Source of the DNA: Acidobacteriota bacterium
Lineage (GTDB): Bacteria > Acidobacteriota > Holophagae > Holophagales > Holophagaceae
Assembly (NCBI GenBank): GCA_021794095.1
Contig: JAJYRN010000009.1
Span: 1-64,000, forward strand
Length of the DNA: 64,000 bases
Reading direction: 5' to 3'
Part shown: positions 1 through 64,000 of the stretch, in pieces
How the letters are laid out: every line of letters starts with the position of its first letter
How positions within the stretch are numbered: position 1 is the stretch's first letter
Program-made: the position numbers and the translations under genes
The notes under the pieces: generated by a model
Told to the model about the DNA's origin: nothing
Database searches by the model: none
The model's input: only the letters and a program-made list of their open reading frames with translations

Positions 1-172
1 TGCGCCTGAGTGCTTCAAGTGCCACGCGAACGGCGCCAACTCGGACCTGAAGCCCACCACTCCCGCCCCCACCGGCACCCAGCCCGGCTGCTTCAACAAC
101 ACCCTGTGCCACGGCACCAACATCACGGGTGGCGGACTGCCTGGCATGAAGCTTCCGGCAGACACCCACTGA
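1..172 (+). CDS. C-terminal end of a multihaem c-type cytochrome (partial)
   Basis: The frame is open from the left edge (codons begin at base 2) to a TGA at 170-172. It encodes the last 56 residues of a secreted cytochrome. A standard haem-binding CFKCH lies at 11-25. A second cysteine pair at 89-112 reads CFNNTLCH, with five residues between the cysteines instead of two. The gene lies 92 bases upstream of a decaheme lipoprotein on the same strand, so the two probably form an extracellular electron transfer operon. The rest of the gene is outside the window, so the family cannot be fixed. Confidence 0.7.
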   Translation, partial: APECFKCHANGANSDLKPTTPAPTGTQPGCFNNTLCHGTNITGGGLPGMKLPADTH

Positions 173-264
173 CGAAGGAGGTGGAAGATCGCCGATTGCT
201 TTCCAGCCCCAACCCCAATCAACAGTTTCCCCAGCAACATTTCCCACTCATAGGAGGACGACAC

Positions 265-2883
265 ATGAAGTCCATCTCCCTCAAACGGCTCGGCGGGCTG
301 GTTTTCGCCGCCGCAGTCACCTTCGCCCTGGTCGGGTGCAAGGGTGACTCGGGCCCCGCTGGCGCTGCCGGCACCAATGGCACCAATGGGACCAATGGGA
401 CCAACGGCACCAATGGGACCAACGGCACCAACGCCGCCATCACCATCAACGCCGCTCAGCTGACGCCGCAGGAGTGGGCCCAGCTTTCCCTGGACGGACA
501 GGTCACCGGTACCACCATGGGCGGCAAGCCCGTCGTGAACTTCACCGTGACCAACCAGAACGGCACCCCCGTCACCGGCCTCGGCTTCCAGACCTCCACG
601 GGGACCCTGGCCAACATGGCCTTTGTCATTGACAAGCTGGTGCCTGGGACGAATGGCAGCCCCAGCAAGTGGGTGAACTACTGCGTGTTCAGCGGCACCG
701 CGCTCCACGGTTCGAGCTGGGAGCAGAATGGAACCCTGGTGGACCATGCGGACGGAACCTACACCTACACCTATGCCACGGACGTGAGCCAGGTCCAGGC
801 GATGGCGGATGCCTATACGGGCTACGATGCCACCCATGTCGAGGCCGACCTGGGCGACCTGACCTACCAGCCCACGCTGACACATCGCATCGGCATCATG
901 GTGGGTGGGACCTCCCCGGTGGATTCCAAGACCTCCACGAAGCACACTGCCAATATCATCTACGACTTCATTCCTGCTACTGGCCAGCCCGTCGCCTCGA
1001 CAGATCCCGATCGGATCATGGTTGACTCCAACGCCTGCGCCAGCTGCCATAGCGAAGTGGCCTTCCATGGCGGCCGGATGACTGATGCTCGCTTCTGCGC
1101 AACGTGCCATACCGACCAGCGGAAGTACGGCACCACCGAAGCCACCGTGGATGCCAGTGGCAACTTCACGAGTGCGACCAAGCGCATCAATGACTATGCC
1201 GTGGCGAACCTCCCGATGATGATCCACAAGATCCACATGGGGGGCGAGCTCCTGAAGACTGGCTACAACTTCGACGGCATCAATTTCAGCGAGATCGGCT
1301 ATCCCCAGGATCAGCGGAACTGCACCAAGTGCCACTCTGGGGATGCCGCTGCCGTTCCGCAGCAGGACAACTGGAAGACCGCCCCCAGTCGCCTTGCCTG
1401 CGGCGCCTGCCACGACAACGTGAACTTCGCCACGGGCGCCAACCATGACGGCGGCACCCAGCTGGATGACTCCCTCTGCACCAGTTGCCACGGCGCCGCG
1501 GGCGTGCAGCTTGCCCATACGCCCCTGGTCGCCCCGAACTACACGGGCTTTGTCCCGGGCTCCCACACCAATGGTTCCTACATCGCCAGCGATCCGAGCA
1601 ACATTCCCGGCGCCCACCGTGTCACCTGGGATCTGAAGAGCGTCACGCTTGATGCCAGCAGCCACCCGGTGTTCACCTTCCGGTTCCTGGAAGACGGCCT
1701 GCGCAAGGACTTCAACGCCTCGACCGCTGCCTCCTTCTGGGACAACTACATCGGTGGCCCGTCCTTCTATGTGGCCATGGGCGTCCCCCAGGACGGCATC
1801 ACCACCCCCGCCGACTGGAACGTGACCTCGAACGTGTGGTTCCCCAATGTCTGGAACGGCACCCTGGCGACCAAGGCCACCCTGTCGGCCACGCCGGATG
1901 CGAATGGCTACTACACCCTGACCATGGTCGGCACGGTCGTTCCCGCGGGCGCCACCCACATCACGGGCGGCATCGGTTATGTCTACAGCTACTCCAGCCA
2001 GCCCCTCACCCAGACGGCGGTGCCCAAGTTCGGGAAAGTGGATTTCACCTACGATCCCACCACCAAGCTGGGCGGCCTGGCCGTGCCCGCACCCAACGTC
2101 TTCAAGGCTGCGGCCGTCACCGGGAACACCGCCCGCCGCGCCATCGTGGACAGCCAGAAATGCGATGCCTGCCACCATGCCCTGGGCATCTTCACCTCTG
2201 AAGTCTTCCACGCCGGTGAGCGCAACAGCGCCGAGACCTGCACCTTCTGCCACCACGCCAACTATGTGGGCGACCACGGCAGCGACGGCTGGGCGGACAA
2301 CGAGAAGGACATGATCCACGCCCTTCACGCCGCGCCCATCCGGAACAACTACTTCTCCTGGCAGGCCGCTAACGGTGCCACCTACTGGGCCACCACGTGG
2401 CCCGGCGGCGACGGCAACAGCATGCTGAACAACTGCGAGGCCTGCCACGTGGCGGGGTCGTACGACTTCAGCAATGCCACCAATGCCGCGGAAGTGCCGA
2501 ACCTCCTCTGGAGCACGGCGGCGATCGGAACCACCGCCACGAGCACCTTCGTCTTCACGCCGACCTCGGGCACCACGATCCCCACCGGCGCCAAGGTTGT
2601 GTCCCCCTTCGTTACTGCGGGCACGGCCTATGGGAACGCCTTCTCCTACAACCTGGCCACGGCCACAGCGACCCCGGCGGCGGGCACCACCCTGGTGCAT
2701 TCCCCCATCGCCTCGGCCTGCTTCGGCTGCCACGACAGCCAGATTGATATGGCCCACTTCCAGGGCAATGGCGGTTCGATCTACGCGCCGCGTGCCACGG
2801 CCTTTGCCAATGTCGAGCAGTGCCTCATCTGCCACGGCCCCGGCAAGGTTGCGGACATCAAGGCTGTCCACATGAACTTCTAG
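265..2883 (+). CDS. OmcA/MtrC-family decaheme c-type cytochrome, outer-surface lipoprotein
   Basis: The 872-residue protein has a lipoprotein signal peptide with lipobox LVGC near residue 25, so it is predicted to be exported and lipidated. After a collagen-like GPAGAAG stretch come seven GTN tripeptides (bases 370-432), probably a flexible tether. Ten CXXCH motifs follow, five in the first half (CASCH, CATCH, CTKCH, CGACH, CTSCH) and five in the second (CDACH, CTFCH, CEACH, CFGCH, CLICH). That is the decaheme arrangement of OmcA/MtrC proteins, which pass electrons to extracellular minerals or acceptors. I chose ATG 265 because AGGAGG at 252-257 precedes it at ideal spacing and the signal peptide starts there; the open frame upstream to base 10 overlaps the preceding gene. 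A strong terminator follows. Confidence 0.93.
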   Translation: MKSISLKRLGGLVFAAAVTFALVGCKGDSGPAGAAGTNGTNGTNGTNGTNGTNGTNAAITINAAQLTPQEWAQLSLDGQVTGTTMGGKPVVNFTVTNQNGTPVTGLGFQTSTGTLANMAFVIDKLVPGTNGSPSKWVNYCVFSGTALHGSSWEQNGTLVDHADGTYTYTYATDVSQVQAMADAYTGYDATHVEADLGDLTYQPTLTHRIGIMVGGTSPVDSKTSTKHTANIIYDFIPATGQPVASTDPDRIMVDSNACASCHSEVAFHGGRMTDARFCATCHTDQRKYGTTEATVDASGNFTSATKRINDYAVANLPMMIHKIHMGGELLKTGYNFDGINFSEIGYPQDQRNCTKCHSGDAAAVPQQDNWKTAPSRLACGACHDNVNFATGANHDGGTQLDDSLCTSCHGAAGVQLAHTPLVAPNYTGFVPGSHTNGSYIASDPSNIPGAHRVTWDLKSVTLDASSHPVFTFRFLEDGLRKDFNASTAASFWDNYIGGPSFYVAMGVPQDGITTPADWNVTSNVWFPNVWNGTLATKATLSATPDANGYYTLTMVGTVVPAGATHITGGIGYVYSYSSQPLTQTAVPKFGKVDFTYDPTTKLGGLAVPAPNVFKAAAVTGNTARRAIVDSQKCDACHHALGIFTSEVFHAGERNSAETCTFCHHANYVGDHGSDGWADNEKDMIHALHAAPIRNNYFSWQAANGATYWATTWPGGDGNSMLNNCEACHVAGSYDFSNATNAAEVPNLLWSTAAIGTTATSTFVFTPTSGTTIPTGAKVVSPFVTAGTAYGNAFSYNLATATATPAAGTTLVHSPIASACFGCHDSQIDMAHFQGNGGSIYAPRATAFANVEQCLICHGPGKVADIKAVHMNF
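370..432 (+). repeat. Seven tandem 9-bp units encoding Gly-Thr-Asn
   Basis: Seven in-frame copies of GGSACCAAY encode (GTN)7 just after the lipidation site of the decaheme cytochrome. The copies differ only at third codon positions. In-frame 9-bp repeats can change number by slippage without breaking the frame, so the linker length may vary between strains (inference). Confidence 0.85.
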
Positions 2884-2924
2884 CGCTCCGGATTTCCGGA
2901 CGCAGAAGGTCACAAGCTCCACCG

Positions 2925-2963
2925 ATAACCCGGATGCCGCGAGGCATCCGGGTTATCTTCTTT
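2925..2963 (+). terminator. Rho-independent terminator after the decaheme cytochrome gene
   Basis: A perfect 14-bp inverted repeat (2925-2938 with 2943-2956) with loop GCGA is followed by CTTCTTTTC. It lies 42 bases after the cytochrome stop codon and closes the cytochrome operon. Confidence 0.88.
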
Positions 2964-3001
2964 TCGGGGCCCCTGGGCTCCGGATGCCTTCGAGGTTCTG
3001 C

Positions 3002-3346
3002 ATGTCCGCATTCCTGAAATCCGCACTTTCGACCCTCCTGCTGGGCAGCCTCATGCCCGCGGCCGCTCAGCCCCCGAAGCCCCGGGCGCGCCCGCACGTC
3101 AAGCGCCCCGCGCGGGTCCACCAGCTGGATATCAACACCGCCACCAAAGCCCAGTTGGCCAAAGTCCCGGGCCTCAACGAGACCCTGGCCGCGCAGATCA
3201 TCGCCCATCGCCCCTACCTCACCAAGGAACACCTGGTGCTCAATGGGGTGCTGCCGGAGCCCCTGTTCCTGTCCATCCGCGACCACCTCACCTGCGTACC
3301 GCCCGGCGTCCGGAAGGCCCCGACTCCGAAACCGGGCCGGAAGTAA
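3002..3346 (+). CDS. Secreted ComEA-like helix-hairpin-helix protein
   Basis: This 114-residue protein has a signal peptide (a hydrophobic stretch ending in PAAA-QPP near residue 22), a basic Pro/Arg linker, and an HhH region reading LDINTATKAQLAKVPGL, the signature of ComEA-type DNA-binding domains. ComEA proteins bind incoming DNA outside the membrane. Proteins with only the short HhH domain are common and their function is less certain. ATG 3002 is preferred over ATG 2984 because GAGG lies about eight bases upstream of it. The protein ends in a basic tail. No competence gene is adjacent. Confidence 0.75.
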   Translation: MSAFLKSALSTLLLGSLMPAAAQPPKPRARPHVKRPARVHQLDINTATKAQLAKVPGLNETLAAQIIAHRPYLTKEHLVLNGVLPEPLFLSIRDHLTCVPPGVRKAPTPKPGRK

Positions 3347-3372
3347 TCCCCCTGCTCACGCTGAGGGCTTCC

Positions 3373-3726
3373 ATGGCCGACCTGCCCGTGTTTGATCCCG
3401 CCCAGCTCCGCTCCCTGCTGGAGCTTGGGGCTGAGCCAGCCCTTATCCAAGAGCTGATCGGGCTCTACGAGGCCGATGCACCCGAACGGATCGCGGCCCT
3501 GGTGGGTGCGGCAGCGAGCGGCGATGCGGCTCGCCTCCTGGCGGAGGCGCACCACCTGAAGGGCTCGTTGGGCAACCTTGGGCTCGTCCGCTTCGCGGAA
3601 CTGGCCAAGGGCCTGGAGACCGCGGGGCGGGAAGGCTCCCTGGAAGGGGTGGCGGCGCTCGTGGCGGCCCTGCCAGCGGAACACACGGAGGGGCTGGCGG
3701 CGCTGAAGGCGGCCTTTCCAGGCTGA
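3373..3726 (+). CDS. HPt (histidine phosphotransfer) domain protein
   Basis: This 117-residue single-domain protein carries the HPt motif AHHLKGSLGNLG, with His60 as the expected phospho-accepting residue. HPt proteins relay phosphate between response-regulator receiver domains in multistep two-component pathways. No histidine kinase or response regulator is encoded nearby, so its partners lie elsewhere. The gene starts 26 bases after the HhH gene and converges on the MBL hydrolase gene, with four bases between the two stop codons. Confidence 0.85.
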   Translation: MADLPVFDPAQLRSLLELGAEPALIQELIGLYEADAPERIAALVGAAASGDAARLLAEAHHLKGSLGNLGLVRFAELAKGLETAGREGSLEGVAALVAALPAEHTEGLAALKAAFPG

Positions 3727-3730
3727 GGCG

Positions 3731-4492
3731 CTACCAATTCAGGCGCTCATCCTGGGCCAGCAGGCGGATCCGGGGATCCCCGATGGCGTTGAGCTGGGGC
3801 AGCATGATCGGTCGCTCGCCGGGCGTCAGGTGGTAGATGCACACGGGCACATCCCGGCGCAGTTTCTTTAGCTCAACGCCGAGCTTGGCGGGCGTCAGGT
3901 GCCTGGAGGCCTCCGCCAGCCAGGCCTGCTCGTTCGGGAAGCTGGCCTCGGTGATGACCAGACGGAGGTTCGGGGTGGCGTTGGCGATCTCCCAGATGCG
4001 ATCCGTCTCCGCCGTGTCGCTGGTGAACAGGAACGCATCGCGGCCATCCTCCACCAGATAACCCACGCAGGGCACCAGGTGGTTGACGCGGATGGGGGTC
4101 AGGCGGAGGCCGCACACCTCATAGACGTGCTCGGGTTCGATGCTGGTGTAGCGGATGGTGGGATCGTTGGGGCTGGGGATCACGCTGAAATCGGGCCAGA
4201 GTTCATCGTTGAACAGGTGGCGCCGCAGCACGTCGAGCGTTTCGGGGAGGGCGTGGATCTCCACCGGCTCCCGCGTATGGCCGAAGATGTTCTTGGTGAA
4301 GAACGGCAGGGTGCAGATGTGGTCCAGGTGCGAGTGGCTGATGAACACGTGCCGGATGCCGATCTGCTCGGCCACCGTGAGGGCGGGCGTGATCGAGCCC
4401 GCGTCGAGCGCCACACAGCCGTTGACGAGCAGCCCCGTCAGGCGTTCGCCCTCCGCTTCACCCCCGCTGCAGCCCAGGATCCGCAGTTCCAT
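3731..4492 (-). CDS. MBL-fold metallohydrolase resembling class II cyclic-nucleotide phosphodiesterases
   Basis: The 253-residue protein has the metallo-beta-lactamase zinc motif HSHLDH (His53, His55, Asp57, His58) near the N-terminus. The context FISHSHLDHICTLPFF resembles the signature of class II 3',5'-cyclic nucleotide phosphodiesterases. Further conserved elements are a TSDTAETD stretch in the middle and a YHLTPGE stretch near the end that supplies a late histidine. It has no signal peptide and is probably cytoplasmic. The MBL fold is secure. The cyclic-nucleotide substrate is inference; an RNase Z-like or other phosphodiesterase role is possible. Confidence 0.8.
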   Translation of the reverse strand: MELRILGCSGGEAEGERLTGLLVNGCVALDAGSITPALTVAEQIGIRHVFISHSHLDHICTLPFFTKNIFGHTREPVEIHALPETLDVLRRHLFNDELWPDFSVIPSPNDPTIRYTSIEPEHVYEVCGLRLTPIRVNHLVPCVGYLVEDGRDAFLFTSDTAETDRIWEIANATPNLRLVITEASFPNEQAWLAEASRHLTPAKLGVELKKLRRDVPVCIYHLTPGERPIMLPQLNAIGDPRIRLLAQDERLNW

Positions 4493-4521
4493 GGTCCCTC
4501 GGAAATGGAGCCATCATAGCA

Positions 4522-4547
4522 AAGGAGGCGCCGGAAGGCGCCTCCTT
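4522..4547 (-). terminator. Terminator-like hairpin after the barrel protein gene
   Basis: An 11-bp perfect inverted repeat (4522-4532 with 4537-4547) has the loop GGAA. Read on the minus strand it is followed by only TTTGCT, so the U-tract is short. It lies between the stop of the barrel protein gene at 4565 and the start of the MBL gene at 4492. Confidence 0.6.
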
Positions 4548-4564
4548 CCAGAAGGAGCGTAGGG

Positions 4565-5149
4565 TCAAAACCGGATGCCGCCGTAGAGCCCGACCTGCAG
4601 CTTGGGCGCAAAGGATTTCAGGATGTCCTCGGAGGTCAACGAGTCGTTATAGCTCTTGGTGGTCAGGGGGGCGGCCACTTCCAGGCCGATGAAGGGCTTC
4701 ACCAGGGGGGTGGGGAAGGCATAGCCCACGTTGACCCGGGCCCAGGGGCGGCCATAGGTGGTGGTGTTACCGAAACCAGTGATCTTCTCGGAACGGTATT
4801 CCACCCCGGCGCCCACGGCCACAAGGGCCTTGAAGTTGAACATGGCACCCACGCCCCAGTACTCGTCGCCCAGCGAGGTGCCCGTGTTGGCTCCATTGAG
4901 CCTGATTTCGGTGTCCACCTTGGGCTGGTAGGCGAGCGTGACCTGGAACAGGGCCGGGCCCAGATCAAAGAAGGAGTAGCCGAAACGCCCGGCCACCACG
5001 GTCTTGTCCTGGGGTTCGACCTTGCCGGTGCCCAGCACGAAACTGCCGGTATTGCTGGGGTAGGCCTGCCGGGAGATGTTCAAGCCCAGCTCGTAGCTCT
5101 GGGCGGCCAAGGGAACCGCGATGAGGAGGGGCAGCAGGATCTTTTTCAC
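4565..5149 (-). CDS. Predicted outer-membrane beta-barrel protein
   Basis: The 194-residue protein starts with a signal peptide (VKKILLPLLIAVPLAAQS). The rest shows alternating polar and hydrophobic strands rich in Gly, Tyr and Phe, and it ends in GLYGGIRF with a terminal Phe. That is the usual C-terminal signal for outer-membrane insertion. GTG 5149 is preferred over the ATG at 5179 because GGAG lies six bases upstream and the signal peptide then starts with the basic KK. No specific family is recognised. It is divergent from the TPR gene, so the 83 bases between them should hold both promoters. Confidence 0.75.
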   Translation of the reverse strand: MKKILLPLLIAVPLAAQSYELGLNISRQAYPSNTGSFVLGTGKVEPQDKTVVAGRFGYSFFDLGPALFQVTLAYQPKVDTEIRLNGANTGTSLGDEYWGVGAMFNFKALVAVGAGVEYRSEKITGFGNTTTYGRPWARVNVGYAFPTPLVKPFIGLEVAAPLTTKSYNDSLTSEDILKSFAPKLQVGLYGGIRF

Positions 5150-5232
5150 GGGCGTCTCCAGGGGGAGGGACAGGAACATCCTACCGGATCTGGGGCCATG
5201 GCCTGAAGCATTGATTGCTACCCTTTTCCTCT

Positions 5233-6276
5233 ATGCGGGCCTCGTTGCGTTTCCTGCTCCTCGATGATTTCGATCCGGATACTGGGGATCTGGCCCTGCG
5301 CGTGGCGTTCCAGCCGGCAGCGGGGGACGGGCTGGAGCTTCTGCGCCTGCATCTGCATCTGGGGCGCGCCGGGAATGCCCTGGAGCCCCTGGCCCGCGAG
5401 CTGCGGACCCACGTGCAGATGCCCGTGCCGCCGCTCTGGGATCGGGGCCTCAAGACCATCATCCATGCGGTGGAGGAGGATCTGGCCGGGCCCGAAGGCC
5501 GCCAGCCCCTCCGCTACCTGTGGGTGAAGACCCAGGTGCTCCACCCTACGGATGCCGCCCGCTGTACGCCGGGCCACGCGGTGCCGCGCCAGGTGGATAT
5601 TCTCCGTGACTGGGCGCGGCGGCTGGATCAGGAGGGACAGGCGCTACGGGCGGCCGAGATCCTGGATCGCCTGCTCCTGCTGGCACCCCGCGACCAGGCT
5701 TCCCTGTCGTACCTCGCGTCGTTCTTTCGCTTCCAGGGTATGGCGGAGGAAATGGCTTCGGCCGCTGAGCGCTGGCTCAAGACGGAACCCGCCAGCGCCG
5801 AGGCCCGCCTTCGGCTCGGCGAGGCCATGCTTCGCCTGGGCCGGGCCCAGGAAGCCCGGAATGCCTTCGAGGCGGTCCTGAAAGCCCACCCGGTCCATCT
5901 GCTGGGGCATCTGGGCATGGCCCAGGCCCTGGCCCTGCTGGGCGGGAATCCCTTCCCGCACCTGGATGCCGCCCAGGAACTGGATCCCGCCGCCACGGCT
6001 TCGGTGCTGCGGGAGACCTTCGACTACCATCTGCTTGCCCCGCCCGCCGGGGAACAGGTCTATCCGGTAGAGGACTTGCCTGGGCTGCTGGGGGTGTCCG
6101 GCGCGGAGATCCAGGACTACATCCGCTTCCTCGGATTGCCCGGGACCGGGCCTGGCGGCACCGTCCGCGAATCGGAATTGGCACGCTGGGCCGGGGTAAT
6201 GAACCGCTACGCCCTGTTGCCCGGAGGCCTGCACTGGTCCGCCCCCACGCCCAGGCACCTGCCGGAACTGGCCTGA
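5233..6276 (+). CDS. TPR-repeat protein of unknown function
   Basis: The 347-residue cytoplasmic protein has tetratricopeptide-like helices in its middle (roughly residues 125-260), for example AAEILDRLLLLAPRD and EARLRLGEAMLRLGRAQEA. The N-terminal 120 residues (a LRFLLLDDFDPDTGDL stretch onward) and the C-terminal segment have no recognised domain. TPR domains mediate protein-protein contacts. The partner cannot be told from context: a barrel protein is divergent upstream and purC follows 29 bases downstream. Confidence 0.75.
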   Translation: MRASLRFLLLDDFDPDTGDLALRVAFQPAAGDGLELLRLHLHLGRAGNALEPLARELRTHVQMPVPPLWDRGLKTIIHAVEEDLAGPEGRQPLRYLWVKTQVLHPTDAARCTPGHAVPRQVDILRDWARRLDQEGQALRAAEILDRLLLLAPRDQASLSYLASFFRFQGMAEEMASAAERWLKTEPASAEARLRLGEAMLRLGRAQEARNAFEAVLKAHPVHLLGHLGMAQALALLGGNPFPHLDAAQELDPAATASVLRETFDYHLLAPPAGEQVYPVEDLPGLLGVSGAEIQDYIRFLGLPGTGPGGTVRESELARWAGVMNRYALLPGGLHWSAPTPRHLPELA

Positions 6277-6305
6277 TCCTGGGAAGATGGAAGGCCGAGG
6301 TTCCC

Positions 6306-7184
6306 ATGGCTGCGCTGCTCCAGACCGATCTGCCTTTCCCTTTGTTTCGCCGTGGCAAGGTGCGGGACGTGTACGACGTGGACGGCCGCCTGCTCATCGT
6401 GGCCACGGACCGCATCAGCGCCTTCGACTGCGTGATGCCCGAGGGTATCCCGGACAAGGGCCGCATTCTCACGGCGGTGGCCAGCTACTGGTTCGCGGCC
6501 ACGGAGGATCTGGTGCCCAACCATTTCCGCGGGGGCTCGGCCTGGCCCGAGGTTCTTGCGGCCCATGGCGCAGCGCTTGAGGGCCGGGCGGTGCTGGTGG
6601 AGAAGACCCACCCCCTTCCGGTGGAGTGCGTGGTACGCGGCTACCTCGCGGGCAGTGGCTGGAAGGAATACCAGGCCGGTGGAGCGGTCTGCGGCGTGCC
6701 CCTGCCGACTGGCTTGAAGCTCGCGGATCGGCTGCCGGAGCCCATCTTCACGCCCGCCAGCAAGGCGGAATCGGGCCACGACGAGAACATCTCCTTCGAA
6801 CGCATGGCGGCGATCGTGGGAACCGATCTGGCCGCGCGCCTGCGGGAGCTCAGCCTGGCGCTCTACCGCCGGGGCGCGGAGCTGGCGGCCCACCGGGGCA
6901 TCCTGCTGGCGGACACCAAGTTCGAATTCGGCCTCGCCGCCAACGGCGATCTGCTGCTCATTGACGAGGCGCTGACGCCCGACAGCAGCCGCTACTGGCT
7001 GGCCGATGCCTGGGTGCCGGGGCGCACCCCGCCGAGCCTCGACAAGCAGTTCCTGCGGGATTACCTGGAGGCCCTGCCGGACTGGAACAAGCAGCCCCCG
7101 GCGCCGCATCTGCCCGCCGAGGTCATCGAGGGCATCCGTGCCCGCTACCTGGATCTGGCGGGCCGGTTCGGCATCACGGTGTGA
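6306..7184 (+). CDS. purC: Phosphoribosylaminoimidazole-succinocarboxamide synthase
   Basis: PurC joins CAIR and aspartate with ATP to give SAICAR in purine synthesis. The 292-residue protein has the N-terminal RRGKVRDVYDVDGRLLIVATDRISAFD signature region, the VECVVRGYLAGSGWKEY segment and the DTKFEFG / DEALTPDSSRYW motifs of the longer PurC type, with typical length. The start ATG follows a purine-rich stretch. Its stop codon overlaps the 3' end of the convergent M16-like gene by 11 bases. Other purine genes are not adjacent; purM is about 33 kb away. Confidence 0.95.
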   Translation: MAALLQTDLPFPLFRRGKVRDVYDVDGRLLIVATDRISAFDCVMPEGIPDKGRILTAVASYWFAATEDLVPNHFRGGSAWPEVLAAHGAALEGRAVLVEKTHPLPVECVVRGYLAGSGWKEYQAGGAVCGVPLPTGLKLADRLPEPIFTPASKAESGHDENISFERMAAIVGTDLAARLRELSLALYRRGAELAAHRGILLADTKFEFGLAANGDLLLIDEALTPDSSRYWLADAWVPGRTPPSLDKQFLRDYLEALPDWNKQPPAPHLPAEVIEGIRARYLDLAGRFGITV

Positions 7185-8370
7185 CTCGAGCCCAGCGCAG
7201 GTTGGAGGGGGCCAGCCACTGGCGCAGGGCGGCCTGGAGCTGATCGGGCGTGACGGCGGCCACGGCTTCGGGCTGGGCGTCGTCGCCCAGGAGGTCGCGA
7301 ATATCCGCATCGAGCTGGGCTTCGGGATGGAGGGTGCGGAGCTGGCGTGTCCCAGCCCAGGCGGCCTTGGCCTGGTCCAGCCCGGCGGTCGTGACCCCCG
7401 CCGCCAGGATCTGCGCGAGCTGCGCCTGGAGGGCGGTCTGGGCCGCGGAGGCCGGGGAGCCAGCAGGCGGATTGGCGCGGAGCCGCAGGCTCCCACCTGG
7501 CGCGGGCGGCAGCCAGTACGGGGCCAGCGGGGGGCACCCGGCCAGCCAGAGGCGGGCCAGGTCGCGGAGGGCGGGAGCCAGGCCGGCGGGAGGCGGCGCC
7601 GCAGCTTCCACGCGAGGCACCATGCCCGGAACGTGGCGGTTGGCCGGGGGGGATCCGGCCCCGGGAGGGGCGCTGGGGGCGATCTGCGGAGTCGCGGGAG
7701 GCGCGGTCCAGGTGCCGAAGCTGAGCAGGACGAGGGCCTTGGCCTGCTCCAGGCCCAGATCCCCTTCAAGGGCCAGTACCGCCCGGTCCGGGCGCAGGAT
7801 CCGGCCCAGGAAGGTCTCCAGGTTCGCGAAGCTCAGGCGGCCCAGCCCCAGCTCGGTGGGCGCGGGTGGTCCCCCAAGCCGCAGGGCGCGCTCGAGGGCG
7901 CCGTGTGGCGTGGCCAGGGCCTGGGTTTCGGCTTGCCAGCAGGCCAGGCGCTCCGTTTCCAGGGCCTCGGGATCGAGTACCGGCCGGAGGATGCGATCCG
8001 CGAGGAGGCCCAGGGCCCGGTCCTGGTCGCGGTTCCGGCAGACCAGCTCCCAGGTGATGGCTCGGGCCGACAGGTGCCGGGTGAGCTGGATGCCGCCTTC
8101 GTCCAGCAGGCGATCGAAGGCCGTGGGGCCCAGGTGCCCGGCTTGGCCGCGGTCCATCATCCGCAGGGCCAGTTGGAGCAGACCCTCCTGTCCGGGGGGG
8201 ATATCGCCCGGGTGGAGCGCCACCCGCAAATGGACGCGGAACAGGGTCCGGGCGGGATCCTCGCGCAACGACAGGCGAAGCCCATCCGGCAGGGTGAAGT
8301 GACGCGCCGGAGCTTGGGCGTGGAGCAGGGCGGGCGCCAGCGCCAGGAGCGCGGCCAGGGCGGTTCTCAC
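7174..8370 (-). CDS. M16 peptidase-family protein lacking the zinc site (subunit 2)
   Basis: The 398-residue exported protein (signal peptide ending LLHAQ) has the M16 fold pattern: an N-terminal DGLRLSLREDP strand, a helical region, and an RPDRAVLALEGDL strand before the second half. Where an active M16 enzyme has HXXEH this protein reads GQEGLLQLALR, so no zinc ligands are present. It starts at a GTG that overlaps the upstream M16-like stop codon (GTGA), so the two proteins are translationally coupled and probably form a heterodimer. In known M16B pairs one subunit is usually inactive; here both look inactive. It converges on purC. Confidence 0.8.
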   Translation of the reverse strand: MRTALAALLALAPALLHAQAPARHFTLPDGLRLSLREDPARTLFRVHLRVALHPGDIPPGQEGLLQLALRMMDRGQAGHLGPTAFDRLLDEGGIQLTRHLSARAITWELVCRNRDQDRALGLLADRILRPVLDPEALETERLACWQAETQALATPHGALERALRLGGPPAPTELGLGRLSFANLETFLGRILRPDRAVLALEGDLGLEQAKALVLLSFGTWTAPPATPQIAPSAPPGAGSPPANRHVPGMVPRVEAAAPPPAGLAPALRDLARLWLAGCPPLAPYWLPPAPGGSLRLRANPPAGSPASAAQTALQAQLAQILAAGVTTAGLDQAKAAWAGTRQLRTLHPEAQLDADIRDLLGDDAQPEAVAAVTPDQLQAALRQWLAPSNLRWARVTP

Positions 8371-10034
8371 GGCCGTTCCGGCGGAAGCTGGGCGAGCAGC
8401 AGCTTGAGGGTGCGCCGGCGTTCCTCCGGGGGAAGCATGCGCAGCTGCTGGAGGCCCTCGGCCACCAGACGCTCGCGTTGCCCTGGATCCTCGACCCGGC
8501 GGGCCGCCAGGGCCCGGAGGGTGCGGACGGTTTCCGCATCCAGGGGATCCTGCGCCTGGAGGGCGGGCTCGATCAGGGCCGTGGTCCGGTGGGAGGGCGT
8601 CAGCCAGGTCTGCACGGCGGCCTGCACCGCTTCGGGGGTCAGCTGCTCAAGACGCTGAGGTTCGGTATAGAAGGCGTGCCAGTCGCCCGTTTCGGTCCAG
8701 GCGAGGCCCAGGGCCCGGGCCAATCGGCCGGGCGCATCCTCGGCCTGGAGGTGATCCAGTTCCAGCTCCGCCAGGGCGCGCTGCCAGGCCTCCGGCGCGA
8801 TGGCCTCCTGCTGGAAGCGGAGGATCTCCGAATGGAGGGCCGCCTCCAACTCCGGCAGGCTGTGTCCCTCGGCCGGCTGCACCTCCACCGTGAGCAGCCC
8901 CCCGTGGCGCCCACCCGGCTGGTCCAGGCGGACCACCACCCGCTGGGCCAGGCGCTTCCGGTCCACCAGCTGGAGGGTCAGGCGTCCGGTCCGTTCGCCG
9001 CCCAGCAGCCGGGCCGCCATCGCCAGGGCCAGGTGGTCCGGCTGGTTCCGCGGGGGGATCCGCCAGCCCACGAGCAGCCGGGGTGCGGCACCGAGGGTGG
9101 CCTGGATCTGCCGGTCGCCCAGATCCTTGGGCAGATCCGGGAAGATGGGCTCCTCGCGGAGCGCGGGGGTGGGCAGGGCGCCCAGGGTCTTGGAGAGCAG
9201 GGGGAGTGCCGTGTCCAGGCTGACGCCGCCCACCAGGATGAGGGTGAGGCGCTCGGGGCTGCAGGCGCGCTGGGCGTAGTCGCGCAGGTCGGACCACCGA
9301 AGGGCCTCGATGCCCGCGCGATGGTCGGCCAGGTTCCGGCCATAGGGATGGCCTGGGAAGGCCGCCCCCCGCAGCAGGGCGGGGCCGGGATCCTGGCGGG
9401 TCCGCAACCGGTCGAGGAGGGCGGTGCGGGCCTCGAAGAACCGGCTCATCTCCAGCCGCTCCAGGCGGGTGGTCTCCGTGCGGCACCAGAGGTCGAAGCC
9501 GCTCACGGGCAGTTCCGTGTCCACCAGGAGCGCATCGGCCTCGGCCGAGGCGGACTGGTGGCCCCCCAGCCGTGCGTAGAGGTCCGCCAGGGGCGCCGAG
9601 TCCCGGAGCGCCGCCACACGGGCCTGGAGGGTCTGGAGGCTGGCTTCCAGTTCGGTGGCCTGGGCGCCGCCGCCGCCATCGGGCACGAGCCGGGCCAGAC
9701 GCAGGGATTCGGTCAGGCCGTCCTCCTGTTTCAAAAGGGCGTCCAGGGCTTGGGCCCCGGGCCCGGGCTCCCCCACATCTTCCGGCCAGGCGGCGCCGTA
9801 GAGGGCATGGGCCAGCAGCTCCGTGGCACCCGGCAGGGAGGCGGGCTCCTCGGCCCAGCCGCCCCGGAAGGCCAAGGTGGCATGGAAGGCGGGCAGCCCC
9901 GGGCGCTCTACCACCAGGAGGCGGATGCCGTTGGGCAGTCGGCGCTCCTGCACCTCGCTGGCGCTGGGCAGCTGAGCCCGGAGCGGCAGGAGGGTCAGGA
10001 GCGGAAGGGCGAGGAAAGCGGCGAAGGCGCGCAT
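8367..10034 (-). CDS. M16 peptidase-family protein with a degenerate HXXEH motif (subunit 1)
   Basis: This 555-residue exported protein (signal MRAFAAFLALPLLTLLPLRAQ) follows the M16 layout: an RRLPNGIRLLVVERPGLP first strand, a GGWAEEP turn, then the active-site helix. That helix reads GATELLAHAL where active enzymes have HXXEH: the first His is Glu and the catalytic Glu is Ala. Typical second-half M16 strands follow (LTLILVGGVS; LLVGWRIPP). The C-terminal 100 residues are extra helix. It is probably a scaffold or binding subunit together with the downstream partner. Its start has AAGGGG upstream. Confidence 0.82.
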   Translation of the reverse strand: MRAFAAFLALPLLTLLPLRAQLPSASEVQERRLPNGIRLLVVERPGLPAFHATLAFRGGWAEEPASLPGATELLAHALYGAAWPEDVGEPGPGAQALDALLKQEDGLTESLRLARLVPDGGGGAQATELEASLQTLQARVAALRDSAPLADLYARLGGHQSASAEADALLVDTELPVSGFDLWCRTETTRLERLEMSRFFEARTALLDRLRTRQDPGPALLRGAAFPGHPYGRNLADHRAGIEALRWSDLRDYAQRACSPERLTLILVGGVSLDTALPLLSKTLGALPTPALREEPIFPDLPKDLGDRQIQATLGAAPRLLVGWRIPPRNQPDHLALAMAARLLGGERTGRLTLQLVDRKRLAQRVVVRLDQPGGRHGGLLTVEVQPAEGHSLPELEAALHSEILRFQQEAIAPEAWQRALAELELDHLQAEDAPGRLARALGLAWTETGDWHAFYTEPQRLEQLTPEAVQAAVQTWLTPSHRTTALIEPALQAQDPLDAETVRTLRALAARRVEDPGQRERLVAEGLQQLRMLPPEERRRTLKLLLAQLPPERP

Positions 10035-10055
10035 GGCCCCTTCAGGGTAGCCGTT

Positions 10056-10943
10056 TCAGTGCACGTGGATGCTGCCGTTGGTGGTCTCCAGGTGGATCTG
10101 CTGGTTGCGCCCGGGCACCTTCAGGTGGGCGCTGTGCTTGGTGATCTCGATGGATTGGGCGCCTGGCACGTTGATGTCCAGGGAACCATTGGAATTCTCG
10201 GCCAGGATCTCGCCCGTGGCCTTCCCCAGGGTGACGTCAATGCTGCCGTTGGTGGTCTCGAGGCGGATGCCTTCCCCCCAGCCATCCAGGTTGCTGGCCC
10301 GGATGGTCCCGTTGGTGGTTTCCATGCGGATGCCCCCGGCGATGCCATCCAGGGTGATGCGGCCGTTGGTGGTGCCGCCGTGGATGCGGGCGAAGAGCTG
10401 GGAGGCGTCAATGGTGCCGTTGGTGGTGTCGGCCTGCACCTCGCCCTTCACGTTGCGCACCAGGATGCTGCCATTGGTGGTCTCGCAACGGGCGTAGCCG
10501 TCGAGGTTCTCCGCGGAGACGCTGCCGTTGGTCGTCCGGAAGTAGGCGAGGATCTTCCGCGGCACCTGGAGGGTCATCTCGCAGCGCGGGCTGATGTAGA
10601 AGCCGAAGCTCCAGGAAGGTTGCTGGAAGACCGCCTCGATGTCGAGATCCGGGCCCTTGTGCTGGACCACGATCTGCACCCGGCGGCGGCCGCTGTCCCG
10701 GATCACCGCCGTGAGCTGCACCTGCGGCTGGTCCCAGCCCGTGACGTGGATGGCGCCATTGCGGTTCTTCACCCAGAGCTTGGAGCCGAAGGCCAGGGGC
10801 TCGGTCCGGGTCTCCGTGCGCCCACCGGTAGGAATGTCCACGCCGATGGAGGGCGCAGGTGGCGGTGGCGGTGGTGGCGGCGCCTGGGCCCAGAGGACAC
10901 TGCCGGCCAGGACCAAGGGGAACAGGCAACGGCGAAGGTTCAT
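10056..10943 (-). CDS. Secreted DUF4097-like adhesin-type repeat protein
   Basis: The 295-residue protein has a signal peptide, a proline run (residues ~22-30) and a beta-rich body with at least eight imperfect repeats around TTNG(S/T)I, spaced about 20 residues apart. This is the parallel beta-helix pattern of DUF4097 and head-GIN putative adhesins. ATG 10943 is chosen because GGAG lies five bases upstream; GTG 10949 falls inside the ribosome-binding region. It is the first gene of a minus-strand run with the two M16-like genes, so the three may act together at the envelope (inference). It is divergent from the thiolase gene. Confidence 0.75.
10071..10540 (-). repeat. Repeated CCGTTGGTGGT motif inside the DUF4097-like gene
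   Basis: The 11-mer CCGTTGGTGGT (plus-strand reading), or a one-base variant, recurs at least eight times here at spacings near 60 bases. Each copy encodes the TTNG core of one beta-helix rung. The near-identical DNA suggests recent duplication or gene conversion within the gene. Confidence 0.7.
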
Positions 10944-11050
10944 GGCCACTCCACTGGAAAGAAAGATCCAGGACAGGCCTGGGATATCCAGTACACGATG
11001 AAGGCGAGAAGGCGTTTAGTTATACCCTGGGGAGGTTTCCGGAGTCTGCC

Positions 11051-12223
11051 ATGTCTGTCCTGATCCTTTCTGCCACGCGCACCGCCGTCGGTTCTTTCGG
11101 GGGCGCCCTCAAGCCTCTCAACGCCGTTCAGCTCGGTTCCCTGGCGCTGACCGAGGCCCTGGCCCGGGCCGGAGTCGCCCCGGACCAGATCGGCGATGTA
11201 GTCCTGGGCAACGTCCTCCAGGCCGGCAGTGGCCAGAACGTGGCCCGCCTGGCGGCCCTCAAGGCGGGCCTGCCCCACGCGGTGCCGGCTCACACGGCCA
11301 ACCAGGTCTGCGGCTCCGGCCTGAAGGCCATCGCGCTGGGCGCCCAGTCCATCACGATGGGTGACGCCGACCTGGTGCTGGCCGGCGGCACCGAGAGCAT
11401 GTCCAACGCGCCCTACCTGCTGCCCAGCGCCCGTTGGGGCGCCCGCATGGGGAACACCCAGCTCCTCGACTGCATGATCCAGGACGGCCTCTGGTGCGGC
11501 CACGGGGACACCCACATGGGCATCACCGCCGAGAACGTGGCCGCCAAGCATGGCATCACCCGCGAGGCCCAGGATGCCTTCGCCCTCCAGAGCCAGCAGC
11601 GGGCCGCCGCCGCGCAGGCCGCGGGCGCCTTCGACCGCGAGGTGTTCACCGTGACCCTGGCCGGCAAGAAGGGCGACGTCGCCTTCAACCGCGACGAATA
11701 CATCAAGCTCGACGCCAGCGCTGAGGGGCTGGCCAAACTCAAGCCCGCCTTCAAGAAGGACGGCACCGTCACCGCCGGCAACGCCAGCGGCATCAACGAC
11801 GGCGCCGCCGCCCTGGTGCTGGCCTCCGAGGAAGGGGCGAAGGCCCACACGCCCATCGCCCGTATCCTCGGCTTTGCCCAGGCGGGCGTGGATCCCGCGC
11901 TCATGGGCCTGGGCCCCGTGCCCGCCATCCAGAAGCTGCTGAAGAAGACCGGCGTGAAGCTCGCGGACATTGACCTCTTCGAGCTGAACGAAGCCTTCGC
12001 CGCCCAGAGCCTGGGCGTGCTGGCCGAGCTGCCTGAACTGGATCCCGCCAAGGTGAACCTGCGCGGCGGCGCCATCGCCATCGGCCACCCCATCGGCGCC
12101 AGCGGCACCCGCATCCTCGTGACCCTCCTCCACCTGCTCCAGGACCAGAACAAGAAGCTCGGTCTGGCGGCCCTCTGCGTCGGCGGCGGCCAGGGCGTGG
12201 CCCTGCTGGTGGAACGCCTCTAA
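11051..12223 (+). CDS. Acetyl-CoA C-acetyltransferase (thiolase)
   Basis: This 390-residue thiolase II condenses two acetyl-CoA or cleaves 3-ketoacyl-CoA in fatty acid oxidation. Visible motifs are the active Cys87 in [30 protein letters not shown], the [16 protein letters not shown] histidine loop and the second cysteine in CVGGGQG. ATG 11051 gives the usual N-terminus ([14 protein letters not shown]), with GGAG upstream. The frame stays open upstream but has no thiolase sequence there. It is monocistronic, with a palindromic repeat after it. Substrate chain length cannot be told from sequence. Confidence 0.93.
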
Positions 12224-12227
12224 AGAT

Positions 12228-12304
12228 GGAACCGCGAAATGCGCCAAAGGGCGCGAGAATTGAAGGTGTTTCTTTCGCGGGTTTTCGCGCTTTTCGCGGT
12301 TAGC
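12228..12304. repeat. Intergenic imperfect palindrome built of CGCGAAA units
   Basis: The left arm begins AACCGCGAAATGCGCC and the right arm is its imperfect complement ending TTTTCGCGGTT. Both arms are made of CGCGAAA-like units repeated every 8-9 bases. It fills the gap between the thiolase stop and ftsE and may end thiolase transcription. Similar elements with different unit sequences lie at 18820-18963 and 50737-50781. Confidence 0.65.
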
Positions 12305-12312
12305 TTTTTCCC

Positions 12313-12999
<687 letters not shown>

Positions 13000-13219
13000 G
13001 GGAGGAACGCCCTTCCGCTGCCAGGCTTTGCGGAGGGTGCTTCCACCCGGCATAGGCGCTGCTTCAAGGCCTGCGGCAGTAGGGGCTGCTGCCCGGCTGG
13101 AGATCTTCCCACCCGATACCCCGCCCCCATGGATCAAGACCGGATGACCGTCCATGCGGGCCCGTGGTGCGGGCTGATGTGTGGTTGACAAAAGGCGAGA
13201 ATAAAACGAATACATAAAA
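13000..13219. other. Non-coding left flank of the accessory island
   Basis: No convincing gene is seen between ftsE and the transposase remnant. A possible promoter for the remnant has TTGACA at 13185-13190, with only a weak -10 (AATACA or TACATA) at workable spacing. The sequence goes from chromosome-like GC content to AT-rich just before 13220, which could mark the left boundary of the inserted DNA. Confidence 0.45.
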
Positions 13220-13719
13220 ATGCTCTGCGCCCGGCCATACCAGCCGCGAGTCTTCGACCAGGCCCTGCTTCATCGCTGTGTGGCCCAGCACTGGCCCTGC
13301 GTGCGAAGGGCTTGTGAAGCCCACGGGCGCCCCTTGCCCTCCTTCGTCCAGCGCGAGTTTGACGCCTACCTCCGTTGCGGCGATCTGCCCTGGTGCCGCC
13401 ACCGAGGATGCACCTGGCGCACTACTTCGGCGTGCTGGCTCCGAGCGCACGGCTGCGGAAACAGGTGGTGCCTGAAGCGCCAGTAAACGCCGATCTGGAT
13501 CCCTGCGGCCACAGCGTGGCCTATAACGAAACCCGCAACGGCAGGACCATCCGGCGGCGCTGGGTGCCCTGGGCGCAGCTCCTGCTCAAGGTGTTCTCGG
13601 TGGATGTGATGGCGTGCCCGCACTGCGCCTCGCGGATGCAACGCATCGCCGTCATCCAGCAGCCCAAGGTGATCGCCGCGATCCTCGACTGTCTCAGCCA
13701 GAAGGAACAGCCGCCCTGA
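13220..13719 (+). pseudogene. IS91-family transposase remnant with a large internal deletion
   Basis: The first part (13220 to about 13390) encodes HWPCVRRACEAHGRPLPSF followed by a YLRCGDL stretch, the start of the zinc-binding domain of IS91-type transposases. The second part, in another frame (about 13384-13719), encodes LVPPPRMHLAHYFGVLAP, then RRRWVPWAQLLLKVFSVDV and a CPHC...M motif, the C-terminal end of the same family. Everything between, including the catalytic Tyr/His region, is missing, so the element is dead. About 165 of an expected 400-500 residues remain. The junction lies near 13380-13395. Confidence 0.8.
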
Positions 13720-14446
13720 AGGAACCTCGATCTCCCGACATCGCGGATGATTTTGCCAGGGTCACACTTGACCCTGGCATAGCCCTGTCACATCCTGGCT
13801 GGGAACCCTCGTTGACAACCTGGATCAAGGCCATGACGGGCCTTTGGAACCCTGTTACAACCCAATCCAGCCCCCGGCACGAATCAAATCCATCTCCGCA
13901 ACTTGAAATGCCACCCCCACAGCGCCAAAATGGGGCCTTTGAATTCCCTATCCACTTGCGTATTTCAATATATGCCTGCTTTGTGTCCGGTTCGGTTTTT
14001 GGATTAATGATTGTTATGTAATTAGTGAGTGTGATAAATAGCTCTCTTTCGAGTTTGTTTATGGGATCAATTAAGACATTGAGTGTATCGCCCCAAAGCA
14101 CTTCTGCTTCGATTAGTTCTGCTTGGAGTTCAGTTCGAACCTCAACGACGCGATCCCAGCGTTTCTGATAGGCGCCCGAGACGCCATAGAAATGGATCTG
14201 TTGAGAGTCCATTTTCTTGGCCTCTTCTTCGGGAGGTTGAGGTTGTTCGTTCACCCAAATTGCAGGATTCCGAACATTTTTAAGTGCATTACGGTGGCGA
14301 TACACAGCTCGTAACACACGCCGTGATAGGTCATATTCACTTGACCCGCGGAGCTGACGATTCCATGTATTCAATCCTCGAAGGGCAACATAGATACCGA
14401 CGATGCCCCCACAAGTAAGCACGAGATCCTTTATTACTGTGAGCAT
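13694..14446 (-). CDS. Membrane-anchored protein of unknown function, 3' end probably replaced
   Basis: The start ATG 14446 has AGAGGA upstream. The first 170 residues look genuine: a single N-terminal membrane helix (LVLTCGGIVGIYVAL), then LNTWNRQLRGSSEYDLSRRVL and a charged helical cytoplasmic part. From about residue 172 (near base 13930) the composition changes to Gly/Ser/Cys-rich sequence, GC content rises, and the frame then runs into the transposase remnant. I infer that the original 3' end was lost at the mobile-element junction and the frame reads on by chance to 13694. No known domain is recognised. Confidence 0.5.
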   Translation of the reverse strand: MLTVIKDLVLTCGGIVGIYVALRGLNTWNRQLRGSSEYDLSRRVLRAVYRHRNALKNVRNPAIWVNEQPQPPEEEAKKMDSQQIHFYGVSGAYQKRWDRVVEVRTELQAELIEAEVLWGDTLNVLIDPINKLERELFITLTNYITIINPKTEPDTKQAYIEIRKWIGNSKAPFWRCGGGISSCGDGFDSCRGLDWVVTGFQRPVMALIQVVNEGSQPGCDRAMPGSSVTLAKSSAMSGDRGSFRAAVPSG

Positions 14447-14545
14447 CGAGGTTTCCTCTCACATTGGTAAGCCTAATGGATGCAGTTAACCGACCCGCCT
14501 GCACCGAGGGGCTGAACGGACCCTTCAGTGCTACTACGAGATGTC

Positions 14546-15532
14546 TTACTCATGCTTAACAGTGTCTCGTGCTGAGACTTTGCGTTTCATTATGGCGCCA
14601 TCAAGTATTGTGTATGTCATTGCAGGAAGAATAAAGGTAAGAACTAGCTGTAATATTAAAAATATAGTTAAAATAAAATTATATGATGTTATACCAAGTG
14701 TCTGCCTCCAATATTTTTCTATTGGTGGGATGATTAAGTTGTTGAAGAGTAAAACTGCACTCAATAAAGAGTCTAGGCAAGTCAAGCCAACCTTGATGGC
14801 TTGTAAGATTGGAAGACCAATAGTCGCTGAGTGAGTCAGGAAGTTTGCAATTATAGGAATAAATAACCATAATAGTACAAAATATAAAATATTTGTTTCA
14901 ATAAGTTCATAGATTATTCTCAACCCAAACAATATGAATCCAATGGATGGGATCACTATTAGCCATGCTTTTATATTTTTATGGATTTCTTCCCGATCAT
15001 ATTTGGCAATTTTTCTTGGCCGAGAAACATCTCGATAACATGTTAGACAGAATGGCCCACTGGCTTTTTCAAAATATTTGCAGGAATCACACAGATTGAT
15101 TGAACATGAGGCACAGTTGGCTGTGGCCTTCTTGTGGGAATGTTTTGAACAGCACCCTTTTTCTGCAATATCATGAAAATATTGAATTTCAAGCGCCTTC
15201 ATGTTCTTGTCACACTCGGGGCATGTTATACGTCTAAGACCAGTAATAAGGGAATACCCCGGTGTGCCAACACAAGTCGCGCATATCGGTCTGGCACACT
15301 GGTCACAAAATCCGTCAAACTCGGCACTAGGATGGAAGACGCAATGAATCTTTGCGTTCGGAGAAATCTCAGGTGGCTTGAAAGCCCAGCCGCTACCCTT
15401 GCCACACTTCGCACAATAAGCTCGGTCATCTGCAAACGGTGTAAAGCAGCGGATGCAACGGTCGAAGGGGCCTATTTCATCCGCATCGTAACGGTCGGTG
15501 TCTTCAATGATGTGCCTTGATTCGTTACTCAT
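14546..15532 (-). CDS. Zinc-ribbon / B-box-like membrane protein of unknown function
   Basis: The 328-residue protein has three cysteine-rich clusters in its first 170 residues. They are an N-terminal ribbon (CIRC...CAKC), a B-box-like block (CVFHPSAEFDGFCDQCARPIC followed by CPEC) and a second B-box-like block (CSKHSHKKATANCASCSINLCDSC...CLTC). Four hydrophobic segments fill the C-terminal half (for example AWLIVIPSIGFILFG and FILTIFLILQLVLTFILPA). A cytoplasmic zinc module on a membrane body suggests sensing or scaffolding, but no function is known to me. The gene is clearly AT-rich compared with the chromosome, which suggests acquisition. Confidence 0.7.
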   Translation of the reverse strand: MSNESRHIIEDTDRYDADEIGPFDRCIRCFTPFADDRAYCAKCGKGSGWAFKPPEISPNAKIHCVFHPSAEFDGFCDQCARPICATCVGTPGYSLITGLRRITCPECDKNMKALEIQYFHDIAEKGCCSKHSHKKATANCASCSINLCDSCKYFEKASGPFCLTCYRDVSRPRKIAKYDREEIHKNIKAWLIVIPSIGFILFGLRIIYELIETNILYFVLLWLFIPIIANFLTHSATIGLPILQAIKVGLTCLDSLLSAVLLFNNLIIPPIEKYWRQTLGITSYNFILTIFLILQLVLTFILPAMTYTILDGAIMKRKVSARDTVKHE

Positions 15533-15659
15533 TTAACACGCTTTTAAAAGTGTAGCTGAGTGCCAGAATGCTTGAATCTGTGAGCGATGATACCCGCCAT
15601 TTCGACTTAGTCCATCCTGCAATAGCCACTCGGGCTTCCGGCGGTACCTAATGCCTCGA

Positions 15660-16604
15660 CTATGATTCGCCCTCAACCCAAGGCTTGATGGCCAGTAGCT
15701 CGTGGCGCAGCCGAGCTTTCGCGCCCTTCCCAACGTGTAATTCCTTTTCCTGATGGAAGACGCCTACGCATCTTGTTGGCAGTTCCCTTGGAGCTGTCGA
15801 CAGATCAAAATCGTCTGCAATTCGGCCATCAAACCACTTGCCAACCTCAGGTTGGAATTCATACCTTCGGCCAAAACGCATCAAGCCATAGAGCATGCCA
15901 GATATCTCGATGGTGTCTGCTTGTTTTTCGACTCGCCTCGCCCTTCCAGCAATGTGTAGGATTGAAGGACGATCAATCACAGTGTTGAACGCGTCAGACC
16001 GGAATTTAAGCGTGGCGTTGTTGTCCACAACGTGTTGGAAGAACCCAGCCAGGGCCTGGATCGACCTTCTGTCAACTTGTCCGACTCGCATGTTGAACTT
16101 GTCATCATCGAGTTTGTCGAAGTCGTCGATCAGAGCAACAGCATCCTTTATTGCTTCTTCAGTGTAGGAACTACCAAGGATCTTGGTGTCGCCGATTGGT
16201 GCAGCGGCCTCTTGGAATTGGAAGCCAAAGGACCCCTCTGCTGTACCCACGATTAATAATGGTCGCGGATCAAACTGAGCACGTAAGGCCTTGGTAGTTT
16301 TCTTTCGAATTCCGTCAAGTCTTGCGTTCACTAGAGCGACAAATTTTTCTATGGCCTCAGGCACAAAAGCGGCATGAATTCCTTTTGTGGATTCCACCGG
16401 CGCACCATCAAAAAGCAGTTCGATTTCGGCCGGACGAGGTACATCCGTTTCTGTTGGAAGCGCCAACAGTTCTTCTCGCACAGCGTCCAACCGAACTTGC
16501 AGGGTGTCGCGCCCAAACCAATCGTCCGTGGGACAGGATTCGATTATTCGAAGCAGTTCGGACTCCTGGGCCAACAAGAAGGTGCGGTCAGTCGCGCGAC
16601 TCAC
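15660..16604 (-). CDS. Partner protein coupled to the nucleotidyltransferase-like gene, unknown function
   Basis: The 314-residue protein starts at a GTG that overlaps the stop codon of the upstream gene (GTGA, 16601-16604), so the two are translationally coupled. It has no signal peptide or membrane segment. The N-terminal third is helical. The middle holds PLLIVGTAEGSFGFQFQEA, and the C-terminal part is beta-rich and basic at the end. I do not recognise the family. Coupling to an intact nucleotidyltransferase makes it a candidate antitoxin, substrate or effector (inference). Confidence 0.65.
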   Translation of the reverse strand: MSRATDRTFLLAQESELLRIIESCPTDDWFGRDTLQVRLDAVREELLALPTETDVPRPAEIELLFDGAPVESTKGIHAAFVPEAIEKFVALVNARLDGIRKKTTKALRAQFDPRPLLIVGTAEGSFGFQFQEAAAPIGDTKILGSSYTEEAIKDAVALIDDFDKLDDDKFNMRVGQVDRRSIQALAGFFQHVVDNNATLKFRSDAFNTVIDRPSILHIAGRARRVEKQADTIEISGMLYGLMRFGRRYEFQPEVGKWFDGRIADDFDLSTAPRELPTRCVGVFHQEKELHVGKGAKARLRHELLAIKPWVEGES

Positions 16605-17260
16605 AAGACACCCCCTTTCTTTTTCTTCTTTGGTTTCTTTCTAAGTAGGTTGACGGCCCGCTGATCGTCAAGATCCGTCAGCAGGGGAATCTCGGCCATG
16701 CCCTTCCAGAGCGGTTGAGCACCCCCAATGCTTCTTGAATGTCCAAAGAGATTGCACCAGTAGGTGACATCAGAAGTAGTGGCAACGACGGATCCCGGGC
16801 CGCCCGCAGGATTAACGATTGCCGTTTTCATGAGAAAGGCATCGCATCGGTACTTCGTTTTTAATACATGTCGATGGGGCGTGGAGATGAAGGTTCGGAA
16901 TTCTGTGTGCTTCGGGTGTCCGGGTTGTGGCACGCTTGCATCATCAACAAGGGTTACCACGTCGATGTCATTTGGCTCGCGACCCCTGAGTTTCTGACAG
17001 TCCTCAATAAAACTGCCACCAATCCACTGTGACCCGACGACGCCAAAGGCGCGCAGCTCTTTCCGATACTGGAAAAAACCCTTAAGGATGAGCTTTCTGT
17101 TCCCCGTCGTGCCGAAAAGCGTAACGAATTCCTCCGGTGTAAATATGTGCGGAGAGAATCCGTTTGGGACGCCAGTCCCAGTAGTCCCCGTGTATGGGGG
17201 GAGGACACCTTGAGGGGTGAGAGCTAACACGTTTTCCTCTGCGGTAGGCAGTAATTTCAC
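16601..17260 (-). CDS. Pol-beta-fold nucleotidyltransferase-like protein (DUF6932-like)
   Basis: The 219-residue protein carries the nucleotidyltransferase pattern GSQWIGGSF, then NDIDVVTLV with the metal-binding Asp pair (DID), and a later Asp in KYRCDAFLMKT that could be the third ligand. The overall layout resembles DUF6932 proteins. It ends in a run of lysines (KKPKKKKKGG). It starts at a GTG and is followed by a coupled partner gene. Known relatives of the fold include MNT-type antitoxins and second-messenger synthases, but the motif differs from CBASS cyclases and the product cannot be predicted. Confidence 0.65.
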   Translation of the reverse strand: MKLLPTAEENVLALTPQGVLPPYTGTTGTGVPNGFSPHIFTPEEFVTLFGTTGNRKLILKGFFQYRKELRAFGVVGSQWIGGSFIEDCQKLRGREPNDIDVVTLVDDASVPQPGHPKHTEFRTFISTPHRHVLKTKYRCDAFLMKTAIVNPAGGPGSVVATTSDVTYWCNLFGHSRSIGGAQPLWKGMAEIPLLTDLDDQRAVNLLRKKPKKKKKGGVL

Positions 17261-17349
17261 CAGGATGTCGGAATCCCGTCTACCTCAATCGCAATCAAGA
17301 TCCATACCGTCCAAATAATTGCCACAGAAGTGAGACTCGCTTGGCCCAT
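17257..17349 (-). CDS. Possible 30-residue single-pass membrane peptide
   Basis: An ATG at 17349 opens a 30-codon frame whose centre is hydrophobic (LTSVAIIWTVWILIAIEV). Its TGA overlaps the GTG start of the nucleotidyltransferase gene (GTGA, 17257-17260). The overlap suggests a coupled leader peptide, but there is no well-placed ribosome-binding site. The frame is also open further upstream, so this may be chance. Confidence 0.25.
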   Translation of the reverse strand: MGQASLTSVAIIWTVWILIAIEVDGIPTSW

Positions 17350-17584
17350 GGTGCTAGCTTGAAACCCCTTCCAAGGAGTGCGATAGCGCATTGGAGGGGC
17401 CGTGTTCAGACGAAGACGCGCAAGGTGCCAAAGACGGCCCCGCGTGACCAGTTGTCCCTGTGGTTCGATCAGGTAACGGTAGAATTGGCGGCGCACGGCA
17501 CAATCAGGTATGCAAACCATTCACACCAGTCAGTCCCCTGCTGAGTATTTCAAGTCCGACCAGCCAGAGCCCGGCCATCGACAG
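17350..17584. other. Island stretch with no convincing gene
   Basis: Short frames exist on both strands, but none has a ribosome-binding site or a recognisable motif. The sequence is compositionally mixed and may contain decayed mobile DNA. Confidence 0.4.
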
Positions 17585-17914
17585 CTAATTGGCAGGGTCC
17601 TGGTTCTCCATCCGAAGGTAAAGGAAGACGACTGCCTCCATGACCCGAGCTGGCTTCATATGCATGGTGGTCGCCATTTCCGTAACCCATTGGAGTTCAG
17701 GCTTCCCAACCTTGGCTCTCACGTTCTTGTAGCGAGAGCCACTTCGACTCTTCTTGACACCATCGATGACTTGGCTGAGATGGTCGGTCGTGACAATCGG
17801 TTTGATCGTACGAATTGCTCTGGTGAAGAAGGTTGAGTAACCAACCCCACCTGTCCGAGTAACCAGGAGGTCGTAGGACTCCATGTCGAGAACACAAATC
17901 GGAGAGATTTCCAT
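17585..17914 (-). CDS. Small hypothetical protein with a possible ribbon-helix-helix-like tail
   Basis: The 109-residue frame starts at ATG 17914; a GGGAG touches the start codon, so initiation may instead be at the internal ATG 17881. The C-terminal half (LQWVTEMATTMHMKPARVMEAVVFLYLRMEN) has the spacing of a helix-turn-helix or ribbon-helix-helix DNA-binding protein. It lies upstream of the nucleotidyltransferase pair on the same strand and could be its regulator. This is weak evidence; the frame could also be fortuitous. Confidence 0.35.
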   Translation of the reverse strand: MEISPICVLDMESYDLLVTRTGGVGYSTFFTRAIRTIKPIVTTDHLSQVIDGVKKSRSGSRYKNVRAKVGKPELQWVTEMATTMHMKPARVMEAVVFLYLRMENQDPAN

Positions 17915-18223
17915 CTCCCAACTCGATGCTTCCTCTCCGGTATCTTGCTATCCACCCACTAACGAAGCCATAAGCAGCCCAAACCCCATGCGGACCGGAC
18001 GGGCCGGGGACGGTGTTCTGAACGGGATCGCCAGTGGATTCTGCCGCCTGCCCTGCCGAGGGAGAGGGCCGGAGGGCGGTCCAGCCGATGGCGGTAAGTT
18101 CCGGGGCGAGGTCGGGATCTGACCCGGCGGGGCCTGACAGACCTGCGGGGACCACCCGCGACCTTCAGATGGCGATCTACCTGGAGCCCCAAGGCTGAAG
18201 CCAGGAGGCGGTAGACTGGCCCC
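17915..18223. other. Right flank of the accessory island, no gene seen
   Basis: GC content returns to the chromosomal level at about 17980. No frame with coding character is visible. AGGAGG at 18203-18208 lies 15 bases before the engB start. The island therefore ends between about 17920 and 17980, with no obvious direct repeat or tRNA at the boundary. Confidence 0.5.
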
Positions 18224-18811
18224 ATGCCCCAGCCCCTCACCGATGCCCGCTTCGTCACCTCCGCTTCCGATGTGCGGACGCTGGGCGTCTGCCACGCGGA
18301 GGTGGCCTTCGTGGGGCGCAGCAATGTGGGGAAGTCCTCGCTGCTGAACGCCCTGGCCAACCAGAAGCAGCTGGCGCGGGTGTCGAAGACGCCAGGCCGC
18401 ACGCGGCTCATCAATGTGTTTCTCACGGGGCCGGACCGTTGGATCGTGGATCTGCCGGGCTACGGTTTCGCCACCGGGCCCGCCGCCGAGCGCGCCACCT
18501 GGCAGAAGATGGTCGAGGGCTACCTCACGGGCCGCGCCACGCTGCGCATGGTCTTCGTGCTGGTGGATGCCGAAGTGGGCCCCACGAAGCTGGATCACGC
18601 CATGATTGACTGGCTCCGGGCCGAGGGGCTGCCCCACCGCATCGTCGCCACCAAGGCCGACCAGGTGAAACCCAGCAAGGCCCTCAAGCAACGCAAGGAT
18701 GTGGCCGCGGATCTGGGCCTCCACGCGAACGACATTGCCTGGGTGAGTTCGGAAAAGGGCACCGGCGTCCCCGAACTCCGGCGCGAAGTGGCGGATCTGC
18801 TGGGGCTATAG
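18224..18811 (+). CDS. engB: Ribosome biogenesis GTPase EngB/YsxC
   Basis: The 195-residue GTPase has G1 GRSNVGKSS, the KTPGRTRLINVF switch I region with the conserved Thr, G3 DLPGYGFA and G4 TKAD, in the order and length typical of EngB. The protein is needed for assembly of the large ribosomal subunit. It is the first chromosomal gene to the right of the accessory island and is monocistronic, with a palindromic repeat after it. Confidence 0.94.
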   Translation: MPQPLTDARFVTSASDVRTLGVCHAEVAFVGRSNVGKSSLLNALANQKQLARVSKTPGRTRLINVFLTGPDRWIVDLPGYGFATGPAAERATWQKMVEGYLTGRATLRMVFVLVDAEVGPTKLDHAMIDWLRAEGLPHRIVATKADQVKPSKALKQRKDVAADLGLHANDIAWVSSEKGTGVPELRREVADLLGL

Positions 18812-18819
18812 GATGCTGG

Positions 18820-18963
18820 TCACAGAGGACACGGAATGACGCGGAAGACACGGAAGGAGGGGGTACCTTCTGGTTGAGAGTGAGGACCGTGACCTTCGCT
18901 CACCCCGCCCTCTTCTGCGGCTTCCGGCTTTCTTCTGTGCCTTCTGTTTCCAGCGCTTTTCCG
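18820..18963. repeat. Intergenic palindrome-like repeat built of CACRGAA-type units
   Basis: The left part reads CACAGAGGACACGGAATGAC and continues with GCGGAAGACACGGAAGGA. The right part (about 18910-18955) holds the imperfect complement with TTCTTCTGTGCCTTCTG. The units recur every 8-9 bases in both arms, separated by about 50 bases. It sits between the convergent genes engB and the VanZ-phosphoesterase fusion. The build matches the palindromes at 12228 and 50737, but the unit sequence differs. Confidence 0.5.
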
Positions 18964-18978
18964 GCATGCGCCCGGTGA

Positions 18979-20067
18979 CTACTCGAGCACCTCCACCTTC
19001 CCGCCCCGCCACACCATGAATGCGCCCTCGTGGGCCCAGGGCAGGGCGATGCCGTTGGCTTCCACCTCATGGGTGTGGAAGTGGCCCGTGAGGAAGGTGG
19101 CGGGAGCGGCGGCCTGGGCGGCGGCGCGGAAGGCGGTGCGGGGGAAGGCCAGCTTGTAGGCGGCGTTGGTGGTCCGCATCCGGCGCTCCAGGCTGGCCGC
19201 GATGCGTTGCGCCAGGGCCGCCGGCAGAAGGCGGAACGCCAGCCAGAAGGGGCCGGAGCGGGAGACGAGGTTCCAGAAGCGGTACTGGCGGTCCCTCGCG
19301 TTGATGAGGTCGCCATGCTCCCAGGCGAGCCGCTCCTGGGGCAGGCCGCCACCAAGGCCCTCGCCCATGAGGTCGAAACGAGCCGCATGGCGGTCGAGGA
19401 AGTACTCCCGGTTGCCCATCCACAGGCCCACCCAGCGCCCCGCGGCACGGCGGGCATCCACCCAGGCCAGGAAGGCCCGCTGGATATCCGTTTCCATGCC
19501 CGGAAGGCCCGCCCAGAGATCGAAGGCATCCCCGAGGAACAGCCAGTCGGCGTCGGGATGCGCCGCGGTCGCGGCCGCCAGGCCGGTCAACGCCGTGCCC
19601 CAGTGGGGATCGGCCACCAGGATGAGATCGCGCTCTGGATGGGGCCGGGCCGGGGTTCCCCGCCGCCAGGAACCCGCCTTCAGCCTCCGCGTGAACACCA
19701 GCGGCAGGGAAGCCACCGCGAGGGCCAGCGCCGCGCCCAGGGTGTCCGCGAGCCAGTCCCCCACCGCGCAGTCGCGGCCGGGCACGAACCACTGGTGCCA
19801 CTCATCCGTGGCGCCGTACAGGGAGACGGCCAGGAACACCAGCAGATGGCGCTTGTACATCGGCAGGCCCGGGGCCTGGACACGCAGGGCCCCGTCCAGG
19901 GCCAGGGCCAGAAGGCCGAACACCGTAGCATGCGCCAGCTTGTCCAGGGGCGGCGCAAGCACGAGGCCCGCAGGATAGGCAGACCGGCTGCTCAGCCAGA
20001 AGATGGCAGCCGCGGCGGCGAGAGGGAGGAGCCAGGAGGGACGTAAACGCATGATCCATCGAACCAT
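18979..20067 (-). CDS. Fusion of a VanZ-like membrane domain and an LpxH-like phosphoesterase
   Basis: Residues 1-130 form a VanZ-like membrane domain (four hydrophobic segments; motifs DKLAHATVFGLLAL, DEWHQWFVPGRDCAVGDWLADTLG). From about residue 140 a calcineurin-like phosphoesterase follows: LVADPHWG, FLGDAFDLW, MGNREYF, WEHGD and TGHFHTH. This order resembles LpxH (UDP-2,3-diacylglucosamine hydrolase) and related enzymes. The usual GNHD is GNRE here, replacing the catalytic His by Arg, and the first DXH motif is intact. A lipid-linked pyrophosphate substrate at the membrane is plausible. ATG 20067 or 20052 could be the start; both keep the first helix. Confidence 0.8.
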   Translation of the reverse strand: MVRWIMRLRPSWLLPLAAAAAIFWLSSRSAYPAGLVLAPPLDKLAHATVFGLLALALDGALRVQAPGLPMYKRHLLVFLAVSLYGATDEWHQWFVPGRDCAVGDWLADTLGAALALAVASLPLVFTRRLKAGSWRRGTPARPHPERDLILVADPHWGTALTGLAAATAAHPDADWLFLGDAFDLWAGLPGMETDIQRAFLAWVDARRAAGRWVGLWMGNREYFLDRHAARFDLMGEGLGGGLPQERLAWEHGDLINARDRQYRFWNLVSRSGPFWLAFRLLPAALAQRIAASLERRMRTTNAAYKLAFPRTAFRAAAQAAAPATFLTGHFHTHEVEANGIALPWAHEGAFMVWRGGKVEVLE

Positions 20068-20144
20068 GGGGCGGGGGCGTCTTAACAACAATTAACTTGT
20101 GCCTCACATGAGCGACGGGACCATGAAGGAACCAAAGGAAACCC

Positions 20145-20420
20145 ATGAAGCTCACGGACCATGATCTGCATGTTCTCCACCTGGCCTCCCAGGATCTGGA
20201 GGGGCGGATCTCCTTCTTCCTGACCGAGGAAGGCGTCGTGATGCTCACTGTGGATCGAAGCGGCGAGCCCGTTCCCGCAGAGGGCGCGCTGTCCCGCCTG
20301 GAAGCTTCCGGGTTGCTCCGGAGGGCCTTGAACCGCTCCTTCGTGCTGACGTCCCAGGGCTGGGATACCGCCGCCTCCGAAGAAGCCGCGCAATGGATGG
20401 CGCACTACCGGGGCGCTTGA
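20145..20420 (+). CDS. Small hypothetical protein, possibly winged-helix-like
   Basis: The 91-residue protein starts at ATG 20145 with AAAGGA well placed upstream. The pattern SRLEASGLLRRALNRSFVLTSQGWD near residues 48-75 resembles the end of a winged helix (recognition helix, then a wing strand and a T-x-x-G-W turn), as in small archaeal- or MarR-type regulators. No definite family is recognised. It is divergent from the VanZ fusion; their starts are 77 bases apart. Confidence 0.65.
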   Translation: MKLTDHDLHVLHLASQDLEGRISFFLTEEGVVMLTVDRSGEPVPAEGALSRLEASGLLRRALNRSFVLTSQGWDTAASEEAAQWMAHYRGA

Positions 20421-20600
20421 GCGCAGAGCCAAGCAAGCGGAGGCCATTCGACGGTGGAAGCCGTGGGAGCGGAGCACTGGACGGAAGCTGGCAACGGGAC
20501 TGTCTTCTTTGCGGGAGATGTAGCTGTGACCTTCAATTCTGATGGGAAGGCATCCTCGACTTGGATCAAGCCCTAGACACCCGCTCGGTTACCCGCTCTC

Positions 20601-20625
20601 AGCCCCGCTCCGGCGGGGCTTTTTC
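20601..20625 (+). terminator. Rho-independent terminator
   Basis: AGCCCCGC and GCGGGGCT form an 8-bp stem with loop TCCG, followed by TTTT. It ends the transcript of the small plus-strand gene at 20145 or of the coding-like remnant after it. Confidence 0.85.
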
Positions 20626-20740
20626 GTGCCGTCATTTGGCGTTCCGGCCGCGCCTCTGTGTGCCGTGGAACAGGGCAGACCAGGAAGGCTTTTTGAACAC
20701 CGCTTGAGTACGGGGCACTTTCGGGCATGGCCGGTGCCGG

Positions 20741-20776
20741 GTTAAAATAACAAGGCCCTTGATGTCTCAAGGGCCT
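20741..20776 (-). terminator. Rho-independent terminator of the tRNA operon
   Basis: A perfect 10-bp stem (AGGCCCTTGA with its complement, 20753-20762 and 20767-20776) with a 4-base loop is followed on the minus strand by TGTTATTTTAAC. It lies five bases beyond the CCA end of tRNA-Glu. Confidence 0.88.
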
Positions 20777-20780
20777 GCTT

Positions 20781-20855
20781 TGGTAGTCCCACGGGGAATC
20801 GAACCCCGGTTTACGCCGTGAGAGGGCGCTGTCCTAACCGCTAGACGATGGGACC
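20781..20855 (-). tRNA. tRNA-Glu (anticodon CTC)
   Basis: On the minus strand it reads GGTCCCA...TGGGACT with discriminator A and an encoded CCA. The anticodon stem GCGCC/GGCGT encloses loop CTCTCAC, giving anticodon CTC. The T-arm is CGGGG-TTCGATT-CCCCG. The first acceptor pair is G-U. It lies downstream of tRNA-Gln in one transcript with a terminator immediately after. Confidence 0.95.
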
Positions 20856-20872
20856 ATGAACCACGTTTTTGA

Positions 20873-20947
20873 TGGTTGGGGAGGAAGGATTCGAACCCTC
20901 ACCTGACAGAACCAGAATCTGTTGTCCTACCATTAGACCACTCCCCA
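20873..20947 (-). tRNA. tRNA-Gln (anticodon CTG)
   Basis: The minus strand reads TGGGGAG...CTCCCCA, then discriminator A and an encoded CCA. The anticodon stem ACAGA/TCTGT encloses loop TTCTGGT, giving anticodon CTG. The T-arm has GGTTCGAATCC. It is 17 bases upstream of tRNA-Glu. Confidence 0.95.
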
Positions 20948-21038
20948 ACGAGTGGAGAAACCAATGTAGCAGGTGCAGGTCAAAAGGCAAGAGGGGGTTC
21001 CACCGGGGTAGGGTGAGAACCGGACGGGGAGGGCATCC

Positions 21039-21587
21039 ATGGCGGATCCGATCAAGCTGGCGTACTTCATGGCGGTGAAGGAGGGGGCCAGTTACCTGGG
21101 CGGGATGATGGTGACGGACACGTCGGGCATTCCGCTGGATTTCCGCTATACGGAGCCCATCACGCCCACGCGGCTGCAGACCATTCTGTACGGGAAATCG
21201 CTGGAACCGCACCTGAAGGAAGAAGTCATCCAGAAGACGCTCCTCAAAGAGCTGAAAACGGCGCCGGACCTCCTCATCCTCGGGGCCACGGAACTGGCGG
21301 GAGGCTGGTCGGGCGAGGTGCGCTTCCCCGTGCTGGCGGTGCAGAAAACCCAGGAACAGCCCCTGGCCCGCCTGGGTGATGTCTTCCGGGCCGGGCCCCG
21401 GGATCTGTTGCTGCAGGTGTCGGAGGGGGCCGCGCCGCTGCGGGTGATGTTTGCGGCCTCGGTGGATGCGGCGGCTCAGGAACAGGCCGCCCAGAAGCTG
21501 CTTGAGGCCGGCTACCACATGGATCTGACGGAGCCGTTGGAGCGGGTGGGAGCGGCGCTCCAGAGCCTCGTCATCAAGGAAGGCTGA
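21039..21587 (+). CDS. Conserved-looking hypothetical protein, first gene of the signalling operon
   Basis: The 182-residue cytoplasmic protein begins IKLAYFMAVKEGASYLGGMMV followed by a PLDFRYTEPI stretch. It has mixed alpha/beta composition and no known catalytic motif. It starts a tightly coupled run of five genes: its TGA overlaps the ATG of the next gene by one base, and two diguanylate cyclases and a kinase follow. A role in the same signalling pathway is inferred from the coupling only. Confidence 0.7.
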   Translation: MADPIKLAYFMAVKEGASYLGGMMVTDTSGIPLDFRYTEPITPTRLQTILYGKSLEPHLKEEVIQKTLLKELKTAPDLLILGATELAGGWSGEVRFPVLAVQKTQEQPLARLGDVFRAGPRDLLLQVSEGAAPLRVMFAASVDAAAQEQAAQKLLEAGYHMDLTEPLERVGAALQSLVIKEG

Positions 21588-22372
21588 TGCTGGGCAAGGT
21601 GCGCCACGCGGTGGCCGATGCCGCGGAGACGCTGCGCCGGCTGTTCGCGGACCCCGTGGTCCACGAGGCGGCGGCAGAGGGATTCCATGCGATGCCGAGG
21701 GTGTTCCCCCCGCTGGCGGGCGTGGCCCACCCGGGACTGGAGGCGCTGGCCGTGGAGGCGCAGGCCATGCCCCTGGTGAATGAGGCCCTGCGGATCCATG
21801 AACTGGCGCCCTTCCAGGCCCGGCTTCAGGCGGAGGAGGGCTGGGCCCGCTGGGGGACGGAAGCCACCGTGCTGACGATGACGCCGCTGCGTTCCGCCGG
21901 CGCAGCGGGGGTGCCCGTGCCGCCCTTGCCCCGCCGGGCCGGATCGCGGGGCTACCGCGAGCCCATCCGCGCCCCCCAGGTCCGCGGGGCCCTGGAGCCC
22001 CTGGGGGAAGCACGCACCCGCCGCCTGGTGCCCGCGCTGGAGGCGGGTCCGGCGCGGCCGGGCATGGAAGCCATGCGCGCCTTGCCCGTGCCCATTCCCG
22101 CGGTGGATATCCAACGCCTGCCCAAGGGCCTCTGGATGCGCTACAGCCTCCAGATGGTGCGGAGCACGGGCGAGAACGTGCGGAACCTGGAGGTGCTGGG
22201 CCTCTTCCACCTGCCGCGGAAGGGCGTGGTGGATCTGCGGCACGATGCGCGGCGGGGACGTATCCTGGTCCGTCTGGGCGCGGAGGCCGCGGCCTCCCCT
22301 CGCACGCCCTTCATTCTGGTCCGCCGCCGCAGCGATGGGGCCTTGCTGAGCTGCTATTTGGAGGAGGCTTGA
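21587..22372 (+). CDS. Hypothetical protein, second gene of the signalling operon
   Basis: The 261-residue protein has no signal peptide. Its N-terminal half is Ala/Pro-rich and helical. Its C-terminal half (VDIQRLPKGLWMRYSLQMV through FILVRRRSDGALLSCYLE) is beta-rich. No known family is recognised. Both ends overlap their neighbours by one base (TGATG), which indicates strict translational coupling. Confidence 0.7.
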   Translation: MLGKVRHAVADAAETLRRLFADPVVHEAAAEGFHAMPRVFPPLAGVAHPGLEALAVEAQAMPLVNEALRIHELAPFQARLQAEEGWARWGTEATVLTMTPLRSAGAAGVPVPPLPRRAGSRGYREPIRAPQVRGALEPLGEARTRRLVPALEAGPARPGMEAMRALPVPIPAVDIQRLPKGLWMRYSLQMVRSTGENVRNLEVLGLFHLPRKGVVDLRHDARRGRILVRLGAEAAASPRTPFILVRRRSDGALLSCYLEEA

Positions 22373-23334
22373 TGCCGAAAGGCCCGCGCACCCGACCGGC
22401 CCCCGCCCAGCCGGCCCCTCTGGTTCCCCTGCCGGAGATGCCCACGGCCGTGCGGTCGCGCCCTTCCGGGGAAGGGTCCGCGGATCCGGCGGGTTGGGCG
22501 CTGGTGGCCTACGCGGGCACCTCGCTGGGCCGGATCTTCCCGCTGATGCCAGGGGAGACGCTGATCGGCCGGGCGCCCGCCATGACCGTGGCCCTCCTGG
22601 ACAGCGAGGTGAGCCGGCGCCATGCCCGCATCCGGTTCGACATGGGCTCCGAAGGGCCGCAACTGCTGCTGGAGGATCTGGATTCCACCAATGGCACCCG
22701 GGTGAACGGGGAGGTCATTCACGGCACGATGGAACTGCGTCCCGGAGACCGGCTGGGCGTGGGCGGGCATGTGCTCAAGCTGGTGGCCATGGACGCGCTG
22801 GAGCGGGCCTTCCACGAGACGATGCTGGATCTGAGCACCCGCGATCCCCTGACGGGCCTCGCCAACCGGGCGAACACCCTGTCCGAACTCCAGAATCGGT
22901 TTGGGCTGAGCCTTCGCTACGACCGCCCGCTGGCGGTGGTGATGGCAGATCTGGACCATTTCAAGCGCATCAACGACACGCTCGGGCACGGCGCGGGGGA
23001 TTGCGTGCTGCAGGCCTTCGGGGATCGGGTGCGGACCAACCTCCGCGAATCGGACCTGGCGGGGCGCATCGGCGGCGAGGAGTTCCTGATGGTGCTGCCG
23101 GAGACGGATCTCGGTGGTGGACGCCAGTTCGCCGAGCGGCTCCGGAAGGCCCTCGCCTCCGCGCCGCTGGCGCTGCCGGCCGGCGGGCTGGAGGTCACCT
23201 GCAGCCTGGGGGTGGCCGAGCGCCTGGACCAGGACCAGGAACCCGGCCAGCTGCTGGCCCGGGCCGATGCCGCGCTCTACGCGGCCAAGACCGCCGGCCG
23301 GAACCAGGTCTGCGTACCTCCAGCCATCGGGTAG
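22372..23334 (+). CDS. FHA-domain diguanylate cyclase (copy 1)
   Basis: The 320-residue protein makes the second messenger c-di-GMP from two GTP. An FHA domain (about residues 45-135: IGR, SRRHARI, DSTNGTRVNG) binds phosphothreonine peptides. A GGDEF domain follows (from about 155), with the intact active site GGEEF at 234-238 and an inhibitory I-site RESD at 225-228, five residues upstream. The ATG at 22372 overlaps the previous stop. The downstream neighbour is a paralogue with the same layout, and a Ser/Thr kinase follows, so phosphorylation-dependent control through FHA is likely. Confidence 0.93.
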   Translation: MPKGPRTRPAPAQPAPLVPLPEMPTAVRSRPSGEGSADPAGWALVAYAGTSLGRIFPLMPGETLIGRAPAMTVALLDSEVSRRHARIRFDMGSEGPQLLLEDLDSTNGTRVNGEVIHGTMELRPGDRLGVGGHVLKLVAMDALERAFHETMLDLSTRDPLTGLANRANTLSELQNRFGLSLRYDRPLAVVMADLDHFKRINDTLGHGAGDCVLQAFGDRVRTNLRESDLAGRIGGEEFLMVLPETDLGGGRQFAERLRKALASAPLALPAGGLEVTCSLGVAERLDQDQEPGQLLARADAALYAAKTAGRNQVCVPPAIG

Positions 23335-23347
23335 AATTCCTGCATCC

Positions 23348-24286
23348 ATGCCCCTCGACCCTTCTTCTCCCGACCCGACCTGGGATCCCGCCACACGGGC
23401 GGTTGGCGATCCGACGACCGATCTGGCGGGCGGAGAGTCCGGGCGCCGGGAATGGGCGCTGGTGCGCTACATCGGGCAGCCCATCGGCGAGCTGATTCCG
23501 CTGCCCCCCTCGGGGCTGACCATCGGCCGCTCCCAGGAGAACCTGCTGTGGCTGGACGAGCCGGAAATCAGCCGGCGCCATGCCCGGCTGGATGTCGCGC
23601 CCGAAGGTGAACGCGTGGAACTGCGGGATCTTGGCTCCACCAATGGCCTCTACGTGAACGGCCGGAAGGTGGAGGCCCGGCTGGAACCGGCGCTCCTCCG
23701 CTCCGGGGATGTGCTGCGCGTGGGCGGGCATGCCTTCAAGGTGAAGCGCCTGGATCCCCTGGAGCGCCAGTACCACGAAGCGGTGATGACCCAGACCACC
23801 GTGGATCCCCTCACGGGCGTGTCCAACCGGGCGACCGTCCTGCACCAGCTCGAGAAGCACCACGAACTGGCCCGCCGCCACAAGCGCCCGCTCACGCTGA
23901 TCCTCGCGGATCTCGACCACTTCAAACGCATCAACGACACCTACGGCCACGCGGCCGGAGATGAGGTGCTGCGCGCCTTCGGCGGCCTGCTCACCGGGCG
24001 CCTGCGCGGGTCCGATTACGTGGGCCGGCTGGGGGGCGAGGAATTCCTCATGGTGCTGCCGGAAACCACCGCGGCCATGGCCCTGCATGTGGCGGAGAAA
24101 CTGCGACGGGGCCTGGAAAGCGAGAGCATCGGCGTCCAGGGGGAGAAATTGCGCGTCACCTGCAGCCTGGGGCTGGCCGAACTCGCCCCCGGGGATCTGG
24201 ATGGGGGCGACCTGCTGGCCCGGGCCGACGCGGCGCTCTACCGGGCCAAGACCGAGGGCCGGAACCGCACCGCCACGGCCCCATGA
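23348..24286 (+). CDS. FHA-domain diguanylate cyclase (copy 2)
   Basis: The 312-residue paralogue of the preceding gene has an FHA domain at about 38-135 (TIGR, SRRHARLD, GSTNGLYVNG) and a GGDEF domain with GGEEF at 229-233 and I-site RGSD at 220-223, so it should be active and feedback-inhibited. It also keeps the preceding cyclase's DLDHFKRINDT and ADAALY motifs, which points to tandem duplication. The frame is open far upstream, but ATG 23348 is placed 13 bases after the first cyclase and gives matching N-termini. It overlaps the kinase start by four bases. Confidence 0.92.
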   Translation: MPLDPSSPDPTWDPATRAVGDPTTDLAGGESGRREWALVRYIGQPIGELIPLPPSGLTIGRSQENLLWLDEPEISRRHARLDVAPEGERVELRDLGSTNGLYVNGRKVEARLEPALLRSGDVLRVGGHAFKVKRLDPLERQYHEAVMTQTTVDPLTGVSNRATVLHQLEKHHELARRHKRPLTLILADLDHFKRINDTYGHAAGDEVLRAFGGLLTGRLRGSDYVGRLGGEEFLMVLPETTAAMALHVAEKLRRGLESESIGVQGEKLRVTCSLGLAELAPGDLDGGDLLARADAALYRAKTEGRNRTATAP

Positions 24287-25671
24287 GCGGCCTCCGCCAC
24301 CCGGTCCAGATCGGCAGCGTGCGGCTGCGGGAGCCCCTGGGCGAAGGGGGCATGGCCCTGGTCTTCCGGGGGGAGGACCGCTTCCGCCCCAGCGTCCAGT
24401 GCGCCGTGAAGCTCCTGCGGCCCGAGGTGCATGGGGATGAGGCGCTGGTGCGCCGGTTCCTGCGGGAAGGCGAGGTGCTCACCCGCCTGTCCCATCCGAA
24501 CCTGGTGGAGGTCTATGCCTTCGGGCGGAGCGGCGCCTGGCCCTACCTGGTGATGGAGCTGCTGCCCGGCGGCAGCGTGAAGGCCTGCCGGGGCGAGGCG
24601 CCGGCCCGCGTGGTGCGCCGGTTCGTGCCGGTGTGCGAGGCGCTGGGCGTGGCGCACGCAGCGGGCGTCGTTCACCGCGACCTGAAGCCCTCCAACCTGC
24701 TCTTCGCGGCGGATGGACGCCTTAAAGTCACGGATTTCGGTGTCTGTTTCTGGGAAGGCGCCGAAGGCCACACCCGGGTCACCCGGAGCCAGATGGTGGT
24801 CGGGACGCTGGGCTACATGGCCCCCGAGCAGCACGGCGATCCCCGGCGCGTGGATGGCCGCTGTGATGTCTATGCCCTGGGCGCGATCCTCTATGAATTC
24901 GCCACGGGGCAGGCCTATGCCCAGGTGCAGCTGCCGCCGGCCTCGGCGCGGCCCGGGTTCCCGCCGCGCCTGGCGGGGCTGGTGATGCGCTGCCTTCAGC
25001 CCGATCCCAAGCGGCGGACGCCGGACATGGCCACGCTTGGACAGGAATTGTCTCATTGGCTGGAAAGCGCCGAGGCGGCGGGTTGGGGCGAGGAGGCGCT
25101 GCCCGGCTTCCGCGCGGAGGACCGGGAAGCCGCGACGGTGATCCAGCCCCGCGGTGCCGAGACGCCCGGGGAACGCCTGGGGCCCTATTTGGATGCCCTT
25201 GGGGCGGGGCCCGTGGGCGCCCGCCGGGCCGCGGCCGAGGGGCTCTGTGGCACGGCCCGGTCCGAGGATGCTGCCTGGCTGCTGACCGCCCTCGGAACCG
25301 CCCCGGATGGGACGCGCTTCGCCCTGGCCCAGGCGCTCGGCGCGGTGGGCGATGGCGAAGCCCTGCCCGCCCTGCTGAAGCTGCTGGCTGATCCGTTCGC
25401 CCAGCGGGAAGCCGCCACCGCCGCGGCGGCCGTGGCCCTGCGGACGGGACGCTCCAGCGAGGCCCTGGCCGCCTTGCGGGAACCCGGCCTCGGCTCCCCC
25501 TGGCGCTGGGCCCCGCGGGCCGCCCTCGGGGACGTGGGCTGGGTGGAGGCCCTTCGCCATGCCTGGCCGGGGCTCAGCGCGCCGATGCGGACGCAGGCCC
25601 TGGAAGCCGCCCGTCACCTACCGGCCCCGCTCCGAGAAGCGGTCCAGGCGTTCACCGCCGGGGCCCGCTGA
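24283..25671 (+). CDS. Ser/Thr protein kinase with C-terminal HEAT-like repeats
   Basis: The 462-residue Hanks-type kinase has a glycine loop LGEGGMALVF, ATP-binding Lys43 (AVKLL), catalytic HRDLKPSN at 131-138, DFG at 151-153 and GTLGYMAPEQ in the activation segment, so it should be active. After the kinase domain (about 280 residues) come helical repeats rich in Ala and Leu that look like HEAT repeats. No transmembrane segment is seen, unlike most PknB proteins. It overlaps the second FHA-GGDEF gene by four bases (ATGA). Its likely role is to phosphorylate proteins that the FHA domains then bind (inference). Confidence 0.92.
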   Translation: MSGLRHPVQIGSVRLREPLGEGGMALVFRGEDRFRPSVQCAVKLLRPEVHGDEALVRRFLREGEVLTRLSHPNLVEVYAFGRSGAWPYLVMELLPGGSVKACRGEAPARVVRRFVPVCEALGVAHAAGVVHRDLKPSNLLFAADGRLKVTDFGVCFWEGAEGHTRVTRSQMVVGTLGYMAPEQHGDPRRVDGRCDVYALGAILYEFATGQAYAQVQLPPASARPGFPPRLAGLVMRCLQPDPKRRTPDMATLGQELSHWLESAEAAGWGEEALPGFRAEDREAATVIQPRGAETPGERLGPYLDALGAGPVGARRAAAEGLCGTARSEDAAWLLTALGTAPDGTRFALAQALGAVGDGEALPALLKLLADPFAQREAATAAAAVALRTGRSSEALAALREPGLGSPWRWAPRAALGDVGWVEALRHAWPGLSAPMRTQALEAARHLPAPLREAVQAFTAGAR

Positions 25672-25714
25672 CCCGATGCGGATCCTCTGGGATGATAGGT
25701 GGCAGGAGCATGCC

Positions 25715-26545
25715 ATGCCTGAAACGTCACGACCGACCTTCACCACCCTTGCCGTGCGCGTCGAGGACCACATCGCCCGCGTCGAGCTGGATCGTCCGGA
25801 CAAGGCCAATGCCCTGGACGAGGCGATGTGGCGGGAGCTGCGCGCTGCCATGGCCTGGGCTGATGCGACCCCGGAGGTCCGTGTGGTGGTGCTGTCCGGC
25901 CGGGGCAAGCACTTCTGCTCGGGCATTGACCTGGCCATGCTCATGGGGGTCCAGCAGGCCATCAAGGATGAATGCCAGGGCCGCACCAACGAGCGCCTGC
26001 GCGCCGTGATCCTCGACCTCCAGGACTGCCTCACCAGTCTGGAACGCTGCCGGAAGCCGGTGCTGGCGGCCATCCACGGCGCCTGCGTGGGCGGCGGCCT
26101 GGATCTGGTGGCGGCTGCGGACCTGCGCTACTGCTCCGCCGAAGCCCACTTCTCCATCAAGGAAATCGAGATCGGCATGGTGGCGGATGTGGGCACGCTC
26201 CAGCGGCTGCCGAAGCTGGTGCCCCCCGGCCTGGTGCGGGAGTGGGCCTACACGGGCCGCAAAGTCCTGGCCGAGGAGGCCCGGTCCTGCGGATTGGTGA
26301 ACCGTGTGTACGACACGCCCGAGGCCCTGGAGGCGGGCGTGATGGATCTGGCCCGGACCATCGCCGCCCGGTCGCCCCTCTCCATCCGCGGCACCAAGGA
26401 GATGCTCAACCATGCCCGCGACCACTCGGTGGCCGATGGCCTGGCCTACATCGCCACCTGGAACGCCGCCATGCTGGTGTCCCAGGACATCCAGGCGGCC
26501 ATGATGGCCGGCATGACCCGCCAGACACCGGAATTCAGGGACTGA
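25715..26545 (+). CDS. Crotonase-family enzyme, dienoyl-CoA isomerase-like
   Basis: The 276-residue enzyme has the crotonase oxyanion-hole motifs (HFCSGIDLAML; ACVGGGLDLVAAADLRYCS) and the segment FSIKEIEIGMVADVGTLQRLPK. The latter, with Glu and Asp at the expected places, is typical of delta3,5-delta2,4-dienoyl-CoA isomerases, which help oxidise unsaturated fatty acids. ATG 25715 has AGGAG six bases upstream; the longer open frame starts inside the kinase gene. It is probably separately transcribed. A plain enoyl-CoA hydratase is the alternative. Confidence 0.85.
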   Translation: MPETSRPTFTTLAVRVEDHIARVELDRPDKANALDEAMWRELRAAMAWADATPEVRVVVLSGRGKHFCSGIDLAMLMGVQQAIKDECQGRTNERLRAVILDLQDCLTSLERCRKPVLAAIHGACVGGGLDLVAAADLRYCSAEAHFSIKEIEIGMVADVGTLQRLPKLVPPGLVREWAYTGRKVLAEEARSCGLVNRVYDTPEALEAGVMDLARTIAARSPLSIRGTKEMLNHARDHSVADGLAYIATWNAAMLVSQDIQAAMMAGMTRQTPEFRD

Positions 26546-26558
26546 GGACGATCAAGCC

Positions 26559-29471
26559 TCAACGTCCCAGCAGGACGTCGAGGCGTGCCAGCAGCGTGCG
26601 GGCCGCTGCCGATTGGGCAGGGGTGGGGGCCACGTCCGCCTGCTGGGTGAGCACGAGCAGCGCGCCCAGTTCGTCGTTGAGGGACTGCAGCGCCCGGACG
26701 CGTTCCGGCGAGGTTCCGGCCGCTGCCCGGTGGCTGCGGTCCATGGCCTCGGCGAGGCTGCGCCCCAGGGTGTACTGCTCGGCCAGACCGGCTTCGCCTG
26801 TCGTTACGCGGGGATCCATGCGGAGGGTCAGGGGCTGCTCGAAGGTCCGGCCGTCCACGGTAAGGCGCACCCGGTAGGCGCCGGGCGGCACCAGTGGCCC
26901 CTGAGGTTCCATGGGCGTCCGCCCGGGGATCGCCGCCATGGTGGGTTCGTGGTGGAAGGCGGCCGGGGGCGGCAGGCGCAGATCCCAGGCGAAGCGGTGC
27001 ATACCCGCCGTGGCCGGCAGGACCACGGGCGGCTGGAGCCAGAAGGCGGGGACGTTGAGGCTCGCGGGATCCACCGGCTCGGGCCGGTCCTGGCTGTCGA
27101 AGGCGCGCAGGACGGTACCGGCGGCATCGAGGATCTCCAGGCGGACGTCCTTCGCGGGTGCCTTCAGCCAATAGTCCAGCAGGGCGCCTTCGGGCGGATT
27201 CTCGCCCACGGGCTCCTCCGGGGGCAGGGGCGTGTCCGTGTTCAGGCTCGCGCGCCAGCGCAGGGCGGTCTGGGGCTGGAACAGGTGCACGGCCTCGGCC
27301 GTGGTGGCAGGGGTGCTCTCCCGCAGCGGCTCCACATCGTCGAGGATCCAGAAGGAGCGGCCGTGGGTGGCGATCACGAGATCATCGCCATGCACCACCA
27401 GATCGCGGATGGAGGTGGCGGGCAGGTTCCGCCGCAGGGAGCGCCAGTGATCGCCGTCGTCCCGGCTCACGAAGACCGTCTGCTCCGTTCCGGCGTACAG
27501 CAGGCCGGGCCGCTCCGGATCCTCGCGGACCACATTCACCGGGGCGTCCGCGGGCAGGCCGGAGACGATCTCCTGCCAGCTCTTTCCGCCATCGCGGGTG
27601 CGGAGGAGGTGCGGCCGGAGATCGTCCAGCCGCAGACTGTTCACGGCGGCGTAGCAGGTGTTCGCATCGAACCGGGAGGCTTCCAGCCCCGCGATCTTGC
27701 TCCAGGGGGGCAGCCCCCTGGGGGTGACGTCCTGCCAGGTGGTTCCGCCATCCCGGGTGAGGTGGATGAGGCCATCATCCGTACCGGCCCAGATCAGGCG
27801 GGCATCCCGAGGCGAGGGCGCCAGCGCGTAGATGACGCCGCGACGGGCGATCTTCGCCTCGGGCGTGGTGGCGTAGGCGCCCACGCAGGTCGGAACCGGC
27901 GGAGCCGTGCGGGAAAGATCGGGGCTGATCGCCTGCCAGGTCTCCCCGCCGTTCGTGGTCTTGAGCAGGACATTGGCCGCCAGGTAGAGGGTGTGTGGAT
28001 CCACGGGCGAGAACAGCAGGGGCATGGTGCGGAGGAAGCGCCAGTGGTGCAGGTGCAGCGGATCGGGTGAGACATCCTGGGTCTGCCCGGTCCGGCGATC
28101 GTAGCGGCTGGTGCGACCCCCGTACACGATCCCCGGATGCAGCGGATCCGGGGCGACGAAGGCGTACTCCTCGGCGCCAACGGGGTGCCAGTCGCGGAAG
28201 GTGATGGCGCCGCTGCCGCCGCGGCTGCGGATGCAGACCGAACCGCTTTCCTGCTGGCCGCCATAGACGCGGTACGGGAACTGGTTGTCCGTGGCCACGT
28301 GGTAGATCTGGGCCGTGGGCTGGTTGTACCAGCTGCTCCAGGTGCGGCCGCCGTTGACGGTGAGCGTGGCGCCCTGATCGGCGCCCAGCAGGATCTGGCT
28401 GGGATCCGAGGGGTTGATCCAGATGCGGTGGTAGTCGTCGCCCCCGGGGGCGCCCTTGATCGCGGTCCAGGTCCGCCCGGCATCCGTCGAGCGGTACAGC
28501 GACGTGTTGGCGGCGTACACCACCTCCGGGTTCCGGGGATCCACGCGGATTTCGGCGAAGTCGTCGCCCCGGCCGAAGACGCGGCGTTCGGCGCTCACGC
28601 GGATCCAGGTGGCGCCCGCGTCATCCGACCGGTAGGTGCCGCCGTCTGACTGGGCCTGGACCTGGGCGTAGAGCCGCGCGGGGCGGCTGGGGGCCACGGC
28701 GAAGCCGATGCGCCCGAGCCCCTGGGCCGGGCCAGGCAGCCCCTTGCCGATGGGCCGCCAGGTGGTGCCGCCGTCCGTGGATTTGTAGAGGCCGCTGCCG
28801 GCGCCCCGGAACGTGCCATTCTCCCAGGGCGCTTCGCGGGCGGCCCAGAGGGCGGCGTACACCGTGTCCGCATCCGAAGGATCGAAGGCCAGATCCACGG
28901 CGCCCGTGTCGGCATCCTTGAAGAGCACCTTCTGGAACGTGTGGCCGCCATCCAGACTGCGGAACACGCCCCGCTCGGCATTGGGCCCGTAGGGATGGCC
29001 CAGGACGGCCACGAACAGGCGATCCGGGTTCTTCGGATCCACCAGGATGGCGGGGATCTGCTGGCCCTCCCGCAGGCCCAGGTGGCTCCAGGAGGCGCCA
29101 CCATCGGTGGACTTGTAGATCCCGTCGCCCACGCTGAGGTCCGGGCGCTGGAGGCCTTCGCCGCTGCCCGCATAGATGACATCGGGATTGGAGGGCGCCA
29201 CCGCCAGCGCGCCGATAGACCCGGTCGGCTCACGGTCGAAGAGGGGCTGCCAGGTGCGACCGTAGTCCGTGCTTTTCCAGATGCCGCCGTTGTTGGGCGC
29301 CATGTAGAACACCCCGGGGCGCTGGGGCACACCCGCCACCGCCACGGTGCGCCCGGCGCGGAAGGGCCCGATGCAGCGCCAGCGCAGGCCCGCCGTCAGG
29401 GTGGGAGCCACGGGCTGGGCCAGGGCTGGCGCCAGGGTCAGCACGATGAGCAGGGAAAGGCGTCTCTGCAC
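26559..29471 (-). CDS. Secreted sortilin/VPS10-like BNR-repeat propeller protein
   Basis: The 970-residue protein has a short signal peptide (LIVLTLAPALAQ) and then about 650 residues of propeller with many Asp-box/BNR turns (IWKSTDYGRTW, IYKSTDGGASW, LYKSTDGGTTW, HLTRDGGTTW, LLRTRDGGKSW). After the propeller come a FnIII-like region (LLDYWLKAPAKDVRLEILD) and a helical C-terminal tail. Such proteins are common in Acidobacteriota and annotated as glycosyl hydrolase or sortilin-like, but no catalytic residues are evident. The start is GTG with GGAG eight bases upstream. Its stop lies 14 bases from the convergent isomerase gene. Confidence 0.85.
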   Translation of the reverse strand: MQRRLSLLIVLTLAPALAQPVAPTLTAGLRWRCIGPFRAGRTVAVAGVPQRPGVFYMAPNNGGIWKSTDYGRTWQPLFDREPTGSIGALAVAPSNPDVIYAGSGEGLQRPDLSVGDGIYKSTDGGASWSHLGLREGQQIPAILVDPKNPDRLFVAVLGHPYGPNAERGVFRSLDGGHTFQKVLFKDADTGAVDLAFDPSDADTVYAALWAAREAPWENGTFRGAGSGLYKSTDGGTTWRPIGKGLPGPAQGLGRIGFAVAPSRPARLYAQVQAQSDGGTYRSDDAGATWIRVSAERRVFGRGDDFAEIRVDPRNPEVVYAANTSLYRSTDAGRTWTAIKGAPGGDDYHRIWINPSDPSQILLGADQGATLTVNGGRTWSSWYNQPTAQIYHVATDNQFPYRVYGGQQESGSVCIRSRGGSGAITFRDWHPVGAEEYAFVAPDPLHPGIVYGGRTSRYDRRTGQTQDVSPDPLHLHHWRFLRTMPLLFSPVDPHTLYLAANVLLKTTNGGETWQAISPDLSRTAPPVPTCVGAYATTPEAKIARRGVIYALAPSPRDARLIWAGTDDGLIHLTRDGGTTWQDVTPRGLPPWSKIAGLEASRFDANTCYAAVNSLRLDDLRPHLLRTRDGGKSWQEIVSGLPADAPVNVVREDPERPGLLYAGTEQTVFVSRDDGDHWRSLRRNLPATSIRDLVVHGDDLVIATHGRSFWILDDVEPLRESTPATTAEAVHLFQPQTALRWRASLNTDTPLPPEEPVGENPPEGALLDYWLKAPAKDVRLEILDAAGTVLRAFDSQDRPEPVDPASLNVPAFWLQPPVVLPATAGMHRFAWDLRLPPPAAFHHEPTMAAIPGRTPMEPQGPLVPPGAYRVRLTVDGRTFEQPLTLRMDPRVTTGEAGLAEQYTLGRSLAEAMDRSHRAAAGTSPERVRALQSLNDELGALLVLTQQADVAPTPAQSAAARTLLARLDVLLGR

Positions 29472-29494
29472 GGGGGGATCTCCGGATTTGACGG

Positions 29495-30550
29495 TCAGCG
29501 GTACCGGGCCGCCATCTGCTTCAAGGTGCCGGCCAGGTGGGCGCGGAGTTCCAGAGGCTCGATCACTTCGGCATCGGCTCCGAACTGGAGGATGACCCGG
29601 GTGGGGCCGTTCAGCTCCGTGGCCTGGAAACCGAGGATCACCGCGCCGTTGCGATCGCGGAGCACCTCGACGCCCGGCAGGGCGGGGGGGGCGTCCTGGA
29701 GCGCCCGGGGCCAGTGGGTGCCGGAGACCCGCACCCGAATGGGAAAGGGCTCACCGGGGCTGAACCAGCCGCCGATCTGGAAATCCCGGGCTCGTTCCAG
29801 GGGTGCCTTGTCGGCCACCAGACCGCGGCGGGCGAGGGCCTTGGCCTCGAGGATGCGGGCCAGGCGGAAGTGCCGGGGCTCCTGCTTGGCGGGATCCCAG
29901 GCCAGGAGGAAGGCGCCGCCGGAAAACACATCGTGGGTGAGCGTGAAGGGCACCACGGTCCGCGTGGTGGTCCGGCCGGTGGCGGCGCGGTAGCTGAGTT
30001 CAAGCTCCCGCGGACCTTCGGGGTGGCCCAGCGCCAGCAGCACCTGGGTGAGCATCCGGGTATCGAGGGCCTGCTGGTCATCCGAACCACCGCGCACGCA
30101 GACGTGGGTCTGGAGGGCCCGGAACAGATCCCGGTCACGGTTGCTGAGGTGGCTGTCGGCCAGGGTGCGCAGGGCCTCCAGCTGGTCGTACCACAGCTCG
30201 GTGGCCGTGCCCTCCAGGGCCATGAGGGCCACTTCGAGGGCGAGGCGGGCGTGGGGCGTGATCCGGCTGTCCCAGTCCGGCGCTTTCTCCAGGGTGAAGT
30301 GGATGAGGGCCGGGCGTCCGCTGCGCCCCTTCCCGAACCGCGCGCCCTGGGCCTCCAGCAGGACGATGGCCCGGTCCACGGTGCGCAGGGCGGCGCCGTC
30401 GAGCTTCCGGGCGAGCCCCGCTTTCGTGATGCCCGTTTCACCGGCTTCGCGGATGGCCTCCAGCACCGCCTGGAGGCGCTCGGGCCGCACGATGCCGCCG
30501 CCGTCGGGCCGGGTGGAAGCAGGGGCTTTGCGGGACGGTCTGCGGGCCAT
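29495..30550 (-). CDS. WYL-domain transcriptional regulator
   Basis: The 351-residue protein has an N-terminal winged-helix region (RLQAVLEAIREAGETGITKAGLARKLDG, residues ~25-75). The middle contains the WYL-type core ELELSYRAATGRTTTRTVVPF and LLAWDPAKQEPRHFRLARI, and a WCX-like C-terminus follows. WYL regulators sense ligands such as nucleotides. ATG 30550 is chosen because GGAGG precedes it; the frame stays open to 31144 without regulator sequence. It lies upstream of the sortilin-like gene on the same strand, 23 bases away, and may be in the same transcript. Confidence 0.85.
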   Translation of the reverse strand: MARRPSRKAPASTRPDGGGIVRPERLQAVLEAIREAGETGITKAGLARKLDGAALRTVDRAIVLLEAQGARFGKGRSGRPALIHFTLEKAPDWDSRITPHARLALEVALMALEGTATELWYDQLEALRTLADSHLSNRDRDLFRALQTHVCVRGGSDDQQALDTRMLTQVLLALGHPEGPRELELSYRAATGRTTTRTVVPFTLTHDVFSGGAFLLAWDPAKQEPRHFRLARILEAKALARRGLVADKAPLERARDFQIGGWFSPGEPFPIRVRVSGTHWPRALQDAPPALPGVEVLRDRNGAVILGFQATELNGPTRVILQFGADAEVIEPLELRAHLAGTLKQMAARYR

Positions 30551-30620
30551 GGTGAACCTCCGGCCTCCATCATTGGTCAGGGAATGTCCAATGGAAAGGG
30601 AATTCCCCGGTTCCAGTCCC

Positions 30621-31238
30621 TCAATCCCAGAACCCTTCGAAGGGGGCCGGATCCCACGGGCTGCCAGCCCGGCTCCGGGGCAGGGCCCGGGCGCCCGGTG
30701 AGGTCTGCGGGAGGTGAAGTGTCGCGTGGCTGCCCGCGTAGAGCGCGCTCCACAGCGCGGCCCGCAGGGCGGGATCCCCGAGGCGTCCGAGGGGCAGGGC
30801 CACGGCCGTTTCGTGGTCCCAGCCGAGCCGGTCGTTGAGTCGGGCGAGGCGCCGGAGCACCTCCCCCTGGGTAAGCCCGCGATGGAAGGGCGTCTCCTCG
30901 CCCACGTCTGCCTCACGGCCGTGGTAGAGGCCCCGGCCCGCTTCCGCGTGGAAGTGGCTGCCCCCCAGCACCTCGCCGGGGATGGGCCAGCCTTGGGCAT
31001 CCCACGGCAGCCCGGAAGCGGCCGCCGCCAGTTCCGCCGCCCAGTCCCAGGCGGTCCCGGTGGCGGCGCATACCGGACCGGGGGGGATACCGCCCGCCAG
31101 GAGGCCGAAGGCCACGCCTTCGGCCCGGTTGCGGAACTGGGCATAGCTCAGGGTGTCCCAGCCGGGTGCCGTGAGGGCCGGCCGTTCCTGGAGGCGGGCG
31201 GCGCGCTGGATCAGAAGGGCCCGGAGGGTGCTGGCCAT
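30621..31238 (-). CDS. Short AMP-binding (acyl-CoA synthetase)-like protein, incomplete
   Basis: The 205-residue protein starts like an acyl-CoA synthetase N-terminus (RPALTAPGWDTLSYAQFRNRAEGVAFGLLAGGIPPG) but lacks the P-loop (STGTTG-type), the core motifs and the C-terminal domain that full enzymes of 500 or more residues have. The sequence after residue 60 is only loosely similar to the family. It could be a decayed synthetase or a small adaptor that kept the fold of the N-terminal lobe. No ribosome-binding site is clear. It is divergent from the DUF4382 lipoprotein. Confidence 0.6.
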   Translation of the reverse strand: MASTLRALLIQRAARLQERPALTAPGWDTLSYAQFRNRAEGVAFGLLAGGIPPGPVCAATGTAWDWAAELAAAASGLPWDAQGWPIPGEVLGGSHFHAEAGRGLYHGREADVGEETPFHRGLTQGEVLRRLARLNDRLGWDHETAVALPLGRLGDPALRAALWSALYAGSHATLHLPQTSPGARALPRSRAGSPWDPAPFEGFWD

Positions 31239-31403
31239 GGTTGGAGTATCGCGAAGCGAGGCCCGATTGCCAATGCCGTTCGAGGCGCCTCCGGAAAATC
31301 AAACAGGGGTCATCAACCATCCGCTCGGGTGTCCTGTCCCTGGAGAAGTCCCGTTGTTCGTTCCGATCTGGAGCCCAGCTCCCTCATCCCCGTGGAGGTT
31401 TTC

Positions 31404-33077
31404 ATGCGTCGTCTCTCCCGCGCCTTCCCGCTGCTGGCCCTGCCGGCGGGCCTTGCCACCCTGGTCCTGCTGACGGCCTGCGGCGGCAGCGGCGCCTCCT
31501 CGTCCGCCAGTCCGTCCTCGGGTTCCACTGCGACCGGCAGCGCGGCCATCATCCTCTCCGACGCGCCCTCGGATCAGTGGTCCGCTGTGGAGGTGGTGGT
31601 CACGAAGGTGACCCTGGTGGACAAGAACGATCAGACGAAGGAGGTGGTCGCCTTCCAGGGCGCGACGGCGAAGATCAACCTGGTGGATCTCGACAGCGTT
31701 GGCGAGCTGCTGGCCACGGCCCAGATTCCGGTGGGCACCTACAATGCCATGCGGATCAGCATTGATCCTTCGAATGTCACCCTGGTGAAGGCCGATGGGA
31801 CCCCGGTGCCTTCCAGCTCGGTGAAGGTCGTGGGCGGAACCAACGTGTGGGTGCCCCTGAGCTCGGACCTCGTGGTGACCCAGGGCAGCAGCAATGCCCT
31901 CCAGCTGGACTTTGATCTGAGCCACCCCCTGTTCCTCGTCCAGCTTCCGGATGGTACCTGGGTGATGAACCTGCAGGTCCACTTCAAGCCCAACGCCAAC
32001 GGCATGATGGGCATGGCCCAGATGCAGTTCCACCACCGCCGCGGCACCATCGCCTCGCTGGGCGCCAGCAGCTTCGTCCTGCATGCCGACAGCGGGAACG
32101 ATCTCACCGTGAACGTGGATTCCGGCGCCTGGTTCTTCGATGCGGATGCGAAGGCGGTGGGCCGTTTCGCCGGGCTTGCAGCGGGCAAGTACGCGCTGGT
32201 TTCGCTGCGCATGCAGTCGGATGGGAGCCTCTGGGCGGTGCGCGTGTGGTACTCGGCGAACCCGTTGCCGGACTGGACGCCTGAGGGGCATGTCTATGGG
32301 GTGGATCGCACCAACAACAAGCTCTTCGTGAGCACGGACACCGGGACGCCGCGGGCCGTGGTGGTGGACAGTGACACGGCCTTCACCTACCACCGCTCCC
32401 TGGCGCTGGGCACGGGCCCCTCGGCCCTGGCGGACCTTTGGGCCGGGTTCAAGGTCTCGGTCACGGTGAAGGATCCTCTGGCCGCGCCGCTGCATGCCGC
32501 CTCGATCAATGTGCAGCGGGCCGTGGATGGAGGTCGCATCACCGCCGCCACCGCCACGGACTTCACCTACGCCAACGCCTTCAGCCTGAACCGTACCTAT
32601 GCCTATGCCAACGGCTTCTCCTGGTGGTACCTGGGCTTCCCGGGCATCACCTCCACCGACACCGGCGCCTTCGCCTCGGCTGTCACGGGCGCGGGGGATG
32701 TGCGGGTGCGGGGCCTCAGTGATTTGACCTGGAACGCCACCAGCTCCGCCTGGGACGCGGCGAATGTGATCTTCATGCCCGTGGGCCTGCCCCTCGGCGC
32801 CATCACCACCTCCTACAACGGCGGGCAGATCGGATTCACCTTCACGGATTCCACCGGTACGGTGCAGGCCCTTCCCGTGACCCTGGATAGCACCGCAGGC
32901 CAGCAGCCCAGCGTGGTCGAGGTGAACAACCAGGCCGGGGCCGTCACCGTGACACCCCTGGATGCCTCGACCTGGAGCGCCAAGCTGGTCGCTCCCACGC
33001 CCGTCAAGGTGGCCGTCGTGCCCAAGCCCGATGGCACGTTCGCGGCCTACGCGGTGGCGATCTTCACGGGGTTCTGA
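31404..33077 (+). CDS. DUF4382-containing secreted lipoprotein
   Basis: The 557-residue protein has a lipoprotein signal peptide with lipobox LTAC at about residue 25, then a Ser/Gly linker. A DUF4382 domain follows (about residues 45-190: GSAAIILSDAPSDQWSAVEVVVTKVTLVD and the PVGTYNAMRISID stretch). The remaining 350 residues are beta-rich and look like repeated beta-domains. ATG 31404 has GGAGG five bases upstream. It is predicted to be anchored at the envelope surface. Function is unknown. It is transcribed alone and a hairpin follows. Confidence 0.85.
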   Translation: MRRLSRAFPLLALPAGLATLVLLTACGGSGASSSASPSSGSTATGSAAIILSDAPSDQWSAVEVVVTKVTLVDKNDQTKEVVAFQGATAKINLVDLDSVGELLATAQIPVGTYNAMRISIDPSNVTLVKADGTPVPSSSVKVVGGTNVWVPLSSDLVVTQGSSNALQLDFDLSHPLFLVQLPDGTWVMNLQVHFKPNANGMMGMAQMQFHHRRGTIASLGASSFVLHADSGNDLTVNVDSGAWFFDADAKAVGRFAGLAAGKYALVSLRMQSDGSLWAVRVWYSANPLPDWTPEGHVYGVDRTNNKLFVSTDTGTPRAVVVDSDTAFTYHRSLALGTGPSALADLWAGFKVSVTVKDPLAAPLHAASINVQRAVDGGRITAATATDFTYANAFSLNRTYAYANGFSWWYLGFPGITSTDTGAFASAVTGAGDVRVRGLSDLTWNATSSAWDAANVIFMPVGLPLGAITTSYNGGQIGFTFTDSTGTVQALPVTLDSTAGQQPSVVEVNNQAGAVTVTPLDASTWSAKLVAPTPVKVAVVPKPDGTFAAYAVAIFTGF

Positions 33078-33101
33078 ACCCACCTTCCGGATCCGGAATG
33101 C

Positions 33102-33126
33102 AAGCGGCGCCCCCGGGGCGCCGCTT
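33102..33126 (+). terminator. Terminator-like GC-rich hairpin
   Basis: AAGCGGCGCC pairs with GGCGCCGCTT around a 5-base centre. It lies 24 bases after the DUF4382 stop codon. The tract that follows has few T residues, so termination may be incomplete. Confidence 0.6.
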
Positions 33127-33254
33127 GTTCATGTTCCAACATATTTCTCGGGAACCCACTCCGCCGGGGTCGCATCAGAAGGGGAACCCGCGATGTGAGC
33201 ATGGGATTCCGGCCTTAGCCGGGGTCCGGCGACCGTCTTCCCTTCTGAGGCCCC

Positions 33255-33974
33255 ATGGACCTTTTCCCTCGTTCTGTCTGCCGAATCCTGGCCTGGGTTT
33301 TCCTTTCCGGAGGGATGGCTGCCGTCACGCTGCGGGCGGCGGGCCCTCCGCTTCGGCCGGCACCGCCCCTCGTGGCCCAGGATGAGGACGGGCGTCCCTT
33401 TTCCCTGGCCGCGCTGAAGGGCAAGGTGGTCCTGCTCGATTTCTGGGCCTCCTGGTGCGGCCCCTGCCGCCAGAGCCTGCCTTTCGCCGATCGGCTCCAG
33501 GCGCGGTACCGGGCCCAGGGGCTGCGGGTGGTGGGCGTGTCCCTTGATGAGGATCCGAGCGCCGTTCAGGATTTCCTCGACCGCGTCCCGCTCCAATTCA
33601 CCATCGTCCCCGACACGACCGGACACAGCGCCGAGGCCTTTGGCGTCGTGGCTATGCCGACGGCGTTCCTCATTGACCGGCAGGGACGCATCGTGGCGCG
33701 GTTCGAAGGCGGCGCGCACTTGAAGGAGGAGGCGGCGGCTGTGGCGGCGTTGCTGGATGGGGCCGGGGCACCCACCACCGAGGACGTCCGGGTGTCCTCC
33801 GGTCTCGAGGCCACGGATGGGCTCAAGGCCTGGCAACGGGGCCACCTGGCCGATCCCATCATGAACCTGGATGGCGATCCGCTCACGGCCGCCCTCCGGG
33901 AGCATATCCACGCGAGCAAGGAAGGCGCGGCCGGCAATGGCGGCGCGGCGGGAGGCGGCTGTGGCTGCAACTGA
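33255..33974 (+). CDS. Thioredoxin-like (TlpA/ResA) protein fused to a DUF4266-like tail
   Basis: The 239-residue exported protein has a signal-anchor (about residues 8-30) and a thioredoxin domain with redox pair Cys68/Cys71 in WASWCGPCRQSLP and the cis-Pro AMPTAFLID. After about residue 175 a second module starts: KAWQRGHLADPIMNLDGDPL and a tail ending AAGGGCGCN. This matches DUF4266 proteins, which are normally separate small lipoproteins. The neighbours are a DUF3570 barrel, ApbE and a DsbD-N-like protein, so the fusion joins the thiol-redox and DUF4266 functions of one extracytoplasmic cassette. Confidence 0.85.
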   Translation: MDLFPRSVCRILAWVFLSGGMAAVTLRAAGPPLRPAPPLVAQDEDGRPFSLAALKGKVVLLDFWASWCGPCRQSLPFADRLQARYRAQGLRVVGVSLDEDPSAVQDFLDRVPLQFTIVPDTTGHSAEAFGVVAMPTAFLIDRQGRIVARFEGGAHLKEEAAAVAALLDGAGAPTTEDVRVSSGLEATDGLKAWQRGHLADPIMNLDGDPLTAALREHIHASKEGAAGNGGAAGGGCGCN

Positions 33975-35184
33975 GCATGCACGCCTCCTGGTGCGGCGGC
34001 GCAGGGTGCGAACCTCCTCCTGGATCATGGCCGGTGCGGGACTGCTTAGCGGCCGGATGCTCCAGGCCCAATCCTCGGTGGAACTCCGCTACCTCTTCTA
34101 CGGCGAATCCGACGGCCGCACCCAGGTGCAGAACCCCAACCTCCTGCTGCACCAGGATCTCGGGGCGGCCCTGGGGCAGTTCGACCTGATGCTCTCCCAC
34201 GACACGGTCTCCGGCGCCTCGCCCACGGGAGGCTATCCCACGCTGGCGGTCACCACGACGACCTCGGCCTCGGGCAATCGCTCCACCAGTGCCAGCGGCC
34301 AGATCCCCATGGTGCTCTATTCGGATCAGCGGAACGGCCAGAGCCTCGGCTACAGCCGGCGCATCGGGGCGCACCTGCCGCGGATTGATCTCTCTCATTC
34401 GGTGGAGAAGGACTACATCGCCCGCGGCTTCGGCCTCTCCGATGCCTGGACCATGGCCGGCGGGCGGGGCACGCTGCACTACGGCCTCTCCTGGGACAAC
34501 GACACGGTGGCGCCGGTGACCAGCCTCCTCCGGTTCCCCAAGCGGAGTCGCGGCTTCGCCCTGGGCTGGACCTGGATCCTCGGCGAGGACGATCTGGTGG
34601 ATGTCTCCCTCAGCCGCACGAAGCTGGAGGGCGACCTGAACGAACCCTACCTCATCGTGCCGGTGGGGACCGGCACGGTGCCCGAACGCCGTCCGGGCAC
34701 GCGGACCCGGGATGCGCTCCTCGTGAAGCAGGGGCACTACTTCGACGACTGGGACGGCGCCCTGAAGACCACGTACCGCTTCTACACTGACGACTGGGGC
34801 CTGCGGGCCCACACGCTGGAATTCGACTACGACCAGCACCTGGATGATGGCTGGATCCTTTCGCCCGAGCTGCGGTTCTACACCCAGAACGCCGCGTCGT
34901 TCTACGGGGCCTACTTCACCACGCCCCAGAAGTTCCTCTCCGCGGACTACCGCCTGTCGGCCTTCCACAGCATCCAGGTCGGCTGCGCCCTCTCCACCGA
35001 GCTGATGGAGGGCCTGACCCTCCGCCTGGGCGGCACCTACCAGATCCAGCAGGGCAGCCATCCCCTCACGCCCATGGCCGTTGCGCCCACCGCTGGCTCG
35101 CTCCCTGTCTTCTCAGGGCCAGGCACCTCGGCTGCGGATGTCAATGCCACCACGTTCTCGGTGGGGTTGAAATGGCAGTACTGA
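33961..35184 (+). CDS. DUF3570 outer-membrane barrel protein
   Basis: The 407-residue protein begins MAATEHARLL with an arginine-rich n-region and a short hydrophobic segment ending LQAQ, as DUF3570 proteins do. It continues with many amphipathic strands (ELRYLFYGESDG, GRGTLHYGLSWDNDT, HTLEFDYDQHLDDGW) and ends in VGLKWQY, an outer-membrane insertion signal. GTG 33961 is chosen because GGGAGG precedes it and the N-terminus fits the family; it overlaps the preceding gene by 14 bases. DUF3570 is usually found with DUF4266 and ApbE, as here. Confidence 0.82.
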   Translation: MAATEHARLLVRRRRVRTSSWIMAGAGLLSGRMLQAQSSVELRYLFYGESDGRTQVQNPNLLLHQDLGAALGQFDLMLSHDTVSGASPTGGYPTLAVTTTTSASGNRSTSASGQIPMVLYSDQRNGQSLGYSRRIGAHLPRIDLSHSVEKDYIARGFGLSDAWTMAGGRGTLHYGLSWDNDTVAPVTSLLRFPKRSRGFALGWTWILGEDDLVDVSLSRTKLEGDLNEPYLIVPVGTGTVPERRPGTRTRDALLVKQGHYFDDWDGALKTTYRFYTDDWGLRAHTLEFDYDQHLDDGWILSPELRFYTQNAASFYGAYFTTPQKFLSADYRLSAFHSIQVGCALSTELMEGLTLRLGGTYQIQQGSHPLTPMAVAPTAGSLPVFSGPGTSAADVNATTFSVGLKWQY

Positions 35185-36128
35185 CCGGGGCGGGAAGCCG
35201 CGCCCTCTACACGATGACGTTCCCCCTCATGGGAGGCGAAGCGGTGATCCGCTTCGTGGAGGGTCGCGGGCAGGCGCGGGCGGAACAGGCGGGCCGCGCG
35301 GCCGTACGGGAGGCCCGCCGCATCGAGGCCAAGTACTCCCGCTATGCGGCCCAGAGTGTCGTCTCCGAGATCAATGCCAGGGCCGGGCGGGGCCCGGTGC
35401 CGGTGGATGACGAGACGGCGTTCCTGATCCAGTCCGCCCTGGATCTGGGCACCTGGACCGGGGGCCGCTTCGATCCCACCGTGGGCGTCCTGCGGAAGGC
35501 CTGGGATTTCCGGAAGGCCCGGGTGCCTTCGCGTGGGGAACTGGACGCCCTGCTTCCGCTCGTGGATGCCCGGTCGGTGGTGCTCTGCCACGGCGCGGTC
35601 GAACTCCTGCGCGAGGGCATGGAACTGGACCTGGGGGGCGTGGGGAAGGAATACGCGGTGGATCGCGCCACGGAGCGGCTGCGGGAGGCGGGCGTCGAGT
35701 CGGCGGTGGTCAACTTCCTCGGCGATGTGCGGACCCTGGGATGCCGCGGCGATGGCCAACCCTGGGTGGTCGGTGTGCAGGATCCCCGGGACCGCGCCCG
35801 CTGCCGCTTCTCCATCCGGGTGGGCACTGGCGCCGGCGTGGCCACGTCCGGCGACTACGAACGCGGGTTCGAGCTGGCGGGCGTGCGCTACCACCACCTG
35901 TTGGATGCCACCACGGGGTACCCGGCCCGGGGTCTGGCTTCGGTCACGGTCGTCGCGCCCACGGCCTTCGCCGCGGGCCAGTTATCCACAGCGGCCTTCC
36001 TGCTCGGCCCCGAGGAGGGGCTCCGCCTCCTGGCGGAGCGGTCCGGAGTGGAAGGGGCTCTGGTCACTGAATCCGGCGCGGTGCTTGCCACACCGGGGAT
36101 GGCCCGCATCTCCAGCCTTGCCTGCTGA
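35172..36128 (+). CDS. apbE: ApbE-family FAD:protein FMN transferase
   Basis: ApbE attaches FMN to threonine residues of exported proteins. The 318-residue enzyme has DLGGVGKEYAVDRA, then GVATSGDYERGFE and YHHLLDATTGYPARG near the C-terminus, the usual FAD/Mg-binding and active-site motifs. No clear signal peptide is visible, so it may act in the cytoplasm or use a cryptic export signal. It overlaps the DUF3570 stop by 13 bases. No obvious flavinylation target motif (D-x-x-S/T-G-A-T) was seen in the neighbours. Confidence 0.9.
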   Translation: MAVLTGAGSRALYTMTFPLMGGEAVIRFVEGRGQARAEQAGRAAVREARRIEAKYSRYAAQSVVSEINARAGRGPVPVDDETAFLIQSALDLGTWTGGRFDPTVGVLRKAWDFRKARVPSRGELDALLPLVDARSVVLCHGAVELLREGMELDLGGVGKEYAVDRATERLREAGVESAVVNFLGDVRTLGCRGDGQPWVVGVQDPRDRARCRFSIRVGTGAGVATSGDYERGFELAGVRYHHLLDATTGYPARGLASVTVVAPTAFAAGQLSTAAFLLGPEEGLRLLAERSGVEGALVTESGAVLATPGMARISSLAC

Positions 36129-36140
36129 AAGGGGTTCTCC

Positions 36141-36536
36141 GTGAGCCGCCGATTCCTCCCCCTGCTGTTCGCCGTGGCGCTCCAGGCGCACGCCTTCGAT
36201 CCCGCCAAGGATGTGGCCATGACCGTGGCCCAGGGCCGACTCACCGTGGCCATTCCGCCGGGCGCTCACCTCACATGCCGGTCGTTCAAGGTGGCCCTCG
36301 CATCGGGTGCTGGGCACCTGGAGGTGGGTCCGATGCCCGCGGCCCAGGGCCGCGACGCTGTAGGCGATCCGATCTGGCGAGGCACGGTGCAGGTGCCGCT
36401 GCGGGGTGAGGGGCTGGGGGAACGGGTGGTCCTCCGCATCACCTTCCAGCCCTGCACGGAGGGCCCGGATGCAGTGTGTTTCCTGCCTCAGCAGCGGATC
36501 CTTATCCTGGACGCGGCGGCTTCAGGCCTCCGCTGA
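36141..36536 (+). CDS. Secreted DsbD N-terminal-domain-like protein
   Basis: The 131-residue protein has a signal peptide (RFLPLLFAVALQAHA) and a beta-rich domain ending in FQPCTEGPDAVCFLPQQRILIL. The two cysteines and their context match the DsbD alpha domain, which passes reducing equivalents to periplasmic thiol proteins. It starts at a GTG 12 bases after apbE, with AAAGGGG upstream. With the thioredoxin fusion at the start of the operon it suggests a periplasmic thiol relay. Its end overlaps the convergent methyltransferase gene by 15 bases. Confidence 0.75.
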   Translation: MSRRFLPLLFAVALQAHAFDPAKDVAMTVAQGRLTVAIPPGAHLTCRSFKVALASGAGHLEVGPMPAAQGRDAVGDPIWRGTVQVPLRGEGLGERVVLRITFQPCTEGPDAVCFLPQQRILILDAAASGLR

Positions 36537-37697
36537 GAGGGCCCCCGCATTGAAGGTGGGGCACCGGTCCATGAGGGGGCGGATCTCGGGAACCCATCGA
36601 AGATTCTGGAACCCGGCATGGCGCAAGGCGTCGGCCCATACCTCCGGCGTGAGAAAGCCGTGGACAGGGCGCCAGCGCGGATCCAGCTCTACCGAGGTGA
36701 AGCTGGATATGAAGGAAAAGAAGAACTCCAGGTAGATGGGACGATCCAGGGAGGGCTTCAGACATTCCCCCAGGACCAGGCGTCCGCCGGGTTTCAGACG
36801 GCTCAGGAGGTCCCGCAGGGTGCCTTCCAGGTTGCGGGCCACATGCACCACATTGACGCCGACGATGGCATCGAGGCTGGCGGGGGCGATGCCCTGGGCC
36901 TCCAGGGGCCGGTTCAGGTCCAGGGACTGGAAAGCCAGGGGCAGGCCGGGCGTGTCCGCCGGGAGGTCCCGTTGGGCCTTCCGCAGGAAAGCCGGGGCCA
37001 CATCGGTGAAGCGGTACTCCGCGATGCGGTCCAGCCAGCCCTGCTCCCGGGCTGTCGGGGCCAAGAGGCGGGCAAAGGAGCCCACGCCAGCGCCCAGTTC
37101 CAGGATCCGACTGCCGGGCGGCAGGCCATCCCGGAGGGCCAGAAGGGCGAACAGGTTGTTGGGGCGGTACACCAGGTTGTCGTTGCGGAAGTAGGCCAGC
37201 CACAGGGGAAACAGGGCCAGGTCGAACAGCAGCGCCTCGCCGGGCCGGCCTTCCGCGAAGAAGGGCCGGATGTGGCTGCGGACACCATCGAGGAGGTCGA
37301 AGCTGGCCCCTTGGCCCGGCGCTTCGGACTCGGCGAGGGACCGGAGGCCTTGCAGGTCCACGGGACGGGCGTTCTCGAGGAAGAAACGTTCTTCCCGCTG
37401 GACGAGGAGGCCTTCCTGCGCGAGGAAGGGGAGCATCCAGCCCAGCGGGATCCGGGCCTGGGCGGGCTGGCCGGCGCAAAGGGCGTCCAGCGAGGTGCCC
37501 TCGCGGAGGCGCGTCTCCCAGCCCAGATCCAGCAGCAGGGCCAGGGCGGTCCCTGCGGTATAGGCTTCCAGCACCTGATGCAGGATCCGGAAGGCCCGGC
37601 TGAAAAGGGGCGTGAGCTCCTGGGCGTAAGGCCCCAGCAGAGCCGGATCAGGCGGATCCCCGAGGCTGCCGAGGATCTGATCCGGATCGCACAGCAT
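36522..37697 (-). CDS. SAM-dependent methyltransferase of unknown substrate
   Basis: The 391-residue protein has a class I methyltransferase core in its middle: motif I ILELGAGVGSFARLL, then FTDVAPAFLRKA, then SLDAIVGVNVVHV and RLKPGGRLVLGECLKP. The N-terminal 150 residues are a helical region with a possible winged-helix dimerisation domain, as in O-methyltransferases and polyketide tailoring enzymes. The substrate is unknown. The gene starts two bases after the prs stop on the same strand and is probably cotranscribed with it. Confidence 0.82.
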   Translation of the reverse strand: MLCDPDQILGSLGDPPDPALLGPYAQELTPLFSRAFRILHQVLEAYTAGTALALLLDLGWETRLREGTSLDALCAGQPAQARIPLGWMLPFLAQEGLLVQREERFFLENARPVDLQGLRSLAESEAPGQGASFDLLDGVRSHIRPFFAEGRPGEALLFDLALFPLWLAYFRNDNLVYRPNNLFALLALRDGLPPGSRILELGAGVGSFARLLAPTAREQGWLDRIAEYRFTDVAPAFLRKAQRDLPADTPGLPLAFQSLDLNRPLEAQGIAPASLDAIVGVNVVHVARNLEGTLRDLLSRLKPGGRLVLGECLKPSLDRPIYLEFFFSFISSFTSVELDPRWRPVHGFLTPEVWADALRHAGFQNLRWVPEIRPLMDRCPTFNAGALSAEA

Positions 37698-37699
37698 GG

Positions 37700-38647
37700 T
37701 CAGTCCATCATTTCGCTGATGCTCCGGCCGCCGTGGATGCGAAGGATGGCATCCCCGAATAGGGCGGCGGTCGAGAGCACCTTCAGATGGGGCAGGGCCT
37801 TGGCCCGGTCGGGCGGGACGGGAATGCTGTCGGTGATCACCAGCTCATCGAGAGACGCTGAATTGAGGGTTTCCACCGCATTGCCCGAGAGCACCCCGTG
37901 CGTGACGCCCACGCGCACCGTGCGGGCGCCGAATTCGCGGAGGATGCGGGCCGCCTCTTTGATGGAGCCGCCGGTGGCGATCTCGTCGTCGTAGATGATG
38001 GCGTCCTTCCCCTTCACGTCGCCGATGAGGGCCACGCTCTGGGCCTTCTCCGTGTCATCGAAGCGTCGCTTGTCAATGATGGCCATGGGAACCGACAGGC
38101 GCTTGGCGAAATGGCCCGCGAACTTGGCCGCGCCCGCATCCGTGGCCACCACCACCGCATTGGAGAGATCCTTGGTCTTGAAGTAGTTGGTGAGGATGGG
38201 GGTGGCCAGTAGCTGGTCGGCCGGCTTGCGGAAGAAGCCCAGGATCTGCGGGGCGTGCAGCGTCATGGTGAGCACGCGGTCGGCGCCGGCGGTCTCCAAC
38301 AAATCGGCCACGAGGCGGGCCGTGATGGAGATGCGCGCCTCGTCCTTCTTGTCGCTGCGGGCGTAGGGGAAGTAGGGCAGAACCGCCGTGATGCGCGCGG
38401 CGCTGGCGAACTTCAGGGCATCAATGAGGATGAGCAGCTCGAGCAGGCTGTCGCTGACGGGCGGGCAGGAGGTCTGGATGACGAAGACATCCGATTCCCG
38501 GACGTTCTCCTCCACCTTCACCTTGATGTTCTCGTTGGAGAAGCGGGTGATCTTGAGTTTGCCGAGCGGCATGCCCATGTGGGTGGCGATGCCCCGCGCC
38601 AGATCCGGGTGGCTGCTCCCGGAAAACACCTTCATCTCGCCGAACAT
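37700..38647 (-). CDS. prs: Ribose-phosphate pyrophosphokinase
   Basis: The enzyme makes PRPP from ribose 5-phosphate and ATP for nucleotide, His and Trp synthesis. The 315-residue protein has FSNENIKVKVEENVRESDVF, the YFPYARSDKKD ATP-binding region, TMTLHAPQI, the flexible loop KRRFDDTEKA and the PRPP loop DDEIATGGSI. The length is typical. The gene lies between murA and the methyltransferase gene, all on the minus strand. Confidence 0.95.
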   Translation of the reverse strand: MFGEMKVFSGSSHPDLARGIATHMGMPLGKLKITRFSNENIKVKVEENVRESDVFVIQTSCPPVSDSLLELLILIDALKFASAARITAVLPYFPYARSDKKDEARISITARLVADLLETAGADRVLTMTLHAPQILGFFRKPADQLLATPILTNYFKTKDLSNAVVVATDAGAAKFAGHFAKRLSVPMAIIDKRRFDDTEKAQSVALIGDVKGKDAIIYDDEIATGGSIKEAARILREFGARTVRVGVTHGVLSGNAVETLNSASLDELVITDSIPVPPDRAKALPHLKVLSTAALFGDAILRIHGGRSISEMMD

Positions 38648-38789
38648 GTGCGCCCCCGGATCCGGGACCAGTGTAGCCGACCGGCTGGGCCAAGGCCGTC
38701 ACAGGAGCACGGTCCGGAGGGGCGGGAGGAAGCCCGGCCGCCAGGGCCCCGATCCAGAGGAATGACAACCCGCACCCAGGCTGGACCGA

Positions 38790-40091
38790 TCAGACCCGGC
38801 CGCCCCCGATGCGCTCGATGCGGGCCCCGACGCCCTGGAGCTTCTTCTCCAGGCCCGCATAGCCGCGATCGAGGTGGTAGATGCGGTCCACCAGCGTCTC
38901 GCCGGAGGCGACCAGGCCGGCGATGACCAGGGCGGCGCTGGCGCGGAGGTCCGTGGCCATGACCGTGCAGCCGGTCAGTTCGGCGGGGCCCGCCACGATG
39001 GCCCGGTGCCCCTCGGCCCGGAGGTTGGCGCCCAGGCGCTCCAGTTCCATGGCGTGCTGGAAGCGGTTCTCGAAGATGCCTTCGTTGATCACGCTGATGC
39101 CGGTGGCCTGGGTCATGACGGCCATGGCCTGGGCCTGGAGGTCCGTGGGAAAGCCCGGAAAGGGCTGGGTGATGATGTCCTTGGAATGGAGCTTCTGGCC
39201 GCACTCGCGCTGGATCCGGAGCTGATGACCCTCCTGGCCTTCATGCTCGGAGAGCACGCAGCCCGTGCGCTCCAGGAGGTCCAGCAGGGCCCGCAGGTGG
39301 TCGGGCTCGCAACGCTCCAGCACCACATCGCCGCAGGCAGCGGCCACGGCGCAGAGATAGGTGCCGGCCTCGATGCGATCGGGGATCACGGCATGTTCGC
39401 AGCCGTGCAGGCGCTCCACGCCTACGACCGTGAGGGTTCCCGAGTCGAGGCCTTCGATCTGGGCGCCCATCTTCACGAGCATCCGGGCCAGGTCACCGAT
39501 CTCCGGCTCCTGGGCGGCATTGCGGAGGATGGTGGTGCCCTCGGCCAGGGCGGCGGCCATCAGGAGGTTTTCCGTGGCGCCCACGCTCACCTTCTCGAAA
39601 GCGTGGTCAATGGCCTTCAGTCGCCCTTTCACGGTGGCGTGGATGTAGCCGTGGCTGATCTCCATCACCGCGCCCATGCGCTCCAGGGCCTCCAGGTGGA
39701 GGTTCACGGGCCGGGCGCCGATGGCACAGCCGCCGGGCAGGCTCACGGTGGCCTTGCCAAAGCGGGCGAGGAGCGGCCCCAACACGAGGATGGAGGCCCG
39801 CATGGTCTTCACCAGCTCGTACGGGGCTTTGGGATCTTCGCCACCCGCACAGGCCAACCGGGCCTTCAGTTCGAACCCCTCGCCCTCCGGCTCCAGCGCG
39901 GCCTCGGTGCCCAGGGCCTGGAGCACCTTCACCATGGTGCGGATGTCGGCCACCGCGGGCAGGTTCGACAGCACGACCGGATCGGGCGTCAGCAGCGCCG
40001 CCGCCAGGCAGGGCAGGGCCGCGTTCTTCGCGCCGGAGACGCGGATGCGGCCCCGCAGGGGCTGGCCACCTTGGATCACCAGTCGGTCCAT
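38790..40091 (-). CDS. murA: UDP-N-acetylglucosamine 1-carboxyvinyltransferase
   Basis: MurA transfers enolpyruvate to UDP-GlcNAc, the first committed step of peptidoglycan synthesis. The 433-residue protein has the KNAALPCLAAALLT start, the catalytic Cys122 in LPGGCAIGARPVNLHL (the fosfomycin-sensitive cysteine form), GTEAALEPEGEG and IFENRFQHAMELERLGA. The genes on either side, prs and purM, are on the same strand, so the three may share a transcript. Confidence 0.96.
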   Translation of the reverse strand: MDRLVIQGGQPLRGRIRVSGAKNAALPCLAAALLTPDPVVLSNLPAVADIRTMVKVLQALGTEAALEPEGEGFELKARLACAGGEDPKAPYELVKTMRASILVLGPLLARFGKATVSLPGGCAIGARPVNLHLEALERMGAVMEISHGYIHATVKGRLKAIDHAFEKVSVGATENLLMAAALAEGTTILRNAAQEPEIGDLARMLVKMGAQIEGLDSGTLTVVGVERLHGCEHAVIPDRIEAGTYLCAVAAACGDVVLERCEPDHLRALLDLLERTGCVLSEHEGQEGHQLRIQRECGQKLHSKDIITQPFPGFPTDLQAQAMAVMTQATGISVINEGIFENRFQHAMELERLGANLRAEGHRAIVAGPAELTGCTVMATDLRASAALVIAGLVASGETLVDRIYHLDRGYAGLEKKLQGVGARIERIGGGRV

Positions 40092-40119
40092 TCGAGCTCC
40101 TCAGTCCAATCCGCCGGGC

Positions 40120-41157
40120 CTACCGGTACGTCACCACGCCGGATCCGGCCGTGAGTTCGCCCAGGATCCAGGCGGGCTCCTCGGCCTCGTGGAGGGCGGC
40201 CAGCACAGCCTTGGCCTTCGCCGCCTTGGCGACCAGCACCATACCCACGCCCAGGTTCAGGGCCTGGCGGGCATCGTCCCGTCCCAGTCCGCCCTTGTCC
40301 ATCAGGAAGCGGAACAGGGCCGGAATCTGCCAGCTGGAGGTCTCAATCACGGCATCCAGGTGCTTGGGCAGTATGCGCGGGAGGTTGTCCGTGAGGCCGC
40401 CGCCGGTGATGTGGGCCATGGCCACCAGTTGGTCCGCCTGCACCAGGGGCAGCACGGGGGCCAGGTAGCTGCGGTGTACGGCCAGCAGGGCCTGGGCCAC
40501 GGTCTTCCCTGTGCCCGGCAGGGGATCGTCCACGCCCAGCTTCTCGACCTCGAAGCAGACCTTGCGGGCCAGGGAGTAGCCGTTGGTGTGCAGGCCGGAG
40601 CTGGGGAGTCCGATGAGCACGTCGCCGGCCGCCATGGCCTCCAGGCGCGGCAGCAGGTGGTCCTCGTCCACCACCCCCACGATGGTGCCCGCCACATCCA
40701 CTTCGCCCTCGGCGTAGACGCCCGGCATCTCAGCCATCTCGCCGCCGATGAGGGCGCAGCTTCCCGCCTTGCAGGCCTCGGCCATGCCCTTGACGATGGC
40801 CTCGACCGTGGCGGGCTCCAGGCGCTGGGCGGCGACGTAGTCCAGAAAGAAGAGGGGGCGGGCGCCCTGCACCAGGATGTCGTTGATGCAGTGGTTCACC
40901 AGATCCTGGCCCACCGTGTCCCAGATGCCGGCCCGGGCCGCCACCTTCGTCTTGGTGCCCACGCCGTCCATGCTGCTCACCAGGATGGGCTTGGCTTCGG
41001 GGAAGCGGGCGTCGAAGAGGCCGCCGAACAGGCCGATGTCGCTGCGGACGCCGGGAGTCTTGGTGGCCTTCACCAGGGGCTTGATGCGCCGCAGCGCGTC
41101 GTCCTGGCGGCCGATGTCCACCCCGCTGGACGCGTACGTCACCTTGGCCTCGCTCAT
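40120..41157 (-). CDS. purM: Phosphoribosylformylglycinamidine cyclo-ligase
   Basis: PurM closes the imidazole ring (FGAM to AIR) in purine synthesis. The 345-residue protein has YASSGVDIGRQDDALRRIKPLVK, SSMDGVGTKTKVA, ALIGGEMAEMPGVY, LPSSGLHTNGYSLAR and HITGGGLTDNLPRIL. MSEAKVTY at 41157 is the start (GGGGG upstream); the open frame extends upstream to 41211 without PurM sequence. It is divergent from the hypothetical gene at 41247. Confidence 0.95.
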   Translation of the reverse strand: MSEAKVTYASSGVDIGRQDDALRRIKPLVKATKTPGVRSDIGLFGGLFDARFPEAKPILVSSMDGVGTKTKVAARAGIWDTVGQDLVNHCINDILVQGARPLFFLDYVAAQRLEPATVEAIVKGMAEACKAGSCALIGGEMAEMPGVYAEGEVDVAGTIVGVVDEDHLLPRLEAMAAGDVLIGLPSSGLHTNGYSLARKVCFEVEKLGVDDPLPGTGKTVAQALLAVHRSYLAPVLPLVQADQLVAMAHITGGGLTDNLPRILPKHLDAVIETSSWQIPALFRFLMDKGGLGRDDARQALNLGVGMVLVAKAAKAKAVLAALHEAEEPAWILGELTAGSGVVTYR

Positions 41158-41246
41158 GGCAACCCCCGAATCGCCCATTGTCCCATAGGGCCTCGTGCGA
41201 GCAGATCTCAAACCTTCGGCCCAGAAAGGCCTATCATTGGGGTGTC

Positions 41247-41894
41247 ATGGATGCGATCCGGATCAGCACCCTCGGAGCAGCCGCCCTTGCCAGCCCCAAG
41301 GCCGTCCAGGACACCGTTGACCCGGTCAATCTCATCTCCGGGGCTGGCGGTCAGACGGTCCCCACGAATCCGGGCCAGGATGTGTTCCAGCAGGCCCTGC
41401 AGGTCTCCACGGCGATCCTCCAGGGTGGCACCCAGGCCGCCGGCGCCCTCGGGCTGAACAGTGTGCCCTCCCTCCTGGCGGCCCTCACCCCGCCTCAGGC
41501 GACTGTCGGTACCGTGGCCACGACCTCTTTTCCCGCGGCGTCGGCCGCTGCCGCATCGAATGTGGCCGCCGCCTCGGCCGTGACGCATGTATCCAACGCG
41601 CCGGCCCTGCCGGACACCACGGGATCCAGCCTCGATTTCGCCCTCCAGACGGCGCTCCGGTTCGGTGCCGGAGTGGGCTCCTTGGCTGCCCCGGCGAACG
41701 CGATTCCTGACCTTTCCACGGGGTTGGTGCGGGATGCCACCGCAGTCCTGCGGAACGCTCCCCTCCAGTCCCAGGCGGGCGGGCCGGGCACCGAGGCTTT
41801 CGTTCACTCCCCGTTCGTTCATCAGGCCCTGCGCCTTTACCAGGCCGGGGCCATTCCGGCTCCCGCGTCCTCCGGCCTGGATCTAATGGCCTGA
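41247..41894 (+). CDS. Ala-rich hypothetical protein
   Basis: The 215-residue protein is rich in Ala, Ser, Thr and Pro (for example SFPAASAAAASNVAAASAV) with no signal peptide, membrane helix or known motif. Its low complexity and the ATG at 41247, preceded by GGGG, fit a structural or secreted-by-another-route protein, such as a flagellar or hook-associated chaperone-type protein; this is a guess. It is flanked by purM (divergent) and folE. Confidence 0.55.
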   Translation: MDAIRISTLGAAALASPKAVQDTVDPVNLISGAGGQTVPTNPGQDVFQQALQVSTAILQGGTQAAGALGLNSVPSLLAALTPPQATVGTVATTSFPAASAAAASNVAAASAVTHVSNAPALPDTTGSSLDFALQTALRFGAGVGSLAAPANAIPDLSTGLVRDATAVLRNAPLQSQAGGPGTEAFVHSPFVHQALRLYQAGAIPAPASSGLDLMA

Positions 41895-41927
41895 TGTGGC
41901 GGAACGCACGCCCGGAGGCGAACCGCC

Positions 41928-42023
41928 TCACGTGAGAAGCAGCCACGCCAGCACGGCTGACACGAGCATCGCCGCCAGCACGCGGGAGGCACGGTGGAGG
42001 CTCAGAACCTGGGTGGGGAACAT
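41928..42023 (-). CDS. Possible 31-residue membrane peptide
   Basis: On the minus strand ATG 42023 opens MFPTQVLSLHRASRVLAAM and continues hydrophobic (LVSAVLAWLLLT) to TGA at 41928-41930. GGAGG lies six bases upstream of this ATG. One basic stretch precedes a single hydrophobic segment, as in small membrane proteins. It lies between two plus-strand genes with no other coding sequence, so it is plausible but unproven. Confidence 0.35.
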   Translation of the reverse strand: MFPTQVLSLHRASRVLAAMLVSAVLAWLLLT

Positions 42024-42098
42024 GGCCATCCTCCGGAGAACCCGATGCATGAACCGCGCCGGGGGCTGGGGGTCCAACGGGCGTAGACTGGCCCCACC

Positions 42099-42662
42099 AT
42101 GCGCCTCACGCCCACCCTTCCGGACCCAGTCGCCGCCGAGGCCGCCATTCGCGCCCTGCTGCGGAGTTTCGGGCAGGATCCGGCCAGTCCCGAGCTGGCG
42201 GATACGCCCTCCCGCGTGGCCGCATTCTGGGCCGAGCGGCTGGCGGGCTATGCCATGGATCCTGCGGATGATCTGAAGCCCCTGCCCGGTGACCTGGCTC
42301 CCGTGCCTGTCATCCTCGAGCGCATCCCCTTCGTGAGCACCTGCGAGCACCACCTGGCGCCTTTTGAGGGCCACGCCACCGTGGGCTACCTGCCCGGGGA
42401 AGGCGGCACCGTGGGGCTCAGCAAGCTCGTGCGGGTGGTGCAGGCCTACGCCTGGCGCCTGCAGGTGCAGGAGCGCATGGCCCGGCAGATCGCCGACGCC
42501 CTGCAAACCCACCTTCGTCCCGCCGCCTGGGGCGTCCAGCTCGTCGCCATCCACACCTGCATGGCCCACCGCGGGGTGAAGACCCCCGGGGTTCCCGTGC
42601 GGACCACCCTGGTCGGTGGACTATGGGAAGGTGCGCCGCCTGCGCCTTTTCTGCGGAGTTGA
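42099..42662 (+). CDS. folE: GTP cyclohydrolase I
   Basis: FolE converts GTP to dihydroneopterin triphosphate at the start of folate synthesis. The 187-residue protein has FVSTCEHHLAPFEGHATVGY (zinc ligand Cys82, catalytic His nearby), GLSKLVRVVQAYAWRLQVQE and the third motif HTCMAHRGV (Cys154; usually CMxMRGV). It is of typical length. It lies 89 bases upstream of the lipid operon; a shared promoter is possible but not shown. Confidence 0.93.
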   Translation: MRLTPTLPDPVAAEAAIRALLRSFGQDPASPELADTPSRVAAFWAERLAGYAMDPADDLKPLPGDLAPVPVILERIPFVSTCEHHLAPFEGHATVGYLPGEGGTVGLSKLVRVVQAYAWRLQVQERMARQIADALQTHLRPAAWGVQLVAIHTCMAHRGVKTPGVPVRTTLVGGLWEGAPPAPFLRS

Positions 42663-42751
42663 CTCAGGGTCAGCAGGAATGAGGCACCAAGGGCTTCGCC
42701 CAGACTTCCATTGTGCACCCCTTGGGGTACAAACTGACCGCAGGAGGCTCC

Positions 42752-44005
42752 ATGTCCCAGTCCATCCCTTCCCTGGGCTCCGAAGCCACCCTGCGGGCCA
42801 ACGGCCATCGCGCCAGCCTGCTGGACAAGTGCACGGCCTTCACCCGGGCGGATGAATTGAAGGCTGCGGGCCTTTATCCCTACCTGCGCGTGATCGAAAC
42901 GGGCCAGGCCACGGAGGTGGAGGTCAACGGCAAACCCATGCTGATGCTGGGTTCCAACTCCTATCTGGAACTCACCAGCCATCCTCATGTGAAAGCCCGG
43001 GCCATCCAGGCCATCGGGCAGTACGGTACCGGCTGCGCGGGCTCCCGGGTGCTCAACGGTACGCTGCCGATCCATGTGGAGCTGGAACGGAAACTGGCCG
43101 CCCTGGTGGGCAAGGAGGCGGCCCTGGTGTTCCCCACGGGCTTCCAGACCAACCAGGGTGTGGTGTCCAGCCTCGTGCAGCGCGGCGAGCACATCGTGGC
43201 CGACAAGTACATCCACGCCTGCATCCTGGATGGTGCGGGCCTGTCGCCCGGCCATTTCCACCGCTTCGAGCACAACGACATGGTCAGCCTGGAGGCCATC
43301 CTCGCCGGGCTGCCGCCGGGTGCCCCCGCCCTCGTGATCACCGAAGGCGTGTTCTCCATGGAAGGCGATGTCTGTCCGCTGCCGGAGATCGTGCGCCTGG
43401 CCAAGGCCCATGGCGCGCAGATCCTCCTGGATGATGCCCACGGCCTGGGGGTCTTCGGTCCGGGCGGCGCCGGCACCGTGGCCCACTTCGGCCTGACGGA
43501 AGACGTGGATCTCATCATGGGCACCTTCTCCAAATCCCTGGGCGCCATTGGCGGGTTCATCGCCGGCAGCGAGCGGGTGGTCAACTACCTCATGCACAAT
43601 GCCCGCCCGTTCCTGTTCTCCGCCTCGGCGTCCCCCGCCAGCGTGGGCGCGGTGCTGGGAGCCCTTGAAGTCATGGAGGCCGAGCCGGAGCGCATCCAGC
43701 GCCTATGGGACAATGCGCGGTTCCTGAAACAGGGGCTGGTGGACCTGGGATTCGACACGGGAGCCAGCGCCTCGCCTGTGATCCCGGTCGTCATCGGGGA
43801 GTTCGAACGCTGCCTCCTGGCCTGGCGCCGCCTCCAGGACCTGGGCATCTTCGTGAACCCCGTGGTGCCGCCGGGCGTGCCGCCCCAGCGCAGCCTCATC
43901 CGCATTTCCGTCACCGCCGGCCACACCCGGGAGCAGCTCACCAAGGCCCTGGCCGCCTTCGAACAGGTGGGCCGCGAATTGGGCATTCTCGGCAGCCAGT
44001 CATGA
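42752..44005 (+). CDS. spt: Serine palmitoyltransferase-like alpha-oxoamine synthase
   Basis: The 417-residue PLP enzyme condenses an acyl thioester with an amino acid. The N-terminal signature GQYGTGCAGSRVLNGTLPIH is closer to serine palmitoyltransferase (GTGCSGSRFLNGTLDLH type) than to KBL or BioF. Other motifs: DDAHGLGVFG (Asp for the pyridine nitrogen), GTFSKSLGAIGGF with the PLP lysine, and RISVTAGHTREQL. ATG 42752 has AGGAGG upstream. It is the first gene of an operon with a bCerS-like acyltransferase, a CerR-like reductase and a PAP2-like protein, which supports sphingolipid synthesis. No acyl carrier protein gene is adjacent. Confidence 0.8.
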   Translation: MSQSIPSLGSEATLRANGHRASLLDKCTAFTRADELKAAGLYPYLRVIETGQATEVEVNGKPMLMLGSNSYLELTSHPHVKARAIQAIGQYGTGCAGSRVLNGTLPIHVELERKLAALVGKEAALVFPTGFQTNQGVVSSLVQRGEHIVADKYIHACILDGAGLSPGHFHRFEHNDMVSLEAILAGLPPGAPALVITEGVFSMEGDVCPLPEIVRLAKAHGAQILLDDAHGLGVFGPGGAGTVAHFGLTEDVDLIMGTFSKSLGAIGGFIAGSERVVNYLMHNARPFLFSASASPASVGAVLGALEVMEAEPERIQRLWDNARFLKQGLVDLGFDTGASASPVIPVVIGEFERCLLAWRRLQDLGIFVNPVVPPGVPPQRSLIRISVTAGHTREQLTKALAAFEQVGRELGILGSQS

Positions 44006-45123
44006 GCCTGCCGATCCGGGTGGAACCGGCGACCCAGCTGGACCCCTTCATCCGCTTCCCCTTCCGGCGCTACGCCCAGGAGCCCCACTGGGTTCCGCCC
44101 CTGCTGATCGAGCGCCGGGACTTCCTGGATCCCCGGAAGAACCCCGTGTTCGAATACGCCAAGGTCCAGCCTTTCGTGGCCTGGCGGGGCGATGAGGTGG
44201 TCGGCACCCTGGCGGCTGTGCGCAACGACCGCTATGGCCAGTTCCATCCCGACGAGGCCTCCGTGGGGTTCTTCGGCCTGTTTGAGACCGTGTCAGACCA
44301 GGCGGTGGTGGATGCCCTCATCTCTGCGGGCGCCGCTTGGCTGCGGGCCGAGGGCAAAACCATCATGCGCGGGCCCGTGAACCTCACCACCAACGATGTG
44401 GTGGGCCTGTTGGTGGAGGGCTTCGACGACGATCCGACGCTGATGATGCCCTACAATCCGCCGGACTACGGTCCGATGCTCGAGGCCGCCGGCTTCGCCA
44501 AGGCGAAGGATCTCTATGCCTTCTACATGGGCGTGAAGGACTACCAGGGTCAATTCGACGCCGTAGCCAAGCGTCTTCAGCACCATGGCCGGTTCAAGAT
44601 CCGTCCCGTGGACCTTTCGAAGTGGGGCCAGGAACTGGAATTCGTGCGCAGCACCTACAACGTGGCCTGGGCCCAGAATTGGGGCTTCGTGCCCTGGACG
44701 GATGCCGAGCTGGCTTTCATCGCGAAGGAGCTGAAGCCACTCATTGATCCGCACCTCGCATTCGTGGTGGAGGTGGACAACACGCCTGCGGGCTTCCTCA
44801 TCGCCGTGCCCGATGCCCACGAGGCCCTGAAACTGGCCAAGGGGCGACTGCTTCCCTTCGGCCTGCTGCGCATCCTCTGGAAGCTCAAGGTCCAGGGCTG
44901 TCGCCGCATCCGCACCATGGCCATGGGATTGCTGCCGGCCTTCCGCGGGAAGGGCCTGGATGCATTCCTCGTGCATCACCTTTCAGTCCAGGCCCGGGAA
45001 CTCGGCTACGAGGGCTCGGAACTGGGCTGGATCCTGGAGGACAACGCGCCCATGCTCGGGCACCTGGCCCACTTGGGTGCCCGGCGCACCAAGACCTACC
45101 GCGTGTACGACCGGGCGATCTGA
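44002..45123 (+). CDS. GNAT-like acyltransferase, candidate bacterial ceramide synthase
   Basis: The 373-residue protein has an N-terminal mixed domain (YAQEPHWVPPLLIERRDFLDP) and a GNAT-like fold overall, including AMGLLPAFRGKGLDAFLVHHL near the CoA-binding helix. Related GNAT-like proteins in operons with serine palmitoyltransferase act as acyl-CoA-dependent bacterial ceramide synthases in Caulobacter. Here the ATGA overlap with spt and the CerR-like gene after it fit that role. The assignment is from family pattern and context. No signal peptide is seen. Confidence 0.65.
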   Translation: MSLPIRVEPATQLDPFIRFPFRRYAQEPHWVPPLLIERRDFLDPRKNPVFEYAKVQPFVAWRGDEVVGTLAAVRNDRYGQFHPDEASVGFFGLFETVSDQAVVDALISAGAAWLRAEGKTIMRGPVNLTTNDVVGLLVEGFDDDPTLMMPYNPPDYGPMLEAAGFAKAKDLYAFYMGVKDYQGQFDAVAKRLQHHGRFKIRPVDLSKWGQELEFVRSTYNVAWAQNWGFVPWTDAELAFIAKELKPLIDPHLAFVVEVDNTPAGFLIAVPDAHEALKLAKGRLLPFGLLRILWKLKVQGCRRIRTMAMGLLPAFRGKGLDAFLVHHLSVQARELGYEGSELGWILEDNAPMLGHLAHLGARRTKTYRVYDRAI

Positions 45124-45131
45124 AGGCTGGC

Positions 45132-46112
45132 ATGCGCGCCCTGGTGACCGGCGGACACGGGTTCATCGGCTCCCACCTGTGCGAGCGGCTGGTGGCGGAA
45201 GGCCACGAGGTGCGGGTGCTGGCCCGGCCGACGAGCGATTTGTCGTTCCTGGCGGGCCTGCCGGTGCAGGTCTTCCAGGGCGACCTCCGGCACCCCCTGG
45301 ACCTCGGGGAAGCCTTGGCTGGCGTGCAGTGGGTCTTCCACCTGGCCGGCGCCCTGAAGGGCTTCCGGGAGGCCGATCTGATGGCTGTGAATGGGGAAGG
45401 CACGCAGCGCCTGGTGGAGGCCTGCGCGAACCAAGCCCCGGATCTGCGGCGCTTCCTGCTGGTGTCCAGCCTGGCGGCGGCGGGCCCCAGCCCCGGCGGG
45501 CCCGAGCCCCGGCCGGAGGCGGCGGAACCACAGCCCTTGACCTGGTACGGACAGAGCAAACGGGCGGCGGAGCGCGTGGTGCAGGCCGCGGCGCTGCCCT
45601 CTGTCATCCTGCGTCCGCCCGTCGTGTTTGGCCCCCGGGACCGCGATGTGCTCAGCCTCTTCCGTCTGGCCCACCGAGGCTGGGTGCCGGTTCCGGCCGG
45701 TGCGCCCCGGCACTATTCCGTGGTGAGCGCGCCCGACCTGGCGGAGGGCCTGCTCCGGGCCGCGGAGGCCGATCCGCTGCCATCCGGCATCATCCTGCCC
45801 CTGGTGGCACCGGAGGTGGTCACGGGCGCGGAGTTGGGCCAGCGCATGGCCCGGGCTTTGGGTCGGCGGGGCCGCGTGGTGCCGGTCCCCGAGGCTCTGC
45901 TGCGAATGCTGGGGTGGGGCGCGGACGCCGTGGCCCGGGTGCGGGGCACGCCCGCGATCTTCAGCTCGCAGAAGGTGCTGGAGATGCTGGCCCCCGCCTG
46001 GGTGGCCAGCCCCGAACCGGCGCGCCAACAGTTGTCCTGGACGGCGCCCACGCCCCTCGATGAGGCCCTGGCCCTCACCGTCCGATGGTACTGGGACCAT
46101 GGCTGGCTCTGA
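45132..46112 (+). CDS. NAD-dependent epimerase/dehydratase, candidate ceramide reductase (CerR-like)
   Basis: The 326-residue extended short-chain reductase has the Rossmann motif TGGHGFIGSHL, FHLAGAL, the catalytic YGQSK and a RPPVVFGPRD stretch typical of NAD-dependent epimerases. In Caulobacter a similar protein reduces 3-oxo-ceramide in the pathway that starts with serine palmitoyltransferase. Position third in this operon suggests the same step. By sequence alone it could be any sugar epimerase. Its stop overlaps the PAP2-like gene by 14 bases. Confidence 0.68.
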   Translation: MRALVTGGHGFIGSHLCERLVAEGHEVRVLARPTSDLSFLAGLPVQVFQGDLRHPLDLGEALAGVQWVFHLAGALKGFREADLMAVNGEGTQRLVEACANQAPDLRRFLLVSSLAAAGPSPGGPEPRPEAAEPQPLTWYGQSKRAAERVVQAAALPSVILRPPVVFGPRDRDVLSLFRLAHRGWVPVPAGAPRHYSVVSAPDLAEGLLRAAEADPLPSGIILPLVAPEVVTGAELGQRMARALGRRGRVVPVPEALLRMLGWGADAVARVRGTPAIFSSQKVLEMLAPAWVASPEPARQQLSWTAPTPLDEALALTVRWYWDHGWL

Positions 46113-47022
46113 GCGGCCCCGTCCCTTCGGCCTCCAGGCCCCCCTGGGCCTCTGGCGCCCGGTGGACCGCTGGTTCGCGGGCTACGCGGCGCTCTCCGTG
46201 CTTCTGCTGGGCTGGGGCTGGACGCGCGGGTTCCCAGGGCTGGGGCGTGCGGCCCTCCTGGATCTGGCCCTGCTGGCCGGGACCACCCTTCTGCGCCAGG
46301 GGAGCCGGGACACCCGGAGCCGGCTGGTCACCTTCCTGCGCCTGGCCTACGCGCCCCTCTGCTATTGGACTTTCTACCACCAGATCCAGATGCTCTGGCC
46401 CCTCTTCCACCGGGCGCCCCTGGATGGCCTCCTGGTCCGGCTGGACCAGGGCCTGTTCGGCTTCCAGCCCTCCCTGGCCTTCCAGGCGGCGCTGCCCTTC
46501 CGGGGCCTCTCCGAGTTGTTCTGCTTCGCCTACTTCGCCTACTACCTGTTCGTGCCCGCGGTGGTCCTGGGCGCCCTGGCCCGCCGGGGCTATGCCGCCG
46601 CGGAGCAGGTGGTCTGGGCCACCACCGCGACCTTCTTCGCCTGCTACGCCTTCTTCTGGCTGGTGCCCACGGTGGGCCCCCATTTCTGGTTCCCGCCCCA
46701 CCGGGGGCCCCAGCTCTATGCGGGCTACCTGTTCAACCATCTGCTGTTCGCCTTGACCGGCCGCGGGGAGATCCTGGGCGGCGCCTTCCCCTCCTCACAC
46801 CTGGCGGTCGCGCTGCTGTTGACCCTGAACGCCCGGCGCGTCGTGCCGCGCCTATGGCCTGTCCTGGCGGGGATCACGCTCCTCATGGCGCCGGCGGTGG
46901 TGTACCTCCGGGCCCACTACGCGGTGGATGTGGTCGCGGGCATCCTGGTGGGCCTTGCCGCCGACGCGCTGACCCGCCCCCGCGCTCCGGCGCGCCCGGG
47001 GCGGCCCGAGACGGTAGACTGA
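46099..47022 (+). CDS. PAP2/AUR1-like membrane phosphatase or head-group transferase
   Basis: The 307-residue integral membrane protein has about six hydrophobic segments and the PAP2 C-terminal motifs AFPSSHLAVALLL and RAHYAVDVVAG. The first PAP2 motif (KX6RP) is not evident. AUR1-type inositol-phosphorylceramide synthases share exactly these two motifs and lack the first. In an operon with ceramide genes, a head-group transfer or ceramide-phosphate phosphatase role is plausible. ATG 46099 is favoured; the open frame starts earlier inside the previous gene. Confidence 0.75.
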   Translation: MAGSERPRPFGLQAPLGLWRPVDRWFAGYAALSVLLLGWGWTRGFPGLGRAALLDLALLAGTTLLRQGSRDTRSRLVTFLRLAYAPLCYWTFYHQIQMLWPLFHRAPLDGLLVRLDQGLFGFQPSLAFQAALPFRGLSELFCFAYFAYYLFVPAVVLGALARRGYAAAEQVVWATTATFFACYAFFWLVPTVGPHFWFPPHRGPQLYAGYLFNHLLFALTGRGEILGGAFPSSHLAVALLLTLNARRVVPRLWPVLAGITLLMAPAVVYLRAHYAVDVVAGILVGLAADALTRPRAPARPGRPETVD

Positions 47023-47064
47023 TCGGGAGCGACCCGCCTGGCGCGCGCTCGCCATGGAGGCGCC

Positions 47065-47247
47065 ATGCCCAGAAAGCCCAATTACAATTTCGAGCGACGG
47101 CAGAAGGATCTGGCCCGGCAGAAGAAGAAGGAAGAGAAGCTGCAGAAGAAGGCCCTCAAGAAGGCCGACGGCGGGACGGACGAGGAGCCGGATGAGGAAA
47201 CCGGCGCCCCCGAAGGCGCCGTCGAGGATGCTTCGGCCCCCGAGTAG
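47065..47247 (+). CDS. Small charged protein (KPNYNFERRQK-type)
   Basis: The 60-residue protein begins MPRKPNYNFERRQKDLARQK with a run of Lys/Glu, then an acidic tail. It is preceded by GGAGG four bases before the ATG. Short proteins with this N-terminus are widespread in bacteria, with unknown function. It may share the transcript of the lipid operon (42 bases after the PAP2-like gene). Confidence 0.75.
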   Translation: MPRKPNYNFERRQKDLARQKKKEEKLQKKALKKADGGTDEEPDEETGAPEGAVEDASAPE

Positions 47248-47262
47248 GCATCCGGCAGGGCC

Positions 47263-48021
47263 ATGACCCTCTTCGCCTTCGAGAAGACCCTGGGACTGCT
47301 CGCGATGCCGGTGGGCCTGCTCTGGCTGTTCCTGCTGGCCAGCGCCGGGCTCTGCCTGCTCCGCAAGCAGCGGCTGTCGGCCGCGTTGTTCCTCGTCTCA
47401 GCCCTGGGCTATGCCCTGGCCGGGAACGTGTACCTGGGCTCAGCCCTCATGGCCCGCCTCGAGGCGGGTGTGTCCCCCGTGGACGTGGCCACGGTGGCGC
47501 CCTTCGATGCGGTGTGCGTGCTGGGTGGAGGTACCGGGGAAGATTTCCAGGGTCACCCCGAGGCGAACCTGGCGGGCGATCGCATCGTGCTGGCCGCCCG
47601 TCTGTGGCATGCCGGGAAGGTGAAGCTGCTGGTGGCGAGCGGCATGAGCCGGGATAGCGTCCGGGGCGTGCGCAACCTGGGCCAGGAAACCCGCACCCTC
47701 TGGCGCGGCCTGGGCGTGCCCGATGCCGCGATCCTCGTGGTGGCGGACCCCTGCTGGAACACCCGGGATGAAATCGCCGCCGACCGCCGCCTACAGGCAC
47801 GCCTAGGCTGGCGCCGCGTCGGGTTGCTCAGTTCGGCCTGGCATCTGCCCCGGGCCCTGGCCCTGGCACGGAAGGCGGGCCTGGCAGCCACGCCCCTGGC
47901 TGCGGATTGGCGGGGCCGACCGCACCCCTTTCAGCTGCAACTGCTCGTCCCCCAGGCGATGGGTTTCCTGGATGTCCAGCGGGCCTGCTGGGAGTTCCTG
48001 GGGCGCCGCCTGGGACGCTGA
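47263..48021 (+). CDS. YdcF/ElyC-family (DUF218) envelope protein
   Basis: The 252-residue protein has two N-terminal membrane helices (LAMPVGLLWLFLLASAGLCLL and LSAALFLVSALGYALA) and a periplasmic DUF218 domain: AVCVLGGG, KLLVASGM, ILVVADPCWNT, and RVGLLSSAWHLPRAL. DUF218 proteins such as ElyC and SanA act in envelope or peptidoglycan homeostasis in E. coli. It lies 15 bases after the small charged gene, probably in the same transcript as the lipid operon. Confidence 0.85.
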   Translation: MTLFAFEKTLGLLAMPVGLLWLFLLASAGLCLLRKQRLSAALFLVSALGYALAGNVYLGSALMARLEAGVSPVDVATVAPFDAVCVLGGGTGEDFQGHPEANLAGDRIVLAARLWHAGKVKLLVASGMSRDSVRGVRNLGQETRTLWRGLGVPDAAILVVADPCWNTRDEIAADRRLQARLGWRRVGLLSSAWHLPRALALARKAGLAATPLAADWRGRPHPFQLQLLVPQAMGFLDVQRACWEFLGRRLGR

Positions 48022-48045
48022 GGGGCGCTGAGGACGGCGAGACGG

Positions 48046-48231
48046 TCAGGCGATCGGGGTGGGCACCCGGAGGCGCGCCATGATGCCCTCGAGCAGCGCC
48101 TCATCGGTCTTGAGGGCCGCCTTGAAGGCGACCCGGTCCGTGTGGTGGATCTCCCGACCCAAATCCGTCAGAGCGGCTTCCAGGAGACGGCTGAGCAGGT
48201 CCGTTTCTTGGGGGTTCAGGTTGAGTTGCAT
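48046..48231 (-). CDS. Small hypothetical protein (61 residues)
   Basis: ATG 48231 has GGAGG four bases upstream. The sequence begins MQLNLNPQETDLLSRLLEAA, is helical and of mixed charge, and ends at 48046. No family is recognised. The strong ribosome-binding site makes it a likely gene. It converges on the YdcF-like gene. Confidence 0.65.
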   Translation of the reverse strand: MQLNLNPQETDLLSRLLEAALTDLGREIHHTDRVAFKAALKTDEALLEGIMARLRVPTPIA

Positions 48232-48570
48232 GGAACCTCCCTTCGGCGGGGCGGGCCCTCCCGCCCACCGGTTCAAGGATCGGTCCCCAACCGGAAACAC
48301 GCCAACCTTCCGGGGCGCTTCGAGCCCTCCGCGGCCTGGCCTGAGGGCGAGGCTCTCCCAAGGAGGTTCCCGTGGCGCCCGCCTCCCCTCTGTTCCGCCC
48401 CCACGCGGCGCAACTCTCGGCATGTCGCGAGAAGGCCTCCCGGCCCGCCGGGAATGGGATGGGACACTCGTGGGTGTTAAACTTATAAATACAATCAATA
48501 CGATACTTGTTGATTTGGCACAACCATGGCTCTACCTTGACGCCGGCGCATCGGCCACAAGGAGCACGCC
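48232..48570. other. Divergent intergenic region upstream of rubrerythrin
   Basis: This 339-base stretch has no gene. The left part is GC-rich with no clear element. The last 100 bases (48475-48535) are AT-rich and hold the promoter-like sequences described separately, including a sigma-54-like site. Confidence 0.6.
48516..48531 (+). promoter_or_regulatory. Sigma-54-like promoter candidate upstream of rubrerythrin
   Basis: TGGCACAACCATGGCT matches the sigma-54 consensus TGGCACRNNNNTTGCW at all but one key position, with GG and GC exactly 12 bases apart. It lies 40 bases upstream of the rubrerythrin start. The AT-rich stretch just upstream (TTATAAATACAATCAATA) also resembles a PerR/Fur-like operator half. 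A chance match is possible. Confidence 0.4.
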
Positions 48571-49047
48571 ATGACCTTCACCCAATCCAAGACCTTCGAG
48601 AACCTCAAGGCCGCCTTCGCAGGCGAGTCCCAGGCAAACCGCCGCTACACCTGGATGGCCCAGGTGGCTGAAAAGGAGGGCCAGAAAGAAGTCGCGGATG
48701 TCTTCAAGCACAGTGCGGATGGCGAGACCGGCCACGCCCTGAAGCACCTGATGTTCCTGGCCGAGAAGGCCGGCGATCCCGCCACGGGCCTGCCCCTGGG
48801 CGACAGCTTGACCAACCTCAAGGCCGCAGTGGCCGGCGAGACCTACGAATACACGGACATGTATCCCGAGTTCACCCGGGTGGCCCGTGAAGAGGGCTAT
48901 GCCGATATCGCCGCCTGGTTCGAGACCCTGGCCAAGGTGGAGCGCTTCCACGCCGGCCGCTTCCAGCAGGCGCTGGAGAAGCTGCAGGCGGGCGCGCCCG
49001 TCGCGGGTCTGACCGCCCCGGCCGCGGACATCGCCCAGCTGGTCTGA
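48571..49047 (+). CDS. Rubrerythrin, ferritin-like domain only
   Basis: The 158-residue diiron protein reduces hydrogen peroxide. The conserved ligands are visible in GESQANRRYTWMAQVAEKEG, GETGHALKHL, AGETYEYTDMYPEF and KVERFHAGRF. The C-terminal rubredoxin domain (CPXCG) of classical rubrerythrin is missing, so an external electron donor is needed. It is the first of three plus-strand stress genes: a DUF3501 gene follows 7 bases later, then Dps. Confidence 0.9.
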   Translation: MTFTQSKTFENLKAAFAGESQANRRYTWMAQVAEKEGQKEVADVFKHSADGETGHALKHLMFLAEKAGDPATGLPLGDSLTNLKAAVAGETYEYTDMYPEFTRVAREEGYADIAAWFETLAKVERFHAGRFQQALEKLQAGAPVAGLTAPAADIAQLV

Positions 49048-49054
49048 GATCCCC

Positions 49055-49603
49055 ATGTCCCTCGTCTTCGATCCCGCCACGGAGCAGGCCCGCTATCTGG
49101 CCCGGCAGGGGCTCCTGTCTCGGCAGGCCGCGCTGCGGCTCGTCCTGGGCGAGGGCATCACCTTCCAGCCGGAGACGGCGGAAAGTGTGGAGGATCAGCT
49201 CATCGAGACCCTCTGGGCCGAAGGGAAAACCCTCGATGCCTGCGATCCCGAGGAACGGGCCGAGGCTCGCGCCTCCTTCGCGGTCCTCGCGCCCCGCCGC
49301 GAATCCGGCGGCACGAGCGTGGCCGCCACATTGATGCTCGGATTTCCCGATGCGGAGCGGGACGGTCGCCTGGAGGCCCTGCACGGGTTCCCGGATCAGC
49401 TGGCCCTGGAGCTTTCCGATGGCAGCCCCGCCTTCCCGGCGGTGGACCGCGGCGCCGCGCGTCCCCAGGACCGCCTGCCCGCCGTGCTGGCGCTCCGCTA
49501 CTTCATTCCGGACGGATTGAGCCCTGCCGCCCTTGTCTCCACCCACGCCTCGCTGCCCGGCCGCTGGCCCGCGCCCGCCGCCTGGTCCGCCTGGCTTTCC
49601 TGA
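49055..49603 (+). CDS. DUF3501-family protein
   Basis: The 182-residue protein fits DUF3501 by length and motifs (VEDQLIETLWAEGKTLDACDPEER, VAATLMLGFPDAERDGRLEALHGF, VLALRYFIP). DUF3501 genes are often next to rubrerythrin or Fe-S oxidoreductase genes, and here it is between rubrerythrin and Dps. Function is unknown; a role in peroxide or iron homeostasis is inferred from context. Confidence 0.8.
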   Translation: MSLVFDPATEQARYLARQGLLSRQAALRLVLGEGITFQPETAESVEDQLIETLWAEGKTLDACDPEERAEARASFAVLAPRRESGGTSVAATLMLGFPDAERDGRLEALHGFPDQLALELSDGSPAFPAVDRGAARPQDRLPAVLALRYFIPDGLSPAALVSTHASLPGRWPAPAAWSAWLS

Positions 49604-49612
49604 GGAGCCTCC

Positions 49613-50056
49613 ATGAGCCGCACTGTCATTGACCACCTGAACCAGGAACTGGCCACGGCCTTCGTCCTGTCCTTCAATGCCAAGCGCTACCACTGGACGG
49701 TCACCGGGCCGCACTTCCGCGACTACCACCTCCGTTTCGAGGATCTCTACAACGCGGCCGACGGCACCGTGGACGAGCTGGCGGAGCGGATCCGCATGCT
49801 GGGGGGCGTGCCCCTCCACGCCCCGGCCCAGATGGCCGCACAGACCAAGGCCCCGGTGTCCGATCCCGCCGCGCGCCTGGATCCCGAGGCCATGCTGAAG
49901 GAGGCCCTGGACAACGAGGAACGCACCATCTCCTTCATGCACGAGGGGATCGAGCAGGCCAGCCAGGCCGGCGACCCCGGCACTGCCGACCTGCTCACCC
50001 GCTTCGTCCAGGTCCACCAGAAGGAAGCATGGTTCCTGCGGGAGATGTTGGGGTAG
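49613..50056 (+). CDS. dps: Dps-family DNA-binding ferritin-like protein
   Basis: The 147-residue protein has the Dps ferroxidase segment KRYHWTVTGPHFRDYHLRFEDLY followed by DGTVDELAERIRMLG, with a typical dodecamer-forming length. Dps oxidises ferrous iron with hydrogen peroxide and mineralises it, protecting DNA. It follows the DUF3501 gene by nine bases; the SOD gene after it has a separate promoter-like region. Confidence 0.92.
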   Translation: MSRTVIDHLNQELATAFVLSFNAKRYHWTVTGPHFRDYHLRFEDLYNAADGTVDELAERIRMLGGVPLHAPAQMAAQTKAPVSDPAARLDPEAMLKEALDNEERTISFMHEGIEQASQAGDPGTADLLTRFVQVHQKEAWFLREMLG

Positions 50057-50140
50057 GCGACATTTTTTGCCTGTTTTTCCATAATTCCGACTTTTTTGGT
50101 AAACTACTCATCCGCGCGCGGCGCTGCCAAGGAGACGACC

Positions 50141-50719
50141 ATGGCCTACGATGCCAAGAACTACGACCACCTGAAGGGCGGCAAGGTAAAAGGACTGAGC
50201 GATGCCCAGCTGGATCAGCACTTCACGCTGTACAAGGGCTACGTGGCCAAGTACAACGAGATCGAGGAGAAGCTGGCGGCCATGGACAACGGCAAATCCA
50301 ACTACTCCTTCAACGAGTACAGCGAGCTGAAGCGTCGCCAGGCCGTGCCCTTCAACGGCACCTTCCTGCACGAGCTCTACTTCGAGAACCTGGGTGCGGA
50401 CGCCGAACTCAGCGCCGGACTGAAGGCGGCCCTGGATGCCGTGGGCGGCAAGGACAAGGTCATCGCCGATCTCAAGGCCACCGCCCTCTGCGGCCCTGGC
50501 TGGGCCCTGCTCACCCGCAACCGCCGCGACGGCAAGCTGCACACCTACTTCGTCGCCGAGCACCACCTGGGCCTGCCCATCGAGCAGGACATCCTGCTGG
50601 TGCTGGACAGCTGGGAGCACGCGTTCATGGTGGATTACGGCATCGCCCGCGCGAAGTACCTCGATGTCTTCGTCGAGAACATCAAGTGGAGCGAAGTCTC
50701 CAAGCGCTTCGGGAAGTAA
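50141..50719 (+). CDS. Fe/Mn superoxide dismutase
   Basis: The 192-residue enzyme has the four metal ligands at His27 (QHFTLYKGYV), His77 (FLHELYF), Asp156 and His160 (DSWEHAFMVDYG). It detoxifies superoxide. ATG 50141 has AAGGAG at 50129-50134. The short length and the GPGWALL segment are usual for the family; metal choice is not certain. A palindromic repeat follows its stop. Confidence 0.93.
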   Translation: MAYDAKNYDHLKGGKVKGLSDAQLDQHFTLYKGYVAKYNEIEEKLAAMDNGKSNYSFNEYSELKRRQAVPFNGTFLHELYFENLGADAELSAGLKAALDAVGGKDKVIADLKATALCGPGWALLTRNRRDGKLHTYFVAEHHLGLPIEQDILLVLDSWEHAFMVDYGIARAKYLDVFVENIKWSEVSKRFGK

Positions 50720-50736
50720 GGACGAAGAGCGGATTC

Positions 50737-50781
50737 ACCACGAAGACACGAAGATAGGCCATGTCTTCGTGTCTTCGTGGT
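50737..50781 (+). repeat. Perfect 18-bp palindrome built of CACGAAG units, likely terminator
   Basis: ACCACGAAGACACGAAGA (50737-50754) is the exact complement of 50764-50781, with a 9-base loop, and TTTT follows shortly after. The arms are two copies of an 8-9 base unit (CACGAAGA). It lies 17 bases after the SOD stop codon. The build matches the palindromes at 12228 and 18820. Confidence 0.8.
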
Positions 50782-50829
50782 TGAGCTTTTGGGCGCCATG
50801 TGACGTCATTGCGGGGCCCCCGTTCCGCG

Positions 50830-51267
50830 CTACAGGATCCGGCCTTCGAAGGCCTGGCGGGGGAGCGGGCCCCAGGCGCGGCCATCGCGGCTCACGGGCC
50901 GGTTGTCGCCCAGCAGGAGGTAGCCGCGCCCGCAGGCCACGGAACCGGTGCTGTCGCGCTCGGGATGGACCACCCACGGCTCGTCCAGGGTGCGGCCATC
51001 CACCCGCAGATCCGGGCCGTCCCAGGCCACGGTGTCGCCGGGCAGGCCCATCACCCGCTTGACGGCATCGCCTCCGGGCCGGGCCACCACCCAGACTTCG
51101 CCTCGCCGGGGCGCGTGGCTGGCCCAGGCCCGCAGCATCCAGCGCAGGTCGCCGCTGCGAAGGGTGGGCTCCATGCTGCGGCCCGACACCCGCACGGGAT
51201 GCACCACGGCCAGGGGCGAGAGCGCCAGGGCCAGGGCGGCAAGGGGGATCCAGAGCTTCGTCGTCAT
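50830..51267 (-). CDS. Signal peptidase I
   Basis: The 145-residue membrane protease has one N-terminal anchor, the catalytic serine Ser31 in SGRSMEPTL, the general-base Lys70 in GDAVKRVMGLPGD, and GYLLLGDNRPVSRDGRAWGPLP. It is shorter than E. coli LepB (324 residues) and resembles short Gram-positive or specialised SipW-like enzymes. ATG 51267 with GAAGG upstream is used; the open frame extends back to 51591 over the neighbouring gene. It starts four bases after the QueD-like stop. Confidence 0.88.
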   Translation of the reverse strand: MTTKLWIPLAALALALSPLAVVHPVRVSGRSMEPTLRSGDLRWMLRAWASHAPRRGEVWVVARPGGDAVKRVMGLPGDTVAWDGPDLRVDGRTLDEPWVVHPERDSTGSVACGRGYLLLGDNRPVSRDGRAWGPLPRQAFEGRIL

Positions 51268-51271
51268 GCCT

Positions 51272-51655
51272 TCAGGATGCGGCACCGGGCCCGGGTGTTC
51301 CCGGTGAAGGATGCACGGCCAGGCGGCGGCCCCGGCCATCCGTGAGAGCCACTTCCGCCAGCCGGGCGGGAGCGGGCACGAAGGGGGCCAGGTCGGCGGC
51401 CAGCCGGGTGGCCAGGGCCAGGGGGTCCGCCAGGCCCACATCGGCGAGCAGGCGGCCCTGGAGAGGGGCCAGGGCGCGGTCGAGGGCGGCTTCCAGATCG
51501 CGGAAGTCCACCACCACGTCGAAGGGGTCCAGGCCCTGCCGCGCGGCCACCACTTCCACGGTGTAGTCGTGACCCTCCCAGGCTTCGCCACGCCGGAACA
51601 CCACCGACAGGGGGCGGGTCACGGCGGCTTCGAAGTGGTGTGCGGAGGGGCCCAA
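51272..51655 (-). CDS. QueD/6-pyruvoyl-tetrahydropterin-synthase-like protein, degenerate
   Basis: The 127-residue protein shows the family pattern EGHDYTVEVV ... DPFDVVVDFRDLEAALD ... VALTDGRGRR. The usual catalytic Cys and one of the three zinc histidines (the HGH motif reads EGH) are missing, so it may not make 6-carboxy-tetrahydropterin. It starts at a TTG with TGGAG upstream. It is upstream of the signal peptidase gene, whose start is four bases away. Confidence 0.7.
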   Translation of the reverse strand: MGPSAHHFEAAVTRPLSVVFRRGEAWEGHDYTVEVVAARQGLDPFDVVVDFRDLEAALDRALAPLQGRLLADVGLADPLALATRLAADLAPFVPAPARLAEVALTDGRGRRLAVHPSPGTPGPGAAS

Positions 51656-51807
51656 GGCTGACTCCAGGTCGGGCCTTCAGTTTGTCATGGCCATGGCTAC
51701 ACTGTCCCTTCGAGCACGACATACCTGACAAGCGGGTGAAGCACGGCCACCGGACGGCCCCCAGGCGGTCCGGCTGAATCGCACGATTTTTGGGGAGGGC
51801 ACATTCC

Positions 51808-53844
51808 ATGAGGATCCTGGAGACCGCGCTGTTCTGGATCATGACGCTGGCCGCGGCCACGTTCTTCGTCTGGACCATCCGCCAACGCCTGGCCACGATG
51901 AAGGCGGGGCTTCCCGACAACCGCTTCGACCGCCCCGGGGAGCGCCTCAAGGGCGTGTTCGTGCTGGTGTTCGGCCAGAAGCGGCTGCTGCGGGACAAGT
52001 ACGCGGGCTTCTACCATGTCCTGATCTTCTACGGGTTCTGCGTCCTGTCCCTGCGTTCCATCGGCCTCGTGGTCGAGGGGCTCATCCCCGCCTTCCACAT
52101 GACGGAGGCGCTGGGGCGCTTCGGGCTCGGCTACCAGTTCACGAAGGATGTGTTTGAAGTGCTGGTAATCGTGGGACTGGCCCTCTCCACCTTCCGGCGT
52201 CTGGTGCTCAAGCCCTGGCGCCTGGACAACTCGGCGGACGCCTGGGCCACGCTGAGCCTCATCGGCACCCTCATGGTCACGGATCTGCTGGCCGACGGCG
52301 CCTTCATCGCCATGCACCATCCGCTGTGGGCGGCCTGGTCCCCGGCCGGCAGCGTGGTGGCGGGCTGGCTGGGCGGCCTGAGCGGCACGGGTCTGATGGT
52401 CCTCTTCAAGACCATGTGGTGGCTGCACCTGGCCACGCTCTACGCCTTCGCCAACTTCCTGCCCTACTCCAAGCACTTCCACGTCTTCACCTCGGTCTTC
52501 AACGTCTACTTCCGGGAACTGGAGCCCAACAAGAACCTGAAACCGATGGACCTGGAGGCCGAGCACTTCGGCATCAACCGGATCCAGGATTTCACCTGGA
52601 AGCAGATGCTGGATTTCTACACCTGCGTGGAGTGCGGCCGCTGCCTGGAGAACTGCCCCACGACGCTGACGGGCAAGCCCCTCCGGCCGAAGAACTTCGG
52701 CAACGATCTGCGGGACTACCTGAAGGCCACGCCCCTGGATCAGATGGGTCAGGACAAGCCCGTGCCGGAGGATCGAAAACTCATTGGCGGGGCGGTACCC
52801 GAGGGCTCCATCTGGAAACGGGATGACGAGCACGCGCCCTGGAGCAAGGAACAGCTCGAGGGCTGGATCAGCCAGGACACCATCTGGGCCTGCACCAGTT
52901 GCGGCTACTGCGAATGGGCCTGCCCCCTGCAGATCAGCTTCGTGGACAAGCTCGTGGGCATGCGCCGCTACCTCACCCTGGAGGAGAGCGACTTCCCCGC
53001 TGAGGCCCAGACCGCCTTCAAGGGCATGGAACGCCAGGGCAACCCCTGGAACCTGCCCCAGGCCGACCGCGCCAAGTGGGCCGACGGCCTTGAGGTTCCC
53101 ACCATGGCTGAGGCTCCCGACGCCGAGTATCTGTTCTGGGTGGGTTGCGCGGGCAGCTACGATGCCGCTGGACAAAAGGTGTCCAAATCCCTGGTCAAGC
53201 TGCTGAAGGCCGCGGGCATTTCCTTCGCCATCCTCGGCACCGAGGAGAGCTGCACCTGCGAATCCGCCCGGCGCCTGGGCAACGAGTACCTCTACCAGAC
53301 CGCCACGGAAGCGAACATCGAGACCCTCAAGGGCCACGGCGTGAAGAAGGTCGTCACCAACTGCCCGCACTGCCTGAACACCCTGAAGAACGAATACCCC
53401 GCCTTCGGCGGCGACTTCGAGGTGGTGCATGGCACGGAACTGGTGGCCCGGCTCCTGGCCGAGGGGAAGATCAAGCTGGAGCAGACCGTCGCGGTGAATC
53501 TCACCTACCACGACCCCTGCTACCTCAGCCGCATCAACGGCCAGGTGGAAGCGCCCCGCGCCATCCTGGACGCCATCCCCGGCGTGAAGCTCACCGAGAT
53601 GGAGAAGCACGGCGAAGCCACCATGTGCTGCGGGGCCGGCGGCGGCCGGTTCTGGCTGGAGGAGCACCTGGGCAAGCGCATCAACCACGAGCGCTTCGAG
53701 CAGGCCCTGGAAACCAAGGCCGGTACCATCGCCGTGGGTTGCCCCTTCTGCAACGTCATGCTGAGCAACGCCGCCGGCGAAACCGGCCACGAGCAGGTGG
53801 CCACCACCGACGTGCTGGAACTGGCGGCGAAGGCGCTGAAGTAG
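51808..53844 (+). CDS. Membrane Fe-S oxidoreductase, ETF:menaquinone oxidoreductase-like
   Basis: The 678-residue protein has five or so N-terminal membrane helices (about residues 1-220) of the NarI/cytochrome b kind. Two [4Fe-4S] sites follow, near residue 272 (CVECGRCLENCP) and residue 362 (CTSCGYCEWACP), and a C-terminal CCG domain pair (VGCAGSYDAAG, NCPHCLN, YHDPCYLSR, MCCGAGGGRFW). This layout is that of membrane oxidoreductases that pass electrons from electron-transferring flavoprotein to menaquinone in fatty-acid oxidisers. etfAB is not in the window; thiolase and dienoyl-CoA isomerase genes support the link. ATG 51808 has GGGGAGGG upstream. Confidence 0.85.
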   Translation: MRILETALFWIMTLAAATFFVWTIRQRLATMKAGLPDNRFDRPGERLKGVFVLVFGQKRLLRDKYAGFYHVLIFYGFCVLSLRSIGLVVEGLIPAFHMTEALGRFGLGYQFTKDVFEVLVIVGLALSTFRRLVLKPWRLDNSADAWATLSLIGTLMVTDLLADGAFIAMHHPLWAAWSPAGSVVAGWLGGLSGTGLMVLFKTMWWLHLATLYAFANFLPYSKHFHVFTSVFNVYFRELEPNKNLKPMDLEAEHFGINRIQDFTWKQMLDFYTCVECGRCLENCPTTLTGKPLRPKNFGNDLRDYLKATPLDQMGQDKPVPEDRKLIGGAVPEGSIWKRDDEHAPWSKEQLEGWISQDTIWACTSCGYCEWACPLQISFVDKLVGMRRYLTLEESDFPAEAQTAFKGMERQGNPWNLPQADRAKWADGLEVPTMAEAPDAEYLFWVGCAGSYDAAGQKVSKSLVKLLKAAGISFAILGTEESCTCESARRLGNEYLYQTATEANIETLKGHGVKKVVTNCPHCLNTLKNEYPAFGGDFEVVHGTELVARLLAEGKIKLEQTVAVNLTYHDPCYLSRINGQVEAPRAILDAIPGVKLTEMEKHGEATMCCGAGGGRFWLEEHLGKRINHERFEQALETKAGTIAVGCPFCNVMLSNAAGETGHEQVATTDVLELAAKALK

Positions 53845-53856
53845 ACTCCATTGGTA

Positions 53857-53892
53857 CGGGAAGGGAGGCGCTGCAAAGCGCCCCCCTTCCGT
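53857..53892. terminator. Bidirectional terminator-like hairpin
   Basis: ACGG...GGAGGCGCT and AGCGCC...CCGT form a long stem with a GCAA loop and a bulge, between two convergent genes. It can serve both the Fe-S oxidoreductase and the proline dehydrogenase transcripts. Confidence 0.65.
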
Positions 53893-53905
53893 GTACCGCC
53901 TCGGG

Positions 53906-54802
53906 CTAGCGGCTGAACAGGTTCTTCAGGACGTACATGGCCATCATGGGGTTGGCGGCCAGGCGGCGCTTCAGGTAGTGGATGGCGTACTGCCACTCCT
54001 CCGCGAAGGGCACGTAGAGACGCATGACATGGCCCTTCTTGACGATCTCCTGCTGGAGCGCCGTGCGGGGCACGCCCAGGAGCATCTGGAATTCAAATTG
54101 GCCCTGGGGCACGCCCCGCTGCTCGAGGTAGGCCAGGCAGCGGCGGACCAGGGGCTCATCGTGGGTGGCGATCTCAGGGTAGTGGCCCAGGTCGAGCAGC
54201 AGACCCACGTATTCGAAGAGCTTGGCCTTCATGTCCGGCTTCTCCTGGAGGGCGACCTCGGCGGGTTCCCGGTAGATGCCGATGCAGATGCGGACCTTGC
54301 AGGGCTTGGCGTGCAAGTTCCGGATGTCTTCTTCGGTTCGGAACAGACGGCTCTGGAGCACGATGCCCACGTTGTCGAACTCGTCACGCAGCTTCTTGAA
54401 GATCCGGAGGGTCGCGTCGGTGAAGGTGTGATCTTCCATGTCCACGGTGATGTGGATGCCATGCACGGCGGCGGCGCCCACCACCCGGCGGAGGTTGGCG
54501 TGGGCGTAGTCCTCGCTCTCATTCAGGCCCAGCTGGGTGGGCTTCAGGCTGATGGACGCATAGGGGCGGTCCTTCACGGCCTCGATGATGCGGAGGTAGA
54601 TGGCCACGGTGGCTTCCACATCCTCGCGCTTGAAGACCTCCTCGCCCAGCAGGTCCACGGTGGAATGCAGGCCGTATTCCTTCTGGAGCTGATCCACCTT
54701 GGCCACCTCCACGGCCAGGCTCTTCCCCGCCACATAGGGCGCTGCCACGAACCGCACGAAAGGGGCGGGCATCAGGTCAACGAGGGTGCGCTTGAGATCC
54801 AT
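53906..54802 (-). CDS. Proline dehydrogenase
   Basis: The 298-residue monofunctional enzyme oxidises proline to pyrroline-5-carboxylate with FAD and quinone. Recognisable segments: SISLKPTQLGL, HITVDMEDHTFTDATL, GIVLQSRLFRTEEDI, VRICIGIYREP, and a C-terminal FEFQMLLGVPRTALQQEIVKKGHVMRLYVPFAEEWQYAIHYLKRRL. ATG 54802 has AGGAG upstream. It is single-gene and ends at a hairpin. Confidence 0.92.
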   Translation of the reverse strand: MDLKRTLVDLMPAPFVRFVAAPYVAGKSLAVEVAKVDQLQKEYGLHSTVDLLGEEVFKREDVEATVAIYLRIIEAVKDRPYASISLKPTQLGLNESEDYAHANLRRVVGAAAVHGIHITVDMEDHTFTDATLRIFKKLRDEFDNVGIVLQSRLFRTEEDIRNLHAKPCKVRICIGIYREPAEVALQEKPDMKAKLFEYVGLLLDLGHYPEIATHDEPLVRRCLAYLEQRGVPQGQFEFQMLLGVPRTALQQEIVKKGHVMRLYVPFAEEWQYAIHYLKRRLAANPMMAMYVLKNLFSR

Positions 54803-54993
54803 GGGGGCTCCTGCCCGGCCTCTGCTCCGGCCGGGAAGGTGTACCATATCGCATGGCATCCGGCGCTGCCTTCGCGGGCCGGGAATTGGGATGGGGGTCA
54901 CAGCATCGGGCACCCCCGGGATGGGTTATCTTCGCAAACTTCCGTGCCAGAACGGGCTTGGGCTGTCCGCTGGTACCCTGATAGCGTGTCCCC

Positions 54994-55161
54994 ATGCCGC
55001 TCGATCCGCGCCTCCTGGAGATCCTCTGCTGTCCGGCCTGCCACGGCGACCTCGTGGAGCGGCCGGAGGGGCTGCACTGCCAGGCCTGCGGACTGCTGTA
55101 TCCCATCGAGGACGGCATCCCCGTGATGCTGGTGGATCACGCGACGAAGGTGGATCTGTGA
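54994..55161 (+). CDS. Trm112/UPF0434-like zinc-ribbon protein
   Basis: The 55-residue protein MPLDPRLLEILCCPACHGDL (start) continues with HCQACGLLYPIEDGIPVML. Two CXXC pairs, here CPAC and CQAC, bind zinc. The Trm112/UPF0434 family is often next to envelope or LPS genes such as kdsB and lpxK. Its TGA overlaps the GTG start of the heptose kinase gene (GTGA). Confidence 0.85.
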   Translation: MPLDPRLLEILCCPACHGDLVERPEGLHCQACGLLYPIEDGIPVMLVDHATKVDL

Positions 55162-56162
55162 GACTGGACCGCGCCCATGCCGAGACCCTGCTTCAGCGCC
55201 TGGCGGGCCGGAAAGTCGCCGTACTGGGCGATGTCATGCTCGACGAGTACCTGTTCGGCGAGGTGAGCCGCATCTCCCCGGAGGCGCCCGTGCCCATCGT
55301 GCGGGTGCTGCGGGAGCAGGCGGTGCTGGGCGGGGCCGCGAACGTGGCGGCCAACCTGAAGGCGCTGGGCGCCGAACCGATCCTGCTGGGCACCCTCCAG
55401 AAGGATGCAGCGGGGGATCGCCTGCTGGGCCTGCTCGGTCGCCTGGGCATCTCCATTTCCGGCCTGGTGCTGGATCCCACCCGGCCGACCATCATCAAGA
55501 CCCGCGTCGTCGGCCAGCAGCAGCAGATGCTCCGTATTGACCGCGAGGAACCGGGGCCTCCCGAAGCTATGGTGCTGCTGGGCCTGAAGGACCGCCTGGC
55601 CCGCGCGGTGGAGGAGGCCACGGCCCTCATCGTGTCGGACTACGCCAAGGGCGTGGTCTGCGCGCCGGTCATGGACCTGGTGCGCGAACTCTGCGCGGTC
55701 CGGGGCATCCCCTGGATCGTGGATCCGAAGCCCGGCCACAAGGCCCTCTACCGGGGCGCCACGCTCATGACGCCCAACACCAAGGAAGCTTCGGAATTGG
55801 CCCAGCGTCCCGCCAAGAGCGATGCGGAGGCCGCGGATGCAGGTCAGGCCATCCTCGCCGAGCTGGGGCTGAAGGGGCTGCTGATGACGCGCAGCGAGCG
55901 GGGTATGGCCCTCTTCGCGCCGGATGGGGACCACGCCGCGCCCTGGCTGATCCCCACGGAGGCCCGGGAAGTCTTCGATGTCAGCGGCGCGGGCGACACG
56001 GTAATCGCGGCCTTCAGCGCCGCTGTGGGTGCCGGGGCCGACTGGCGGGAGGCGGCCATGCTGGCCAATGCCGCCGCCGGCGTGGTCGTGGCCAAGGTGG
56101 GCACCGCCACGGTCACCCCCGCTGAACTGCTCGCCCGCTACCGCGAGCAGGAAGCGAACTAA
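55158..56162 (+). CDS. hldE1: D-glycero-beta-D-manno-heptose-7-phosphate kinase
   Basis: The 334-residue PfkB-family kinase acts in ADP-heptose synthesis for the LPS core. It has VLGDVMLDEYLFGEVSRISPEAPVPIV, LGGAANVAANLKALG, IDPKPGHKALYRG (reads VDPKPGH), TPNTKEASEL and the PfkB signature DVSGAGDTVIAAF. It corresponds to the first domain of HldE; the nucleotidyltransferase domain is absent and must be encoded elsewhere. GTG 55158 overlaps the Trm112-like stop. Confidence 0.9.
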   Translation: MRLDRAHAETLLQRLAGRKVAVLGDVMLDEYLFGEVSRISPEAPVPIVRVLREQAVLGGAANVAANLKALGAEPILLGTLQKDAAGDRLLGLLGRLGISISGLVLDPTRPTIIKTRVVGQQQQMLRIDREEPGPPEAMVLLGLKDRLARAVEEATALIVSDYAKGVVCAPVMDLVRELCAVRGIPWIVDPKPGHKALYRGATLMTPNTKEASELAQRPAKSDAEAADAGQAILAELGLKGLLMTRSERGMALFAPDGDHAAPWLIPTEAREVFDVSGAGDTVIAAFSAAVGAGADWREAAMLANAAAGVVVAKVGTATVTPAELLARYREQEAN

Positions 56163-56171
56163 GCCGGTTCC

Positions 56172-56651
56172 TCAGTTCCTCAGCTCGATGGACAGGTAGA
56201 AGTGGTCGCCCTTGGGCAGGCGCGCTTTGACCTGGTCGAAGTTCAGGTCGAAGGTCTCGGTGTCGCCCGGCTGCATGGTGCCGAACTTGGTGCCGCCGGA
56301 GGCTGCGCCGAGCAACTGCCCGTCCTTGTCCACCACGGCGACCGCGAAGCCGGGAACCTTGGCATAGCTGCTGGTGTTGGTCACGGTGACCTGGGCGCGG
56401 GTGCCGAAATCCGCGCCCTTCAGCAGGCCGAAGAAGTTCGAGTCCGGCTTCCGGATGTCGAAGAAGATGCTGGTCACCTTCAGGCCGTCCAGGTTGATGT
56501 CGAGGGGGATGAGGGTGTTCCAGAGAAAGGGCAGCCGGGTGCCGTAGAACGAGAGCGGCTTTTGCGCAGGCGCGGCCTGGGCGACTGGCGCGGGCTGCGG
56601 CGGAGGGGCCTGGGGCAGGCCGAGGAGGGCGGCGAAGATCAGCGGGTGCAT
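56172..56651 (-). CDS. Hypothetical exported protein, LEA-like
   Basis: The 159-residue protein has a short signal sequence (MHPLIFAALLGLPQAP) and a Pro/Gln linker, then an immunoglobulin-like beta domain (INLDGLKVTSIFFDIRKPDSNFFGLLKGADFGTRAQVTVTNTS). The pattern resembles LEA/WHy-type or DUF-type beta-sandwich proteins. Its start lies two bases after the stop of the upstream zinc-ribbon gene, so they are cotranscribed. Function is unknown. Confidence 0.7.
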   Translation of the reverse strand: MHPLIFAALLGLPQAPPPQPAPVAQAAPAQKPLSFYGTRLPFLWNTLIPLDINLDGLKVTSIFFDIRKPDSNFFGLLKGADFGTRAQVTVTNTSSYAKVPGFAVAVVDKDGQLLGAASGGTKFGTMQPGDTETFDLNFDQVKARLPKGDHFYLSIELRN

Positions 56652-56652
56652 A

Positions 56653-57654
56653 TCAGTTCTTGCCTCCGAATAGGCCGCTGAACAGCCCCTTCTTGACGGG
56701 CGTGGTCTCCAGGGGAGGCGGCGGCAGCTCCATGGATGCGGGCTGGGCCGCCACACGTTCCCGGCGGAGGCGGTCGAATACGGGGCGCAGCCCTGGGACC
56801 TTGTAGGCCTCCAGCCAGTTCTCGCTGAACTGGCGGGCCACCAGATGCCCTTCGAGCACCCGTCCCTCCTCCACCCACTGGATGATCTGGGTCATGGTCA
56901 GCCCGGGATAGACCTCCTCGCCGGTCTTGAGGCGCAGCAGTTCCAGGTCAGGCGAGGCGGGGGCGGGGATGGCCAGGGGGCCCGTCATGAGGGTGCGGGC
57001 CGAGGCGGCGGCTTCGAGGGGGTCGGGGGCCGGTGCCGACACCTCGCCGACGTGGAGGGAGATGGTCGGCTCAGCGGGGGCCGATGCAGGTGTCGCCATG
57101 GCGGCCATCACCTCTTCCCGGGTGAAGCGGACCGTCGAGGTGGAGGGCGGCGCCGGCGCCGAGATGGGGGTGCCGCCCAGGGTCTGTTCCAGAGCCGACA
57201 GGGTGGCCTCCACATCCATGGGCGAGGAGGAGGGACGGAGGTGGGTCCGCGTATCCCGGGCGACCGGAGCGGCGGTCTCCCCGAGCAGCTTCTCGATGGC
57301 ATCCCGGGCCGAGGTGTAGCCGGAGAGGGTGGCCTCTGAGCTGTCGGCGGCGGGTTCCGCCGTGGGTTTGGCTTCGGGCAGGCCCCCGGGGGCCTCCACG
57401 AGCGTTTTGTCCAGAATCTCGGCTTCAGTGCCGTCCAGATCGGTCAGGGTCAGAGTTGGGGGCTCCTCCGCCGGGAGGGGAGTTGGCGCGGCCTCCAGGG
57501 GTGCGACCGGGGCCAGCAGGCGCTGGACGACATCGCCGATGGGGAAGATGTGCTGGCAGGTGTAGCACTGGGCCCGGCGGATGGTGGGGGTGAGGCGCTC
57601 CGGGCGCAGGCGGTAATGGGTGGAGCAGCTCGGGCAATGGATCGCTTCGGCCAC
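56653..57654 (-). CDS. Zinc-ribbon (MJ0042-type) protein with a GYF_2-like C-terminal domain
   Basis: The 333-residue protein starts with an MJ0042-type zinc ribbon (IHCPSCSTHYRLRPERL, CYTCQHIFPIGDVV). A long low-complexity Pro/Ala/Glu linker of about 190 residues follows, then a compact domain of about 60 residues (LKTGEEVYPGLTMTQIIQWVEEGRVLEGHLVAR). It ends KKGLFSGLFGGKN. Such proteins often act in motility or envelope assembly, but no role is clear. It is divergent from tmk, with 89 bases between them. Confidence 0.75.
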   Translation of the reverse strand: MAEAIHCPSCSTHYRLRPERLTPTIRRAQCYTCQHIFPIGDVVQRLLAPVAPLEAAPTPLPAEEPPTLTLTDLDGTEAEILDKTLVEAPGGLPEAKPTAEPAADSSEATLSGYTSARDAIEKLLGETAAPVARDTRTHLRPSSSPMDVEATLSALEQTLGGTPISAPAPPSTSTVRFTREEVMAAMATPASAPAEPTISLHVGEVSAPAPDPLEAAASARTLMTGPLAIPAPASPDLELLRLKTGEEVYPGLTMTQIIQWVEEGRVLEGHLVARQFSENWLEAYKVPGLRPVFDRLRRERVAAQPASMELPPPPLETTPVKKGLFSGLFGGKN

Positions 57655-57743
57655 CTGGAACTCCTGGAATTTGCATCAGGATAGCACTGCCCTGCAACAG
57701 AGGGCCTCCGCGGGCCGGGTATGCTCGAAGGCCGGGAGGCTGC

Positions 57744-58406
57744 GTGGCAGGGCTGTTCATCACCATCGAGGGCGTGGAAGGTTCGGGGAAGTCCACGCAA
57801 CTGCGACGACTCTCCGAACACCTGGAGCGCCTGGGCTTGCCGCGGGTGGTGTCCCGGGAGCCCGGCGGTACCGCCCTGGGCCTGGAATTGCGCCGCCTCC
57901 TGCTGGAGCCCCATGCCAGCGGCGAGGCCTGGTGCCCGGATGCCGAACTGCTGCTCTTCTACGCGGACCGCGCCCAGCACCTCCATGCGGTCATCCGCCC
58001 CGCGCTGGAGGCGGGCAAGATCGTGCTGCTCGACCGTTTCGAGGATTCGACCCGTGCCTACCAGGGCGCCAACGGCGTGGCCGACAGCGCCATGGACCGC
58101 CTCGGCGAGCTGGTGCTGCGCCGGCTCAAGCCGCACCTGACGCTGCTGCTGGACCTGGAACCCGAGGAGGGGCTGACGCGGGTGGCGGCGCGGAATGAGG
58201 CCCACGGGGCCTTCGCGGAGACCCGCTACGACCAGGCGGCCCTGGAGTTCCATCGCCGCGTGCGGAGCCGCTTCCTCGCCCTCGCGCAGGCCGAGCCCCA
58301 CCGCATCGCCGTGGTCTCCGCCCGGGACTCCGCCGATCAGGTGGAAGCCGCCATCTGGGCCCGCGTGTCGCCCCTCCTGCGGGGCGCGGGCCACGGGCTG
58401 GATTGA
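57744..58406 (+). CDS. tmk: Thymidylate kinase
   Basis: Tmk phosphorylates dTMP to dTDP. The 220-residue enzyme has the P-loop EGVEGSGKSTQ, the DR(Y/F) motif with DRFEDSTRAYQG, and the LID region. It starts at GTG 57744. The gene ends immediately before holB (TGA then ATG with no gap). Confidence 0.94.
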   Translation: MAGLFITIEGVEGSGKSTQLRRLSEHLERLGLPRVVSREPGGTALGLELRRLLLEPHASGEAWCPDAELLLFYADRAQHLHAVIRPALEAGKIVLLDRFEDSTRAYQGANGVADSAMDRLGELVLRRLKPHLTLLLDLEPEEGLTRVAARNEAHGAFAETRYDQAALEFHRRVRSRFLALAQAEPHRIAVVSARDSADQVEAAIWARVSPLLRGAGHGLD

Positions 58407-59420
58407 ATGTTCTCCACCACCCTCGCCGGGCACCGGCCCCTCCGCGAGCGCCTGCTGGCGCGGTTCCAGGCTGGCCGCATCCGGGGCTCGCTGCTGTTCA
58501 CTGGGCCCGAGGGCATCGGCAAGCGCCGGGTGGCCCTGGAACTGGCCCAGCGGGAAATCTGCTTCCGCCGCAGCGCCTGTGGGCAGTGTGAAGGGTGCCG
58601 CCTGTTCGACGCCGGCGAACTCCCCTTCGAACTGCCCAACCTCCTGCGCGTGACCCCCGAGGGGAAAGCCGGCGTGATCCGCATAGACCAGATCCGGGAG
58701 GGCCTCGATTCCACGGGGCAGCCGCGGTTCAGCCGGGGCGTCATCGAATGGGCCTCCCTCGCCCCCCCGCCCAGGTGCCATCGCTGGATCCTCGTGGAGG
58801 AGGCCCACCGGCTGAATGAATCCAGCGGCAACATCCTGCTGAAGACCCTCGAGGAGCCGCCGGCGGAAACCCACTTCATCCTGGTCACCCATCGGCCCGA
58901 GGCCCTGCTCCAGACCCTCCGCAGCCGCTGCGAGCGCATTCCCTTCTCGCCCCTGGCGGAACCGGAGGCGTGGGAGGTGGCGAGCCGCCATGGCTGGGCC
59001 GACGCCGATCGGGGCCGCTGGTCGGCCTTGGGCGAAGGCAGCCTGCGCTTCCTGGAGGAGGAGGCCTTCCGCCGAGCCGAGGCCCAGCTGGAGGCCTGGC
59101 TGGCGCTGCTGGAAGGGGCTTCCTTCCCGGCGGTGGCGGGCCCGCTGCTGCCCGAGAAGGAAGCCACCCAGGCCCAGAGCGAGCAGTTGCGCCAACCCCT
59201 GGAACTGCTGCTCCGCCTTCTGGCCGACCTGGCCCGGATCCAGGCGGGGGCCCCTCCGGCCCTGGCGCCCTGGATGGATCGCCTGGCGCCGCTCGCCGCG
59301 GTTGGTCGTGATTTCCGTTCCGGCCAGGAGGCGGCCCTGGAGGCGCTGCGCCACCTTCCCCGCAACCTCAGTGCCGAACCCCTTCTGAGGGAAGTCGCCC
59401 TGGCTCTCAGGGCAGGGTGA
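58407..59420 (+). CDS. holB: DNA polymerase III delta' subunit
   Basis: The 337-residue clamp-loader subunit has a P-loop-like GPEGIGKRR, a zinc module (CFRRSACGQCEGCRLF), Walker B-like ILVEEAHRLN and sensor SRCERIPFSPL. Delta' does not hydrolyse ATP in E. coli. Coupling to tmk is common in bacteria and supports the call. Confidence 0.9.
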   Translation: MFSTTLAGHRPLRERLLARFQAGRIRGSLLFTGPEGIGKRRVALELAQREICFRRSACGQCEGCRLFDAGELPFELPNLLRVTPEGKAGVIRIDQIREGLDSTGQPRFSRGVIEWASLAPPPRCHRWILVEEAHRLNESSGNILLKTLEEPPAETHFILVTHRPEALLQTLRSRCERIPFSPLAEPEAWEVASRHGWADADRGRWSALGEGSLRFLEEEAFRRAEAQLEAWLALLEGASFPAVAGPLLPEKEATQAQSEQLRQPLELLLRLLADLARIQAGAPPALAPWMDRLAPLAAVGRDFRSGQEAALEALRHLPRNLSAEPLLREVALALRAG

Positions 59421-59484
59421 CATCTAGCGAGTGGGGACCGCCACGTGGTCTCTCTGTCGTGACGCCCATCACCCTTCCGGGGCC

Positions 59485-59515
59485 TAGAATAGGTTCAGGA
59501 GTCATCACTCCTGAA
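59485..59515 (+). promoter_or_regulatory. Promoter-like -10 and perfect 22-bp palindrome before the YecH-like gene
   Basis: TAGAAT at 59485-59490 resembles a -10 hexamer. Just after it, TTCAGGAGT (59494-59502) and ACTCCTGAA (59507-59515) form a perfect 9-bp inverted repeat with loop CATC. GGAG at 59517 follows directly. It may be an operator for a dimeric repressor or a 5' hairpin that affects translation. Confidence 0.5.
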
Positions 59516-59526
59516 TGGAGACCCCC

Positions 59527-59769
59527 ATGTCCGAGCCCCTCTACGGCCACGACCTGTTGCGCCTCGTGGTGGAGCGCGGAGGGGCCTGCAGCCTGGAGCA
59601 GTTGCGTGCGGATTCCGTGAGTGCCTTCGGAGCCGGGGCCACCTTCTGCAACTGCCACGGCGACACCTTCGACCTGGAGGGCGTGCTGGCCTTCCTCGCC
59701 CGCAAGGGGAAGCTGGATCTCTCCGGCGATCAGGTGCGCCTCGGGAATACCCCGGCCTGCCAGCACTGA
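59527..59769 (+). CDS. YecH-like (DUF2492) small metal-binding-type protein
   Basis: The 80-residue protein MSEPLYGHDLLRLVVERGGA aligns by pattern to YecH/DUF2492 proteins, with a CNCHG motif in the middle and a terminal CQH that could bind metal. ATG 59527 has GGAG seven bases upstream; an in-frame GTG/ATG further up is less favoured. A palindrome overlaps its leader. Function is unknown. Confidence 0.75.
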   Translation: MSEPLYGHDLLRLVVERGGACSLEQLRADSVSAFGAGATFCNCHGDTFDLEGVLAFLARKGKLDLSGDQVRLGNTPACQH

Positions 59770-59806
59770 GCCCCTGGGCCCTACAATGCCTCCAGGGGAG
59801 GCCACC

Positions 59807-60232
59807 ATGCGGCTGCTGCGGATCAACCACCTGGGCATCGCTTCGCCGGGCCTGGACGAGGCCGTCGCCCGCATGGCGCGGCTCTTCGACCTGGCGCCGG
59901 ACCACCTGGAGGCAGTGCCTGACCAGAGGGTGAACACCGCCTTTTTCCCCGTGGGCGAGAGCACCCTGGAGTTCTTGGAGAGCACGGATCCGGAGGGGCC
60001 CATCGGGAAGTTCCTCCAGAAGCGCGGTCCCGGCATCCACCACGTCTGCTTCGAGGTGGACGATGTGGATGCCATGGTGGCCCATCTAGTGGCCCAGGGT
60101 GTCCGCATGATTGACGCGCAGCCCCGTCCCGGCGCCCACGGCTGCCGCGTGGCCTTCATCCACCCCGCGGAGACCGGCGGGGTGCTGATGGAACTGAGCC
60201 AGCGCGCAGCCCCTAGCGGAGCCCATCCATGA
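59807..60232 (+). CDS. mce: Methylmalonyl-CoA epimerase (VOC family)
   Basis: The 141-residue VOC protein has RINHLGIASPGLDEAV with a first metal ligand His, STLEFLEST with Glu, GPGIHHVCFEVDD with His and a final VLMELSQ Glu. This four-ligand layout is methylmalonyl-CoA epimerase, which interconverts the (R) and (S) forms in propionyl-CoA use. ATG 59807 has AGGGGAG upstream. Its stop overlaps the convergent kinase gene by 20 bases. Confidence 0.88.
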   Translation: MRLLRINHLGIASPGLDEAVARMARLFDLAPDHLEAVPDQRVNTAFFPVGESTLEFLESTDPEGPIGKFLQKRGPGIHHVCFEVDDVDAMVAHLVAQGVRMIDAQPRPGAHGCRVAFIHPAETGGVLMELSQRAAPSGAHP

Positions 60233-62918
60233 GGTAGAGGTCGCTGCGCATCCGGTCGTAGGTGAAAGCGAACACCTTCCCATCGGGCGTGGCGTAGGCC
60301 GTGCGCGTCTGCAGGTAGCCTGAAGGATCCGGCGGGTCGAAGCGGTCCACTTCGGTGCGTCGGCCCGTGACAGGGTCCAGGCGGGTGATGGTCACGGGCA
60401 GCACGGACAGTTCGGGACGGACGAACAACGCCCGCCCATCCGCGGTCCAACTCATGAGGCGTTCCTCGGGCCGCAGGCCATGCACGGGTTCGGGCCTGCC
60501 CCCATCCACCGGGAGGATGAACCAGGTTTCCCGGTCGCGCGTGATGAAGAGCCGCTTCCCGTCGGGAGACAGGGGGCAACTGCCCACGATGTTGTGGCCG
60601 AACCCTTCCTCTGTGATGGGCTGCGGTTCGCCCCCGGCGAGATCCACCCGGTAATAGCGGAGGCCGTGGCCACGTTCGCTGCCCTGGAAGATGGCCCGGC
60701 GGCCATCGGGCAGCAGGAACGCGCAATCCACCACGTTGAACCGGCTGGGCAGGGGGGTGACGATGGGGCGGCCCGGACCCGTCGGTACGAACACGAGGCA
60801 GGGCCGCGGGGCGGTGGGATCGAGGAGGGCCGCGGGATCCACGCCTTTGGCCAGGAGCGCGGAGGTGACATCGGTGCCGAGATCCTTGGGTGTGAGGCCG
60901 TTGAAATTCATCTGGATCCAGGCGCCGCCCAGGGAGAAGCCGTAGGGGTTGCCCTTGGCAAAACGGATGGGGGGGCCACTCCGGGGATCGTCCAGGTAGG
61001 TCTCATCCAGGGCGGTTCCGCCATCCAGGACGGGGGATTCGAGCAGCAGCAGGCGATGGCCATCGGCGCTGAGCCCCTCGACCTGGGTGCCACCGCGCAC
61101 GGACACGGCTCGCACGGTGGGATCCCCCGCCCGCTGCGTCAGAACACCCCGGCTGATCTCCTGGTTCACCAGGAGCGCGCGCCCATCCGGAAGGACGTCC
61201 ATGAGCTGCTTCAGGCCATCCCCGCGCCAAAGCAGGCGGGGGGTGCGTCCGGCTTCCAGGGCCCAGAGGGCGGTCTGATCCCCCTGGCGTTCGGAAAGCC
61301 AGAGCTCCTGGCCAGGCCCCCAGGCCAGCCCCGTGAGGGTGTCGCCGTAGCCATCGCCGGGTTTCTCGAAGAGCACGGAGCGGCTGCCATCGCGCCCCAG
61401 TACCACAACACTTGAGTTCCCCTGCTGAGCCTCCACCAGGGCCAGGCGGTCGCCCGTGCGCGAGGGGCGGAGCAGTTTCACCGAATGGCTGATGCCTTTG
61501 AAGCTGAGCGCCACCTTGCCCACCGGAAATTCGAGCCGGGTCCGGAGATCGTTGTCGCTGGTCAACAGGATGAGGCCCTGGCCGTCCCAGGCGGCTTCCA
61601 GCACATTGGGCTGAAGGATCCGCACGCCGTCGCCCGTGGCGGAGGCCTGGGTCAGGGTGCCCCGGTAGTGGCCCAGCAACCATCGCTCAGGATGGCGGAG
61701 GAAGACCAGCTCGTTGGTCTTCGAGACGCCCAGCAGCAGGGCGTCCTTCAGCCCGAGGGGTTTGGGCGTGGCGCTGCGCGGATCGAGGGCGAAGATCTCA
61801 GGGGCCTCCCCCCCGATCCGCGCGGTGAAGTAGAGGGTCTTCCCATCCGGCCCGAAGCAGGCGGATTCCACGGCCCCGGGGGCGAGGGGAAAGCGCTGGA
61901 AGGTGGGCATCGCAGGCCCCGCAGGCCGACTGATCGGCAGCAGCCAGAGGGCTGCGGCGCCCGCCAGCATGAGGGCGAGCCCCGCCAGGCTCCGGCGCAG
62001 CCAGGGGCGCTGTCGGAACAGGCGGGTGCCCCGGTCCGTCATGGCCCCCAGGCCTGACAACGGCGCTTCCAGACCAAAAGCCAGATCCTTCATGGTCTGG
62101 AACCGGTCCTGGGGGCGTTTCTCAAGGCAGCGGAACACCACCCGCTCCAGCCCGGGTGGGATGGGGCCCCGCAGTCCGCTGAACTCCGGGGGCTCATCGC
62201 GGAGGATGGCCGTCACGGATTCCGCCCCGCTCGACCCGCTGAATGGACGTCGGCCCGTGAGTATTTCGTACAGAACCACGCCGAAACTGAAGATGTCCGA
62301 GCGCGGATCCACCGGCTGGCCCCGGAGTTGTTCGGGACTCATGTAGCCCACGGTGCCGATCACGGCGCCCGCGCGGCTCAAGGTCGTCTGCGGAGACGTT
62401 CCGGGGGGCAGGGTCGAGGCCGCATCCCAGGGCGGCTCCACGGGTTTGGCCAAACCGAAATCCAGCACTTTGATCTGGCCGTCCACGGTCAAGAACAGGT
62501 TGTCGGGTTTCAGATCCCGGTGGACGATGCCCTTTTCGTGGGCGGCGCCCACGCCCCGGGCGATCTGGATGGCCCATTCCAGAGCTTTCCGGGGAGGAAC
62601 GGCGCCCTCCTCGAGCAGGTGCCGGAGGGAGGCCCCTTCCAGCAGTTCCATGACGGCGTAGGCCCGGGAACCATCCCAGCCGAAATCGAAGATGCCGAGG
62701 ATGTTGGGATGGGACAGGGCTGCCACCGCCTTGGCCTCGCGTTCGAAGCGGGCGCGGATTTCGGGATCTTCCGCCAGGCCCTGGGGCAGGATCTTGATGG
62801 CCACCAGGCGATCCAGCTTGGGATCCCTGGCTTTGTACACCTCGCCCATGCCTCCCGACCCGAGCGGGCTCAGGATCTCGTAGGGGCCGATGCGCGTGCC
62901 GGGGTTGAGCGCGGCCAT
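60213..62918 (-). CDS. Ser/Thr protein kinase with a C-terminal TolB/WD40-like propeller
   Basis: The 901-residue protein has a kinase domain first (glycine loop LGSGGMGEVYKARD, AIKILP, HRDLKPDN, DFGLAKP, GTVGYMSPEQL), so it should be active. A membrane helix follows at about residue 320 (SLAGLALMLAGAAALWLLP). About 550 residues of beta-propeller follow outside the membrane (repeats such as FGPDGKTLYFTAR, LSPDGKRLFITRD, YATPDGKVFAFTYD). This layout is very common in Acidobacteriota. The propeller probably senses an extracytoplasmic ligand. Confidence 0.92.
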   Translation of the reverse strand: MAALNPGTRIGPYEILSPLGSGGMGEVYKARDPKLDRLVAIKILPQGLAEDPEIRARFEREAKAVAALSHPNILGIFDFGWDGSRAYAVMELLEGASLRHLLEEGAVPPRKALEWAIQIARGVGAAHEKGIVHRDLKPDNLFLTVDGQIKVLDFGLAKPVEPPWDAASTLPPGTSPQTTLSRAGAVIGTVGYMSPEQLRGQPVDPRSDIFSFGVVLYEILTGRRPFSGSSGAESVTAILRDEPPEFSGLRGPIPPGLERVVFRCLEKRPQDRFQTMKDLAFGLEAPLSGLGAMTDRGTRLFRQRPWLRRSLAGLALMLAGAAALWLLPISRPAGPAMPTFQRFPLAPGAVESACFGPDGKTLYFTARIGGEAPEIFALDPRSATPKPLGLKDALLLGVSKTNELVFLRHPERWLLGHYRGTLTQASATGDGVRILQPNVLEAAWDGQGLILLTSDNDLRTRLEFPVGKVALSFKGISHSVKLLRPSRTGDRLALVEAQQGNSSVVVLGRDGSRSVLFEKPGDGYGDTLTGLAWGPGQELWLSERQGDQTALWALEAGRTPRLLWRGDGLKQLMDVLPDGRALLVNQEISRGVLTQRAGDPTVRAVSVRGGTQVEGLSADGHRLLLLESPVLDGGTALDETYLDDPRSGPPIRFAKGNPYGFSLGGAWIQMNFNGLTPKDLGTDVTSALLAKGVDPAALLDPTAPRPCLVFVPTGPGRPIVTPLPSRFNVVDCAFLLPDGRRAIFQGSERGHGLRYYRVDLAGGEPQPITEEGFGHNIVGSCPLSPDGKRLFITRDRETWFILPVDGGRPEPVHGLRPEERLMSWTADGRALFVRPELSVLPVTITRLDPVTGRRTEVDRFDPPDPSGYLQTRTAYATPDGKVFAFTYDRMRSDLYLMDGLR

Positions 62919-62922
62919 CGTC

Positions 62923-63843
62923 CTACCTCACCCACCCCAGGTAGCCCAGCCACATCGCCCGGCCGAAGAACACGACGAGGGGCGTGGCGAGGGCCAGGAA
63001 GCAGCCGAAGGGCAACATCGTCTGGGATCCCGTGCGGCGGATGAGCATGAGCGGGATGCCCACGGCCGCGCCCAGGGCGGCGCCGAGGAAGAGGATGCCG
63101 AGCATCGGTCCCCAGCCCCAGAAGGCGCCGAGCCAGGCCAGCATCTTGAAATCGCCCATGCCCAGGCCATCGGTCTTGCGGATGGCCTTGTAGAGGAAGG
63201 CGATCAGGGCCGGGCCGCCATAGCCGAGCGCCAGGCCCAGCAGGCTGCCTTTCCAGGTGAGCGTCGCGCCGAAGGTGGACCAGGCGGGCGCCGGCTGGAG
63301 GCCGTTGTGCCAGAGGCTGACGGCCAGCAGGTTCGAAAAGCCATGCCCGCTGAGGATCACCACGGTCTGGTCCGCGAAGAGCGCCTGCGGCAGGGCGAAG
63401 AGAACCCCCAGGGCCATCAGGGGGAACTGGAGGACATCCGGCAGGATCATCTCGGTGAGGTCCGTGAAGAAGAGCACCAGCAGGGCGAAGCCGCAGATCA
63501 CGCCCTTCAGCCAGATCAGGGTGCCGAAGGGGAGGAGCCAGTGGGCCCCGCCCAGGATCAGGCCGCCCAACAGCTCCACAAGCGGGTAGCGGAACGGGAT
63601 GCGCCAGCCGCAGGCCGCGCACTTCCCCCGCAGCCAGAGCCAGCCGAACACCGGGATGTTATGCCAGGGCTTGATCCGCGCCTTGCAGGAGGGGCAGTGG
63701 CTGGCCCGGGTGATGACATCCCGTTCGGCAGGATCCTCCTGGGGCAGGCGGTGGATCAGCACATTGCAGAAGGATCCCAGCACCAGCCCGAACGGGGCCA
63801 GCAGGGCGGTGAGGATCCAGGGGGGCAGGTCCAGGAGGGGCAT
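62923..63843 (-). CDS. pilD: Prepilin peptidase
   Basis: The 306-residue integral membrane aspartyl protease cleaves and N-methylates type IV prepilins and pseudopilins. Visible features: an N-terminal GSFCNVLIHRLP, a cytoplasmic zinc module with CPSC...CAAC, and the two catalytic Asp motifs FFTDLTEMILPD and GMGDFKML. Its stop is four bases before the kinase start on the same strand, so the two are cotranscribed. No other pilus gene is in the window. Confidence 0.93.
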   Translation of the reverse strand: MPLLDLPPWILTALLAPFGLVLGSFCNVLIHRLPQEDPAERDVITRASHCPSCKARIKPWHNIPVFGWLWLRGKCAACGWRIPFRYPLVELLGGLILGGAHWLLPFGTLIWLKGVICGFALLVLFFTDLTEMILPDVLQFPLMALGVLFALPQALFADQTVVILSGHGFSNLLAVSLWHNGLQPAPAWSTFGATLTWKGSLLGLALGYGGPALIAFLYKAIRKTDGLGMGDFKMLAWLGAFWGWGPMLGILFLGAALGAAVGIPLMLIRRTGSQTMLPFGCFLALATPLVVFFGRAMWLGYLGWVR

Positions 63844-63909
63844 GCGTCCACGATACCGGGAGCTTCTTCCCCTTTCGCGGCAGAATAAAGGTGACGCCCC
63901 GGAGGCCCC

Positions 63910-64000
63910 GTGTTCCGCAGCCTGATCCTGTGCACCACCCTTGGCCTGGGCGCCCTGTCCGCCCAGCAGCCCCCGGCACCCGCCCCGGCCACCGCGCCCG
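63910..64000 (+). CDS. N-terminal part of an exported protein (partial, runs off the right edge)
   Basis: GTG 63910 is preceded by GGAGG at 63901-63905. The visible 30 residues are a signal peptide ending LSAQ and a Pro/Ala-rich start of the mature protein. Nothing more can be said. Confidence 0.6.
   Translation, partial: MFRSLILCTTLGLGALSAQQPPAPAPATAP

Follow-up and report, generated by a model that had tools for sequence, protein, structure and literature searches.

The nucleotidyltransferase (NTase) toxins of MenAT and AbiE are regulated by diverse antitoxins (PMC11375011). PADLOC lists a DUF6932 NTase with a second protein as the phage-defense candidate PDC-M63; when PDC-M63AB was deleted from E. 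coli NILS69, where it lies in a prophage, the plating of the tested phages was unchanged (PMC12409345). Another candidate, PDC-M32, was noted in Sinorhizobium prophages (PMC12429752). One E. coli system that proved protective in a screen contains DUF6575, a domain newly seen in defense (PMC9519451). P. putida has a RexAB-type system at the place that rexAB occupies behind the CI repressor (PMC12894663). Panacea is a precedent for one antitoxin domain serving many toxins (PMC8832971). Herein, we describe a pair of genes from an Acidobacteriota bacterium that touches on each of these systems.

A coupled gene pair on a strain-specific island

In the window, the whole stretch of 64,000 nucleotides that we analyzed, the gene pair proposed by an earlier sequence-only reading is confirmed, with both genes on the minus strand. 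The first encodes an NTase of 219 aa (16601–17260) and the second a partner of 314 aa (15660–16604). Both start with GTG, and they are coupled by a 4-nt GTGA overlap that joins the stop of the NTase to the start of the partner (16601–16604, minus strand). The pair lies on a strain-specific island (13003–18191) between ftsE (12313–12999) and engB/yihA (18224–18811). The pair and the island each have a G+C content of 52%, compared with 69% elsewhere in the window, which agrees with the earlier description of AT-richer accessory DNA. Since ftsE and engB are neighbors, about 7–110 nt apart, in 11 of the 13 other loci from the same genus, the island of ~5.2 kb was gained here; the remaining two loci (L065 and L068) match on the engB side only. 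Neither terminal repeats around the island nor a notable operator-like inverted repeat were found.

Support for the transposase debris that had been claimed nearby is weak. Two short plus-strand ORFs (13220–13719) are possible transposase remnants; their one Pfam match, to Zn_ribbon_ISL3 (E 0.068), is below the cut-off, and a DNA search of plasmids with these transposase-like remnants found nothing. An ORF of 250 aa (13694–14446, minus strand), whose C-terminus is antisense to the debris, and another of 109 aa (17585–17914, minus strand) have no Pfam match. The island also encodes a 328-aa zinc-ribbon/B-box-like protein (14546–15532, minus strand; Pfam zf-B_box, E 1.3e-5), with the ribbon at the N-terminus and a hydrophobic C-terminal half. 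It has no relatives in the plasmids searched, and its membership in the unit formed by the pair is not shown.

The first gene encodes a DUF6932 nucleotidyltransferase

A profile search of the NTase identified it as Pfam DUF6932 (PF22014; E 1.1e-26, 94.4 bits against a curated cut-off of 27). This was its sole match in the Pfam scan, AbiEii (PF08843) being absent. The PADLOC model PDC-M63A matched residues 44–147 (E 4e-14). The motifs are those first read from the sequence, namely GGSF, then NDIDVV, and a later Asp in CDAF; they provide the GSF and DxD signature of pol-beta NTases as G82, S83, D98, D100 and D140. The AlphaFold2 model (pLDDT 78, pTM 0.79) had mostly pol-beta-type NTases as its top structural rows: AadA (Z 5.3), Sulfolobus 2rff (5.1) and HI0073 (4.7). 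These Z values are modest (about 5), and the leading rows nonetheless agree. Sequence searches of the PDB found no relative of either protein; the matches that did appear (hemagglutinin, kinetochore) had E 0.07 or worse and were attributed to chance. DUF6932 was named nowhere in the literature searched.

D98 and D100 were present in all of the DUF6932 proteins compared (22/22). At the third acidic position, nearly all members of the window class have Asp or Glu, as do the class with HTH partners and L041; in most members whose partner is a lone helical hairpin, the position is Ser. Within the window class, the triad D98/D100/D140 is kept except in L016, with one Asp-to-Glu change, and in the degenerate L003. 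The window NTase is probably an active nucleotide-transferring enzyme. In L003 (884–1450, plus strand), the active site reads GPP for GSF and has Arg at the third acid, while the partner is intact. Since both the GS motif and the third acid were lost there, catalysis may be dispensable in some members.

The partner has a three-part predicted fold

The partner had been described as a protein of unrecognized family, which is accurate: no Pfam, NCBIfam or PADLOC match was found (Pfam and PADLOC to E 1), and the family it does match, phrog_18731 (E 5.6e-25), is a phage family of unknown function. All six partner homologs scanned matched phrog_18731 too. The Pfam and PADLOC scans recognized no nuclease, protease or membrane effector domain.

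In the structural model (pLDDT 74, pTM 0.56), two N-terminal helices (residues 3–23 and 29–48) precede an alpha/beta middle, which contains a GSFGF motif (residues 124–128), and a C-terminal OB-like barrel (residues about 229–310). Foldseek and VIA-align grouped residues 229–310 with OB folds, including mitochondrial SSB, CusF, ExoVII and RPA (best Z 7.7). Because the OB fold is a common arrangement, we claim for this predicted region the OB fold class and nothing finer. Foldseek matches to solved structures were all weak (E 0.01 or worse). The best match in BFVD was a predicted DUF6575 phage protein (E 2.9e-13, 292 columns, rmsd 13.5, TM 0.43); Pfam DUF6575 (PF20215) had no match in the partner at E up to 1. 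A DUF6575 scan of 121 genomes gave 0 matches and, having no positive control, is uninformative. Structural rows that aligned residues 1–51 with poxvirus DNA polymerase were dismissed as a helix-hairpin coincidence. The partner seems built to control the NTase.

The pair is recurrent, old and under purifying selection

Searches of genomes, plasmids and viral contigs gave 28 other partner loci, not counting the duplicates L008 and L009 and the false locus L004, a candidate homolog (E 5e-4) that is antisense to a radical-SAM-type gene and was lost with the profile search. In 28 of 28, a NTase gene lies directly upstream of the partner on the same strand, with a short overlap or a small gap between the two genes. 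The distance matrices of the NTases and the partners were correlated with r=0.97, a value reached by 0 of 2000 permutations; such a correlation is expected of genes moving together. Since the NTase is always upstream and the distances agree to this degree, the pairing is more than chance.

In the nearest relative, L031, the NTase is 62% and the partner 80% identical to the window copy at the amino acid level, with synonymous sites saturated. At L031:6629–7303 (plus strand), on a viral contig, a NYN-domain gene (Pfam E 4e-10) immediately precedes this relative's pair. Partners from the other loci are about 18–26% identical to the window copy; thus, the association between NTase and partner is old. 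In closer pairs from other loci dN/dS is 0.035–0.084, and both genes are under purifying selection. The pair is present on plasmids, in prophages and on the window island; no relatives were found in annotated phage records. In the phylum, 4 of 396 sampled genomes had a match, one of the four being spurious, which makes the distribution patchy.

Position behind prophage repressors and near defense genes

Seventeen of the loci are viral contigs (L015–L031). In 11 of these (L018–L021, L023–L025 and L027–L030), a CI-type repressor-like gene lies 68–1333 nt upstream of the pair on the same strand. Every one of the eight repressors scanned (L018–L021, L023–L025 and L027) has Pfam Peptidase_S24 and seven have HTH_3; the likeness of the remaining three to these was judged by eye. 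The place of the pair behind the CI repressor in the 11 contigs is the rexAB location, while the window locus itself is not so placed. The anticipated two-gene module with signatures of toxin-antitoxin or defense systems is thus recurrent, both in the 28 pairings and in this prophage position.

Three loci from plasmids or genomes have neighbors of a defense type. In L014, a gene for an AbiEii NTase toxin is located about 1.2 kb upstream of the pair. In L005, genes for multiubiquitin, ThiF (ubiquitin-E1-like) and DUF6527 adjoin the pair and a CapP-like protease is encoded farther along; in L007, the neighbors are a type III methyltransferase and a helicase. To this extent the expected proximity to defense genes was found; enrichment of the pair in defense islands is suggested rather than shown, as the neighbor counts have no background rate. 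An integrase gene is near the pair in L006 and L007, and an integrase-like ORF is downstream of the partner in L002. Taken together, the position behind repressors and the defense-type neighbors favor a defense role, short of proof.

DUF6932 enzymes have several kinds of partners

DUF6932 is more widespread than the pair, with a match in 13 of the 396 phylum genomes. Where it is readable, the downstream gene shares a few bases with the DUF6932 gene, in most cases 4 nt. This downstream gene encodes a helical hairpin protein of 66–74 aa in L039, L042, L043, L047, L048 and L050, a hairpin with an XRE HTH in L034, L035, L037 and L044, a 315-aa protein made of a hairpin and an alpha/beta plus OB module in L041, or otherwise a partner of the window type. 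Plasmid-borne DUF6932 genes of cyanobacteria have hairpin-HTH partners of 172 aa; those of alphaproteobacteria have hairpin-XRE partners of 420–480 aa that carry a metallopeptidase-type motif, HELGH or HELFH (ImmA/IrrE-type). Overlapping genes of this last kind were seen at L082:2974–4850, L085:2956–4693 and L086:3043–4721; in L085, a reverse transcriptase gene lies immediately upstream of the DUF6932 locus. All five plasmid partners are recovered with a hairpin HMM (E 2e-6 to 8e-18), and in the L041 partner the N-terminus aligns with the hairpin profile at P 6e-10. Proteins of the XRE type often serve as antitoxins or regulate toxin-antitoxin operons.

Homology between this hairpin and the N-terminal helices of the window partner was not demonstrable (hhalign score 16.6, versus 14.6 in shuffles). 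As sequence comparison shows no homology to the hairpin, the proposal that these helices may hold the NTase is drawn from their position.

A region of the partner is remotely related to a PIN-associated module

When the partner family was compared with an enlarged alignment of the module, hhalign gave a score of 45.0 (P 1.9e-5) over residues 58–267, while 100 column shuffles reached at most 20.8. Without L041, the score was 33.1. A first module alignment of four members had scored 33.5; reversing the alignment gave 22.7, and none of 200 shuffles exceeded 17.9. Judged by these profile comparisons, the middle of the partner and the start of its OB region are remotely homologous to the module.

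Module proteins were found directly before PIN-type ORFs at L052:1480–2891, L055:764–2064, L073:920–2262 and L080:917–2223. The protein in L052, a homolog of the L041 partner, has no hairpin and overlaps a PIN gene (Pfam PIN, E 6.5e-18); that of L055 precedes another (E 7e-19). The PIN-like ORFs of L073 and L080 were judged by sequence only. One module protein has a weak VapB-like tail (E 0.04). A module protein and its PIN-type ORF possibly form a toxin-antitoxin pair with a large sensor-antitoxin. On a Geminocystis plasmid (L053:3929–4724 and L057:3815–4102), a 356-aa module protein that spans the record start overlaps a 95-aa ORF by one base; this ORF may be a small toxin, and a HicA-like assignment is not supported by Pfam.

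The gene order differs between the two arrangements, the NTase being first in the window pair and the PIN gene second beside the module. By their gene company, the module is in the place of an antitoxin beside PIN, and DUF6932 is in the place of a toxin beside XRE. In the window pair, the module and DUF6932 meet.

Proposed function and its alternatives

Computation establishes that the two genes are paired, which residues form the triad, how the domains are laid out, and which genes accompany the module and the NTase family. From the arrangement of the neighbors of DUF6932 and of the module we infer that the NTase is the toxic gene. On balance, we regard the pair as a toxin-antitoxin-like system, probably acting by abortive infection, with the NTase as effector and the partner as both antitoxin and sensor. 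Substrate, trigger and defense role are inferred as follows. The DUF6932 NTase would transfer a nucleotide to a host target, either an RNA or a protein in the manner of MenT or MNT enzymes; when free, it would stop growth. The N-terminal helices of the partner would keep it inactive. The alpha/beta plus OB part, which resembles binders of single-stranded nucleic acid, would sense a signal made by the phage, whereupon the signal-bound partner would release the NTase.

It is less likely, though the best of the alternatives, that the pair is a toxin-antitoxin system for addiction or the stabilization of mobile elements, with no role in defense. Its presence on plasmids, in prophages and on the island fits this, as does the lack of a phage phenotype for PDC-M63AB in one strain; the place behind prophage CI repressors and the defense-type neighbors favor defense, without proving it. 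Marginally less probable again are reversed roles as in type VII (HEPN-MNT) systems, in which the NTase would be an antitoxin that nucleotidylates a toxic partner. The NTase model does resemble the minimal NTases of HEPN-MNT pairs (HI0073, MNT antitoxins), and in that precedent MntA adenylylates its HepT toxin (PMC7641770). However, 22 partner sequences share no invariant His and hence no conserved HEPN RX4-6H motif, the partner matches neither a nuclease family nor a HEPN Pfam model, and the company of both genes is antitoxin-like on the partner side: the module beside PIN-type toxins and the XRE HTH in other DUF6932 partners.

An NTase fold beside a fold of the oligonucleotide-binding type also recalls CBASS-like logic, in which the NTase would make a nucleotide second messenger and the OB-fold partner would be the effector that binds it. 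This is very improbable, given that the CD-NTase models of PADLOC do not match the NTase, that the partner has no recognized nuclease, protease or membrane effector domain, and that most members of the DUF6932 family have a length of only about 150 aa. A housekeeping or metabolic pair unrelated to conflict is the least credible of all, in view of the patchy spread (4 of 396 phylum genomes, one of them spurious) and the mobile setting.

Returning to the toxin-antitoxin-like reading, we tentatively extend it beyond the window. DUF6932 enzymes might act as effectors in a broad and undescribed class of conflict systems whose controllers are interchangeable, the GSF/OB kind being carried by prophages as a rexAB-like immunity cassette. 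Equally tentatively, the controllers might comprise the hairpin alone, the hairpin with an XRE HTH, the hairpin with XRE and an ImmA/IrrE-type protease, and the GSF/OB-fold sensor of nucleic acid. DUF6932 is an uncharacterized NTase family; given its small set of controllers and the place of this branch behind prophage repressors, an anonymous pair becomes a testable prediction of an enzyme, an antitoxin and a sensor. The value for follow-up lies in the modular scheme around DUF6932 rather than in the single window locus.

Comparison with known systems

The NTase was held to be unlike CBASS cyclases, and the comparison agrees: no CD-NTase model matches it, and its sole PADLOC matches are models of phage-defense candidates (PDC). 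With HEPN-MNT the pair has in common a minimal NTase and an adjacent partner, but the partner is not HEPN and the roles are probably reversed. In MenAT and AbiE the NTase is likewise the toxin; the window NTase, however, is of a different family, with no AbiEii match. Lambda RexAB and P. putida RexAB are two-gene units downstream of a prophage CI repressor, as is the pair in 11 viral contigs, whereas RexB is a membrane protein and RexAB has no NTase. The DUF6575 phage proteins provide the best BFVD structural match to the partner model, but the partner has no Pfam DUF6575. Panacea (DUF4065) is a different domain from the window module, and its pairs were validated by experiment. Were the OB-fold module to sense phage nucleic acid on behalf of both the NTase and PIN toxins, it would join Panacea as a promiscuous control domain.

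PDC-M32A and the partner family have the alpha/beta plus OB module in common (hhalign score 45). Its profile matches one partner homolog (E 1e-3) and the L041 partner (7.5e-5), but not the window partner; it was the sole PADLOC model matched among six members scanned to E 5. The PDC-M32A/PIN-associated module goes with PIN-type or other genes and, L041 apart, without a DUF6932 enzyme.

PDC-M63 is the closest. Its M63A model matches the window NTase and M63B is a model of 309 positions, so that the two-gene layout and the sizes agree; M63B does not match the window partner (PADLOC to E 1), and this model (PDLC04747) was not found in the window's genome. The suggestion that the product could be new does not hold, because PADLOC already lists DUF6932 with a protein of ~309 aa as PDC-M63. 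The window pair is a divergent branch of this catalogued, unproven defense candidate rather than a kind of its own. Its novelty is that the partner escapes the M63B model and can be fitted into a wider modular scheme.

What the first reader, a model, noticed from the sequence alone, without database searches (positions are those of the whole stretch)
33255..36536. Extracytoplasmic redox cassette with a thioredoxin-DUF4266 fusion
Four genes overlap or nearly touch: thioredoxin fused to DUF4266, DUF3570 barrel, ApbE, DsbD-N-like. DUF4266 is normally a separate lipoprotein, so the fusion links thiol chemistry to the DUF4266/DUF3570/ApbE module, whose function is not established. ApbE in the cassette suggests a flavinylated target, but none is evident.
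Basis: partly seen in the sequence, partly recalled or inferred. Interest (0 to 1): 0.6.

Follow-up and report, generated by a model that had tools for sequence, protein, structure and literature searches.

The report
Flavin-barrel cassette with thioredoxin tail fusion
This is an acidobacterial version of a recently described but little-understood electron-transfer gene set, in which a thioredoxin is joined to the flexible two-cysteine tail that probably passes electrons to a flavin fixed on an outer-membrane barrel; it suggests how the parts connect.

Summary
Window 33255-36536 carries a TlpA-type thioredoxin fused to DUF4266, a DUF3570 protein, ApbE, and a free-standing DsbD N-terminal domain.

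The reading changes in one main point: a flavinylated target is evident. It is DUF3570, already shown to be flavinylated by its ApbE (Meheust et al. 2021, PMC8238504), and the window copy keeps the site (DTVSGAS). The DUF4266/DUF3570/ApbE/thioredoxin set is therefore a described cluster type.

What appears new:
(1) The fusion: in 15 of 32 DUF4266-bearing genomes of the phylum; a tree needs two changes of that label; all 17 distinct fusions seen lack the lipid anchor of separate DUF4266.
(2) Gene 4 is a dedicated copy of the DsbD N-terminal domain, found only beside this cassette.
(3) The cassette ApbE has no signal peptide and has Gly at the catalytic/metal Asp, as do 68 of 68 readable leaderless cassette ApbEs; 13 of 13 other ApbEs keep Asp.
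(4) DUF3570 models as a 16-strand outer-membrane barrel (pLDDT 93), flavin site at the rim on the long-loop side.

Proposed path: DsbD -> (nDsbD) -> TlpA CxxC -> C-terminal CGC tail -> FMN in the barrel -> outer acceptor. Composition and target are well supported; direction and acceptor are inference.

The parts
33255..33974 (+). TlpA/ResA-type thioredoxin fused to DUF4266 (239 aa); signal peptide without lipobox
33456..33467 (+). codons of the redox CxxC (Cys-Gly-Pro-Cys) of the thioredoxin domain
   Evidence: read; both Cys invariant in 17 of 17 fused proteins
33825..33971 (+). DUF4266 domain, predicted flexible, replacing the usual separate lipoprotein
   Evidence: pLDDT under 50 over residues 169-211 of the mature model
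33960..33971 (+). extreme C-terminal Cys-Gly-Cys-Asn, proposed thiol shuttle
   Evidence: CGC followed by exactly one residue in 110 of 112 DUF4266 members
33937..35184 (+). DUF3570 outer-membrane barrel, ApbE substrate (start 33937 or 33991)
   Evidence: barrel model pLDDT 93.3, 16 long strands; best structural matches are outer-membrane barrels
34201..34221 (+). flavinylation motif D-T-V-S-G-A-S; acceptor Ser codon 34219-34221
   Evidence: motif D-x-x-[S/T]-G-A-[S/T] from PMC12052999; conservation
34261..34275 (+). second, relaxed motif T-S-A-S-G in the first long loop
   Evidence: Ser in 35 of 47, gap in 11, Ala in 1
35172..36128 (+). ApbE, FAD:protein FMN transferase without signal peptide
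   Evidence: first possible ATG/GTG/TTG of the frame is 35172
35976..35978 (+). codon of Gly269, in place of the catalytic/metal Asp of characterised ApbEs
   Evidence: Asp role from PMC12052999 section 7
36141..36536 (+). free-standing DsbD N-terminal (alpha) domain with Cys105/Cys113 pair

Best explanation
The cassette is a DUF3570-type extracytoplasmic flavin electron-transfer module. SHOWN elsewhere: ApbE attaches FMN to DUF3570 (C. luteolum). SHOWN here by sequence: the window DUF3570 keeps the acceptor motif; the thioredoxin and the CGC-tailed DUF4266 are one polypeptide; gene 4 is a copy of the DsbD N-terminal domain; the cassette ApbE lacks a signal peptide. INFERRED: (1) ApbE flavinylates DUF3570 in the cytoplasm, before export and before the barrel closes round the site. 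(2) Electrons come from the genome's single DsbD, through the soluble nDsbD (gene 4) or directly, to the thioredoxin CxxC. (3) The flexible C-terminal CGC(N) tail works as a swinging thiol shuttle that carries the electron pair from the CxxC to the FMN on the barrel. (4) The barrel FMN hands electrons to an acceptor at the cell surface, perhaps Fe(III). Fusing thioredoxin and tail fixes donor and shuttle in a 1:1 unit and makes the lipid anchor unnecessary.
For: The known cluster type and the flavinylation of DUF3570: PMC8238504 passages. Acceptor Ser/Thr 47 of 47, Asp 45 of 47. The second ApbE of the genome sits beside its own FMN_bind protein with SGATLT, which leaves the cassette ApbE free for DUF3570. 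All 17 genomes examined whose cassette locus shows no ApbE have one elsewhere. Fusion in 15 of 32 cassette genomes of the phylum; on a DUF3570 tree the label needs 2 changes, 2 forced by well-supported branches. C-terminal CGC plus one residue in 110 of 112; the tail is predicted disordered beside a well-ordered thioredoxin fold. Free-standing nDsbD: 6 of 7 cassette genomes of the family, 0 of 20 same-genus genomes without a cassette; one clade apart from the DsbD N-domains, support 100/99. DUF3570 model: 16 long strands, pLDDT 93.3; acceptor Ser52 lies at the end of strand 38-53, on the side of the long loops. Last residue F, Y or W in 88 of 106. Cassette genes overlap or abut.
Against: No experiment here; direction and acceptor are not shown. 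The cassette ApbE lacks the catalytic/metal Asp (Gly269). Metal-ligand residues were the only ones found critical for transferase activity in Ftp_Tp (statement in PMC4767422), so activity needs testing. No full dsbD is in the cassette, and DsbD_TM is in 52 of 52 genomes searched, with or without cassette, so it does not discriminate. Gene 4 is absent from G198, which has a fused cassette, and from the 25 cassette genomes outside the family. The AF2 model shows no ordered tail and so no evidence of contact between the tail and the CxxC, and no complex with the barrel was modelled. FMN at the outer rim would lie far from the periplasm, and whether the tail can reach it is untested. No conserved neighbour outside the genus names a function.
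Confidence: 0.62

Rival explanations
1. Reverse flow: the module takes electrons from periplasmic thiols. The CGC tail is oxidised by barrel FMN and re-oxidises the thioredoxin, which then acts as a disulfide-forming oxidase, with the flavin handing electrons outward to oxygen or another acceptor.
For: A CxC tail working next to a flavin is the arrangement of sulfhydryl oxidases (Erv2-type, recalled; one search gave no usable text). FMN to oxygen is chemically easy (recalled).
Against: The thioredoxin is of the TlpA/ResA/CcmG reductase type, gene 4 is a DsbD reductive-pathway domain, and Meheust et al. find full DsbD in 285 clusters.
Confidence: 0.15
2. Metal handling: the C-terminal CGC binds iron or copper and delivers it to or through the barrel; thioredoxin and nDsbD only keep the CGC reduced, and the flavin reduces the metal.
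For: [quoted passage not shown] Cupredoxin-domain neighbours in four Glaciecola-type loci. An invariant free C-terminal CGCN could be a metal site.
Against: No recurrent neighbour family was found beside the fused cassettes beyond the genus (those neighbours were not scanned for metal transporters). CXC was read as possibly redox-active by Meheust et al.; no metal test exists.
Confidence: 0.14
3. The fusion is a neutral loss of one stop codon between two overlapping genes and says nothing about direct thiol exchange.
For: In the unfused relative L048 the thioredoxin and DUF4266 genes already overlap by 4 bp, and its DUF4266 has no lipobox.
Against: Two changes of the fused label on the tree, both forced by supported branches; kept in seven family codes; loss of the lipobox in 17 of 17 needs more than one lost stop codon.
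Confidence: 0.1
4. The cassette ApbE is not an FMN transferase any more (Asp to Gly) and does something else, for instance FAD hydrolysis or removal of FMN, while another ApbE flavinylates DUF3570.
For: Gly269 in the window and in 68 of 68 readable leaderless cassette ApbEs; no signal peptide; a second, secreted ApbE exists in the genome.
Against: Ser and His of the triad are kept (69 of 71 rows each; the rest are gaps and one Thr). A metal-site Asp side chain (D283) leaves metal site 1 in one E. coli Ftp structure (PMC4767422; that D283 is this same column was not checked). The acceptor motif in DUF3570 is conserved.
Confidence: 0.1

Closest known systems
DUF3570/DUF4266/ApbE/thioredoxin clusters without dsbD, 316 clusters, under 'DsbD systems' of Meheust et al. 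2021 (PMC8238504)
   Same: Same four domains; DUF3570 with the flavinylation motif; DUF4266 with C-terminal CxC
   Different: Thioredoxin is TlpA/Redoxin type (paper: PF13899 in 183 of the DsbD clusters) and fused to DUF4266; DsbD N-domain as a separate gene; ApbE leaderless with Asp to Gly (not mentioned in the passages read)
DsbD alpha domain (nDsbD, PF11412)
   Same: Gene 4 is homologous: 44% identity over 108 aa to the genome's own DsbD, Cys pair kept
   Different: Free-standing, in the operon, a clade of its own
Cytoplasmic ApbE of Klebsiella pneumoniae (described in the review PMC12052999, passage)
   Same: ApbE without signal peptide
   Different: There the target is a soluble fumarate reductase; here the inferred target is an exported outer-membrane barrel
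CxC or selenol tails of sulfhydryl oxidases and thioredoxin reductase (recalled, not tested)
   Same: Flexible C-terminal two-thiol tail between a thioredoxin fold and a flavin
   Different: No homology claimed; the flavin here is on another protein and covalently bound
Porin-cytochrome conduits such as MtrCAB (search listing, one abstract)
   Same: Redox centre placed in an outer-membrane barrel, as proposed here
   Different: Covalent FMN instead of haem; no cytochrome in the cassette

Membership tests
DUF3570-type flavinylation cluster (Meheust et al. [quoted passage not shown]
DUF3570-type flavinylation cluster (Meheust et al. 2021) | two conserved [S/T]GA[S/T] motifs in DUF3570 | tested here: inconclusive
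   first motif SGAS met; second site is TSAS, one position off the motif
DUF3570-type flavinylation cluster (Meheust et al. 2021) | covalent FMN on DUF3570 | not testable with these tools
   needs expression; shown for C. luteolum in PMC8238504
DsbD system in the strict sense of Meheust et al. 2021 | PF02683 DsbD transmembrane protein in the gene cluster | tested here: not met
   the only DsbD_TM of the genome is on another contig; only its N-domain has a copy in the cassette
ApbE, FAD:protein FMN transferase | PF02424 over its curated cut-off | tested here: met
   259 bits; solved ApbE structures at E down to 2.6e-47
ApbE, FAD:protein FMN transferase | catalytic Ser and His | tested here: met
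   Ser226 and His242 by alignment to chain 7esa (that this is FmnB is recalled, the spacing fits its residues); residue roles
ApbE, FAD:protein FMN transferase | catalytic/metal Asp (Asp301 of FmnB, Asp285 of V. cholerae ApbE) | tested here: not met
   Gly269
ApbE, FAD:protein FMN transferase | signal peptide of the usual periplasmic ApbE | tested here: not met
   no hydrophobic stretch before the domain, no upstream start; hydropathy rule, not SignalP
DsbD N-terminal domain | sequence homology to nDsbD with its Cys pair | tested here: met
outer-membrane beta-barrel | barrel fold with aromatic C-terminal residue | tested here: met
   predicted model; the window protein ends in Tyr, F/Y/W in 88 of 106 relatives
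flexible CxC shuttle (works-like only) | tail exchanging disulfide with the thioredoxin CxxC | not testable with these tools
   model shows a disordered tail

The most novel reading that the evidence does not exclude
DUF3570 is an outer-membrane flavin conduit: a 16-strand barrel loaded in the cytoplasm with FMN by a leaderless, Asp-less ApbE subtype, exported unfolded with the flavin attached, and fed from the periplasm by a thioredoxin whose own C-terminal CGC tail reaches into the barrel. This would be a haem-free, thiol-driven counterpart of porin-cytochrome conduits.
Probability: 0.25. Interest if true: 0.85.

Novelty: new variant of a known kind. Interest (0 to 1): 0.52.

Why it matters
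Which protein passes electrons to flavinylated DUF3570, and where it sits, was left open when the system was named. A fusion that needs two changes on the tree ties the thioredoxin directly to the CGC tail and turns that question into a test with one purified protein. The barrel model with the flavin site at the rim, and a leaderless ApbE subtype with an altered active site shared by cassettes of Acidobacteriota, Proteobacteria, Verrucomicrobiota and Latescibacterota, predict cytoplasmic flavinylation of an outer-membrane protein. The passages read of the system paper and of the ApbE review do not discuss that.

Tried and rejected
No separate FMN_bind target was found for the cassette ApbE: the only FMN_bind protein of the genome lies beside the other ApbE.

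DsbD co-occurrence as support: rejected, DsbD_TM is in 52 of 52 genomes.

Conserved neighbours as a clue to function: outside the genus no non-core neighbour family was seen to recur across the fused cassettes. Many of the large families look like shadow frames of the core genes (my reading; not tested). In other phyla, two-component regulators, a cupredoxin, and in 13 loci a ~900 aa HZS_alpha/PD40 protein with two small barrel proteins recur (one representative of each scanned); no single function follows.

Contact of the tail with the CxxC in the fusion model: no ordered tail was predicted.

Papers on a CxC shuttle to cite: nothing usable, so that comparison is recalled. The searches for DUF3570/DUF4266 found only PMC8238504; for flavinylated outer-membrane proteins and barrels that paper alone or none. 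The library lacks most subscription papers and preprints.

Whether the C. luteolum ApbE shown to work is of the Asp or the Gly type could not be checked: no Chlorobium locus was reached.

Hydropathy threshold: a 12-residue mean of 2.0 before the ApbE domain. L042 (1.85) and L137 (1.86) are just under it, L063 (2.0) is on it. L064 was mis-anchored and is not counted as leaderless. L045 (ApbE read in two frames), L100 and L151 were gaps at the Asp column.
Full report
OBSERVATION. The four genes are real and at the stated places. Gene 1 (33255-33974) holds a Redoxin/TlpA-type domain (PF08534, E 1.9e-27) and DUF4266 (PF14086, 76 bits against a cut-off of 27) in one frame. Gene 2 is DUF3570 (191 bits), gene 3 ApbE (259 bits). 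Gene 4 has no direct family hit. Gene 3 overlaps gene 2 by 13 bp; gene 4 follows 12 bp after gene 3. Gene 2 starts at 33937, inside gene 1, or at GTG 33991.

SOURCE. The genome is 2.99 Mb in 28 contigs, 99% complete. The nearest named loci are Holophagaceae, Acidobacteriota (tree).

KNOWN SYSTEM. Meheust et al. 2021 (PMC8238504; passages, sections 6 and 23) describe clusters of ApbE, DUF3570, a thioredoxin-like protein and DUF4266: 285 clusters with DsbD, mostly of this make-up, and 316 such clusters without it. They show that C. luteolum DUF3570 is flavinylated by its ApbE at two [S/T]GA[S/T] sites, and that DUF4266 has a C-terminal CxC. The words fusion and fused do not occur in that paper's main text. 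DUF4266 and DUF3570 occur in no other paper of the library.

TARGET SITE. The minimal motif is D-x-x-[S/T]-G-A-[S/T], with FMN on the last residue (PMC12052999 section 8). The window has D-T-V-S-G-A-S at 34201-34221. Over 47 aligned DUF3570s from Acidobacteriota, Proteobacteria, Verrucomicrobiota and Latescibacterota the acceptor is Ser or Thr in 47 of 47, the Asp is kept in 45 of 47 (Glu in 2), and the Gly in 37 of 47. A second, looser site (TSASG, 34261-34275) lies in the following loop. The 47 are 29 of the 31 acidobacteriotal DUF3570s that I had plus 18 chosen from the named loci.

FUSION. A search of 396 genomes drawn from the phylum found DUF4266 in 32. Reading the loci, the thioredoxin and DUF4266 are one protein in 15 of the 32, the window included, in seven family codes. 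In a scan of named genomes, 80 of 281 matching loci were kept; 3 of these 80 are fused, all Holophagaceae, and one of them (L080) is the same stretch as L053 (contig length and coordinates). Over both sets, without that duplicate, 17 DUF4266s are fused and 95 separate. A lipobox pattern precedes 81 of the 95 separate ones; 13 more have a GC lipobox variant by eye, and L048 has none. None of the 17 fused proteins has a lipobox. A DUF3570 tree of 70 rows (quick method; 40 of the named loci chosen by me) needs two changes of the fused label, and two are forced by well-supported branches; two separate fusions are the simplest reading, though the count does not separate gain from loss. The tail ends in CGC plus exactly one residue in 110 of 112. 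The AF2 model has an ordered thioredoxin fold and a disordered tail.

GENE 4. It aligns to residues 26-133 of the genome's only DsbD (44% identity, E 2e-31), which carries DsbD_N, DsbD_TM and Thioredoxin_7. The Cys pair is invariant in 6 of 6, and solved nDsbD is the best PDB match (E 7e-4). In 52 genomes searched, a free-standing copy occurs in 6 of the 7 cassette genomes of the family, in 0 of 20 same-genus genomes without a cassette, and in 0 of 25 cassette genomes outside the family. Eight gene-4 proteins form one clade apart from 15 DsbD N-domains, support 100/99. It is thus a dedicated electron carrier candidate, not a remnant.

APBE. The window ApbE aligns to solved ApbEs. Ser226 and His242 match Ser257 and His273 of FmnB; Gly269 stands where FmnB has Asp301 (residue roles from PMC12052999 section 7; positions counted by me on the printed alignment, with chain 7esa taken as FmnB from recall because its spacing fits). 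It has no signal peptide, and no start codon lies upstream. By a hydropathy rule, 18 of 29 acidobacteriotal cassette ApbEs are leaderless, 10 look secreted and one (L064) is unclear. Of the 55 ApbEs listed from the named loci, 54 are leaderless, and the exception, L119, is on the opposite strand. At the Asp column, 68 of 71 leaderless rows have Gly and 3 are gaps; 13 of 13 other rows (11 acidobacteriotal cassettes, the genome's second ApbE, L119) have Asp. The 71 rows include one, L144, whose leader was not printed. These counts are of sequences, not events: the split may be one old change. The second ApbE of the genome has a signal peptide and lies beside an FMN_bind protein with SGATLT. A leaderless ApbE with a soluble target is known in Klebsiella (review passage); one for an outer-membrane target was not found in what I read.

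BARREL. DUF3570 models at pLDDT 93.3 with 16 long strands; the best Foldseek and VIA matches are outer-membrane barrels such as BcsC, PelB, CymA and OmpG. Ser52 of the model, the acceptor, ends strand 38-53. The long loops (54-81, 190-211, 275-299, 331-358) lie on that side, which by the usual rule for such barrels (recalled) is the outside. Alternation of residue types along the strand suggests that Asp46 and Ser52 face the lumen; this is inference, as no coordinates were at hand.

MECHANISM. The best-supported account is DsbD -> nDsbD or directly -> TlpA CxxC -> CGC tail -> FMN on the barrel -> outer acceptor. Shown: composition, target motif, fusion, homology of gene 4. Inferred: order, direction, cytoplasmic flavinylation, acceptor. 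The Asp-to-Gly change is the strongest point against an active ApbE and is the first thing to test.

NOVELTY. A new variant of a described cluster: new fusion, new nDsbD partner, and a leaderless/Gly ApbE subtype that appears undescribed in the papers read (searches).

Noticed in passing
window 35172-36128; L041-L054, L056, L057, L062 and most of L079-L158: DUF3570-cassette ApbEs fall into a leaderless type with Gly at the catalytic Asp and a secreted type that keeps Asp.
   Followed up: partly
L081, L082, L084, L085, L090, L091, L093, L104, L106, L120, L123, L127: Gammaproteobacterial cassettes without a detected ApbE in the locus, linked to a ~900 aa HZS_alpha/PD40 protein and two small outer-membrane barrel proteins; ApbE is elsewhere in each of these genomes.
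   Followed up: partly
L148:3120-8439: A Verrucomicrobia record with two DUF3570-thioredoxin-DUF4266 sets in tandem.
   Followed up: no
L048:2187-3094: Unfused thioredoxin and DUF4266 genes overlapping by 4 bp, the DUF4266 without lipobox: looks like a step towards the fusion.
   Followed up: no
L045:4517-5800 and L064:5173-6114: ApbE read in two frames in L045 (frameshift or assembly error) and a degenerate ApbE in L064 lacking the usual TSG motif and His.
   Followed up: no
L072:3743-7153: A second flavinylation cluster in the window's genome: secreted ApbE, porin-like protein, FMN_bind protein with SGATLT, and a weakly cytochrome b561-like protein (E 0.0092).
   Followed up: partly
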